A stretch of DNA of 36,954 nt, from the IMG/VR virus record IMGVR_UViG_3300033153_008926, positions 1-36,954 of that record, one strand, 5' to 3'. The stretch's first letter is position 1; the number at the start of each line of letters is the position of its first letter. Source of the stretch: a virus. This document shows, in pieces, positions 1 through 36,954 of this stretch. The notes beneath the pieces are model-generated. The model was given only the letters and a program-made list of their open reading frames with translations. It did not search any database and was not told the DNA's origin. The translations under genes and the position numbers were made by a program.

Positions 1-247
1 TTTTCACAGCTTCGTTTATCAAGCTGTTTATTTCTTCAATGTGCCCATGTCCTGCTGTCACGTCTATTCTCAAAAATGATTCGCACAAGCCGGGCCAGTT
101 TGTCATACAGCCCAAACTGCATCTTACGCAATAATTTCTTATTTTGCGCTCAAGCTTTAACAGCTTTTTCTTTCCAAACGAACCAGGCTCTATAAACACA
201 CAATACATGTAAAGCTCCGGACTATAACTGCAATATGTAACCTTCAC
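1..247 (-). CDS. Hypothetical Cys-containing protein, 3' end cut by window
   Basis: An open frame runs leftward from a GTG at 247 to the window edge, giving 82 codons with no stop. The GTG overlaps the stop of the upstream gene as GTGA, the coupling style used throughout this genome, and an AGAAGT/GAAG purine tract precedes it. The visible protein begins VKVTYCSYSPELYMYC and has a cluster YCVRCSLGC that could bind metal. I do not recognise the family. The start lies in the 15-nt block GAAGTAGAGTGAAGG that also precedes three genes of the opposite arm (6294, 6437, 6667). Confidence 0.6.
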   Translation of the reverse strand, partial: MKVTYCSYSPELYMYCVFIEPGSFGKKKLLKLERKIRNYCVRCSLGCMTNWPGLCESFLRIDVTAGHGHIEEINSLINEAVK

Positions 248-729
248 TCTACTTCTTCCAGCTTCAGCATCAATTTACCTTGCATTTTCCTATAAATGCA
301 TTTTACAGCTTCGCGACCACCAACATCTTCTTGCTCCTCAAGCTTGCCCAGGCGAGCTGAGTTCTCGCTAATGCTTTCCCTTACTCTGTCAACGTCATAA
401 TGAGACGCGCACTTTGAAAATACGTGAGCGCTTAGAGTTTCAAAGTTTTCTCTAAATTCCCCTCCTAGCTTATAAAGCTCACTAGCAACATTCTCAGCTT
501 GAGCAGAGTTAAGTATCTTGTCTATAGCTTCTGAGTTCTTTTCGATTTGTTCACAATTCTGAATCGCTAGCTCTTTAAGATTTGTAAGCGAATCATCGCT
601 TGAGCCAAGAACTACTGTATGAATAGGTTTACAATCAGCATCAAAAAACAGAAACGCTCCAACTCTTCTAACTACGTAGAACAAACAGCAAGCTTGAATT
701 GAAATACAGAAGACTGTGAAATAGTTCAT
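244..729 (-). CDS. Membrane-anchored coiled-coil protein, unknown function
   Basis: A 161-residue protein starting at ATG 729, chosen because AGAGGG lies just upstream and because a longer frame would run into the tRNA-like gene. Residues 1-30 are hydrophobic and Cys-rich (signal anchor or transmembrane segment). The rest is charged and heptad-like, rich in Glu, Lys, Leu and Ala, consistent with a coiled coil. It is translationally coupled to the gene after it (GTGA overlap). The topology resembles small phage spanin-like or membrane proteins, but no diagnostic motif is present, so the function is unknown. Confidence 0.65.
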   Translation of the reverse strand: MNYFTVFCISIQACCLFYVVRRVGAFLFFDADCKPIHTVVLGSSDDSLTNLKELAIQNCEQIEKNSEAIDKILNSAQAENVASELYKLGGEFRENFETLSAHVFSKCASHYDVDRVRESISENSARLGKLEEQEDVGGREAVKCIYRKMQGKLMLKLEEVE

Positions 730-752
730 AAGTAACCCTCTTTTTAAAATGT

Positions 753-834
753 TGGGGCTGACTGGATTCGAACCAGCGACATGCCCTCTTCTTTGCAGAA
801 GCAAGCGTACTCTAACCAGCTGAGCTACAGCCCC
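753..834 (-). tRNA. tRNA or tRNA-like gene, atypical anticodon arm
   Basis: On the minus strand a perfect 7-bp acceptor (GGGGCTG/CAGCCCC), a 4-bp D stem GCTC/GAGT with loop AGCTGGTTA, and a T arm GCTGG-TTCGAAT-CCAGT are all present. CCA is not encoded. The span between position 26 and the T stem is 30 nt, 8 more than a class I tRNA. It folds as CTTC-TGCAAA-GAAG rather than as a canonical 7-nt anticodon loop. Readings as TGC (Ala) or GCA (Cys) are possible, but each leaves stem mismatches. It may be a divergent tRNA, a decaying one or a tRNA mimic. Confidence 0.6.
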
Positions 835-845
835 TTCGTTAGAAA

Positions 846-1091
846 TTATACCAACTTTCTCTTGTATTGCAAATCATTAATAGTTTCGAGCTTGCTAATA
901 CGTAGATCGTTGGAATGCAGAACATTTTCGATATCCGCAGTTTGTAGAGTTAAAGTAATGATAGCAGCTTTATTATCTGTAGCCTTATCTTTGAGCGCAA
1001 AGTATCCCTCGCACACTCCCATGAATGCACCGACGACAACGATTACGCGAGCAATCGTCAATAGATTGTCTATCCAAGTTACTTTCTTCAT
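846..1091 (-). CDS. Small membrane protein with C-terminal coiled coil
   Basis: An 81-residue protein with an N-terminal hydrophobic segment (about residues 10-32, including ARVIVVVGAFMGVCEGYFAL) followed by a polar helical tail ending in a short basic stretch. Single-span architecture with a long helix recalls phage inner-membrane spanins and holin accessory proteins, but the family is not identifiable. The SD is weak; the gene follows the 58-residue frame at 1094-1270 almost without a gap, so coupling is likely. Confidence 0.55.
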   Translation of the reverse strand: MKKVTWIDNLLTIARVIVVVGAFMGVCEGYFALKDKATDNKAAIITLTLQTADIENVLHSNDLRISKLETINDLQYKRKLV

Positions 1092-1093
1092 TT

Positions 1094-1270
1094 CTATACT
1101 GCTTTGATTCTGATTCCATCGATTACTAATTCCTCTCCGTATACCGGCTTTCTACCTTTTTCACGCTTGAAAAGTTCGTTGAATGACTTTTTATGCATCT
1201 GCAAAAATTTGCCATCACCCGGCTTTTTAGCGTAATTTTTGATCATATCATATAAGTGCTCTAATTTCAT
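1094..1270 (-). CDS. Small basic hypothetical protein (58 aa)
   Basis: ATG at 1270 is preceded by AAGAGGAAT, a good SD. The product begins MKLEHLYDMIKNYAKKPG and is Lys-rich and soluble, with no recognisable domain. It lies 2 bp upstream of the membrane protein at 846-1091 and 13 bp downstream of the replication-type gene, so all are probably one leftward operon. It was identified by direct translation. It is short but has a convincing start, stop and context. Confidence 0.55.
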   Translation of the reverse strand: MKLEHLYDMIKNYAKKPGDGKFLQMHKKSFNELFKREKGRKPVYGEELVIDGIRIKAV

Positions 1271-1283
1271 TAGCTGATTCCTC

Positions 1284-2363
1284 TTATTGCGGCCACGGAA
1301 GCGCTTTGTGCCTGCCTCTTATGAACATTTCAGCTGCCAACATTGACCTAGTATAGTCATAATTTTTAAGAGTAACGCATTTTTCTGGAGATTCATTGTG
1401 TTTTATCGATATCATTCCATCGCTATCTTCAAAAGTAAACTTGCCAGGATTTGAACGATGCTCTATGTAGATTTGAAGTTGGCCAAACGTCATTTTTGAG
1501 TTATGTATTGATTCTTTGTTAAAATCTCTTGCAGCCTCTTTCACCATACGAGCAGTCATAGCCTCCGTTTCAATCGACTTGAAGTTTTCAAAATAGTGAT
1601 CTTCACAATAGCATAAGCTTGCCCCATGCTTGTTTTTAAACATCTTTCCTGGCTCTCCACACTTACAGCACGAGAACTTTGTCATGTTAAGCATTCTCTT
1701 TTCCCCTTTTAAAGTTTCGTCAGTGTACCCATTCGGCTTAGTCCACTTTCCAGCTTTTACAAGCCATTCAGCTATGCAGATGGCATTTGGTATCGAGTGA
1801 TACGTTCCTGTATTTTTCATACACATTAATCTTCCGCTTACAATAGAATAAACAATTTCTGACACTAGATTCAGACATTCGCTCTCTGATTCTGTATATT
1901 TTTTGATCATTGCAGTCAGTATCATGAGGTTGGTTTTAGTAAACTCTGGTTTTGAAGCTAACCCTATATACTCTACATCTTTAGTGTTATGTTTATTATT
2001 ACTACTATAGGTATTAGTATTTATTAGTAGGTCAGTTTTACTGGAAGTCTTATACTTAGCGCTTTGCAATCGACAGAAAAATACGTATTTTCCGGTGTCT
2101 GTTACATGAAATACGTGCTTACGTCCGTCTGGATATGATCGCTTGATCAGCTTCATATCTTCGAGTATCACCATATACCTTTTTACAGTAGACATTGACC
2201 TTGTTATTTTTCCGGAATGCGCTATAAATTCAGTGGATGGGTGGCACTCGCCTTCTGACTTCATTGTATCGAATGAGTATAGATAGCATAGCAACCAGGA
2301 CAGAGCTTCTCGCTTTTTACGAGAGTATTTCTCAAATAAGTCGCTAATTCTGCATTTATTCAT
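1284..2363 (-). CDS. Winged-helix replication-type protein with Zn-ribbon motif
   Basis: A 359-residue protein starting at ATG 2363, preceded by AGGG six bases upstream; an in-frame TTG three bases earlier is less likely. Residues 15-90 look like a winged helix-turn-helix (TRSMSTVKRYMVILEDMKLI fits a recognition helix plus wing), as in phage replication initiators and O-like proteins. Residues 232-256 contain CCKC...CYCEDH, a probable zinc-binding element. It is the first gene of the leftward arm, next to a dyad-rich control region that could be an origin. An alternative role as a DNA-binding regulator cannot be excluded. Confidence 0.6.
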   Translation of the reverse strand: MNKCRISDLFEKYSRKKREALSWLLCYLYSFDTMKSEGECHPSTEFIAHSGKITRSMSTVKRYMVILEDMKLIKRSYPDGRKHVFHVTDTGKYVFFCRLQSAKYKTSSKTDLLINTNTYSSNNKHNTKDVEYIGLASKPEFTKTNLMILTAMIKKYTESESECLNLVSEIVYSIVSGRLMCMKNTGTYHSIPNAICIAEWLVKAGKWTKPNGYTDETLKGEKRMLNMTKFSCCKCGEPGKMFKNKHGASLCYCEDHYFENFKSIETEAMTARMVKEAARDFNKESIHNSKMTFGQLQIYIEHRSNPGKFTFEDSDGMISIKHNESPEKCVTLKNYDYTRSMLAAEMFIRGRHKALPWPQ

Positions 2364-2398
2364 CAAAAACCCTAAAAAAACATTAAAAACTTCGCCAG

Positions 2399-2435
2399 CC
2401 TTAATATTCCCTTAAGGTTTCTGCATCAAAATGCA
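2399..2435. repeat. Two short dyads upstream of the replication-type gene
   Basis: CCTTAA-TATTCCC-TTAAGG (2399-2417) and TGCAT-CAAA-ATGCA (2422-2435) are perfect small inverted repeats in the leader of the leftward gene. They may be protein binding sites or part of an origin. A close variant of the first dyad (16 of 17 bases) occurs in inverted orientation at 9066-9082. Confidence 0.4.
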
Positions 2436-2513
2436 AAAACGGCTGTACGGCACCTCCCCTTAGAGGGCTGTCCATTCCTTAGGAAGGACCCAAAAATCCT
2501 TCTGAACACTTTG

Positions 2514-2557
2514 GTAACAACATGAAAATCATTTGCAGTTGGTTAGTTGTTACTAAC
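2514..2557. promoter_or_regulatory. Candidate operator dyads in the divergent control region
   Basis: A perfect dyad GTTAGT-TGTT-ACTAAC spans 2542-2557. A half-site GTAACAAC at 2514-2521 is the exact inverse of GTTGTTAC at 2546-2553. Such repeated dyads between divergent promoters are typical of Cro/CI-like operators. The Cro/YdaS-like product of the adjacent rightward gene is the obvious candidate ligand. The assignment is inferred from position and symmetry only. Confidence 0.5.
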
Positions 2558-2569
2558 ATATCAATCTCT

Positions 2570-2597
2570 GGGGTGTGAGAATACACACTCGCACCCC
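2570..2597. other. 10-bp inverted repeat (hairpin or operator)
   Basis: GGGGTGTGAG (2570-2579) pairs with CTCGCACCCC (2588-2597) with one T/G wobble around an 8-nt loop. No T-run follows on either strand, so it is not an intrinsic terminator. The leftward promoter candidate would start transcription just inside it, which would give a 5'-end hairpin on that transcript. Confidence 0.5.
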
Positions 2598-2598
2598 C

Positions 2599-2627
2599 AT
2601 TTAAACATTCCAATCAATTTTCGTCAA
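2599..2627 (-). promoter_or_regulatory. Candidate leftward sigma70 promoter
   Basis: On the minus strand TTGACG (2627-2622) is followed after 17 bp by TTAAAT (2604-2599). The -35 matches 5 of 6 consensus bases and the -10 only 4 of 6. It points at the replication-type gene and sits back to back with the stronger rightward promoter. Confidence 0.4.
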
Positions 2628-2642
2628 GTGAATTTCAAATTG

Positions 2643-2671
2643 TTGACACAGCCCAACTAAATACGTACACT
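2643..2671 (+). promoter_or_regulatory. Rightward early promoter (sigma70-type)
   Basis: A perfect -35 TTGACA (2643-2648), a 17-bp spacer and TACACT (2666-2671) lie 33 bp upstream of the regulator start at 2704. The expected start is near 2678. This is the only good promoter upstream of the rightward operon and probably drives 2704-8545. Confidence 0.75.
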
Positions 2672-2703
2672 TTCCGCACTATTTATAAGTGGAGAGTTAT
2701 AAA

Positions 2704-3099
2704 ATGAGCAAATTAAATCCGAAAGAAGCCCTGTGGGAAGCAATAAATATATGCGGAGGGATATCAGAGCTTAGCGACTGCTCAGGGGTTGGGAGACGAA
2801 CAATATATGACGCCCTTAACAAAGATGGGATTAAAACATACAGAACAAACTTCATGAGAAAGCGGACAGCAATGAAAATAGAAAGAGTTACAGGCGTAGA
2901 TTGGCGGTTAATTTGCACTCCTTACCTAGATAATTCACAAATAATGATGATAAAAGAGATAGAAAGTTTCACAAATAATCCTGACAAAACAAAGGATTAC
3001 AACCTAAGGGAATTAAAAAAGCATAAAGTACTTGCAATTGCCGACCAATTACCGCACAATGCTCCCAACATGAATAACAAGATAGAAGAACAACAATAA
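2704..3099 (+). CDS. Cro/YdaS-like helix-turn-helix regulator
   Basis: A 131-residue protein. ATG 2704 was chosen over an in-frame GTG at 2689 because GGAG at 2691-2694 is correctly spaced for the ATG. Residues about 16-42 (GGISELSDCSGVGRRTIYDAL) form a helix-turn-helix of the Cro/YdaS type, the fold of phage lytic-switch repressors. The rest is basic and then polar, with a Gln/Glu-rich end. As first gene of the rightward operon beside operator-like dyads, it is probably an autoregulating early repressor. No partner CI-type repressor is seen in the window. Confidence 0.7.
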   Translation: MSKLNPKEALWEAINICGGISELSDCSGVGRRTIYDALNKDGIKTYRTNFMRKRTAMKIERVTGVDWRLICTPYLDNSQIMMIKEIESFTNNPDKTKDYNLRELKKHKVLAIADQLPHNAPNMNNKIEEQQ

Positions 3100-3113
3100 C
3101 CAAGATCAATGAA

Positions 3114-3270
3114 TTGACATTGAGCCAGCCCTGAAAGGGCAAACGCAAAGGGTGCGTTGGCTCGCAGTTAGAGTGGAAGTCAAGCGGCGGTGGGAGCCGG
3201 TCTAACACCCACACTGAAGTTATAGGAAACAACAGGGGAAGCACTGCAAATCGCCTCCCCGCTTACGGAG
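3114..3270 (+). ncRNA. Structured non-coding leader with predicted three-way junction
   Basis: No credible gene occupies 3100-3278. Within it GAGCC (3122-3126) pairs with GGCTC (3159-3163) and encloses two hairpins: GCCC-TGAAA-GGGC (3128-3140) and AACGCA-AAGGG-TGCGTT (3142-3158), a three-way junction. Downstream, GTGGG (3190-3194) pairs with CCCAC (3208-3212), and GGGGA near 3235 can pair with TCCCC near 3257. It is transcribed with the early operon, between the regulator and the genes leading to csrA. It could be a cis-regulatory leader or a separate small RNA. The fold was predicted by eye. Confidence 0.45.
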
Positions 3271-3278
3271 AAATTGAT

Positions 3279-3440
3279 ATGTGTAAAGAATTTAAACATT
3301 TACTAGGATTCAAGGTTGCATACATAGAGCATTGCAAATCTAAAAACATCAAACCAACCAATGGATACAGCTATTGGATGTGGGCATGGGATAACAGTCC
3401 AAACAACAGAGCAAACTACTCAAGCAGGTGTGCGTCATGA
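3279..3440 (+). CDS. Hypothetical protein (53 aa)
   Basis: ATG 3279 follows ACGGAG with good spacing. The product begins MCKEFKHLLGFKVAYIEHC and contains an aromatic segment SYWMWAWDNSPNN. Its TGA overlaps the next ATG as ATGA. The family is not recognised. Its SD contains the CsrA-type core ANGGA (ACGGA), of interest because csrA lies downstream in the same operon. Confidence 0.6.
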   Translation: MCKEFKHLLGFKVAYIEHCKSKNIKPTNGYSYWMWAWDNSPNNRANYSSRCAS

Positions 3441-3661
3441 GTGTAGAAATATGGCCAGAAGAGCTGCTAAAGATGGATGATAGGACTTTAGAAGCAGCAG
3501 AGAAGTATGATAAAAAGGTTCGGCATCAGCAATGGTTAGACTCTGAAGAGTGCGAGACTGGAAAGTTTGTAGACACTTCTGAGGACATTCTAAGGATAGC
3601 AAGTCTTGATATGAGCAACACACTATTTAAAAAGGGAGTTACAAATGAATACGCTATTTAG
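3437..3661 (+). CDS. Small acidic hypothetical protein (74 aa)
   Basis: Starts at ATG 3437, overlapping the previous stop (ATGA), rather than at an in-frame GTG at 3428. The product begins MSVEIWPEELLKMDD, is acidic and helical, and has no motif I recognise. It overlaps the next gene by 17 bp. Dense packing, coupling and a position just behind the early promoter suggest an early host-takeover gene, but that is inference. Confidence 0.6.
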   Translation: MSVEIWPEELLKMDDRTLEAAEKYDKKVRHQQWLDSEECETGKFVDTSEDILRIASLDMSNTLFKKGVTNEYAI

Positions 3662-3818
3662 AGAGATGCAATTAAACAACTCAAGAGAGGTGATGTTTGC
3701 ATCAAAGGTAAAACACTTTGCAGAGATTCTAGAAGATGTCTCAAAAGACGTAAAAGAGATGGCAGAGAGAGATTATTATTTTGACGGAACCAAGAAGGAG
3801 CAGGATGATGTACAGTGA
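3645..3818 (+). CDS. Small helical hypothetical protein (57 aa)
   Basis: ATG 3645 is preceded by AAGGGAG. The product begins MNTLFREMQLNN and continues as an amphipathic charged helix to the end. The frame differs from both neighbours, and it overlaps them by 17 and 11 bp, as is usual in this operon. Function unknown. Confidence 0.55.
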   Translation: MNTLFREMQLNNSREVMFASKVKHFAEILEDVSKDVKEMAERDYYFDGTKKEQDDVQ

Positions 3819-4056
3819 TATGCTAGAGAAAAGACGCGAGCGAGACATAGAAAATGAGAACATGCTGGAAAAATACGAAGACATATTCGACAAAATGACA
3901 AGCAACGCAGCACCAACAGCATTCCCTGTCGATGGAAAGAGGTACGCTGGCAAGATATTTAATTGTGATGCCTTAAATCAAGCAACATATGACCGTCTTG
4001 TCAGCTACTTCGAAGATCTAGAGAAATTTTTAAACACTTTTAAGGAGAACATGTAA
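3808..4056 (+). CDS. Small charged hypothetical protein (82 aa)
   Basis: ATG 3808 (or the adjacent ATG 3805) lies behind AAGGAG at 3795-3800, inside the end of the previous gene. The N-terminal half is a charged helix ([20 protein letters not shown]); the C-terminal half is more mixed and ends in FENM-like residues. Its TAA overlaps the csrA start (TAATG), so csrA translation is probably coupled to it. Family not recognised. Confidence 0.6.
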
Positions 4057-4259
4057 TGTTAATATTAACCAGAAGAATAGGGGAAACCCTAGTGATCGGA
4101 GACGGAGATATAAAAGCAGAAATAATGGTGATGGACATCAAAGGAAATCAAGTACGACTTGGGATAGATGCGCCAAAGGAAATACCAGTCCACAGGCTTG
4201 AGATTTATCGACAAATAAAGGCTGAAGAAGCCGTAGATAAAATGGAGATGGGATCATGA
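4056..4259 (+). CDS. csrA: CsrA/RsmA-family translational regulator, phage-encoded
   Basis: A 67-residue CsrA, about the usual length (E. coli CsrA has 61). The RNA-binding strand [12 protein letters not shown] is intact, with Leu4, Arg6 and Arg7. [19 protein letters not shown] carries the GNQVRxGxxAPK signature, with Val45 and Arg47 matching E. coli Val42 and Arg44. CsrA dimers bind GGA-containing hairpins, often over SD sites, and repress or stabilise mRNAs. Relative to E. coli it has three extra residues between strands 1 and 2. The SD AAGGAG and TAATG coupling place it mid-operon. It probably redirects host post-transcriptional control or times phage translation. Identification is secure; its targets are inferred. 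Confidence 0.95.
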
Positions 4260-4342
4260 ACAGAGAAGCATTTGACTGGATGATGTCCCTCGCACACGAA
4301 GAGATGGACAGACGACAATTTGAGTTATTGGAATTATTTTAA
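4256..4342 (+). CDS. Mini-protein (28 aa) between csrA and the ATPase
   Basis: ATGA overlap with the csrA stop, with GGAG 9 bp upstream. The product [20 protein letters not shown] plus eight residues is an acidic amphipathic helix. It ends in TTTTAAGGAG, supplying the SD of the ATPase gene. Very short, but the coupling on both sides supports translation. Function unknown. Confidence 0.4.
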
Positions 4343-4352
4343 GGAGAATATT

Positions 4353-5024
4353 ATGGCTACAAATATATTAGTAATTGGAGAAAGCGGAACAGGAAAGAGC
4401 TGGAGCTTGCAAAATCTTGACCCAAAAGAAACTTTCTTAATAAAGTGTTGGGAAAAGCCGCTACCATTCAGGGGAGAGAGAAGCAGATACAAATACGTTG
4501 AGGGTGACATCGAGAAAAGCAACCTTGTAACGTCTCATGATCCTGCAAAAATCTCACACGTTTTAAGCAACATATCAGAACAAAAAAAGGAAATTAAAAA
4601 TGTAATAATTGATGACTTTCAATATATTATGGCGATGGAGTTTTTTAAAACAGCAACTGATAAGGGATATACGAAATTCTCTGTTCTTGCTAAACAGATA
4701 AGTGACCTTTTTTATCTATGTTCAATGCTTAGGCAAGATCTAAACATAGTAACAATGTGCCACTCTGAAGTAGATGAGAATGGAAAAACAAAATGCAAGA
4801 CTGTAGGAAAAATGCTAGACAACCAACTATGCGTAGAAGGTCTGTTCACAATCGTATTTAATTCAGTTGTGAGGGACGGGAAATATGGATTTATCACGCA
4901 AAACGAAGGAATGAACATAGCTAAAGCGCCAGCAGAGATGTTCGAAGACATATTCATAGACAACGATATGAAAGTTGTACTAGATAGAGTTAACGAGTAT
5001 TATTCAGAAGACATACCATACTAA
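4353..5024 (+). CDS. Sak4-like RecA-fold ATPase (single-strand annealing/recombination)
   Basis: A 223-residue P-loop protein. ATG 4353 was chosen because TTAAGGAG sits at the right distance; an upstream in-frame start lacks an SD. Walker A is GESGTGKS (9-16) and Walker B is NVIIDDFQ (83-90). The N-terminus resembles phage AAA_24/Sak4-type proteins, RecA-fold ATPases that assist ssDNA annealing with an SSB partner. A DUF669-like SSB candidate follows immediately, matching that partnership. No separate exonuclease/Red-beta pair is seen. It acts in the cytoplasm on phage replication intermediates. The Sak4 label is by resemblance. Confidence 0.75.
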   Translation: MATNILVIGESGTGKSWSLQNLDPKETFLIKCWEKPLPFRGERSRYKYVEGDIEKSNLVTSHDPAKISHVLSNISEQKKEIKNVIIDDFQYIMAMEFFKTATDKGYTKFSVLAKQISDLFYLCSMLRQDLNIVTMCHSEVDENGKTKCKTVGKMLDNQLCVEGLFTIVFNSVVRDGKYGFITQNEGMNIAKAPAEMFEDIFIDNDMKVVLDRVNEYYSEDIPY

Positions 5025-5039
5025 ACTAAGGAGAAAAAC

Positions 5040-5528
5040 ATGATCACATTACCAAACTACACAAGAGACGAGTTACAAAATATGGATTCACCGAGAAAAG
5101 AAAGCTTTATTGTAAAAGACGGACTGTATTCGTTCAAGGCAATAGAGTTCAACGACAAGATCTCAAACGCTGGAAACCCAATGATAGAGCTGATTCTAGC
5201 TTTCGATGGCCCGGGATTTGAGTTCAAGGTGTGGGAATTTTTCATGCACGATCAGATGAAGGACACAAAGCACGTAATGCATTCAGCAGTAATGAAAAGG
5301 ATCTCAGACTATCTAGACGCCACAGGCATTCAGTGGTCATCAGATGCATTCAGTCAAGGAAAGATCGTTGGATCAAGAGGCAAAGCATTTGTGCATACAG
5401 TAACGCAGAAAGGAGACAAAGAGCCTAGAAAAAGGATCAAATACTTTGAGTCTAGAATAAGCCCACAACCTGCGCCAGCATCAGTTAAGCACGAAACCCC
5501 AATACCTGACGACCCAATCACATTTTAA
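5040..5528 (+). CDS. DUF669-like ssDNA-binding protein
   Basis: A 162-residue protein with SD CTAAGGAG. The pattern (GLYSFKAIEFNDKISNAGNPMIEL, then a beta-rich core with KHVMHSAVMKRI and GSRGKAFVHT) fits DUF669-type phage proteins, generally viewed as SSB-like. The C-terminus ends PIPDDPITF, resembling the acidic, Phe-terminated tip by which SSBs recruit partner proteins. It directly follows the Sak4-like ATPase, as in other recombination modules. The family call is good; ssDNA binding is inferred. Confidence 0.7.
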   Translation: MITLPNYTRDELQNMDSPRKESFIVKDGLYSFKAIEFNDKISNAGNPMIELILAFDGPGFEFKVWEFFMHDQMKDTKHVMHSAVMKRISDYLDATGIQWSSDAFSQGKIVGSRGKAFVHTVTQKGDKEPRKRIKYFESRISPQPAPASVKHETPIPDDPITF

Positions 5529-5538
5529 GGAGAACAGA

Positions 5539-5649
5539 ATGTATTTTGAAGGATGGAGTGTTACGTTAGTATGTCTTGGCGGAGCTATTTTTTGGACTGC
5601 TTTGATAATTTATCTCGTAGAAAGGGATTTCAAGAAAAGGAATAAGTGA
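5539..5649 (+). CDS. Small single-span membrane protein (36 aa)
   Basis: ATG 5539 follows TTTTAAGGAG. Residues about 8-28 (TLVCLGGAIFWTALIIYLV) form one transmembrane helix, followed by a basic tail ERDFKKRNK (inside by the positive-inside rule). It sits directly before another membrane protein. Function unknown; small early membrane peptides often modify the host envelope. Confidence 0.55.
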   Translation: MYFEGWSVTLVCLGGAIFWTALIIYLVERDFKKRNK

Positions 5650-5650
5650 A

Positions 5651-6046
5651 ATGAGCGCAATATTAACTATCTTAGCAGCTTTAACACCATTGCAGATATG
5701 CTTGACCATTATTGCAGTAGTATTCTCAGCAGTAATTATTTTTGGAGTAGCAGGGTGGGGTTTTTATCATGCTTTTTGCGGAGTAGTAGACATGTTTAGA
5801 AAAAATGAACCTGACGAGCCGGAACCACCCTACGAAGTTACAGAAGACATAACCAAAGTATTTAATATTTTAAACAGAAGCGCATGTTTCTTTGAATCAG
5901 TGGACGTTGATCCGAAAGACGAGCCAATCACAGCGCGCGCGGCACAGATAACAATTATGCATCAGGACGATGAAGAAGATCACAATTATCTAATGCAAGA
6001 TGCGCTTGATGAGCTGCACGAAAACAAAAGTTACGCATCAATTTAA
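5651..6046 (+). CDS. Membrane protein with acidic tail (131 aa)
   Basis: Starts one base after the previous stop. The N-terminus carries two likely membrane segments (about 3-20 and 20-45, with FSAVIIFGVAGWGFYHAF). A strongly acidic hydrophilic domain follows, with DEPEPPYEVTED and repeated Asp/Glu/His. The SD is poor (AAGGAATAAGTG), so coupling is likely. No family recognised. A role at the inner membrane with a soluble acidic domain can be read from the sequence, nothing more. Confidence 0.6.
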   Translation: MSAILTILAALTPLQICLTIIAVVFSAVIIFGVAGWGFYHAFCGVVDMFRKNEPDEPEPPYEVTEDITKVFNILNRSACFFESVDVDPKDEPITARAAQITIMHQDDEEDHNYLMQDALDELHENKSYASI

Positions 6047-6057
6047 GAAGTCTGAAA

Positions 6058-6183
6058 ATGAAAACTGCAATAATATATGAAGATTACAATCCCTGGAAGG
6101 ATTTTGAAAAAATGGATCCATACTGGCATCTGGAGGAGTACATGAAAAGGAAGAAGGAAGCTGAAAATGAAATGGTTATGTAA
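6058..6183 (+). CDS. Hypothetical protein (41 aa)
   Basis: ATG 6058 lies behind TTAAGAAG. The product begins MKTAIIYEDYNPWKDFEKMD and is acidic and aromatic N-terminally and basic later. It overlaps the next gene by 17 bp in another frame. Function unknown; support comes from packing and a plausible SD only. Confidence 0.4.
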   Translation: MKTAIIYEDYNPWKDFEKMDPYWHLEEYMKRKKEAENEMVM

Positions 6184-6292
6184 AATAGGCGTCCACAACT
6201 GGAGAATAAAGTCTTGGGCTGGCTGGAATAACCCTGCTACCTGCGAGTGCGCAAAATGCGGAAGAGTTAGAAAGTTTGGGAAGGAGAAGTAG
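6167..6292 (+). CDS. Zinc-ribbon micro-protein, DUF1660-like
   Basis: A 41-residue protein beginning MKWLCKIGVHNWRIKSW and later CECAKCGRVRKFG. The layout, an N-terminal LC-x-GxHxW element followed by a CxxC pair near the basic end, matches the small phage DUF1660 type, with probable ligands Cys5, His10 and the later cysteines. A paralogue with the same layout lies on the other arm at 34733-34867. The start overlaps the end of the previous gene; SD GAAGGAAG. A nucleic-acid or protein-binding role is inferred. Confidence 0.6.
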   Translation: MKWLCKIGVHNWRIKSWAGWNNPATCECAKCGRVRKFGKEK

Positions 6293-6300
6293 AGTGAAGG
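6286..6300 (+). repeat. 15-nt start-site block, copy 1
   Basis: GAAGTAGAGTGAAGG contains the stop of the preceding gene (TAG) and the GTG start of the next. Identical copies are at 6429-6443, 6659-6673 and, on the minus strand, 241-255. Confidence 0.8.
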
Positions 6301-6440
6301 CTGAAAAGCAAGATTGCGAAATCGAAGGCCAAACAAGTTATAAGCTTACATATTCTGCTGATGAGAAAAAAATGTTAGATGATCTTAACGCAAAAAGCCC
6401 ATATCAGATAGTGTGGGAAGAAGAAGGGGAAGTAGAGTGA
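6294..6440 (+). CDS. Acidic hypothetical protein (48 aa), GTG start
   Basis: GTG 6294 follows AAGGAG. The product begins VKAEKQDCEIEGQTSYKL and ends in WEEEGEVE, strongly acidic. It overlaps the next GTG start (GTGA). Both its start and its stop lie in copies of the 15-nt block, so the gene is bounded by direct repeats like a cassette. Function unknown. Confidence 0.55.
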   Translation: MKAEKQDCEIEGQTSYKLTYSADEKKMLDDLNAKSPYQIVWEEEGEVE

Positions 6441-6443
6441 AGG
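6429..6443 (+). repeat. 15-nt start-site block, copy 2
   Basis: Exact copy of GAAGTAGAGTGAAGG at the junction of the 6294 and 6437 genes; here the block provides a GTGA stop/start overlap. Confidence 0.8.
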
Positions 6444-6655
6444 TTTATGACATATTTAAAAAAGACTATAAAATAACACCTGGAATTGCAGAAGATATTC
6501 AAGAGCTTAAGAAGGCAACATTTGAATATGCTCAAAAAGTTGGACTGCTGTTACTTGGCGATTACGATACTAGGTTTTACAGAAAGCTTGATGAGGCAAT
6601 GATGGCTGCTGAAAAAGGGATTATAACAAATCCTTTAAGACCGACGCATTTTTAA
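6437..6655 (+). CDS. Hypothetical protein (72 aa), GTG start
   Basis: GTG 6437 was chosen from the GTGA overlap and the AGGGGAAG SD, not an earlier in-frame ATG at 6413. The product begins VKVYDIFKKDYKITPG and is largely helical, with basic and hydrophobic alternation (KKATFEYAQKVGLLLLGDYD). No family recognised. Its end TTTTTAAGGAG supplies the next SD. Confidence 0.6.
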   Translation: MKVYDIFKKDYKITPGIAEDIQELKKATFEYAQKVGLLLLGDYDTRFYRKLDEAMMAAEKGIITNPLRPTHF

Positions 6656-6658
6656 GGA

Positions 6659-6673
6659 GAAGTAGAGTGAAGG
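6659..6673 (+). repeat. 15-nt start-site block, copy 3
   Basis: Third exact rightward copy of GAAGTAGAGTGAAGG, carrying the GTG start at 6667. Identity continues a few bases further with copy 2 (GAAGGTTTATG). Confidence 0.8.
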
Positions 6674-6876
6674 TTTATGTTTTATTAGAGTCACATATGT
6701 ATACAAACGACGAGGGAGATCGGCATGAGAACTTAGAGCCTTTTTTCGCAGTGTCATCAAAAAAAGCAGCCAAGAAAGCTATTAAGAGGTATACCCATGT
6801 AGGAGCATATGTTGAAATTGAAGTGGAAAAAGAATATAAAATTTATATGGATAGTACAGCTACGTGGAATGCATGA
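6667..6876 (+). CDS. Small YVL-type protein (DUF7336-like), 69 aa
   Basis: GTG 6667 follows AAGGAG. The pattern VKVYVLLESHMYTNDEGD, then EPFFAVSSKKAAKKAIKRY, resembles small beta-alpha-beta proteins of the kind VYVL...hhGVYSSxExA (DUF7336-like). Similar proteins occur at 7447, 34542 and 36011, making this a paralogue family on both arms. Function unknown. It is the last gene before the 20-nt repeat array begins. Confidence 0.6.
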   Translation: MKVYVLLESHMYTNDEGDRHENLEPFFAVSSKKAAKKAIKRYTHVGAYVEIEVEKEYKIYMDSTATWNA

Positions 6877-6884
6877 CTAATACC

Positions 6885-6906
6885 GATAAGTGTTATTATC
6901 GGACTT
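6885..6906 (+). repeat. Intercistronic repeat, copy 1 of 5
   Basis: GATAA followed by GTGTTATTATCGGACTT. In this copy CCGATAA (6883-6889) and TTATCGG (6896-6902) form a perfect 7-bp stem with a 6-nt loop. An SD (AAGGGGA) and ATG follow within 20 bp. Confidence 0.9.
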
Positions 6907-6923
6907 AATATAAGGGGAAAATT

Positions 6924-7106
6924 ATGATTGAAGGAATGCATTTTTGGAATTCTCACATTAAGACCATTGAAGACATAAGAAAAGAGTTAGATCTTATTGT
7001 TGGAGGGGCTTATGATCCAGACACAATTGCTGGCCCATTAATTAACATAATTTACGAATTAACTGGCATATTACAAGCATACACCGAGGGCACAGACGAC
7101 GACTAG
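6924..7106 (+). CDS. Cassette protein (60 aa), unknown
   Basis: Between intercistronic repeats 1 and 2, with SD AAGGGGA. The product begins MIEGMHFWNSHIKTIEDI and is helical, ending in an acidic tail TEGTDDD. Its TAG shares its last base with repeat 2. No family recognised. Confidence 0.65.
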   Translation: MIEGMHFWNSHIKTIEDIRKELDLIVGGAYDPDTIAGPLINIIYELTGILQAYTEGTDDD

Positions 7107-7127
7107 ATAAGTGTTATTATCGGACTT
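7106..7127 (+). repeat. Intercistronic repeat, copy 2 of 5
   Basis: Exact 22-nt match to copy 1 (GATAA plus GTGTTATTATCGGACTT). It begins on the last base of the preceding TAG stop, and AAGGGGAAAATTATG follows directly, as in copy 1. Confidence 0.9.
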
Positions 7128-7139
7128 AAGGGGAAAATT

Positions 7140-7415
7140 ATGAAGATAGAAAAGGCAATGGTAGAGAGTAAAAAAGTTGAGGAATTGTGTTGGAAAATGT
7201 ACGACCTTTCAGGTCTGCCTGAGCATAATGAAGACGATAGGTTTTCAAATGACCAATATACAATTGATGAACTATTAGAATTATGCGATTTGATCGGGAA
7301 AAGAATTAACAGTTTTAGAGATTTAGCTGCGGAATCAAAAGCTATTGGTTGTGAAAATTTTAAAAAGCAGGCGATGAAGAAAGTTGACGAGTTTCAAAAG
7401 TGGCTGAAAGGATAA
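7140..7415 (+). CDS. Cassette protein, helical (91 aa), unknown
   Basis: SD AAGGGGA from the repeat junction. The product begins MKIEKAMVESKKVEELCWKM and is an almost fully helical, charged protein ending in KWLKG. Its TAA stop lies inside repeat 3. No recognisable motif. Confidence 0.65.
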   Translation: MKIEKAMVESKKVEELCWKMYDLSGLPEHNEDDRFSNDQYTIDELLELCDLIGKRINSFRDLAAESKAIGCENFKKQAMKKVDEFQKWLKG

Positions 7416-7432
7416 GTGTTATTATCGGACTT
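7411..7432 (+). repeat. Intercistronic repeat, copy 3 of 5
   Basis: Exact 22-nt copy. The TAA at its bases 3-5 is the stop codon of the preceding gene, so the repeat overlaps coding sequence. TATAGGGGAATGAGATG follows. Confidence 0.9.
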
Positions 7433-7446
7433 TATAGGGGAATGAG

Positions 7447-7701
7447 ATGAAACAGACAATAAAAGTATATGTTGCGGTTAGCGAGGATGTTTGCTCTCGA
7501 TGCATGCATGAGGATGAGGATGAATATAATGATTTTTTAGGTGTGTTTGGATCAAAGAAGGAAGCAATGGAATGCCTTACAGAAAACAGACTATATCCTA
7601 ATCACGGAGATACTCATGCCAAAATTCGTGAGAGATATGTAACTATAAACAAAGCTGAAATGGAAAAGGAACTGGATAAACTCAAAGGTGAAAACCAATA
7701 G
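7447..7701 (+). CDS. Cassette protein, YVL-type with CxxC (84 aa)
   Basis: SD AGGGGA. The N-terminus MKQTIKVYVAVSEDVCSRCM, then FLGVFGSKKEAMECL, follows the same beta-alpha layout as the 6667, 34542 and 36011 products, here with an added CSRC pair. The C-terminus is a charged helix. DUF7336-like by resemblance; function unknown. Confidence 0.6.
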   Translation: MKQTIKVYVAVSEDVCSRCMHEDEDEYNDFLGVFGSKKEAMECLTENRLYPNHGDTHAKIRERYVTINKAEMEKELDKLKGENQ

Positions 7702-7722
7702 ATAAGTGTTATTATCGGACTT
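7701..7722 (+). repeat. Intercistronic repeat, copy 4 of 5
   Basis: Exact 22-nt copy beginning on the last base of the TAG of the preceding gene. It continues with TGTAGAAGGGGATTGAGATG, which is identical to the sequence after copy 5. Confidence 0.9.
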
Positions 7723-7739
7723 TGTAGAAGGGGATTGAG

Positions 7740-7988
7740 ATGAAACCAGATGAAATTACAGTAATTCCAGACAATGAAATGCTCACAATTTTGCCGACCA
7801 CGCAAGAGGCATTTCTTGAAATACCAGAAGGACATCCTATTCTAAAAAAAATTAGCGAACAAGGAGGATGTTGCATGGATGTGTTTTATGACTTTACTGA
7901 AATGGCAATTCATGAAAGCATAAAGACAGGAGAAAAAACATACATAGGCGACCACAAAGACAAAAAGGTTTATATTTTAGTTGAGTAA
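7740..7988 (+). CDS. Cassette protein (82 aa), unknown
   Basis: SD AAGGGGA. The product begins MKPDEITVIPDNEMLTILP and has a central GGCCMDV. It is acidic and mixed alpha/beta. Its TAA lies inside repeat 5. No family recognised. Confidence 0.65.
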   Translation: MKPDEITVIPDNEMLTILPTTQEAFLEIPEGHPILKKISEQGGCCMDVFYDFTEMAIHESIKTGEKTYIGDHKDKKVYILVE

Positions 7989-8005
7989 GTGTTATTATCG
8001 GACTT
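7984..8005 (+). repeat. Intercistronic repeat, copy 5 of 5
   Basis: The 20-nt core TAAGTGTTATTATCGGACTT (7986-8005) is exact; the two bases before it differ from copies 1-4, so the GATAA/TTATC stem is weakened. The TAA is the stop of the preceding gene. Confidence 0.9.
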
Positions 8006-8022
8006 TGTAGAAGGGGATTGAG

Positions 8023-8187
8023 ATGGATAGAAGCATAGGAAAGTTAGAGGAATTTTTTTTAGAATTTACAGAAAGTGTATTTTTGCCGATGTTGCTTGTT
8101 GCCATAATGGTAATTTGCTCACCACTGCTTGTACCATATTGCCTATATAGAATTTACAAAAGGAGCAAGAGTGAAAAGACAAAATAG
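8023..8187 (+). CDS. Cassette membrane protein (54 aa)
   Basis: ATG 8023 follows AAGGGGA of repeat 5. An acidic N-terminus (MDRSIGKLEEFFLEF) precedes one transmembrane helix, about residues 20-42 (FLPMLLVAIMVICSPLLV), then a basic tail YRIYKRSKSEKTK. It overlaps the nuclease gene by 17 bp and carries that gene's SD. Function unknown. Confidence 0.6.
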   Translation: MDRSIGKLEEFFLEFTESVFLPMLLVAIMVICSPLLVPYCLYRIYKRSKSEKTK

Positions 8188-8545
8188 AGAAGATCAAGAG
8201 CTAATAGCTATATTTGACTGGGCAAAGCATTTCAAAATACTTCGTGAGCATATGTTTCATATTGCCAACGAACGCAAGACAACCTTCGCTGCAGGCAAAA
8301 GACTAAGTCGAAAAGGCGTCATGCCTGGCGTAGCTGATATCTTCCTATCCTACCCCTCAGGAGATTACCATGGACTCTATATAGAACTCAAAGGGCCAAA
8401 AGCAATTAAAGGTTATCGCCCTGCCAAGGTCAGCAAACCACAGATGACATTCCTAGGAAGAATGTGCGCAGCTGGATATTGTACCTGCATAAAATATGGT
8501 GCAGAAGAAGCAATAGAAGCTATCGAGCATTACCTAACGCTGTGA
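8171..8545 (+). CDS. VRR-NUC domain nuclease
   Basis: A 124-residue protein from GTG 8171, with AGGAG six bases upstream; no ATG fits. It is a stand-alone VRR-NUC fold: GVADIFL (Asp56), then LYIELKG (Glu72, Lys74) and SKPQ (Gln91) give the PD-(D/E)xK active site. Phage VRR-NUC proteins cut branched or replication DNA, or act as Holliday-junction-type endonucleases. It ends the rightward operon that also encodes Sak4-like and SSB-like proteins, so a recombination or packaging-substrate role is likely. Family call is strong; substrate is inferred. Confidence 0.85.
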   Translation: MKRQNREDQELIAIFDWAKHFKILREHMFHIANERKTTFAAGKRLSRKGVMPGVADIFLSYPSGDYHGLYIELKGPKAIKGYRPAKVSKPQMTFLGRMCAAGYCTCIKYGAEEAIEAIEHYLTL

Positions 8546-8568
8546 ATCGAATAAGGCAATCAAATTCT

Positions 8569-9018
8569 TTAATATTGTGACTCATAACACACGACAAACC
8601 GCACAATTGCTGTCTTTTCATTTGTTAATTTATCAAACACAAAAGTAAATTTAGGCATATCCTCAGAAGTAACTTTACTTTCAACTTGCATAAAGTTTAC
8701 TTCTTTTGTCATTCCTGGACTCGTACACGTTGTATAATCAGCCTTCTCACCAACATAACTAGCATCACCTGTGATTCTTACACACGCATCTTTAACATAA
8801 TCAGCAGGTTGGCCTAAACTATCTACTGCGTTTATCTTAATATTTAACTTTGTTTTAGAAACATCATTAAAATCGCCATTGCGAACAGGCAAAATAAACG
8901 AATGCGTAGCCGATGAGCTAAGAGACTGATAATAAACACTGCAATTGTCAGGAATTAAATTATTACCAAATGATACAAGAGGAACTGTCAGACATAATAT
9001 AGTTAACATTTTAAACAT
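8569..9018 (-). CDS. Secreted Cys-rich protein (possible moron)
   Basis: A 149-residue protein with SD TAAGGAG. The N-terminus MFKMLTILCLTVPLVSFG is a clear Sec signal peptide (cut after about 18). The mature part has four cysteines, which could form two disulfides, and is predicted beta-rich. It lies between the convergent early operon and the terminase, with its own AT-rich upstream region. That is typical of a moron or lysogenic-conversion gene acting in the periplasm or envelope. No family recognised. An adsorption-blocking or virulence role would be speculation. Confidence 0.7.
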   Translation of the reverse strand: MFKMLTILCLTVPLVSFGNNLIPDNCSVYYQSLSSSATHSFILPVRNGDFNDVSKTKLNIKINAVDSLGQPADYVKDACVRITGDASYVGEKADYTTCTSPGMTKEVNFMQVESKVTSEDMPKFTFVFDKLTNEKTAIVRFVVCYESQY

Positions 9019-9065
9019 AACTACTCCTTAGTTAATTAAATACAACTATATATTATGGATCGAAT

Positions 9066-9082
9066 CTTAAGGAAATATTAAG
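9066..9082. repeat. Short dyad CTTAAGGAAATATTAAG
   Basis: CTTAA and TTAAG flank 7 nt. The minus-strand reading differs by one base from the dyad at 2400-2416. It lies between the terminase stop and the secreted-protein gene. A binding site shared with the control region is possible, but chance similarity in AT-rich DNA is not excluded. Confidence 0.3.
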
Positions 9083-10399
9083 TCAATAACGATAAGTATG
9101 GTTTTTGTGGGCACTTTCTTTCTCGAAGTACTGTTGCCAGGTAATAGCAAAGTACATCATTGTATCAGCAAAGTGAGAACTCCAGTCATGTATAGGCCTG
9201 TCTTTATAAAGACCTTTCTTGTCATCATAGTCATAATGGTAATCACGCAATGCATTTAGGAGCATTTCACATCTTTCAGCATCAAAATGACACCTTACAA
9301 GTACAGAGCGCAATGCCTCGCGCCCATCTGTGTGGTCCATTTTCTTAACGGGAGGCTGAAAATATATACCATTATCGTGTGCTATATGAAACCTGGTGCG
9401 CCCAGACCCCCATTCGTGGACATTAATATCGTGAGGTGGAAAGTGATATTTACACTTAACTCCATGCTCTTCCTCGAAGTCTTTTATGTAATTAGCATAG
9501 TGTGGAATATCTTGCTTTCGGTTATTATAGCAATGTACAAACCTAAGTTCACCACCAAACGGTTGCATAAACACAATCACCGTATCATCATTCCAACCTA
9601 TATCCCACCAAGTAAATACAGGAAGAGATTTCTCTATTGGAATCTTTCTAACTCGCTTATCCTTCTCTGCTTTATTTATCCATGAGCCAAATACACTTCC
9701 GGGCATTTCGACATCGAATGAACAATAGAACTCTTGCTGTATAACCTCTTCAGGCATACCCTCATTACGCATACGCTGTATTTCTTCAGCATCAAACACT
9801 GGTTTTCCATCTGCACGTTTAGTTTCATTAGCGCCAGCTTTAGTAACAAACCACTCAGGATTATTTTTATTACTGTTATATATATGATACCCATGATTCT
9901 TTCCGCGAGGTGTATAACAAAAGATTTCAACACCGTCATTCTCAGACAAGATAGGACGCAGATAAGTTCTAGCCTGTGGGTTCTGAAGCGAATACTCATC
10001 ATAGATAATAGATACAGGATTAGTTCCCATAATAGAATCGTACCTATCAGTTCCAACCAATTGCAGAATAGAACCGTTTTTAAATTCAAGTAACATTTCT
10101 GAATTATCTTTACGCTTAACTAACTCCTTAGGAATGTAATCTAAATAACGACGTCCGTTATAATCCGCACCATTCCAAACAACTTTCTTGCCCTGTCTGA
10201 GTTGTGGAAACGTATATAGATGAAGACCTACACGCTTATGAGCTAAAGCTGTAATTAGGTTAAGTAGACTAATGGTTTTACCAGCACGACGATGCCAGAT
10301 GATAATAGAATGCCTTACACCTTCAACAAGTATTTTCTCGTAGACAACACGCTGATATTCTCTAGGACTAAACCCATGAGGCAATTCTATTATATTCAT
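9083..10399 (-). CDS. terL: Terminase large subunit (ATPase/nuclease)
   Basis: A 438-residue DNA-packaging motor. The ATPase has a Walker A variant WHRRAGKT (35-42), Walker B IIYDE (131-135) and a coupling motif around CYTPRGK (161-167). The RNase H-like nuclease shows WWDIG (Asp266), PPHD (Asp324) and SHFADTMMY (Asp412). Length is slightly short but complete. It is the last late gene, 3 bp after the fibre gene, at the same position as T7 gp19. No good SD precedes ATG 10399, so translation is probably coupled. The small subunit is not adjacent (see 35542). Confidence 0.93.
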   Translation of the reverse strand: MNIIELPHGFSPREYQRVVYEKILVEGVRHSIIIWHRRAGKTISLLNLITALAHKRVGLHLYTFPQLRQGKKVVWNGADYNGRRYLDYIPKELVKRKDNSEMLLEFKNGSILQLVGTDRYDSIMGTNPVSIIYDEYSLQNPQARTYLRPILSENDGVEIFCYTPRGKNHGYHIYNSNKNNPEWFVTKAGANETKRADGKPVFDAEEIQRMRNEGMPEEVIQQEFYCSFDVEMPGSVFGSWINKAEKDKRVRKIPIEKSLPVFTWWDIGWNDDTVIVFMQPFGGELRFVHCYNNRKQDIPHYANYIKDFEEEHGVKCKYHFPPHDINVHEWGSGRTRFHIAHDNGIYFQPPVKKMDHTDGREALRSVLVRCHFDAERCEMLLNALRDYHYDYDDKKGLYKDRPIHDWSSHFADTMMYFAITWQQYFEKESAHKNHTYRY

Positions 10400-10402
10400 A
10401 TA

Positions 10403-11899
10403 TTATAATTTTATAATCGTATTTACATGTGTAGTTGGCTGAATGTTATTATGAGCATTTGTGCCCCCAGTAGTATTAGTCAAATCGGCAGTAGTAGTTG
10501 AAACGCCACCAGGAAGGCCGCCCAAATTAGAATAAGTAGCAGTTCCCCTCCCCCATGGTGGGTTAGATTGCTCTATTGGACATTCGTGATCATGCAAAGG
10601 CATTTCAGCTTCTATCAACAAATGATCGGGCTCTCCATCATACGCCCCAAGAACAGGAGCATACGAAAATCCAGCAGCCGTACCAAATCCAGCTATTGCT
10701 CTACCCTTATAATAAGGAAGCGTTAATTGTTTTCCAGCACTAAAGTCTGCTAATGCAGAAGCACCTAGACCACCAGAAACAGCGCAAAATGCATTTGCTG
10801 TTGGAGAAGAAACATTATCCCAAAGCATTTCGAAAAGATCGAATGTATCTGCATTTGCCCTAGTTGTTGCACCACTCCCAGAATCTCCAATCGTTCCATC
10901 ATCAAGATCAACCCATCCCGAAGGAGCAGTAGTATTGTATGTTAGCGCTACATACCCTGTTGTAAAGTCCGTTATCTCTTGAGCATTAGCCAACTGAAAG
11001 AATGATCCGTCATATATTAATCTAGCAACCAAGCCCGCAGGCATTGCATTCGCAGGGATATCAGCAATTACCGAACCTAAGAAAATTTTAATAGCAACTG
11101 CACCAAGACCATTTACATTGATTGTTGATGCAGTCGTATTGGTATTTGCTATCTTAACATCTACTATCAATCCAGCATCTAATGAAGAAGGAGCCGGGCT
11201 TAATGTAACTACATACGCATCAGCCACACCAGTATCCACACCATAACGACCCTCTTTAAGTTGACCCATTGCATCATGCACTGTTGTTGAGCCAAATCCT
11301 GAATCATAATATCCAACAAGAAGAGAACCATCCGTTCCTGTTTGATCATTTGCAAGTTCAGACCGAAGCGTACTCCATCCTTCTGATTCTTCAATTTCAA
11401 CACCCTCTATTCCTAGAGTAGTCTTTTTCCAGTACTCATCTGTTCCTAATGCAGGTAGATGAAGGTTCTTAGGGTCTTGCAATTCAGAATTAAAGTATTT
11501 TGGAAGTATTTTATTTACATCTTTTCTTAACTCTTGAAGCATTATAGTAAGATTATTGAACTCAGCATTAAGTGTATCAGCGTCTAAAAGGTTGTTGTTC
11601 TGAAGATTGGTAGTGCGCTCTATTGTTTGATCGCCAATTATAGTTACACGATCATCAAGCGTCGCACCACTTGTAAGAACTATAGTTCCTCCTGAATCTA
11701 CACCAACACCTGTAACAGTATAGTCAACATTCAGAATTAACACCTGATTAACATCATCAGCTGCTGAACCATCAGGAGTCGAATAAACGGTTAGATTTAA
11801 CTCGTCAGTTATAACAAATGGATAATCGAATATTGTTTGACTCGCTGTTGCGATATATTGAATGTATCTTTCTACATCACCTACTACTATTGCACTCAT
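10403..11899 (-). CDS. Tail fibre with tail-collar-type C-terminus
   Basis: A 498-residue protein with SD GAGGT. The N-terminal 140 residues (IQYIATASQTIFDYPF, then DVDYTVTGVG-like and ERTTNLQNNN) resemble the virion-anchoring domain of T7-like fibres. The C-terminus (EPDHLLIEAEMPLHDHE and AHNNIQPTTHVNTIIKL) resembles phage tail-collar/receptor-binding tips, with the usual His-rich trimer motif. The slot just before the terminase equals T7 gp17. It probably binds the host surface. Confidence 0.82.
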   Translation of the reverse strand: MSAIVVGDVERYIQYIATASQTIFDYPFVITDELNLTVYSTPDGSAADDVNQVLILNVDYTVTGVGVDSGGTIVLTSGATLDDRVTIIGDQTIERTTNLQNNNLLDADTLNAEFNNLTIMLQELRKDVNKILPKYFNSELQDPKNLHLPALGTDEYWKKTTLGIEGVEIEESEGWSTLRSELANDQTGTDGSLLVGYYDSGFGSTTVHDAMGQLKEGRYGVDTGVADAYVVTLSPAPSSLDAGLIVDVKIANTNTTASTINVNGLGAVAIKIFLGSVIADIPANAMPAGLVARLIYDGSFFQLANAQEITDFTTGYVALTYNTTAPSGWVDLDDGTIGDSGSGATTRANADTFDLFEMLWDNVSSPTANAFCAVSGGLGASALADFSAGKQLTLPYYKGRAIAGFGTAAGFSYAPVLGAYDGEPDHLLIEAEMPLHDHECPIEQSNPPWGRGTATYSNLGGLPGGVSTTTADLTNTTGGTNAHNNIQPTTHVNTIIKL

Positions 11900-11907
11900 A
11901 ATTTACC

Positions 11908-14499
11908 TCATGTTCCTAATGCATATTTATCTGGATCGAATATTAAACTTTGGCCCGTTCTCTCTTTAAGATTGTCCTGCATTCTATCTAAAGACCCAGG
12001 ACTCATATGTTCTTGCAGACCATACAAAAACAGATAATCAAATGCGGCCTTAGTATACCACAAATTTATAATCGGCATATTGTTTTTGGCCAGTTGGAAT
12101 ATGGAATGAGATGGATCATCGCCATTCTGAAGATCTCGCCCAACCGTGCCTAATGTGTTAGTGATTTGCTGAAGAGCGCCAAAGGTAGGACCTCCAAGAG
12201 TAGAGCTCAATCCATTATACTTTAACCACTCTCCAGCCAAGAAGTCACCATATATTCCAAACCCACCACCCTTCATAATCGAATCAAATACCACAGAAGG
12301 ATTTCTTGGGTCTGGCGGAGTTTGACCCTTAAGAGCAGATGACATGGTCATCGAAAGATAACCATAAACCGACACTTCACCCATCATCTGAGCCAATACC
12401 TTACCTTGACTAAGGAATGTTTGTTTGTTTAATCCATCCTGCATTACCCTTCCGAAAACTCTACCCAACTTTCTTCTTGTAAATGAAAGAGGAAAACCTT
12501 TGAACTGTGTAAGTAGTCTAATAAGAGCTCCTGGAACTGAATTAGGATCTGTCCCAAAATGCATCATAGCCGCCTCTCTGGCCCCAGGAAGCATCGCAAC
12601 ATTCTCAGTTGCATTCATATAATAGGATCTTACCATAAGCTCCATATCGTCTTTAACTGACTGAATCTCTCTCGGCTTTAGTTCATCTACAGATTTATTT
12701 AAATACTTAGCAATACTTTCTTTAGAATAATCGCGCGCAGCATCCGGAGTTAAATATTGTTTATTACCTATAGGCGCAGATATATTCTCAGGACTTCTCA
12801 TTAAATCCCATTCCTCTTTACCCATCCCATGTTCAAATAAAGTTCTTTGCAATGTATCCGGCAACCCTTTAAAAGATTTTGCTTTTCTCAATACAAGATC
12901 TCTCGCAAGAGATATACCCAAGGTTCGTCTATTAATCTCATCAAATCTTACCATTCCAGTAACTTTATACGACAAATGAACTAACTTACTCATTCCCCCA
13001 GGAAATCCATCTCCCGCATGATAACGATTCATAAGTTGTTGTGGCAAACTTTCAAAATAACTACCGAGAACATCAGAAAGATGCCTTTCATCTTCTGATA
13101 AACCAGCAGTCAAACCCTTAGCACTTGACAGAAATGATTCTGATGATGATTGCAAGAATCCCATTCCATTAGCCCTTAACTCGCTAGCCTTATTTCCTAG
13201 ATCGGATAGAGCCCTTACAGGAAGAAATCCTAGTTTTGTAATAGCATTAAATGCTCTAGCACCTCCAGCAATCTTTGCAAACATATTATCTAATGGAACT
13301 CTAAGACTCCCATTGATTTCAGCCAATGTATTTCTTGCACGAGAGATATTTCTATTAACCTGTTTCTTGGTGAATCCACGCTTTAAGGCTTCTCGCTCTG
13401 TTTTTTTCGCCATCCTATCAAACATTGCATTTCCATTTACTCCAAACTTTTGCATGAAACCCATATTGTCAGACATACTTCTAAGCGTTCTAGCTACCAT
13501 TGTAGGTAATGACCCATGTCCATATCGTTCATTATATTCAAAGGCTGACTGACCATCCTTAAAGTGTAAAACCCTTTGGCGACTGATTTTCTTTGCTATA
13601 TTAGAAGGACCTTGGTATAATACGTCCCCATCAAATTTACCACCAATCTTAGGGTCATATCGGCCCATTATGATATTATCAAAGACATCTCTTAACCCTT
13701 TATCTTGAATGTCACCATCAAGAGATCGTTCTTTATCAAGTCTTGGAAGTATATAATTTTTCCATTTCTCAAATGCAGCATCTCGCATAGCCAAAACAAA
13801 AGGCTGCCCTTTACCTGATATTGATTTCACTTGCTTTGAAAGTTTTCTATTCTCTATCCAATTATCAGAAAGCTTCATCATCTTCTCACCATTGTGTAGC
13901 TGATGACCCATAAACTCAGGAAGTTTTCCTACTGCAGCTCCAAACTGATTTGCATATTGACGACCCACCTCATATGTATCTGCCATTACACTTTTTACTT
14001 TAGCAGCAACTGCATTCCCGCTTCCCTCCTCATCGAAGAATTCTTTAAATGTATCAAGATAGTTTGCTGGATCTTTAAATGCATCAAGTATACCTAACTT
14101 TTGAAGCCCAAGAGAAAAACCAGTTTCCAATCTTCCAAGCCAATTTCTTTGCATTGCCTTAGCACTAACCTTAGATCCCTTTACCTTAAGTCCTTCCATT
14201 CCATCTAGACTTGCCAACAAACCCTTGGTTGGATCTGTAACCTTAAAAGTAAAGTCTGTTAGGTCATTCTCAACCTTCATGTTGATCAATCGACGTCTAT
14301 TTAATTCTGTCCTATCTGCTTTATACTGTTCAGATACTTCACTAGTTGCCCTTCGAAGTGCATCCATATCTCCAAGACCATCTCTTTCTGACACACGCTT
14401 TGCCTTTTGCTTTATCTTGGAAAGCATTTCTTTTCCTACAGGAGATTTTATATGTTTTCCTATAGTATCTAAGAACTCAATATCACAAGCATTAGCCAT
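11908..14499 (-). CDS. Large internal virion / ejection protein (863 aa)
   Basis: A large, mostly helical, basic and Gln/Asn/Met-rich protein with SD GGGAGG. Its N-terminus is MANACDIEFLDTIGKHIKS. It lies where T7 gp16 lies, downstream of two other internal-protein candidates and before the fibre. It starts by TAATG overlap. I see no clear lytic transglycosylase signature of the gp16 type, so a peptidoglycan-degrading role is unsupported. It is probably carried inside the head and ejected with DNA to extend the tail channel. Function rests on size, composition and synteny. Confidence 0.7.
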   Translation of the reverse strand: MANACDIEFLDTIGKHIKSPVGKEMLSKIKQKAKRVSERDGLGDMDALRRATSEVSEQYKADRTELNRRRLINMKVENDLTDFTFKVTDPTKGLLASLDGMEGLKVKGSKVSAKAMQRNWLGRLETGFSLGLQKLGILDAFKDPANYLDTFKEFFDEEGSGNAVAAKVKSVMADTYEVGRQYANQFGAAVGKLPEFMGHQLHNGEKMMKLSDNWIENRKLSKQVKSISGKGQPFVLAMRDAAFEKWKNYILPRLDKERSLDGDIQDKGLRDVFDNIIMGRYDPKIGGKFDGDVLYQGPSNIAKKISRQRVLHFKDGQSAFEYNERYGHGSLPTMVARTLRSMSDNMGFMQKFGVNGNAMFDRMAKKTEREALKRGFTKKQVNRNISRARNTLAEINGSLRVPLDNMFAKIAGGARAFNAITKLGFLPVRALSDLGNKASELRANGMGFLQSSSESFLSSAKGLTAGLSEDERHLSDVLGSYFESLPQQLMNRYHAGDGFPGGMSKLVHLSYKVTGMVRFDEINRRTLGISLARDLVLRKAKSFKGLPDTLQRTLFEHGMGKEEWDLMRSPENISAPIGNKQYLTPDAARDYSKESIAKYLNKSVDELKPREIQSVKDDMELMVRSYYMNATENVAMLPGAREAAMMHFGTDPNSVPGALIRLLTQFKGFPLSFTRRKLGRVFGRVMQDGLNKQTFLSQGKVLAQMMGEVSVYGYLSMTMSSALKGQTPPDPRNPSVVFDSIMKGGGFGIYGDFLAGEWLKYNGLSSTLGGPTFGALQQITNTLGTVGRDLQNGDDPSHSIFQLAKNNMPIINLWYTKAAFDYLFLYGLQEHMSPGSLDRMQDNLKERTGQSLIFDPDKYALGT

Positions 14500-16004
14500 T
14501 AGACGCCTCCCTTAGCGGTAAGTTCTGCTATGCATTCTGCATATCTAAGCATAGAATTAGTAATAGAACTTGTCTCACGTTCATCCTCCGGAATAGAATC
14601 AAATACTTTCTTTGAATCTTCTGGAAGTTGATCACGTATTTGGCTCACCTCATCTTTCAATTGGTCAGTATCTAGATTATTTAAACGCTCTAATTCTTCT
14701 GGAAGATTCTTTACATCCATCTTATTTATACTAGAGTCACCAGATGGTTGCTTGACTCCATCAGCATGCCCCTGTAATGTTTCTTTAGACACGGGAGATC
14801 TATCTACACCATTAAGTGCGGCTCTCGTCATATTTCCCTTAACAATATCTTTAGTCTGACTTATTAAGTCCAACGTTTTGTCAGAATATTTGTCAGAATA
14901 TTTGTCAAGATTCTTTACAGGAAACTCTTCTGGTAACGCTGTTTCACGTGTAACATTCTTCAACTTATCTTCTATATTGTCTATATGATCCTTTAGTTCG
15001 CCAACGATCTCTTTTCTGTCGTCTGGATCTATCTCTTTATTAGACTCTATTTTGTCTTGTTGCGCTTTAAGTTGATCAAGCATTGCATTATCTTCTTCAC
15101 CAGCACCTACAGGATGTTCGTTATCAAAATCAGGATGTGCCTCACCCCTCATCTCTGCACTACCCCTAAGAGCATCAGCCTCTGCAGGAGTTTCTATATT
15201 TGCTCTAGACTCATCAATTACAGATTGTTGATATGCACCATTCCTTACAATAGGCTCTACATCAACAGACTTTCCATTCTCTAGTTGCGATACAGCCGTC
15301 CTAAGAGCCTGAACGTGCGAGTCATGGTCTATGGCCCTCTTTGCTTTTAAATGGTCTGAGATGTGCCCTATGGAGGCGTGGGCAATGCCTCCTAATGCAG
15401 CATTAACTTTGAGAGCGTCCATAACTGTGGTCATTGATACATCTTCACCAAAATAGTTGTTAGTCCCAACATCTTCTGAGACAGATGGTAGTGTTGCCAT
15501 CGTTCCTTCAGCAGCACCAAGAGCAGTTCTAGATAGCACCCTTTCGCCCATTGACTTTGATGCCATTTCGCCAATGAATGGCTCACTAATAAGTTTTGCG
15601 CTGCCTTCTGTAGCGGCCATTGCTCCCATATTTATAGGATCTAAAAGCCAAGCTGCTTGCTCCCCTACCCAAGAACCAGCCTTGGTAAGAGATCCTTGAC
15701 CTGCCATTTTCCATTGATATTCCTGGCTAGCATCATACTTGTCCGCTGAAACAGCAGCACGTCCTTCAGCAACACCTTTTGGAAATGAAAGACCAGGTCG
15801 CTTATACTGACTTTCTTCGTACTCATCCGGGCTTAAACTTTTTCCACCTGATTCTTTTGCTATTAATTGGAAAGCTGCTTCAGTTGTAGGATTATGAAGA
15901 ACACCTTCGGAAAATCCTTCTTCAGTTCCCTTAATAAGTCCTAATGATGGAGCACCGCCCCATTCTGGGTTATCGTTCTGATCTGGTAATGGTAGGAATG
16001 TCAT
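14499..16004 (-). CDS. Internal virion protein (501 aa)
   Basis: A Glu/Asp/Lys-rich helical protein beginning MTFLPLPDQNDNPEWGG. Around residues 368-380 KYSDKYSDK reflects a short tandem DNA repeat (near 14880-14910). The start overlaps the preceding stop (ATGA) with only a weak SD, indicating coupling to the 760-residue gene. Synteny with T7 gp15/gp16 suggests a head-core or ejection protein. Low-complexity coiled coils dominate and no enzymatic motif is seen. Confidence 0.65.
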   Translation of the reverse strand: MTFLPLPDQNDNPEWGGAPSLGLIKGTEEGFSEGVLHNPTTEAAFQLIAKESGGKSLSPDEYEESQYKRPGLSFPKGVAEGRAAVSADKYDASQEYQWKMAGQGSLTKAGSWVGEQAAWLLDPINMGAMAATEGSAKLISEPFIGEMASKSMGERVLSRTALGAAEGTMATLPSVSEDVGTNNYFGEDVSMTTVMDALKVNAALGGIAHASIGHISDHLKAKRAIDHDSHVQALRTAVSQLENGKSVDVEPIVRNGAYQQSVIDESRANIETPAEADALRGSAEMRGEAHPDFDNEHPVGAGEEDNAMLDQLKAQQDKIESNKEIDPDDRKEIVGELKDHIDNIEDKLKNVTRETALPEEFPVKNLDKYSDKYSDKTLDLISQTKDIVKGNMTRAALNGVDRSPVSKETLQGHADGVKQPSGDSSINKMDVKNLPEELERLNNLDTDQLKDEVSQIRDQLPEDSKKVFDSIPEDERETSSITNSMLRYAECIAELTAKGGV

Positions 16005-18283
16005 TTATCTGCACCGACCAAAGAAGCAGCACTAAGCATTGCGCTTTGTACCAATATATTTCCTTTGGCAAGTTGGGCAACTATTTGTTTGTTTACAAAA
16101 CTTGTTGAAAGATGAATGTCTTGAAATCCAAAACCAACATCCTTTCCTGATTTTGTTTTAACTGGAATACGAGAATCATCAAGCAATCTAACGCCTCCAT
16201 TATCATTTGTTGTTACAGGATACGTATGAGACTGTAGGAATTGCTTGTACGAAACCTCTCTATCCCTCTGAGATGCAACTCCAGGCATATAATAATCCGG
16301 AACTTTTAGGTCTTTAGAGTCTATACCTTTTACCACAGCTTTTACAGATTGATTTATCAATTTTGGTGAATATGATTTGCTCGCCGGGATAACATACTTA
16401 TACCCATTATAAGTCCCCACCTGAGAATGAGCCATAACAGCATCATTTACAGCAGTACCTACAGGATCATCTACACCATTTGCTTTATATACCATTGCCA
16501 ACTTATAACAATAATCAATTCCAGAATCCAGTATTTTTGTTGGATCACCATTCACATTAAGCAAAGACTGACCATAATCCTTCATGAATTCATTACGCGT
16601 CTTATCTTTCAGACGTGCAATATCTTTAGTATTAAACATGCTCTCAAGACTTTTTGCATCCTGATTCATCGCTGTATAAGCAAAGTTAGCATGTTTTGCT
16701 GTCTCCGGTGTAGATGCAATATTAAGCATCATAAAGTTTGCAGGTTTCACAACTTTCTGCAAGTTGGACATTGCAAGACCTCTGTTGTTTGGATGTGCAT
16801 CAACTACATCATTCATCATCTGAACTGCATCTTGAGGCTGTGCATTAGTTATGGCAGATGCAACTTGATTAAGTTGACTCTTAGGTACAATTTGAATATC
16901 ACTTTTAGGAATACCCATCTGCTGTTGAACAGAAATCAAGGAATGGTCTACATCATCTATACTACCCTTTGTAGCAGAACCTAACTTATCTCCAGTTGCT
17001 AATGAAACATTTCCCTTGTCAGCACTACGCTCTCCTTTTAACGCATTCATCACAGATGGATGTTTGATTGCAATACTATATGGATCGTCCTTTCTCTGCT
17101 TAAGTGCTGCTGCTGTATCTTGTTTCAGTAACTCATAATTCTTTGCATTTGCTGCTGTAGGATCTTTTTTAAGACTTTCAAATGCCTGATTTAAATTATG
17201 CTGTATTTGAACTGGTGGAGCATATCTTTGTGATTCTTGAAAGTTATGTCGATGTACTGCGGCCTGCATATCACCCACAAGTTGTGCTGCTTTCTCAGGT
17301 TTATCCTGATATGCATCTCTTACTACAGCAGTTAACTTATCCATACTCCCTTGGGTAGCTGCATTTACACCATTTAGCAAGATACCTGTCTCCATATCCT
17401 TAACTTTCTGATCTATATTTCCAAACTTTGCAGTTACAGCCTGCTTATGTTGAGTCATCATCCCATCGAATCGACGAGTTAAGAAGTTTTTCTCATCAGG
17501 TGTTAGATCCTTTTGGTCTGTTTTATTGAAGTTGGCGAGACTATCTGCACCCTTTCCAGAATTTAAGGCGCGACCAAATTGACCTTCATAATTACTTAAT
17601 CTAATTGTCTTATCCATAGCGTCTAAAGACGATGAATAATAACTTGAACTTATCAATCCAGACGCCAATGCAGCATCTAATGACTTTTTATGTTGAACCC
17701 TTAGTCCAACTGCTCCAGGTTCATCACCCGAATAAGCGGCCTTTGCAGCATCACTTAAGTTATTATTCGAAGACACCTGAAGATTTGAACTTGCTATGTT
17801 TTTATTTAAGCCTTTAACACTAGTTGCAACTGGAGATCTATTTGAAAAACCATAATAACTAATCATGTTTTCTGCATATGGTTTCATTTCCTTTGAAACA
17901 TCGCTCATAGTCTGAGCAGCAAAATTCTTCATTCTCTCATCATATTCGTTTAACGAGTTAGGATTTAAGTTGTCTACAGCATCTTGTTTGAACTGCATGC
18001 TACTATTACGTATTCTATTATTAACTACCATCTTCTGCATCTGCATTGCAGCTTTATTATAGATTATATCCTGCTCGGTATTTTCTTCTAATGGTTTAAA
18101 TCCAATCTTAGATCCAGCCTCCTCACCTTCTCTTGCACTTTTCGCACTAACAAGTTTACCTCTAGTTGCCATTGCACCCTTCGAGAATTTATCTAATTTA
18201 TCTGCCAAGAGGTCTGCGGCAGCACCAGCATCAGGACCAGATACAGGTTGTATTGCTACACTAGGTTGATAAACTTTAAACAT
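16001..18283 (-). CDS. Internal virion protein, gp15-like (760 aa)
   Basis: A long helical protein with Ala/Gln/Asn-rich coiled-coil character, SD GGGAG. The size is close to T7 gp15 (747 residues) and it follows the small gp14-like gene, as in T7. The C-terminus LAKGNILVQSAMLSAASLV is hydrophobic. It probably forms part of the ejected trans-envelope channel. Assignment is by length, order and composition; no signature motif is visible. Confidence 0.7.
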   Translation of the reverse strand: MFKVYQPSVAIQPVSGPDAGAAADLLADKLDKFSKGAMATRGKLVSAKSAREGEEAGSKIGFKPLEENTEQDIIYNKAAMQMQKMVVNNRIRNSSMQFKQDAVDNLNPNSLNEYDERMKNFAAQTMSDVSKEMKPYAENMISYYGFSNRSPVATSVKGLNKNIASSNLQVSSNNNLSDAAKAAYSGDEPGAVGLRVQHKKSLDAALASGLISSSYYSSSLDAMDKTIRLSNYEGQFGRALNSGKGADSLANFNKTDQKDLTPDEKNFLTRRFDGMMTQHKQAVTAKFGNIDQKVKDMETGILLNGVNAATQGSMDKLTAVVRDAYQDKPEKAAQLVGDMQAAVHRHNFQESQRYAPPVQIQHNLNQAFESLKKDPTAANAKNYELLKQDTAAALKQRKDDPYSIAIKHPSVMNALKGERSADKGNVSLATGDKLGSATKGSIDDVDHSLISVQQQMGIPKSDIQIVPKSQLNQVASAITNAQPQDAVQMMNDVVDAHPNNRGLAMSNLQKVVKPANFMMLNIASTPETAKHANFAYTAMNQDAKSLESMFNTKDIARLKDKTRNEFMKDYGQSLLNVNGDPTKILDSGIDYCYKLAMVYKANGVDDPVGTAVNDAVMAHSQVGTYNGYKYVIPASKSYSPKLINQSVKAVVKGIDSKDLKVPDYYMPGVASQRDREVSYKQFLQSHTYPVTTNDNGGVRLLDDSRIPVKTKSGKDVGFGFQDIHLSTSFVNKQIVAQLAKGNILVQSAMLSAASLVGADK

Positions 18284-18284
18284 G

Positions 18285-18716
18285 TTATTGTGAACTCCCG
18301 CTGCTAGATTTTGATTGCGAAAAGTAACTTGTACCTAATGAAGTAAGACTTGAAAATGCGTTAATGTATGCTTCTTCTGTATTTAACCCCTGAGTTTGCG
18401 TAATATATTCCTCACGAGCCTTCAAATTAAGCAAATCAGCATTTTCATCCATATCAAACTTATTATAAGATGATTCATTAATTGCCTTAAAAGTGCTAGA
18501 TGAAGGACTTACATTATGCGCACCTGCTGACGCTACATTTGATGATACAATAGAATTAAGTCTGTCAAGTCTATCCACGCTTCTCTTTGCTTCTGCCGTG
18601 CGTTCTTGATTGAATTGAGCGCCAAGTTGTTCATTTCGAACCTTAGCCGCCTTAATTCTTTCATTGGCACTTAAAAGAGCGCCACCAATTCCCACTACTG
18701 CTGCTGCTGCTGCCAT
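18285..18716 (-). CDS. Small internal virion protein, gp14-like (143 aa)
   Basis: SD GAGGTG. Starts MAAAAAVVGIGGALLSANER, a hydrophobic small-residue N-terminus, then a charged coiled coil containing AGAHNVSPSSSTF and a Ser-rich end. This composition and its place between tail tube B and the two larger internal proteins fit T7 gp14, which lines the outer-membrane pore of the ejectosome. The length is shorter than T7 gp14 (196). Confidence 0.7.
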   Translation of the reverse strand: MAAAAAVVGIGGALLSANERIKAAKVRNEQLGAQFNQERTAEAKRSVDRLDRLNSIVSSNVASAGAHNVSPSSSTFKAINESSYNKFDMDENADLLNLKAREEYITQTQGLNTEEAYINAFSSLTSLGTSYFSQSKSSSGSSQ

Positions 18717-18724
18717 AAATCACC

Positions 18725-20665
18725 TCAATTATTACTTTCCACTTCTAAACCAAGACCTCTCAATGTGAAAGGAAAAGGATCAGTTTGGCTTATAACCACT
18801 TCCTCATCTGATTGCCATCCGCCAGAATTATTAAATCTATATACACCATCCTTTGGCGGAACCTGCTCTCCATACGAATCAACACCAATCTCCAATCCAG
18901 GGATTAATGTACCATTAACCTTGATTCCCAGCGACTGATAGTAATCAACAAATATATTTTTAATTCTTTTGTTCAAATACAAATTATTACCACTCTGAGA
19001 TTGAATATTGACCGGCATCGGTATAACTTCAACGTCTACAGGCAATCCAATTATAACATCTGTTGCCGCCTCATCCAAAGTTATTGTGTTGTTATGGATC
19101 AATTTTTGACCAACATAGATATCATCTGCTGTGACCCATACAGTCTTTCCATTTAACCAGTCTAGCCCACTAATCACTGTCTGCGGAGATCCAAAGGTAA
19201 ACGACCTAGTGCTATCACTAAACACATCGAAATCAACCTTTTCTAAGTAAAGTTCTGTTGTCGCATTAGAATCTTCATTTATCGTCCTTTCAACAACAAA
19301 GTATACCTGATCATCCAATGACTCAACAATTTTAAACGAACCATCAGTATCTGCTGACATCCATGACTTAATGTTTTCAGTTTCTATAGATTGATATATC
19401 GGCATTGTCCCATCTTCATTTATACATAAAAGATAAATCCCATCATTCGCAGCAGGATTTTCAAACGTACCCATAGACACAGGATTTGTAATTAAATGCG
19501 TCGAAAGAAGACTAATATTAATTGCTTGATATGACGAACGCTGAATATCATATATAAAGTTTCTTATAATCTTTCCACCCCTATCGATAAAGACTATTTT
19601 ATTATCTAAAAGAACTGGTTCAACGTTAGAAATACCATTTTTCGTTTGTTGTATATAATAGGTTGTAGATGGAGATGAGGGTTTATCAGAGAATGGAGGT
19701 GTAGTAAATTCACCAGATTGCGTAAATATAATCAGGTCTTGCGAATGTTTTAAATATCTAATTGCGCTTGAACCTTCTCCAGTTATTATTTGAACAATAG
19801 TATCGCTATCATCAGCCGTAGAATCATTGAAATTATAATAATCATTTGTTGCTGAAAGCCCTATAAATCCAGGAAGGTCTGCTGTATTTGCAAGAACCAT
19901 ACGACCTTGATAGAACGTAACCTTCCCTGCATATCCTCTATCACTATTAAAGACTGTTTCAGCAAGATAGGCATCCTCACCTTCTATATTGTCAGTATTT
20001 TTAAAGTCATCAATCGTATACCCTTTTACCTGTACGTCAGTAACAAACTCCGTTATTCGCAATGTTCCTTGATTTCCGAAAAACAGACCATCAACATGAT
20101 TAACATTAAACACATTATCATTTGCATTTAATGTGACAGGACTTACCTTAGTCCCAGACGTACCAGTTGGAGTAAATACTGTATCATCATAGTTTTGTGC
20201 AAAATCATAAGTAGGTTCATTTCTAAAATCTTTAGCGATTAACTCCCATCCGACTGCAACAGCATCAGTCTGATTTAATTCATTTGGTTTAAAACTTTGA
20301 TGAGTTATAACTAACGTACTATCTTTTTGCTCCATGCTGAGTTCTTTAACTATATCTTCACCATAAGAAGATACCAGAGTTCCTTCTAATACATCATTCT
20401 TGTATACAGTAATAAGTTTATCACTAAATATAAAAAGGTAATAATCTTCCTCATCAACTAATAATTTTACCTTAACGTTTCCACTAGGAAGATCTTTCGA
20501 TATTAATCTTGTTCCAAATCGTCGTGTAGCGCCACCTTGCGGCAAGACAAGTACATTCTTTAAACTACGGGCACCTTTATAATATCCGTCATAATCAGCA
20601 CGCGCGTACATCAGTGGTGATAGTTCACCAGTGCTAAAATTTGAAAACAGAACTTCTGATGCCAT
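18725..20665 (-). CDS. Tail tube protein B (gp12-like)
   Basis: A 646-residue beta-rich protein with N-terminal SNFSTGELSPLMYARADYDG followed by LPQGGATRRFGTRLI. This is the hallmark start of podophage tail tubular B/stabilisation proteins (DFSGGELSP...R.D...Y..G...L.N....P.GG...R.GT). Size compares with T7 gp12 (794). It builds the tail nozzle below the gp11-like adaptor encoded just upstream. Confidence 0.85.
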   Translation of the reverse strand: MASEVLFSNFSTGELSPLMYARADYDGYYKGARSLKNVLVLPQGGATRRFGTRLISKDLPSGNVKVKLLVDEEDYYLFIFSDKLITVYKNDVLEGTLVSSYGEDIVKELSMEQKDSTLVITHQSFKPNELNQTDAVAVGWELIAKDFRNEPTYDFAQNYDDTVFTPTGTSGTKVSPVTLNANDNVFNVNHVDGLFFGNQGTLRITEFVTDVQVKGYTIDDFKNTDNIEGEDAYLAETVFNSDRGYAGKVTFYQGRMVLANTADLPGFIGLSATNDYYNFNDSTADDSDTIVQIITGEGSSAIRYLKHSQDLIIFTQSGEFTTPPFSDKPSSPSTTYYIQQTKNGISNVEPVLLDNKIVFIDRGGKIIRNFIYDIQRSSYQAINISLLSTHLITNPVSMGTFENPAANDGIYLLCINEDGTMPIYQSIETENIKSWMSADTDGSFKIVESLDDQVYFVVERTINEDSNATTELYLEKVDFDVFSDSTRSFTFGSPQTVISGLDWLNGKTVWVTADDIYVGQKLIHNNTITLDEAATDVIIGLPVDVEVIPMPVNIQSQSGNNLYLNKRIKNIFVDYYQSLGIKVNGTLIPGLEIGVDSYGEQVPPKDGVYRFNNSGGWQSDEEVVISQTDPFPFTLRGLGLEVESNN

Positions 20666-20675
20666 TTTACGTGCC

Positions 20676-21266
20676 CTATGTTGCTATAAGTTTTGTTGTG
20701 CCTGAACCTGTTCCCCTTACAGATGTAAGAGGTTGACTTCTAAACGATCTGTTGGGTGTTGCCTTAGCTGACGATGCTGTTGCTTTTATTCTCCAAGTTT
20801 CAGCAAGTTCTCTTAATGTCTTCTGATAACTATCCTTTGCTTCTGACGCAAGTGAATAATCAGCAGCTAATTCATATACCAAATACATCATGAAGTCTGC
20901 TCTAAACTTAGGGTTCTCAGGCATAAATCTATAATTTAATGTTATCTCATTTAAGTTTGAGTATAGTTTGTCCTCAAAAATATAATAGTCTAATGTCTGT
21001 GTTACATAATTTGCAGTTAGATAATCAGATGGAAGTTGATATGCATACTGCCACTCAGCTAAAGGAGTTTCAGATAACTGTGCCAATTCTCTGTAAGTAT
21101 TAGAGAACGACCAATAATCAGATGCAAGTAGAGCAGGAACCTTTAAATCATAAAGTTCTGAAGCCCATGAACCTATTGGTCCTAACTCAGATGATGTATT
21201 AAAGGTTCTACCAATATATCCATATGCTAGTTGCATTAATTTTGATTTATTCAAATATACTGACAT
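20676..21266 (-). CDS. Tail tube protein A (gp11-like adaptor)
   Basis: A 196-residue protein. ATG 21266 was chosen because it overlaps the preceding TAA (TAATG) and follows GGGAGCAG; a longer frame lacks an SD. Its sequence pattern (MQLAYGYIGRT, WASELYDLKVPALLASDYW, WQYAYQLPSDYL, then FMMYLVYELAADYSL) is typical of gp11-type tail tubular A proteins. T7 gp11 has the same length (196). It joins portal to nozzle. The C-terminus is Ser/Thr/Arg-rich. Confidence 0.85.
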   Translation of the reverse strand: MSVYLNKSKLMQLAYGYIGRTFNTSSELGPIGSWASELYDLKVPALLASDYWSFSNTYRELAQLSETPLAEWQYAYQLPSDYLTANYVTQTLDYYIFEDKLYSNLNEITLNYRFMPENPKFRADFMMYLVYELAADYSLASEAKDSYQKTLRELAETWRIKATASSAKATPNRSFRSQPLTSVRGTGSGTTKLIAT

Positions 21267-21649
21267 TACAGTCTGCTCCCAAACCAAGACGTTATACACA
21301 TATCCATCATTCCGCAAAATGCCTCATCTAATGGAAATTTCCAAATCCACATACTTATTCGCATAGCTAAAAACAAAACAACACACACAGGTCGAATCGC
21401 AGCCCTTAAATTAACTACCCATAGACTTGGATTCGATATTACATCTCTATTAAAGAACATTGTCTTAGTTTTAAACAGTTGCGCCATAGACGATACATAC
21501 TTATCCATAATTTCTGGCTTAGTAGTTGCTAAAGTACTTAATGTTGCTCCAGGAGTATCTTCTTTAGATCCTAAGAACTTCTTCTTAATGAAGTCAAATA
21601 CCGGCGGAACAATCAACCCACCTATCGCCATTGCAGATTCTATTATCAC
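21266..21649 (-). CDS. Holin-like membrane protein
   Basis: A 127-residue protein starting at GTG 21649 with GGGGAT upstream (ATG 21631 is an alternative). Hydrophobic segments near residues 5-20 and 84-100 (AIRPVCVVLFLAMRISM), plus a semi-hydrophobic end, together with FNRDVISNPSLWVVNLRAAIRP, resemble the three-helix holin family GTA_holin_3TM. It directly follows the endolysin gene, supporting a lysis role in the inner membrane. The holin label is moderately sure. Confidence 0.65.
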   Translation of the reverse strand: MIIESAMAIGGLIVPPVFDFIKKKFLGSKEDTPGATLSTLATTKPEIMDKYVSSMAQLFKTKTMFFNRDVISNPSLWVVNLRAAIRPVCVVLFLAMRISMWIWKFPLDEAFCGMMDMCITSWFGSRL

Positions 21650-21651
21650 AA

Positions 21652-22068
21652 CTAATCCCCCACCAATTCAAAATGCAAAAGATCATTAAAGTTCTGGTCT
21701 TTCATGTCATGATCCATATCCCAATCACCACCCCAGCGCACATCATGATGAACTAATCCCTGAATCTTTAAGGTTTTTGCAATACCAAGAACTATTCCAG
21801 AAAAGTATTTAAATCGCGGAATATCTTTCCAATCAATCGGATATGGAGCAGCATCTGCAGCCATAGAAGGAGAAGAGTTGTGCTTCGAGTGAGGAAAGTG
21901 AAGTTGCGTGTTACCATTGATAAACGCAAGTTCTTGCTCTTCTCTCGTTCTATGACCGAAGATTATTGAACAATCTATAAAAGCAATGACATATTTAAAG
22001 ATTAGTTGTAAATCAGGATGACAGGAATGCAATCTATCTAATGATTTCTTACTATATTTATAAGTCAT
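21652..22068 (-). CDS. Endolysin, L-Ala-D-Glu/M15-type metallopeptidase
   Basis: A 138-residue protein, close to T5 endolysin in length (137). ATG 22068 overlaps the preceding stop (ATGA). The M15 zinc motif is visible: SKH (His63), AAD (Asp72) and LLHFEL (His132), with FGHRTREEQE matching the family's GxR segment. It cleaves peptide cross-stem bonds of Gram-negative peptidoglycan. No signal peptide is present, so release depends on a holin, encoded 2 bp downstream. Its place among structural genes is unusual. Confidence 0.88.
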   Translation of the reverse strand: MTYKYSKKSLDRLHSCHPDLQLIFKYVIAFIDCSIIFGHRTREEQELAFINGNTQLHFPHSKHNSSPSMAADAAPYPIDWKDIPRFKYFSGIVLGIAKTLKIQGLVHHDVRWGGDWDMDHDMKDQNFNDLLHFELVGD

Positions 22069-22289
22069 ACTATTTCCCAAGTAATGTCAGAACCATCCCA
22101 TGAGAAATGAGCATTTAAACCATACTCTGCATATGCAGCAACAGCACCATCATATTGCTCTGTATTAGTTATAACTGCCTGAGTTCTTCCTTCCGGAACA
22201 ATTTCTCTAACTGGATGCTCTTCTGTAACCTCATAACATTTAATTAGACGTTGCGTAGCATCTTCTATTTGCAAAGCATATTGTGTCAT
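22065..22289 (-). CDS. Small hypothetical protein (74 aa)
   Basis: SD AGGAG precedes ATG 22289. The product begins MTQYALQIEDATQRLIKCYE and ends in WDGSDITWEIV; mixed alpha/beta, acidic. It sits between the fibre-type protein and endolysin and overlaps the endolysin start. Perhaps a virion or chaperone protein linked to the fibre block; not recognised. Confidence 0.6.
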   Translation of the reverse strand: MTQYALQIEDATQRLIKCYEVTEEHPVREIVPEGRTQAVITNTEQYDGAVAAYAEYGLNAHFSWDGSDITWEIV

Positions 22290-22300
22290 TTAAATTTCTC

Positions 22301-24205
22301 CTATCTTGAAATTGTAAATCCGTTGCACCAAACCGACAGATTATTGTCATCATCATCATCTCCGCTTATTTTTATATTTCTAGTTGCTCCTAATGCCAGC
22401 CACCCCTGGATAGCTACTTGGCTATCACCAATACGATCGATAGGCGCTCCTGTATCAGCAGAATGTACTGCGGAATATTCAGCACTACATGCATATAATC
22501 GCACAGTTGTTCCAGCATCTGTGTTATATAGTCGTAGATATATTGAAGTAGCATTACTAGGTGTAACTAGGTTACCGTCATTGTTATCTGGTGTTAACCA
22601 CGCGCCTGTTGGACTCATTGATGTAGCCATTTGGGGGATATCAGCATAGTTATACGTATACCTGATGCTTTTATTGCTTAACACTTCTGTGTCAAAATAA
22701 GCAACGGTAGCGCCAGTGCTAGGACTTATAACCGATCCTATACATCGATCATTGCCACTGTACCAACCCTTTTTAGCATCAGACCATGTAGGTTCAGTAG
22801 TTGCATCTATGATTGTAGGAATGCCGCCAGAGGTGCTCGCTGAATCATCTATATAAATATAATGATGATCGAAACCTGATGCCAATGAAGTCATTGCATG
22901 AGTTGCATCACCCTCAAGAACAAAGTATTTTCCGTTAGCCCCAATCTTTCCGGCCTTGAGATCAACATCTGTTGTGCCGTTATAAATGGGGTAAAAGCCT
23001 TCTATATCTCCACGACCAGCTATAAAGTCCTGCCCGAGTCCCACGCCAGAACTTACTATAGATCCATTCTTTAAGACCTTAATTTCAGCCAATGAATCCT
23101 CAGATCCATTTGTTGGGTCAGTATAAACATAATCCAAATACCCCATTGTTTTCTTGTTTTCAGAACCATTTCTACCAAAAAACTCAAATCCAACGCCAAA
23201 ATTAGCTAATGTTCCACTGCCAGCATAACTATTATATACTTCTGTACGATGTGTTGTGTTATTCGCGCTTCCAGGATTTGAGAAAAATAGTCTTCCAGGC
23301 TCCAAACGCAATACTGTGCTTGCAGCGATATCCATAAGCTGCACAACATCAGAATATAAATATATCGCATCTGCCGAAGCGCTGATAGGTGTTGTTTCTG
23401 CGCCATCCTTTAATACATGAAAATCTAACCTTCCATCCTCACTTCCGTCAGTAACGTCAGTCATCACAGAATCTATTTGGCTAGAAGTAACTCGCTGCGT
23501 TGCATCATTGAATCCCACAAACTCTAAAGCAGTTCCTAAGCCATCTTCTCCGGCCCCTCCGCCAAAATGAATTACCTCTAATCCAGTACTAACACCAGCA
23601 CTTACAGCATCATTTATTGCTATATAATTACGAGTAACACCATTAAATGCGAGCAAATCTCCATTTACAAATACTGTATCATCTCCCTGTATCCCATAAG
23701 ATCCTGCTCCAACACTATTTAAACCATTACCTGTTATTGTTAATGTAGTATCAACAATCAATCCATCTTTATCAACAGTTAATGGAGTTACCTGCGAACC
23801 ACTGTCATATACTTTAACGTTAAGCTCAGAGGTTTCATCCCCCCAAGTAACATCTGTCATAATCCCTTCAAACAGCGCAAGATCAAACGGAGTTGCAACC
23901 TCATTGGCTGCACCTAATGCAATTGATGCTCCAATACCATCAAGACTAGTACTACCCCCATAATGACTAAACCTAGTAACTTTAGAAGCGCTACTGGGAC
24001 TGCTGTCGGAAATCGTAGCATTCTGTAGCGATGTTGAAGACACGTTCACTATCGGCGCTTCAATAGCAAAGAAATTGCTAGCAGTAATTTGACAAACTGC
24101 CTCAGTGCTGGTAATTCCATACGTATTTAACAGTAGATTACCAACTGTTACAGAAGTTCCGACCTCTAATGCAGAATCTAATTGTTCGCCTCTAAATGTT
24201 GCCAT
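22301..24205 (-). CDS. Tail fibre/appendage protein with DVTxGSED repeats (634 aa)
   Basis: SD TAGGAGAG. Three degenerate repeats of a GIGASIALGA...TDVTDGSEDGRLDFHVL...TTPI pattern occur at about residues 87-150, 222-281 and 336-385. This is typical of beta-rich trimeric phage fibres. The C-terminal 230 residues (a distinct tip domain) end in a Ser/Asp-rich stretch. It shares N-terminal layout and repeats with the next upstream gene product, so the two are paralogous. A receptor-binding or head-fibre role is inferred. Confidence 0.7.
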   Translation of the reverse strand: MATFRGEQLDSALEVGTSVTVGNLLLNTYGITSTEAVCQITASNFFAIEAPIVNVSSTSLQNATISDSSPSSASKVTRFSHYGGSTSLDGIGASIALGAANEVATPFDLALFEGIMTDVTWGDETSELNVKVYDSGSQVTPLTVDKDGLIVDTTLTITGNGLNSVGAGSYGIQGDDTVFVNGDLLAFNGVTRNYIAINDAVSAGVSTGLEVIHFGGGAGEDGLGTALEFVGFNDATQRVTSSQIDSVMTDVTDGSEDGRLDFHVLKDGAETTPISASADAIYLYSDVVQLMDIAASTVLRLEPGRLFFSNPGSANNTTHRTEVYNSYAGSGTLANFGVGFEFFGRNGSENKKTMGYLDYVYTDPTNGSEDSLAEIKVLKNGSIVSSGVGLGQDFIAGRGDIEGFYPIYNGTTDVDLKAGKIGANGKYFVLEGDATHAMTSLASGFDHHYIYIDDSASTSGGIPTIIDATTEPTWSDAKKGWYSGNDRCIGSVISPSTGATVAYFDTEVLSNKSIRYTYNYADIPQMATSMSPTGAWLTPDNNDGNLVTPSNATSIYLRLYNTDAGTTVRLYACSAEYSAVHSADTGAPIDRIGDSQVAIQGWLALGATRNIKISGDDDDDNNLSVWCNGFTISR

Positions 24206-24221
24206 CTTATCTCTCCTAAAA

Positions 24222-25565
24222 TTACTTAACTATTTCTTGCCTAGAACCAAGTGTGTCTATTTCATAATGTAAATCAAATTCAAGAAGCGCCGGACTTTCA
24301 CCACTAGTAGTTCCAACCCACGTATCTCCAGCATCTCTATATAACCTACAAACAAGCATTGAACTTATATTTTTTGATGTCCCAGTAATTGTAACACTTG
24401 ATGCAATTTCATGTTGATCACTAGTCCCACTACATGTGTCTGGTATTGCTATATTAGAACTTACATCAAAAACACCATTTACATTAGTCCAAGTATAATC
24501 TAACGCCCAATTAACTGTCTTCCCGCTTTCTGCTATACCTCTATCACCAGGAGTCCAATGAACATGTGCCTCTAAATCAGTTCCTTCTTTATATGTATGC
24601 GGAAGTTGACATGTGAAAAATACTTCATCATACGTTTTAAATTTATAGACTTTAAAAGTAGTGCCACCTCCTCCTGGTTGCCATGAACTCAAAGTAGGAT
24701 CGCCAGATCCTGCAAATTGAAATGCTCCAGGAACTATTCTCAAATCATCCCAAACTGTATTAGCTAATGTGGCAGTTTTTTGAGAACCACAATCAATAGT
24801 TATATCTCCAGGATATGTTTTAGATTTTACTGAGTCTGTTGCAATGCCATCACCATCAATCGTTAACGGAGTTACTTCAGCACCTGCACTCAGAACTTTG
24901 AAATCAAATTTTGCATCTTCAGATCCATTAGTAACATCTGTATAGGACGTATCAATAGTGCAATAATCTTTTACCTGACTACTGCCATTTCTTCCCTGAT
25001 ACTTAATACCATATCCAAATCCATTTGCTGATGCTCCAACTCTATTGTTCAATGCTGTCTTATATATTATTTCATCTGCTGCAGTCCCCGTAACTCGCTC
25101 TGAGAAACCAGTATTAAGAATGAGTGTGCCACCATTGATTCCAGAATTTCCCTCTAGAATGACAGAAGAAGACGATATCAAAAGCTGCCCTCCTCCAGCA
25201 TCTTTGATTTCATCAACCCAAAACTCATCAGCATCTACTGTAATATAAGGTGTTGCATCAGATCCATGAAAGGTCATCATTGGCTGCGTCTCAATAACAT
25301 TTGCCACACCAATCGAAACATCAGCAAGAACGTTATAAGCTGTTGCATCTGTAATCTCTGCTTCAATTCGCAAAAGCTCGGTCATTGTTCCACCGGCATC
25401 TGGAGCTTCTAACGTAAGAGCTGCGCCTATTCCTGCTGTTGCTGTTCCGCTAGATAGGTCATGAGCAAATCGCGCCACATCTGTAATATCATTATTATCA
25501 GTGTCGGTAACCGTCACCTCCAACTTCTCATCGAGATTTAATTGTTTTGACCTAAGTTCTGCCAT
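24222..25565 (-). CDS. Fibre/appendage protein, paralogue (447 aa)
   Basis: SD ATAGGAG. Starts MAELRSKQLNLDEKLEVTV and contains two repeats of the same kind (GIGAALTLEA... and TDVTNGSEDAKFDFKVL). The C-terminal third (EAHVHWTPGDRG ... EFDLHYEIDTLGSRQEI) is a distinct beta domain seen in marine and environmental phage fibre proteins. It lies in the same expanded block between capsid and tail tube. Confidence 0.7.
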   Translation of the reverse strand: MAELRSKQLNLDEKLEVTVTDTDNNDITDVARFAHDLSSGTATAGIGAALTLEAPDAGGTMTELLRIEAEITDATAYNVLADVSIGVANVIETQPMMTFHGSDATPYITVDADEFWVDEIKDAGGGQLLISSSSVILEGNSGINGGTLILNTGFSERVTGTAADEIIYKTALNNRVGASANGFGYGIKYQGRNGSSQVKDYCTIDTSYTDVTNGSEDAKFDFKVLSAGAEVTPLTIDGDGIATDSVKSKTYPGDITIDCGSQKTATLANTVWDDLRIVPGAFQFAGSGDPTLSSWQPGGGGTTFKVYKFKTYDEVFFTCQLPHTYKEGTDLEAHVHWTPGDRGIAESGKTVNWALDYTWTNVNGVFDVSSNIAIPDTCSGTSDQHEIASSVTITGTSKNISSMLVCRLYRDAGDTWVGTTSGESPALLEFDLHYEIDTLGSRQEIVK

Positions 25566-25579
25566 TTAAAATGCTCCTA

Positions 25580-27073
25580 TTAAGTCGCTGAAACTAAATG
25601 TATTGACAAATAACCACCGTTAAAATCTACCGTTTTCGTTGACCCAAAAGCCTGTACAGTTATTTCTGCTGTATCTGAAGCATCCATGAAGAATCCTTGG
25701 CCGCCTGATACCAATATCTCACCCAATCCCAAAGCAACATTAAATCTACTTGATATTGGATCTTGCAAATAAAATGACACATCCCCTTGCAATGTAGTCG
25801 TAATACGCACGTCTAATGCATTATGAGAACCGTCTAATTCGCCGAAATTTGCTGCTGCAGAAATATAATAAAAACCACCAATAGGTGCTGTAAATACTCC
25901 AGTAGTAGGATTATAATCTAAATTATTATCACCTATTTCATTATTGTATATACACGTTGCTGGTGTTCCATCTCCTGTAATATCTGTTTGAGCGCCCGTT
26001 GTAGAAGCACTAACCATTGGGATATTATTAAACTTATGGTAAATTCCAACATTTTCAGAAATAATAGTTGACCCAAAAAGATGTCTTATTTTGTTTGTAG
26101 CCTCAACCCTAAGATCTATATTTCCTTTTTCATTGAGTATAAACTTTGCTTCGCCAGTCCTATCTTCATTTACATCAAGATATGAATGCGAGGTAACATC
26201 TGAACTAGATAAAGCAGTTTCCTTTCTTAGGTTTCCTGTTGCTCTAAATTCAGCACTGTTTAATAAGTTATAGAACTTAGAACCACTGTTGTTATCCATG
26301 TTGACTTCTTCGAAAGTCACATTGAGTGTTCCGCCATCAACATGAACACCAACTGCTGTAGCACCATCATCGATCATATTACTCCATGATGCATATCCAG
26401 TTTTACCAGTCGGAACTATTAAACCACTTCCAGATCCTGGAACAAGATATTGATCAAGCAATACATTAGATTCTGCACCAAATGTTATGCGACCAGTAAC
26501 TCTAGAACCTTTGTCATAAACAAGAGATGTATAATCAGGAAGTGTAATGCTAGAAACATCATGATCAACGCCACCCATAACCTTAATGAGGTATCTATTC
26601 GTTGCACTTGGAGTTTGACCAGCAACAGCGCTAACAGCAGCGCCTTCAGTTAGAAATGGAGCTTCAACACTCTTACCATTATTTGCATCACTTCCAGCAT
26701 CTGCAACATAATAGATCTGATCTTGATCTAAAATACCACCGCCAATAGAAACGTTATACCAAATCTGAAAGTCATCAGTTGTCTTTAATGTTGTGCCCCC
26801 TGGATCATTCCATGTCAATGAAGTTCCTGAAATAGTAAAATCAGTAGTATATATCCTGATCTGGCCATTCAATGACAAAATAGATGATGTTACATCAGCT
26901 GGTGTTGATCCAAGCGTAAATGCTGTTTGACCATCACCGCTAATTGTTAAAACCTCATGTATTGCCGAACCAGAACCAGCTTGATCATCAACATAACCTT
27001 TGGTTGCTACAGTATCATTATCTCCAGTTCCAGTTGTTATTGAAAGCAACTGAGGTGTAATAAGCTTACCCAT
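25580..27073 (-). CDS. Fibre protein with C-terminal C1q-like domain (497 aa)
   Basis: SD ATAGGAG. The N-terminus has a GKLITPQLL and VATKGYVDDQ segment, common in phage tail/neck fibre proteins. The final 130 residues show a C1q/TNF-like jelly-roll pattern: TGVFTAPIGGFYYISAAANF, then DTAEITVQAFG and FNGGYLSIHLV. Such tips trimerise and bind ligands. The middle carries a hydrophobic beta-helix-like region. Host recognition or decoration is likely. Confidence 0.7.
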   Translation of the reverse strand: MGKLITPQLLSITTGTGDNDTVATKGYVDDQAGSGSAIHEVLTISGDGQTAFTLGSTPADVTSSILSLNGQIRIYTTDFTISGTSLTWNDPGGTTLKTTDDFQIWYNVSIGGGILDQDQIYYVADAGSDANNGKSVEAPFLTEGAAVSAVAGQTPSATNRYLIKVMGGVDHDVSSITLPDYTSLVYDKGSRVTGRITFGAESNVLLDQYLVPGSGSGLIVPTGKTGYASWSNMIDDGATAVGVHVDGGTLNVTFEEVNMDNNSGSKFYNLLNSAEFRATGNLRKETALSSSDVTSHSYLDVNEDRTGEAKFILNEKGNIDLRVEATNKIRHLFGSTIISENVGIYHKFNNIPMVSASTTGAQTDITGDGTPATCIYNNEIGDNNLDYNPTTGVFTAPIGGFYYISAAANFGELDGSHNALDVRITTTLQGDVSFYLQDPISSRFNVALGLGEILVSGGQGFFMDASDTAEITVQAFGSTKTVDFNGGYLSIHLVSAT

Positions 27074-27083
27074 TGTAAATCTC

Positions 27084-27335
27084 CTATTTTCTATTTAAGT
27101 GTGTCTGAATAACACCATCTAACGTAATTTTATCTCCAGCACTAAGATCTTTTTCAAAAACACATTCTAAAACGTTTTCTTTGCCGTAAACGGTAAATTT
27201 CTCACCAGGAAGTGCAGTCTCTATTTCTTTTGAAAGAAATGAATGCCCCTCATAATCAGTTAATTTAGAGTCCGAATAGTTTTCTACAAAATATTCAGAA
27301 CCATTCCATCCGCGATCATATGTATATGTTGCCAT
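27084..27335 (-). CDS. Small virion-block protein (83 aa)
   Basis: SD TAGGGGA. The product begins MATYTYDRGWNGSEYFVENY and ends in DLSAGDKITLDGVIQTHLN, a small beta-rich domain suggestive of a baseplate/decoration subunit. Located between two fibre-type proteins. Not recognised. Confidence 0.55.
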   Translation of the reverse strand: MATYTYDRGWNGSEYFVENYSDSKLTDYEGHSFLSKEIETALPGEKFTVYGKENVLECVFEKDLSAGDKITLDGVIQTHLNRK

Positions 27336-27346
27336 TTTTATTTCCC

Positions 27347-28774
27347 CTACACTGATTCAACTAAAACACCGAGATAGTTGATTGTCCCGCCAATACTCTT
27401 ATGGTCAACAAAAATTCCACCCTCTGTCCCAGCAGTTAGATTTGTGAATAAAGACGTAATATCTAATTCTAAACGCGTATCATCAGTCCCAGTATTATAT
27501 GTTGCCGTCGTATCAGCAAATGTGTATTGTTGATAATTTCCGCCTGCAGAATTCGTATATTCTCCAGATATATCAATATCTTTTCCTGCACCACCTGCAC
27601 CACTTACTGGATATCCAACTAATTTTATAGCCAATGTTCCAGAAAAATCCTTAGGAATGACAAAGTCAAAACGCTGAGTTCCCGCAGCACCAACTCCACG
27701 CACACGTCTTAAACTATAATTTGCATTATATTCAGCAGAATGAAGGTGACTTTTCGTTCCACCAAGAGAAGAAACATCAACCGCACTCTCTACAACCGCA
27801 CCACCAACACTTGCCATAACCTTTCCGTTTGCTAAAGCAGCAGCAGAATTAGTTCCGCCTTGCGCTACAGACAAAGGAGTTGTTAAGCCTGCTAAGGATG
27901 TAATATCACTATTAGCACCAGAAGCAGCCCTTGTTCCAACAGCTGTGTCTAGAGTATCCAAAGCATTAGAAACAAAAGACCCAGAGACACCACTATCATT
28001 ATCTACTTGAGATGCATCATAATCACTCGCAGCAGCAATGACGTTTCCAACTCTGGAAAATACAGAGGATACAGGAGCACTTGCACCAGAATCATTGTAA
28101 AATATTTGGACTTGATCATTAAGTTGCATTGTGTAATTGTTGTTATACCAAGTTATTGTATTTCCAGATATGGTGAAATCATTTGAACCACCATATAGCA
28201 TTAATACACCAAGCACATATAATCTAACTTTGGTAGGAGAAGATGGTGTGGCACCTAGTATTGTAAAGGTTGTTTGACCAGCTGTTGCTGTAAACAACTC
28301 GGTCTCTTCGGAAGGAATACCACTATTAACCTCATTGATTGCCCCAACAAGCGATTGAGCTGTAGTATTTAGCGTTGGATTGCTGGTATCTGCAAGAGCA
28401 ACACCTCCAGTTGCATCATTATCCTTTAAAAGACCTGTACCTGCATCGATATTCCGTCCGGCCGCAGCTGTTGTAATATCCGCACCATCATCAACCCAAA
28501 TCGGATCGTCTCCTAGCACTACATACGCAGAAACACCATTCCAGACAAATTCCTGTCCAGCTATGAAAGATTGACTTGTATTGGTTTTAGTAGGATCGTT
28601 ATCAGTAACAGCAGCTCCAGCTATATAGACGCGGCCAACATTCTCATTCGCTTCTTCGAGAGTTGGGAAATCAGCAGCTATATTTATAACAAGAGGAGGT
28701 AGATCACCACCTCCTTGCCCAAGATCTTTACCCATAATGCCGCCAAGCATTGGAAATTTTATAAGCTCACTCAT
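27347..28774 (-). CDS. Fibre/appendage protein (475 aa)
   Basis: Starts with ATGA overlap and GAGG upstream. The segment SVFSRVGNVIAAASDYDASQ is the common VFxRxGxVxAxxxDYxAxQ motif of phage tail-fibre repeats. The following TPLSVAQGGTNSAAAL is the PLxVAQGGTG motif of fibre shafts. Gly/Ala/Thr/Ser-rich throughout. The C-terminus forms a separate beta domain ending LGVLVESV. Probably a trimeric side fibre. Confidence 0.75.
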   Translation of the reverse strand: MSELIKFPMLGGIMGKDLGQGGGDLPPLVINIAADFPTLEEANENVGRVYIAGAAVTDNDPTKTNTSQSFIAGQEFVWNGVSAYVVLGDDPIWVDDGADITTAAAGRNIDAGTGLLKDNDATGGVALADTSNPTLNTTAQSLVGAINEVNSGIPSEETELFTATAGQTTFTILGATPSSPTKVRLYVLGVLMLYGGSNDFTISGNTITWYNNNYTMQLNDQVQIFYNDSGASAPVSSVFSRVGNVIAAASDYDASQVDNDSGVSGSFVSNALDTLDTAVGTRAASGANSDITSLAGLTTPLSVAQGGTNSAAALANGKVMASVGGAVVESAVDVSSLGGTKSHLHSAEYNANYSLRRVRGVGAAGTQRFDFVIPKDFSGTLAIKLVGYPVSGAGGAGKDIDISGEYTNSAGGNYQQYTFADTTATYNTGTDDTRLELDITSLFTNLTAGTEGGIFVDHKSIGGTINYLGVLVESV

Positions 28775-29067
28775 TGACTAATCCTCACATCAACAGATCC
28801 TGATGTAAATTGACCAGTTTTAACTCCGGCTCTCCACCAGATACGTTCGTCAGGAGATATGCCTATATCTTCTCGCGAAGCAGTATATGTTGACACATCC
28901 TGCCAAACAGGAGTGTCTTCTGGAGCGACAAAACTTCTTTGTATCGTTACAGTAGCAGAAAAACTACCAGATACCGAAAAATTGAAAGGACCCTTAAGTT
29001 GGATTGAATCTGTAAATTGATTTTGAGCTGTTATTGTGCGCTCAACTGCACTCGATAAAGAACTCAT
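28771..29067 (-). CDS. Small virion protein (98 aa), beta-rich
   Basis: SD ATAGGAG. The product begins MSSLSSAVERTITAQNQF and continues with alternating beta pattern, including FNFSVSGSFSATVTIQRSF and SPDERIWWRAGVKTG. This is a pattern seen in phage decoration or connector proteins. It is the first gene after the terminator-like hairpin at 29086-29107. Function inferred from position. Confidence 0.6.
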   Translation of the reverse strand: MSSLSSAVERTITAQNQFTDSIQLKGPFNFSVSGSFSATVTIQRSFVAPEDTPVWQDVSTYTASREDIGISPDERIWWRAGVKTGQFTSGSVDVRISQ

Positions 29068-29085
29068 ATCGACTCCTATTGAAAG

Positions 29086-29107
29086 GAGGGGTCCGTTAAG
29101 ACCCCTC
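29086..29107 (-). terminator. Attenuating intrinsic terminator-like hairpin
   Basis: A perfect 8-bp stem GAGGGGTC/GACCCCTC with a 6-nt loop lies 7 bp after the 29114-29602 stop. In the leftward direction only CCTTTC follows, a weak U-tract. It may therefore be a partial terminator or RNA processing/stability element that makes capsid and decoration mRNA more abundant than the fibre mRNA. Confidence 0.55.
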
Positions 29108-29113
29108 TATGTT

Positions 29114-29602
29114 TTAGTACGCTCGTAGGACAGTGTAAGTAACTACATTATCCGTAGAAGGATCAGCACTGAATGTAACAGTAACCGTGTCCGCACTAGC
29201 AACAGCACTCAAAATAGTTTGAGTTCCTGCTCCCACAGTGTGATGCATGGTTAATACTAAGTCAGTAGCCAACGCTCCAGTTACTGTAATTGCCTCTGCA
29301 GCAGCGCCACCAACGGTGGTATGCTCTCCAGCAAATACTATGTACTGAGTTCCTGCTTGCGCAGTAATCACTTCAACAGTAACATTAGTCGTAACACTCG
29401 TAACGGTCGCCAAAGCAACTCCATCAGATCCTTGAATGTAGATTACATCGTTAACTTCTAACAAAAGAATCTGATCATTAAAGTATGCAGATGCAGTTAT
29501 TGTTGCTAAAGCATCAGTAGAACTTGCATACAAGTATGCATTTCCTGCTTTTGTGTTTCCAGAGGCAGACCAAGCGCCCCAATAGTCATTATCATAACTC
29601 AT
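29114..29602 (-). CDS. Capsid decoration-type protein (162 aa)
   Basis: SD ATAGGAG. After a short N-terminal aromatic segment (MSYDNDYWGAWSASGNT), the protein is rich in Ala, Thr, Val with little charge and is beta-predicted (EHTTVGGAAAEAITVTGA). It directly follows the capsid gene and is followed by a partial terminator, so it is probably made in large amounts with the capsid. A head-decoration or head-fibre role is inferred. Confidence 0.6.
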   Translation of the reverse strand: MSYDNDYWGAWSASGNTKAGNAYLYASSTDALATITASAYFNDQILLLEVNDVIYIQGSDGVALATVTSVTTNVTVEVITAQAGTQYIVFAGEHTTVGGAAAEAITVTGALATDLVLTMHHTVGAGTQTILSAVASADTVTVTFSADPSTDNVVTYTVLRAY

Positions 29603-29614
29603 AATATTCTCCTA

Positions 29615-30457
29615 TTACTTAGTTTTGTCGATATCGATTTTAACGATACCTAGTGGATCCACAGCTATAGCACCGGCTTTAAAGACACCGTTGATTAGCC
29701 AAGACGTATATAGATTTTCGTAAGTGATATCAGTTCTGAAGTCAACTCCAATACCCATACCCATAGATTGCTTCTGATAAGCAAAGCAAGATACGATATT
29801 AGTAGCGTCAGGAAGACCACCTTCAACCATATTAGGAATGATTTTGATCTTAAAGCCCATCACTTCCTGTCCGTCCAATGCAGATGAGTTATTTAATACT
29901 CTGTTCGTAATGAAATCAGAACTAATAAACTCTTCTTCTTGCAATAACTGACGTGCGCCAGCTGCAGATATGATTAGAGTACGATCAGTAATATCAACAG
30001 CATCTTCGTCTAATAACTCAGCTGCTTTGATAAACTTCTCATAAGTCATACCAGCACTACCTTCAGCGATAGCCTTGGTTGTACCTGAAGCAACTAGAGC
30101 ATCGATAACGATCTGATCACTTCTGCGGCCTATAGCTGAAGCAACTTGACCAGCGACTTCTCGCTTTTCATCAAAGTTGATTTCTGCTTGACTGAAAATG
30201 TCAGTTAATTCAGATGCTGTCCAGTTTTCAAGTGTTGCGGTAGGACGGTTGTAATCCAAATTCATTGGCTTAACCATGTCTTGAACTGCTTTTTTCATAG
30301 CAATTCCACCCTTCAATACTGGGAATTTAACTTGGGAACCAACAACGTTCATGCGAGTACGGAGTGTATCGCGTAATTTAAAGCCAGTGGCTTCATATTC
30401 TTTCTTAACCATCTCTTCAAATGCGATGATGGCTACTTTATTTGTGTTAATAGTCAT
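29615..30457 (-). CDS. Major capsid protein (280 aa)
   Basis: A 280-residue protein, shorter than T7 gp10A (345). The order scaffold, capsid, then decoration and tail genes is diagnostic. The sequence fits an HK97-fold capsid: N-terminal arm, a long-spine helix (TLENWTASELTDIF...AEINFD), A-domain helices QIVIDALVASG, and a beta finish ENLYTSWLINGVFKAGAIAV. SD GAGGG lies within the leader hairpin described at 30465-30520. Confidence 0.85.
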   Translation of the reverse strand: MTINTNKVAIIAFEEMVKKEYEATGFKLRDTLRTRMNVVGSQVKFPVLKGGIAMKKAVQDMVKPMNLDYNRPTATLENWTASELTDIFSQAEINFDEKREVAGQVASAIGRRSDQIVIDALVASGTTKAIAEGSAGMTYEKFIKAAELLDEDAVDITDRTLIISAAGARQLLQEEEFISSDFITNRVLNNSSALDGQEVMGFKIKIIPNMVEGGLPDATNIVSCFAYQKQSMGMGIGVDFRTDITYENLYTSWLINGVFKAGAIAVDPLGIVKIDIDKTK

Positions 30458-30464
30458 AGAACTA

Positions 30465-30520
30465 CCCTCTATAAAATTAATGAAACTAACCTTTAGTTCG
30501 GGTAGCTTCTTTATAGAGGG
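30465..30520 (-). promoter_or_regulatory. Capsid leader hairpin overlapping the SD
   Basis: On the minus strand CCCTCTATAAA (30520-30510) and TTTATAGAGGG (30475-30465) are perfectly complementary over 11 bp. The 3' arm contains GAGGG, the SD of the capsid gene whose ATG is at 30457. Inside the 34-nt loop AACTA/TAGTT can form a second hairpin. If it forms in RNA it would mask the ribosome site. It may be a translational switch, a 5'-end or processing site, or a DNA-level site. Confidence 0.6.
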
Positions 30521-30622
30521 CCGCTAGGCGGGTATCTCTTGTGCCGAAGGGCCGAGAAATTTTTCGCAGGGCGCAACAGCGGTATCTGCGAGCGTTTAAC
30601 TTACCACTTGCTCAACATTTAG
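30521..30622 (-). other. GC-rich intergenic leader before the capsid gene
   Basis: No gene lies between the scaffold stop and the capsid leader. 30541-30600 is about 57% GC by hand count, against about 35% in the early genes, and contains small stems such as CCGC-CTA-GCGG and CGCAG...CTGCG. It looks like structured RNA. No T-run after these stems supports an intrinsic terminator. Confidence 0.4.
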
Positions 30623-31423
30623 TCAAACGATTTTTGCAAACATTGCATCTATTTTATCCCTAAATCCACCTTTGTTGCTTTTGTAATCTTCATAGTTATC
30701 GCCCATCAGTTTGCTGATTTCAACCTGAGTATGTGCTGGTGATGCAGTAGGTGCGGTTGGCGTTGCACTTCCAGATGTAGACAAACCTCTCATTTTCTTT
30801 AGAAGCACAACTGCTTCCTCATTATTTGCCCATTCATCCATCATGTTAACTTCTGCTTCGCTGAAATTATTAACTGCCCATTGCTTTAATACATCTAGTT
30901 GATTCTTCTCGTTTGGATTCAGAGAAGTTAAGTATTTATCTAACTTTTCACCCTTCTCCGTCTCGTCTTTTATGTATAACTCAACTATCTTATCATAACC
31001 TTCTTGGGACATTTTAAGCTCTTTAGCAAGACCGTCAAACTCTTTAAATGCAGCATTATCAGAATCAACTGTCTCACCAAACTTTTCCAAGCTATATCCG
31101 TCTTTTGGTGCACCTGAAAAGCCACCCATAGCCTTTCTAGCTTCATTATATGACTTTGCCTGCTCGAATACATTGTTAAACCGATCATTAAGCCATTCAG
31201 GACGTGGGCCTTCACCCTTAACATCTACATTATAGAACCATTCGTCCTGTGGGGGTGGTACAGCAGCATCAGGCGTTTCTGTCTCCACAGGAGTGGGAGA
31301 CGTTGCAACCTTGTATTCTTCCTCTGTTGTGGCCTCATCTCCCGGAGAAGACACTTCATTAGTTGCCAATGTTTCATTTCCGATACTTAAATCATTATTT
31401 TCCGTCGCTAATTCCTGACTCAT
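30623..31423 (-). CDS. Scaffold protein (266 aa)
   Basis: SD AAGGTAG. An acidic, Pro/Glu/Thr-rich, low-hydrophobic N-terminus (ETETPDAAVPPPQDEWF) is followed by helices (YNEARKAMGG ... LDKYLTSL ... VNMMDEWA) and a basic C-terminal helix (DKIDAMFAKIV) that can bind capsid. This is the classic scaffold profile, and it directly precedes the capsid gene. It overlaps the previous gene by 29 bp. Confidence 0.85.
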   Translation of the reverse strand: MSQELATENNDLSIGNETLATNEVSSPGDEATTEEEYKVATSPTPVETETPDAAVPPPQDEWFYNVDVKGEGPRPEWLNDRFNNVFEQAKSYNEARKAMGGFSGAPKDGYSLEKFGETVDSDNAAFKEFDGLAKELKMSQEGYDKIVELYIKDETEKGEKLDKYLTSLNPNEKNQLDVLKQWAVNNFSEAEVNMMDEWANNEEAVVLLKKMRGLSTSGSATPTAPTASPAHTQVEISKLMGDNYEDYKSNKGGFRDKIDAMFAKIV

Positions 31424-31682
31424 ATTTATCTACCTTCTTAATATCTGGATTAAAATTAACAGCTGATCGATATAAACTACGTATGCCGTCAGCCTCACCC
31501 TCTCGATATCCCATCGTATATTCAACAGATCCTAAAAATTTAGCTATTGAACTAAGCGCTACCCTTTCAAGCAAAAGCTCTAAAAGCTCTTTGCCCTCAT
31601 CGGTATGAATGAATATCTTATTGCACAATTGTTCTACTCTAAACGCTCTATCTCTATCTGGAGATCCTAAGTCTACTTTCAT
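31395..31682 (-). CDS. Small protein between portal and scaffold, Bbp19-like
   Basis: ATG 31682 was chosen from GAGGT just upstream; the longer open frame extends into the portal gene on another frame. The 95-residue product has TDEGKELLELLLE and GYREGEADGIRSLY, resembling the GxxVLxxLL...AYREGRRxV pattern of Bbp19-like proteins found beside podophage portal/scaffold genes. It is probably a minor head or assembly protein. Family call is tentative. Confidence 0.6.
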   Translation of the reverse strand: MKVDLGSPDRDRAFRVEQLCNKIFIHTDEGKELLELLLERVALSSIAKFLGSVEYTMGYREGEADGIRSLYRSAVNFNPDIKKVDKYESGISDGK

Positions 31683-31689
31683 ATTAACC

Positions 31690-33285
31690 TCATTGTTGAC
31701 CCTGCAACGCTTGTTGCGCAGCAGGAAGTTGTTGTGGGACAGCCGCAGCATCTTGACCTTGCTGGTCTGGCTGCACGGGTTGCATTGCTTCTGCTGCTTT
31801 TTGCAGAAGTGCATCTTGTATTTGATCTAATGCATCTGAATCTCTATATACACTTAACTCTGATCCAGTCTTTTTGGCTACGTACTCTACAGTCTCAGTC
31901 AAGTTTAAGAACGAGGCTGAAATCTCAGGTCCGTAGATCTGCGCTAAAAACTGTTGAGCTGTGCCCAAACTCTGTAGATCATCTTGATCCTGAGTCTTAG
32001 CCAAAGGAGAAGAGAACTTTATGGCAACTTCCTTTCCATCTATCTCGATAGGAGCCATCAATCCTTTCTTCTTAAGTATATATACGCATCTATCTATTAC
32101 TGGAGCGAAAAACTCAACCTGAAGACGCCCAAAAGCAGGTCCTATCTCTTCAAGTAACAACCGTTCTCTATAATCAATCTCAGTTGCTGTCTTCGTTGGA
32201 TCGTTCATTCCGCCAATAGGATCAGCAAGGAATGCTTTGTTTATCACATCTTGCATACCCTGAATTGTGAGATCAGCAAGCTGAACGTTAGGCCTTAGAT
32301 CCAAAGGTATAAGCGGAGGATTGGCCATTGATGAGCGTGATATCGGTATAATAGTATTAGGCTCTATACGCAGATTAGATATGTTCATCACATCATCTGA
32401 GAATCCAAGCATTGGAGGAGCTATAGAGATTGCAGTGGCCGTAAGAAGCATCTCAACAGCTTTGTTAAGCGTCTTAATGGTAGGCAATGCATCATGAGCA
32501 ATACCTCGACCCCACGTATCACCGGACAATCTCATCCATCTAAATACAATCCACGGAGATGAAACAAAGGTTTCCTCCCATACAACTTCGCTTCCAATAG
32601 CTACGTAATAATAATATTCTTTCTTGTCAGGCATCCATATAGTGCCATTTACCACTTCTAACTTTGTTTCCTGGTTCTTTTGGCTGGCCACATTACTTGG
32701 TATTGTTGCCTGGGGCCATAACTCAAGTATATCCTTAACCGTGAGCCTAAAGTCCATCCATTGCGTTCGTATGACGCCGTCAGGAGATTCTTCGATTGAT
32801 AAAGCAGCTAGAGGCACAGAGGAGAACGCTAAAGGATTGTCATCATCACCTTCGTCTATCTTTATAGCAGCAGTTCCCATGATAAGATCTGCATATGCTT
32901 CATTTACAGTAAGCTCAAATGCTGAGTCTTGAATGTATTTAAATAGAACATCCGTAGATTGTTGCAACTTCTCTTCGAGTTTGTCACCCTCTGTACTCTG
33001 AACCAAGGATCCAGCAGTGAGTTTTGCCCATTGCACAAATGGAGGAGTTAAAGTGCTGTGCATCTTAGATACAAACTGCCTTGCAGCGAGTGGAGCAGTA
33101 AGATCATATACAACTATATTCTTCTGTTTGCCCGGAGTTTCAGTCTGAGGGCCATTATTGCTATCAAAGATGTTGGAGTTAGGACGGATAAATCGAAATG
33201 CATCATCTAAGAAGTCTCGATTCATCATGCGTATATTAGTTGCAGCATCATATCTGCGTTTGATTCCCGGATCTAGTTTACTCAT
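31690..33285 (-). CDS. Portal (head-tail connector) protein
   Basis: A 531-residue protein, almost the length of T7 gp8 (536). Features fit the Head-tail_con family: N-terminal RRYDAATNIRMMNRDFLDDA, a central WVRFRWMRLSGDTWGRG-like segment (residues 245-262), and a helical wing (AVEMLLTATAISIAPPMLG). The C-terminus is Gln/Ala-rich (QQLPAAQQALQGQQ), typical of portals. It forms the dodecameric ring for packaging and ejection. It starts by TGATG overlap, with only a weak SD. Confidence 0.9.
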   Translation of the reverse strand: MSKLDPGIKRRYDAATNIRMMNRDFLDDAFRFIRPNSNIFDSNNGPQTETPGKQKNIVVYDLTAPLAARQFVSKMHSTLTPPFVQWAKLTAGSLVQSTEGDKLEEKLQQSTDVLFKYIQDSAFELTVNEAYADLIMGTAAIKIDEGDDDNPLAFSSVPLAALSIEESPDGVIRTQWMDFRLTVKDILELWPQATIPSNVASQKNQETKLEVVNGTIWMPDKKEYYYYVAIGSEVVWEETFVSSPWIVFRWMRLSGDTWGRGIAHDALPTIKTLNKAVEMLLTATAISIAPPMLGFSDDVMNISNLRIEPNTIIPISRSSMANPPLIPLDLRPNVQLADLTIQGMQDVINKAFLADPIGGMNDPTKTATEIDYRERLLLEEIGPAFGRLQVEFFAPVIDRCVYILKKKGLMAPIEIDGKEVAIKFSSPLAKTQDQDDLQSLGTAQQFLAQIYGPEISASFLNLTETVEYVAKKTGSELSVYRDSDALDQIQDALLQKAAEAMQPVQPDQQGQDAAAVPQQLPAAQQALQGQQ

Positions 33286-33476
33286 CAGCCTAGAGTTCCA
33301 GTGCTTCCGCCTGTTCCGGCATCAGAATCTCCACCACCAAAGACCCTTCGGCCTCTTAATAGTTTAATTCTCTTTGTCTCAGCTTCTTTTTCCTTGCGCT
33401 TTTGCTCATCAAGTATAGCTTGATCTTGTGCGCTTGGCCCTGGAATCTCTTCGCTCGTTGGAGTTACACCACCCAT
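33285..33476 (-). CDS. Small protein preceding portal (63 aa)
   Basis: SD GAGGTG. A Lys/Glu/Arg-rich helix (DEQKRKEKEAETKRI) leads to LLRGRRVFGG and a Gly/Thr-rich end. A short LL-x-GR-x-x-FGG protein immediately before the portal gene is a recurring feature of podophage genomes. It is probably a minor head or assembly protein. Exact role unknown. Confidence 0.6.
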   Translation of the reverse strand: MGGVTPTSEEIPGPSAQDQAILDEQKRKEKEAETKRIKLLRGRRVFGGGDSDAGTGGSTGTLG

Positions 33477-33477
33477 A

Positions 33478-33897
33478 TTACACCTCTCTTACAGAAATAA
33501 TGCCATGTTTTAATGCTTTCTTAGGAGAGTGTTCAAACTTCCTAAGCTTTTTATAAAGCTGCCATGGCGTAAAAACCCTTAATCTTAACTTCGTTGTATA
33601 CAGCGCAATCGTCACGCATCTATTAAACATAAGCAATGCCTTAAATGGCTTATAAGCTGCTGGGAATTGGATGTCAGGATCTACCTTAACTTCAAGCCAT
33701 CTCATTCGATATCCAGCATATTCCTGCAACTTAACGTCCTTCGCTTCAACATCTGTAACTCCAAGCCCATATGTCAGGCCATCTAAAGTTACAAACCTAT
33801 CTCCAACCACCATCCCAATAAAAACATGCCCACAAGCCGGCTTCAAGAAATGACGTATCCATCCATCTGCATGCCTGAAGATGAAGAAGTATGTCAT
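33478..33897 (-). CDS. Hypothetical protein in the head module (139 aa)
   Basis: Begins MTYFFIFRHADGWIRHFLKP and overlaps the preceding mini-gene (ATGA). It is aromatic and basic, with ACGHVFIG and a C-terminal Lys/Arg-rich part. The Cys-Gly-His element could be an enzymatic or metal site but is not diagnostic. Similar small proteins upstream of podophage portals are uncharacterised. Weak SD suggests coupling. Confidence 0.55.
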   Translation of the reverse strand: MTYFFIFRHADGWIRHFLKPACGHVFIGMVVGDRFVTLDGLTYGLGVTDVEAKDVKLQEYAGYRMRWLEVKVDPDIQFPAAYKPFKALLMFNRCVTIALYTTKLRLRVFTPWQLYKKLRKFEHSPKKALKHGIISVREV

Positions 33898-33989
33898 TTA
33901 AGGATTAGTTTTATAATTAGAAGCGCTAAACACAGCGACACTAGTAAACCTAGCTCACCTACGTTGGACATTGCGATTATTTCTGGCAT
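33894..33989 (-). CDS. Single-span membrane mini-protein (31 aa)
   Basis: ATG 33989 follows AGGA, and the gene is the first after the late promoter (start near 34012). The product MPEIIAMSNVGELGLLVSLC continues as one hydrophobic helix ending KLILK. The late position suggests a lysis accessory or membrane role. Short, but start, stop and ATGA coupling are good. Confidence 0.5.
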   Translation of the reverse strand: MPEIIAMSNVGELGLLVSLCLALLIIKLILK

Positions 33990-34018
33990 GAAAAATCCTA
34001 CAACTTATTCAGAAGTAG

Positions 34019-34047
34019 ATTATATTTGGAATGGAAATACCTGTCAA
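34019..34047 (-). promoter_or_regulatory. Perfect-consensus sigma70 promoter for the late block
   Basis: On the minus strand TTGACA (34047-34042), a 17-bp spacer and TATAAT (34024-34019) match the sigma70 consensus exactly. The expected start is near 34012, 23 bp before the mini-gene at 33989. It is followed only by head, tail, lysis and terminase genes, so host RNA polymerase could read the late block without a phage polymerase. Confidence 0.8.
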
Positions 34048-34086
34048 TGGGTATTTATGGGTTTATTTCCCTGTTTTTGGATTCGT

Positions 34087-34299
34087 TCACGCTTCCTCAA
34101 ATTCGTATTTACCTTTAAAAAACTTCTGCAAATGATCTAACGCTCCCATCGTTATTATTTTGTCTATTGCCATAAGATCAATCTTTTTTATCTTCGGATT
34201 TCCCTTAAAATCAGGAAATATAAAATAAATACCTACTTCCTCTATGAGTACCTTAGTTAATCCAGACTCGCTGTCATGCTCAATAAAAGTAAAGTTCAT
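34087..34299 (-). CDS. Hypothetical protein (70 aa)
   Basis: ATGA overlap at its start, with GATGGGA upstream. The product begins MNFTFIEHDSESGLTKVLIE and ends in a charged helix GKYEFEEA. Mixed alpha/beta, acidic. It is the last gene before the late promoter. Function unknown. Confidence 0.6.
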   Translation of the reverse strand: MNFTFIEHDSESGLTKVLIEEVGIYFIFPDFKGNPKIKKIDLMAIDKIITMGALDHLQKFFKGKYEFEEA

Positions 34300-34529
34300 A
34301 CTATCCCATCTTCTTTAAGAATGTTGTCTTCTGAAGCATCTTCATCGAAATACATATAGATCGAGAATGTCATTCCATCTGATGCCTCACCTATCTTTAC
34401 CAGCCCAATAACTTGCCATGACATAACATCAAGCTGATAGTCTAAGTCAACTCTAAAGTTAAGTTGCTCAAACCTGTCATTCCATTTTTTACAAATCTCT
34501 TCACTTATTTCTTTTAAACGCATTGCCAT
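34296..34529 (-). CDS. Hypothetical protein (77 aa)
   Basis: SD GAGGAAA. The product begins MAMRLKEISEEICKKWNDRF, then a beta region (SWQVIGLVKIG), and ends in an acidic tail. Coupled to the next gene by ATGA. Not recognised. Confidence 0.6.
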   Translation of the reverse strand: MAMRLKEISEEICKKWNDRFEQLNFRVDLDYQLDVMSWQVIGLVKIGEASDGMTFSIYMYFDEDASEDNILKEDGIV

Positions 34530-34541
34530 TATATTTCCTCT

Positions 34542-34736
34542 TTAATCGTCATCTGGGTGAACAAATCTAACACTTTCAGGCTTGTCAATTTCGCCCACGT
34601 GAATTGTGGCGCCGCTGTTGTATTGGTTTGCAACGAATTTTGAAGAAAACTCCTCTGCTAGTTCTCGGGTTGAGAAAATAGCTTCGACCTGCGGGTTCTG
34701 TATAATGCTATCAGTCATCACAACATATACAGTCAC
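34542..34736 (-). CDS. Small YVL-type protein (DUF7336-like), 64 aa
   Basis: GTG 34736 overlaps the TGA of the zinc-ribbon gene (GTGA), which decides the start. The pattern VTVYVVMTDSIIQNPQVEAI, then FSTRELAEEFSSKF, resembles the same small beta-alpha family as 6667, 7447 and 36011. Function unknown. Confidence 0.55.
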   Translation of the reverse strand: MTVYVVMTDSIIQNPQVEAIFSTRELAEEFSSKFVANQYNSGATIHVGEIDKPESVRFVHPDDD

Positions 34737-34867
34737 CTTCTAGATTTACCGCATCTTGGGCATAAAGTGCAGTCTTCAACTAATGGTTCTTTTGCTCGAA
34801 CAGTAGCTTTTGGAAACTTATAGTAAGTTCTCCAGCGATGAAACCCCAACATGCATAGTATATTCAC
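34733..34867 (-). CDS. Zinc-ribbon micro-protein, DUF1660-like (paralogue)
   Basis: GTG 34867 overlaps the previous stop (GTGA), with AAGGTG upstream. The 44-residue product begins VNILCMLGFHRWRTYYKF and ends CTLCPRCGKSRR. It keeps the LC-x2-GxHxW and CxxCG elements of the 6167-6292 product, so the two are paralogues on opposite arms. Probable zinc binding; function unknown. Confidence 0.6.
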   Translation of the reverse strand: MNILCMLGFHRWRTYYKFPKATVRAKEPLVEDCTLCPRCGKSRR

Positions 34868-34965
34868 CCATGCACCTTAACCTTAGGCCCCGGCTTCTTC
34901 TTATCCTTAGGCTTGTTCATCTTTTCAACGAGCTTGAACAGCTCATCAATTCTCTTCTGAAACAT
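34864..34965 (-). CDS. Basic mini-protein (33 aa)
   Basis: ATG 34965 (or GTG 34968) is behind TAGGAG. The product MFQKRIDELFKLVEKMNK ends KKKPGPKVKVHG, a helix followed by a strongly basic tail that could bind nucleic acid. Its stop overlaps the next GTG. Not recognised. Confidence 0.5.
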   Translation of the reverse strand: MFQKRIDELFKLVEKMNKPKDKKKPGPKVKVHG

Positions 34966-34988
34966 CACTCATTCTCCTATATTATATA

Positions 34989-35240
34989 TTAAAACCCAAA
35001 AAATACTTTAATTAGATGTGCAAGTGGCTTGCTAATAAACATTCCCGTACATGCCGATACGATACATAACCAGTAAAGCCCAAAACCTGTACGCTCTTTC
35101 TCCGTCTTGTACTCTATTTTAATCTCAGGCTTTGCAAACTCACCGCATGACGTCTCGCTATAAACTTTTCTAATGAACTCCGGATATCTTGTACACCATC
35201 GCTGTTCATCGTTACGAATATCGAACTCATATATTAAACC
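34989..35240 (-). pseudogene. Membrane-protein frame lacking an in-frame start (possible frameshift)
   Basis: A stop-to-stop frame of 83 codons has coding character (RNDEQRWCTRYPEFIRKVYS, then a transmembrane segment LYWLCIVSACTGMFIS) but no ATG, GTG or TTG near its beginning. The only coupled start is ATG 35230, overlapping the upstream TGA and preceded by GAGG, and it reads one base out of phase. Restoring one base after that ATG would give M-E-F-D-I-R and join the two. It is either a frameshifted gene, a sequencing error, a recoding site or a non-canonical start. The literal ATG frame gives only 38 residues. Confidence 0.45.
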
Positions 35241-35379
35241 TCACTAATGTAACACCTTTACCATCCTTCTCTAGCTTCTTTGCAGCAGCAGGAATGCCTT
35301 TTCCCACATGAAATATGTACGTATTGCCAACAATAAGCCTGTCATAAGCTGCTTTAACCCTTGACTTGTTTAATCTCAC
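35227..35379 (-). CDS. Basic hypothetical protein (50 aa)
   Basis: GTG 35379 follows AAGGA at good distance and lies inside the end of the previous gene. The product begins VRLNKSRVKAAYDRLIVGN and includes HVGKGIPAAAKKLEKDGKG, strongly basic. Possibly nucleic-acid binding; no family recognised. Confidence 0.5.
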   Translation of the reverse strand: MRLNKSRVKAAYDRLIVGNTYIFHVGKGIPAAAKKLEKDGKGVTLVRFNI

Positions 35380-35545
35380 AAAGCGATTCCTTTTTTTTCT
35401 CGTAAATTTCTACCATTTTATTATAATGATCAAGAAGAGCATCTTCATCGCATTCACCAGACTCTAGCAACATCAACATTACGCGTTGCTCAAAATGCAT
35501 TGCGAATGCGCGTCCAACCAGGTCAAGTGTTTCATGTGCTTTCAC
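35354..35545 (-). CDS. Hypothetical helical protein (63 aa)
   Basis: GTG 35545 overlaps the previous TGA (GTGA), which decides the start. The product begins VKAHETLDLVGRAFAMHFEQ and continues as a helical, acidic then basic chain. Coupled to the DUF5681-like gene, perhaps a packaging accessory. Not recognised. Confidence 0.55.
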   Translation of the reverse strand: MKAHETLDLVGRAFAMHFEQRVMLMLLESGECDEDALLDHYNKMVEIYEKKKESLCEIKQVKG

Positions 35546-35937
35546 ACGCTCTTACCTGCTACTTCCAATGCCATTTTAACCACCTCTGAGTTATTAATGA
35601 TAGTATCATGAGTAGAGATAGACTGCATCACAGTATAGCCTTCCGTCGGAGTAATCTCACCCTCGTGTATCTTCTTAAGTATAGCTATAGACTGCTCTCT
35701 GATATCCTCACTCGCTTTTATGTTAGTTAATATCGGATCATCCTTTGGCTTCGCAGGAAGCATTCTATCAAGCAACATCTTCATCATCGGCTCGCTACCA
35801 TTCTTAGCCATCTCGATTGCGTTCCCTAACAGCTCATCCTTGTGCACCGCAAGGGTTTCGCGAGATATGCGATAGTAGTTGGTAATGCCTTTCGGCCTAC
35901 CAGCAATATTTCCGCTTTCACCTTTCTTGAATGTCAT
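35542..35937 (-). CDS. DUF5681-like protein, candidate small terminase
   Basis: A 131-residue protein. ATG 35937 (MTFKKGESGNIAGRPKG) was chosen because that motif starts the family; an in-frame TTG 30 bases earlier is unlikely. The FKKGxSGNxxGRPKG signature is the DUF5681 type, a short basic DNA-binding module often found in phages near packaging genes. The rest is helical (LLGNAIEMAKNGSEPMMKM). No other small-terminase candidate is visible. It is separated from terL by the whole late block, so the role is inferred. Confidence 0.6.
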   Translation of the reverse strand: MTFKKGESGNIAGRPKGITNYYRISRETLAVHKDELLGNAIEMAKNGSEPMMKMLLDRMLPAKPKDDPILTNIKASEDIREQSIAILKKIHEGEITPTEGYTVMQSISTHDTIINNSEVVKMALEVAGKSV

Positions 35938-35969
35938 AGCAACCTTGATAAAAATTGATCGATTCAACT

Positions 35970-35999
35970 ATTATAGCAAAGAGCAGCGCTAGATTCCAG
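35970..35999 (-). promoter_or_regulatory. 18-nt repeat box A with a TATAAT element
   Basis: On the plus strand AGCAGCGCTAGATTCCAG (35982-35999). On the minus strand it is followed after 6 bp by TATAAT (35975-35970). The same box with one mismatch is at 36507-36524. There is no -35, so an activator-dependent promoter is possible for the DUF5681-like gene. Confidence 0.4.
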
Positions 36000-36010
36000 C
36001 TAGTTAAGTT

Positions 36011-36232
36011 CTACCAGTGAGATACTGGAGCACTAACTGACGGCTTGACTCTTCCGCAAGTAGGGCACGTAGGAAGTACAGATGCCTGATCAATTTTAAT
36101 GCTAAACATTCGAGAGCTTGGCGCTGAGCATCCAGCTTTAGATGCCTTCTCTTCTGACGAATAAACACCGAAAATGTGCTCTATATTTCCATTAGCATAA
36201 TCTGGTTCATACAAAACATAAACTTCTTTCAT
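36011..36232 (-). CDS. Small YVL-type protein with CPTCG (73 aa)
   Basis: ATG 36232 overlaps the previous TAA (TAATG), SD AGAGGATG. The N-terminus MKEVYVLYEPDYANGN, then HIFGVYSSEEKASKAG, is the clearest DUF7336-like member of the four in this window. The C-terminus adds a CPTCG knuckle. Function unknown. Confidence 0.65.
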   Translation of the reverse strand: MKEVYVLYEPDYANGNIEHIFGVYSSEEKASKAGCSAPSSRMFSIKIDQASVLPTCPTCGRVKPSVSAPVSHW

Positions 36233-36480
36233 TATTCATCCTCTTTTGTGAATTTCTTGTCAAGATAATCATTGCGCAGTTTCAAGGCGCATGAAGAGCA
36301 AAGTTTCAAATTGGCATACCCAACGTTCGCAGTTTTTCTGAACTGTGTTTTATCTATATCTCCGCACATGTTGCATTTAAATAGCATTTGCTTATTTTTT
36401 AGCTCATACAACTCACTTCTAAGGTCTTCAACTTCTATGTAAAGTTTTCTTATTTCACGAACTAATTCTTTTGTTTTCAT
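36232..36480 (-). CDS. Zinc-finger small protein (82 aa)
   Basis: SD AGAGG before ATG 36480. An N-terminal charged helix (LVREIRKLYIEVEDLRSELY) precedes CNMCGD and CSSCAL, a CxxC...CxxC zinc ribbon (about residues 36-64), and an acidic end. Such proteins bind nucleic acid or protein partners. It is coupled to the YVL-type gene. Function unknown. Confidence 0.65.
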   Translation of the reverse strand: MKTKELVREIRKLYIEVEDLRSELYELKNKQMLFKCNMCGDIDKTQFRKTANVGYANLKLCSSCALKLRNDYLDKKFTKEDE

Positions 36481-36506
36481 ACTAACCTCTCAATTTAATC
36501 AAAAAA

Positions 36507-36524
36507 AGCAGCGCTAGATGCCAG
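36507..36524 (-). repeat. 18-nt repeat box B
   Basis: AGCAGCGCTAGATGCCAG on the plus strand, one mismatch from box A (35982-35999). On the minus strand it is followed by seven Ts and lies 27 bp upstream of the 36480 start. Its octamer GCAGCGCT can pair with AGCGCTGC at 36580-36587. Confidence 0.55.
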
Positions 36525-36750
36525 TCATGACGTGGCCACCGATACTCCCAACAAGGAGGAAAAGAGCGTCAATGTTTACCAGCGCTGCGAAAACAAAGCA
36601 GTCACCGGGACATAGAGAAGGGTTACTGCCTCTAATGCCCCAGCTTCTGCCAACGGAGAGCTGCCACCAGGTTGTGAACACGAACAGCAACTCTCGTAGC
36701 CCAGGGTCTAAACCCTAGTCTTCAATTATTTTCTGAATCGTCTTTTTCAT
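36514..36750 (-). pseudogene. TAG-interrupted frame in a GC-rich block
   Basis: ATG 36750, with an excellent SD AAGAGGTGA, encodes MKKTIQKIIED and then meets TAG at 36717-36715. The same frame continues open for 66 codons (GLDPGLRELLFVFTTWWQLS ... FAALVNIDALFLLVG) to TAG at 36516-36514. The region is about 53% GC over 36541-36720 by hand count, unlike the early genes (about 35%). It may be an amber-split membrane-protein gene, a short leader peptide before a structured RNA, or imported DNA. I do not recognise the protein. Confidence 0.4.
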
Positions 36751-36768
36751 AAGTCACCTCTTTAAGCT

Positions 36769-36806
36769 GACGCCGTCCCCGAGACTTTAAAACCAAGGAC
36801 GGCATC
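36769..36806 (-). other. Strong hairpin between the tRNA-like gene and the TAG frame
   Basis: GACGCCGTCC (36769-36778) pairs with GGACGGCATC (36797-36806), 10 bp with one wobble and an 18-nt loop. A smaller hairpin GGCAT-TCG-ATGCC overlaps its right edge (around 36802-36814). No T-run follows, so it is not an intrinsic terminator; more likely RNA structure of a leader or processing site. Confidence 0.55.
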
Positions 36807-36843
36807 GAATGCCCCGTCTGCAACTAGGCAGGGGGGTAACTGT

Positions 36844-36927
36844 GGGGGCTGGCGGGATTTGAACCCGCATCTGGCTTAGTTTAAAGCGGCCGCTTAGGCC
36901 CGTTCTGCTCGATTTAACTACAGCCCC
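36844..36927 (-). tRNA. tRNA or tRNA-like gene, long variable region
   Basis: On the minus strand a perfect 7-bp acceptor GGGGCTG/CAGCCCC (identical to the copy at 753-834), a 3-bp D stem GTT/AAC with loop AAATCGAGCAG, and a T arm GCGGG-TTCAAAT-CCCGC. The total of 84 nt and the D-arm layout fit a class II (Leu-like) tRNA. The variable arm would be GCTT-TAAACT-AAGC. The anticodon arm is poor: GGC-CTAAGCG-GCC gives AAG (Leu) with two outer mismatches. CCA is not encoded. Amino acid identity is uncertain. Confidence 0.65.
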
Positions 36928-36954
36928 ATAAATTAATGTCCGCCGCTCCTATTC

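Follow-up and report, generated by a model that had tools for sequence, protein, structure and literature searches.

The DNA analysed here over its whole length of 36,954 bp (the window) belongs to a podovirus-type phage with a portal protein (PF12236) and a terminase large subunit gene at 9083-10399. Its terminase large subunit, tail, capsid and endolysin genes are located on the minus strand and the early operon on the plus strand; the latter comprises a repressor-like gene (2689-3099, a weak match), csrA, a gene for a Sak4-like annealing protein (4353-5024) and many small genes, as well as an array of five short repeats followed by a gene for a VRR-NUC-type nuclease. No DNA similar to the early region of the window was found among 50,697 phage records, and the five small proteins encoded in the array gave no match to annotated phages. 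The features of the array and its two flanking anchors are the following:

4056-4259, plus strand: csrA (PF02599, E 1.8e-21), a conserved syntenic anchor, 66% identical in the relative L027
6883-6902, plus strand: complete element of putative ancestral type at copy 1, a CCGATAA-GTGTTA-TTATCGG hairpin, with the identical 20-mer in L027 at 3737-3756
6887-6906, plus strand: copy 1 of the 20-mer, exact match
6914-6918, 7130-7134, 7437-7441, 7730-7734 and 8013-8017, plus strand: GGGGA Shine-Dalgarno sequences of copies 1-5, read off the sequence
6924-7106, plus strand: small gene 1, 60 aa, without family
7108-7127, plus strand: copy 2; the TAG stop of the upstream gene lies at 7104-7106
7140-7415, plus strand: small gene 2, 91 aa, no family above the cut-off
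7413-7432, plus strand: copy 3; its own TAA (7413-7415) is the stop of the upstream gene
7447-7701, plus strand: small gene 3, 84 aa, weak match to PHROG 3002 (unknown function)
7703-7722, plus strand: copy 4; the TAG stop of the upstream gene lies at 7699-7701
7703-7742, plus strand: 40-nt stretch including the ATG, identical to 7986-8025 (copy 4 versus copy 5)
7740-7988, plus strand: small gene 4, 82 aa, without family
7986-8005, plus strand: copy 5; its own TAA (7986-7988) is the stop of the upstream gene; stem broken
8023-8187, plus strand: small gene 5, 54 aa, with a hydrophobic stretch read from the sequence, probably encoding a membrane protein
8171-8545, plus strand: VRR-NUC nuclease gene (Pfam score just under the cut-off), a conserved syntenic anchor, 75% identical in L027

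Some further features of the window should be mentioned in their own right. The small protein genes at 6667-6876 and 36011-36232 both show weak DUF7336 matches below the Pfam cut-off, and the latter matches PHROG 3002, as does the gene at 7447-7701. A gap of 180 nt in the early operon (3100-3280) is predicted to form a three-way junction and more hairpins, with a total energy that is not unusual (z -0.6) and no match in Rfam. The Rfam search of the window returned tRNAs only, and none of its matches fell in the array; one of them, at 36844-36927 on the minus strand, is a second tRNA missed by ARAGORN, which lies on the same strand as tRNA-Arg(TCT) (753-834), at the opposite end of the record.

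The repeat and its predicted hairpin

The 20-mer TAAGTGTTATTATCGGACTT is present in five exact copies, at 6887, 7108, 7413, 7703 and 7986, all of them on the plus strand, and no further copy exists in the 36,954-bp record even if three mismatches are allowed; in shuffled sequence, 0 copies are expected. Each of the five is placed between a stop codon and a Shine-Dalgarno sequence on this single strand, with a GGGGA in every leader and the ATG 12-17 nt downstream of the 20-mer. An earlier note on this DNA had claimed just that, a 20-nt core occurring exactly five times, each time shortly before a Shine-Dalgarno sequence and a start codon, and its further statements on the TAA of the core serving twice as stop of the previous gene (copies 3 and 5), on the identity of copies 4 and 5 up to the start codon (40 nt with the ATG included) and on the unrelated nature of the five small downstream genes (no similarity among their proteins was detectable) proved right as well. 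A TAG was said to end twice on the first base of the core, which applies to the longer form GATAAG in copies 2 and 4, where the G of the stop is the first base of this form, two bases before the 20-mer, and does not apply to the 20-mer itself.

Between the 20-mer and the ATG, copies 1 and 2 form one group and copies 3, 4 and 5 another, set apart by several substitutions and two short indels. Unlike this variable segment, the 20-mer shows zero changes across the copies, suggesting that the 20-mer itself is being maintained; the variable 3' part could instead represent the junctions with newly acquired genes.

The complete element, as seen at copy 1, is 20 nt long and consists of a 7-bp stem, CCGATAA/TTATCGG, and the loop GTGTTA, starting 6 nt past the TGA stop (6874-6876) of the gene upstream. 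Copy 1 and the element of L027 (see below) are predicted to fold with -7.2 kcal/mol for 20 nt (z -4.3). In copies 2-5, the loop and the 3' arm are kept and part of the left arm is lost, being truncated by the stop region of the gene upstream; since the left arm is cut into in these copies, its outer part is not essential to whatever keeps the rest. Copies 2-4 lack the CC/GG pairs and retain a weak stem (about -3 versus -7 kcal/mol). In isolated leaders, the predicted pairing probability of the central stem amounts to 1.00, 0.78, 0.79, 0.81 and 0.08 for copies 1-5, respectively, and that of the stem to 0.99 in L027 and 0.84 in the more distant phage L060. Ahead of the ribosome binding site, a stable hairpin is predicted for copy 1 and L027, a weak one for copies 2-4 and none for copy 5, so that the stem-loop is a predicted fold in four copies. 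The claim that four copies can form GATAA/TTATC stems is correct regarding the motif, which is found in copies 1-4 and not in copy 5, but a stable 7-bp hairpin is predicted within the array for copy 1 only. No compensatory base changes were found, the stem being invariant, and covariation is uninformative because the stem never varies.

The element in other phages

A scan of IMG/VR with the terminase yielded two contigs, L131 and L132, whose TerL is 70% and 73% identical to that of the window; L132 is the contig of L027, which had first been found via csrA (66%). As L131 and L027 differ in only 2 of 4,619 overlapping nt, they are counted as one relative, the only near relative of the window found in IMG/VR. 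In the stretch from csrA to VRR-NUC, none of the proteins of L027 resembles those of the window, and the recombination module is RecE/RecT in L027 versus Sak4 in the window. L027 contains one perfect CCGATAAGTGTTATTATCGG (a count that covers this fragment), situated before a gene unrelated to those of the window, 8 nt past a stop codon and 16 nt ahead of an ATG, with an AAGGGG Shine-Dalgarno sequence in between. Following CCGATAAGTGTTATTATCGG, TATAAGGGG is found both in L027 and in copy 1 of the window; the L027 copy continues into TTATAAGGGGTAAGAAATG and copy 1 of the window (6883-6902) into ACTTAATATAAGGGGAAAATTATG. No exact DNA match shared by L027 and the window is longer than this non-coding CCGATAAGTGTTATTATCGG, and a stretch within TerL equals it in length.

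CCGATAAGTGTTATTATCGG and TAAGTGTTATTATCGGACTT overlap in TAAGTGTTATTATCGG, and the ACTT of TAAGTGTTATTATCGGACTT is specific to the window. As CCGATAAGTGTTATTATCGG is present in both phages, the unit conserved between them is therefore the hairpin CCGATAA-GTGTTA-TTATCGG and not the 20-mer as the earlier note had drawn it. The check proposed in that note, to search related phages and to compare the gene content, had a positive outcome, the element being present in L027 before an unrelated gene despite complete gene turnover, which supports the view that a start-associated element may outlive the genes behind it. The copies could either drive the cassette swapping considered in that note or just mark its outcome. 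The simplest history suggested by these sequences would start from a single copy in an ancestor, which was multiplied to five in the phage of the window.

An array of this kind could also have arisen without any regulatory role, if the copies were short homologies derived from, and used in, serial gene capture by an annealing recombinase, their identity then reflecting recent copying. The layout resembles an att-gene-att array, gene turnover between the relatives is complete, copies 4 and 5 share 40 nt through the ATG with unrelated genes behind them, and annealing genes are at hand in all three phages (the Sak4-like protein of the window, the RecE/RecT pair of L027, an AAA_24 (Sak4-like) ATPase in L060); in addition, a second shared start sequence of the type GAGAAGTRGAG lies ahead of different genes in the window and in L027. 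We nevertheless regard this explanation as distinctly unlikely: recency cannot account for the same 20 nt being perfect in a relative with 65-75% identical proteins, the copies are invariably placed between stop and Shine-Dalgarno sequence, and no site-specific recombinase was present among the ORFs searched. The second start-associated family, AAGGRGAAGTAGAGTGAAGG(TTTAT), occurs at 6281-6300, 6424-6445 and 6654-6675 on the plus strand and at 239-256 on the minus strand, at the GTG start codons of genes that differ from one another and often begin with M-K-V-Y, where two reading frames can be stopped by its TAG and TGA; AAGGAGAAGTGAGATGAAAGTTTATG, a close form of this family, lies at about 2866 in L027.

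Exact scans with the 20-mer and the 19-mer found nothing in IMG/VR or in 84,980 genomes (those of GTDB in the case of the 19-mer), and annotated phages yielded weak partial matches only. The 15-mer GTGTTATTATCGGAC is found in 20 IMG/VR contigs, in single copy in each and at chance level, and the 16-mer GATAAGTGTTATTATC in 27 IMG/VR contigs, nearly all of the matches apart from L027/L131 lying inside ORFs; L142 has the full 20-mer, but within an ORF of 125 aa, and the 18-mer CGATAAGTGTTATTATCG matches six genome contigs, in none of them ahead of a start. When all 16-18-mer matches in IMG/VR and the 84,980 genomes are taken together, a location outside ORFs with a Shine-Dalgarno sequence and a start codon behind it is seen only in the window, L027 and L131, nearly all of the others being inside ORFs.

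Searching 96 phage records with csrA or VRR-NUC for the exact stem CGATAA-N6-TTATCG returned only L027/L131 and L060. The latter is a different, more distant phage with csrA, a Sak4-like AAA_24 ATPase and an SSB-like gene, in which CCGATAA-ACGCTA-TTATCGG, the same stem with another loop, precedes a new gene, 2 nt past a stop and 40 nt ahead of the next ATG. By our own arithmetic, chance would give about 0.2 matches in the 96 records if 12 bases are fixed and about 0.02 if 14 are; however, that very stem was the search pattern, so that stem conservation is partly built in, and we take L060 as suggestive of a further instance of the element, not as proof. Behind the element, both L027 and L060 have Cys-containing genes; homology between them was considered and rejected, lacking BLAST support. 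L060 also contains, at 3456-3793, two adjoining ORFs of low-complexity repeats rich in Ser, Trp, Lys and Arg (GGTCTTGGTCTA units). Carriage of csrA was rejected as a predictor of the element, as L055/L056, L093 and L098 have start-associated repeats of their own with other sequences; in the csrA-bearing L055 and L056, this is GGAAATTGACGATG in 5-6 copies, accompanied by a palindromic GGTGGGGAACTCCCCACC between genes.

Promoter, operator or RNA signal

Any mechanism proposed for the repeat has to deal with four facts: the copies lie between stop and Shine-Dalgarno sequence, they are identical in sequence down to the loop, three phages have the full dyad, and four copies have lost part of the left arm. 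The first three are accounted for by an RNA element, which is compatible with the last provided that a weak stem suffices, or the loop together with the 3' arm. Its main rival is an internal promoter: each copy could be a sigma-70 extended -10 promoter (TG-N-TATTAT with a CGGA discriminator) providing every new gene with its own transcript, as in phage morons. The invariant block TAAG-TG-T-TATTAT-CGGA-CTT would cover about -19 to +1, TGTTATTAT (TGN plus a TATAAT-like hexamer) is kept in all five copies and in L027, copies 4 and 5 reach a 9/12 sigma-70 match with TG, and at genome density an extended -10 this good would turn up in 0.5% of comparable stretches, and in 1.7% of permuted 20-mers. 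A promoter would further account for copies 2-5 being able to lose the left arm, and it fits the sequence identity including the loop; it does not fit the dyad, giving no reason for the left arm CCGATAA to be perfect in copy 1, L027 and L060. L060 moreover is without the TG (CGCTATTAT), no -35 is common to the copies, promoters rarely are identical across 20 nt, and the leaders of the resulting transcripts would be as short as about 12-17 nt. On balance, we consider the promoter a serious though somewhat unlikely explanation. A promoter for a phage single-subunit RNA polymerase was rejected, no such polymerase being present among the ORFs searched against Pfam and PHROGs.

The dyad CCGATAA-N6-TTATCGG, which is perfect in copy 1, L027 and L060, might alternatively be the operator of a dimeric DNA-binding repressor, and the early gene at 2689-3099 shows a weak match to a repressor family. 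This is very unlikely and was disfavoured, as the genome holds no more half-sites: TTATCGG is found nowhere else, and is therefore absent from the main divergent early promoters near 2400-2700. The left half-site, moreover, is degraded in four of the five copies, and all copies are located inside an operon on one strand.

Control by CsrA, whose binding to the repeat the earlier note had proposed to check, is attractive as the phage encodes this protein. Phage CsrA would bind the GGA of the repeat (CGGAC) and that of the Shine-Dalgarno sequence (GGGGA) and thereby block ribosomes. The CsrA of the window possesses the usual RNA-contact residues (L4, R6, VHR). csrA is present in the phage of the window, L027 and L060, and each leader of the window has two GGA 10-15 nt apart, inside the bridging range of 10-63 nt known for CsrA, which recognises ANGGAN in a loop as its site (PMC7652899). 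The leader of L027, however, is devoid of any GGA (CGGTTATAAGGGGT), for which reason CsrA was rejected as the main explanation; in addition, the GGAs of the window lack the A of ANGGAN and lie outside the hairpin loop, and the AAGGA of other genes in the same phage is the better CsrA fit. Binding of CsrA to the repeat therefore appears extremely unlikely. In general, csrA is carried by 85 public phage records. Two csrA-like matches, one with an internal TAA, are seen in L094/L096; for 30 phages with csrA, its role was described as not tested (PMC7366521). A separate perfect 7-bp stem, TTTATAA/TTATAAA with GGAG in its 8-nt loop, is located at 2682-2703 and extends right up to the ATG at 2704, where the first early gene starts; it may be a site for the phage CsrA or a hairpin hiding the Shine-Dalgarno sequence.

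Relation to known elements and possible function

The nearest known kind in terms of behaviour are the start-associated sequences (SAS) of cluster K mycobacteriophages, short repeats by the Shine-Dalgarno sequence and start of many genes of different families, nearly all in one orientation; about half of them are accompanied just upstream by an ESAS, an inverted repeat with 17 bp arms and a spacer of 4-13 bp, and the function of both has remained unproven since 2011 (PMC3203893, PMC12699233). In the window, too, one repeat stands by the start codon, in one orientation and ahead of unrelated families, and it does so in L027 as well. Membership in this class fails nevertheless: the SAS consensus GGGATAGGAGCCC has no match in the window at two or fewer mismatches, matches with three being at chance level, the arms here measure 7 bp with a spacer of 6 in contrast to the arms of about 17 bp in ESAS, and the five copies are clustered in one accessory stretch only, in a podovirus-type phage and not a mycobacteriophage. 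The analogy to cluster K drawn in the earlier note is apt in the sense of working alike, whereas the consensus itself is absent.

T4 gene 43 possesses a hairpin operator with a conserved loop upstream of the ribosome binding site (PMC3014915), and the element would resemble translational operators of this type as a predicted small hairpin with a conserved loop in the same place; the operator of gene 43, however, serves the own gene of the binding protein, while here five unrelated genes share one element. CsrA/RsmA sites are alike in the signal by the Shine-Dalgarno sequence and in the carriage of csrA, and unlike in that a conserved GGA or ANGGAN loop is missing. Integron cassette arrays and phage morons also have unrelated small genes parted by one short sequence, but compared with integron arrays the element has only 20 nt and is positioned for expression; among the part of the window's ORFs searched against PHROGs and Pfam, no integrase was matched.

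The array consists of five identical copies, each between stop and start, and the element is kept in a diverged relative despite gene turnover. We are fairly confident that it is a conserved and portable element, associated with starts and used repeatedly ahead of unrelated genes. The more specific reading we favour, to which we give slightly less than even credence, is that of a portable start-associated cis-regulatory element which probably acts in RNA and was copied to five sites as genes were acquired; we infer the action in RNA as well as the identity of a reader and the direction of regulation. In the one independent close relative found, CCGATAAGTGTTATTATCGG is perfect at a TerL identity of 70-73% and a CsrA identity of 66%. 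As a counterpoint, it should be noted that the linear 20-mer is perfect even though copy 5 is stemless and copies 2-4 are weakened, a perfection that structure alone would not require.

According to the cis-regulatory reading, the complete 20-nt hairpin would have been placed directly after the stop of one early gene and just ahead of the next Shine-Dalgarno sequence, where the transcript most likely forms a small stem-loop or a sequence tag. This stem-loop or tag would be read by a phage factor, a host factor or the ribosome itself, and the reader would thereby determine the translation of the next cistron or its local stability, in the way T4-type translational operators, and perhaps ESAS elements, work. 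The element would have been retained while the flanking genes were exchanged, and its copy number would have risen from one to five with the placing of unrelated small genes behind it, leaving five accessory genes under one signal. A more far-reaching version, which we consider unlikely, sees in the element a portable stop-to-start RNA adapter, by which any small gene placed behind it would join a coordinated, post-transcriptionally controlled set, the identical copies also aiding exchange by the annealing recombinase, with the accessory genes turning over completely and the adapter remaining fixed.

The signal is separated here from the genes it precedes, since a 20-nt element is perfect between two phages in which all neighbouring genes are different. 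The element is directly testable by a reporter, and it bears on the wider question of how phages bring freshly acquired small genes under control.
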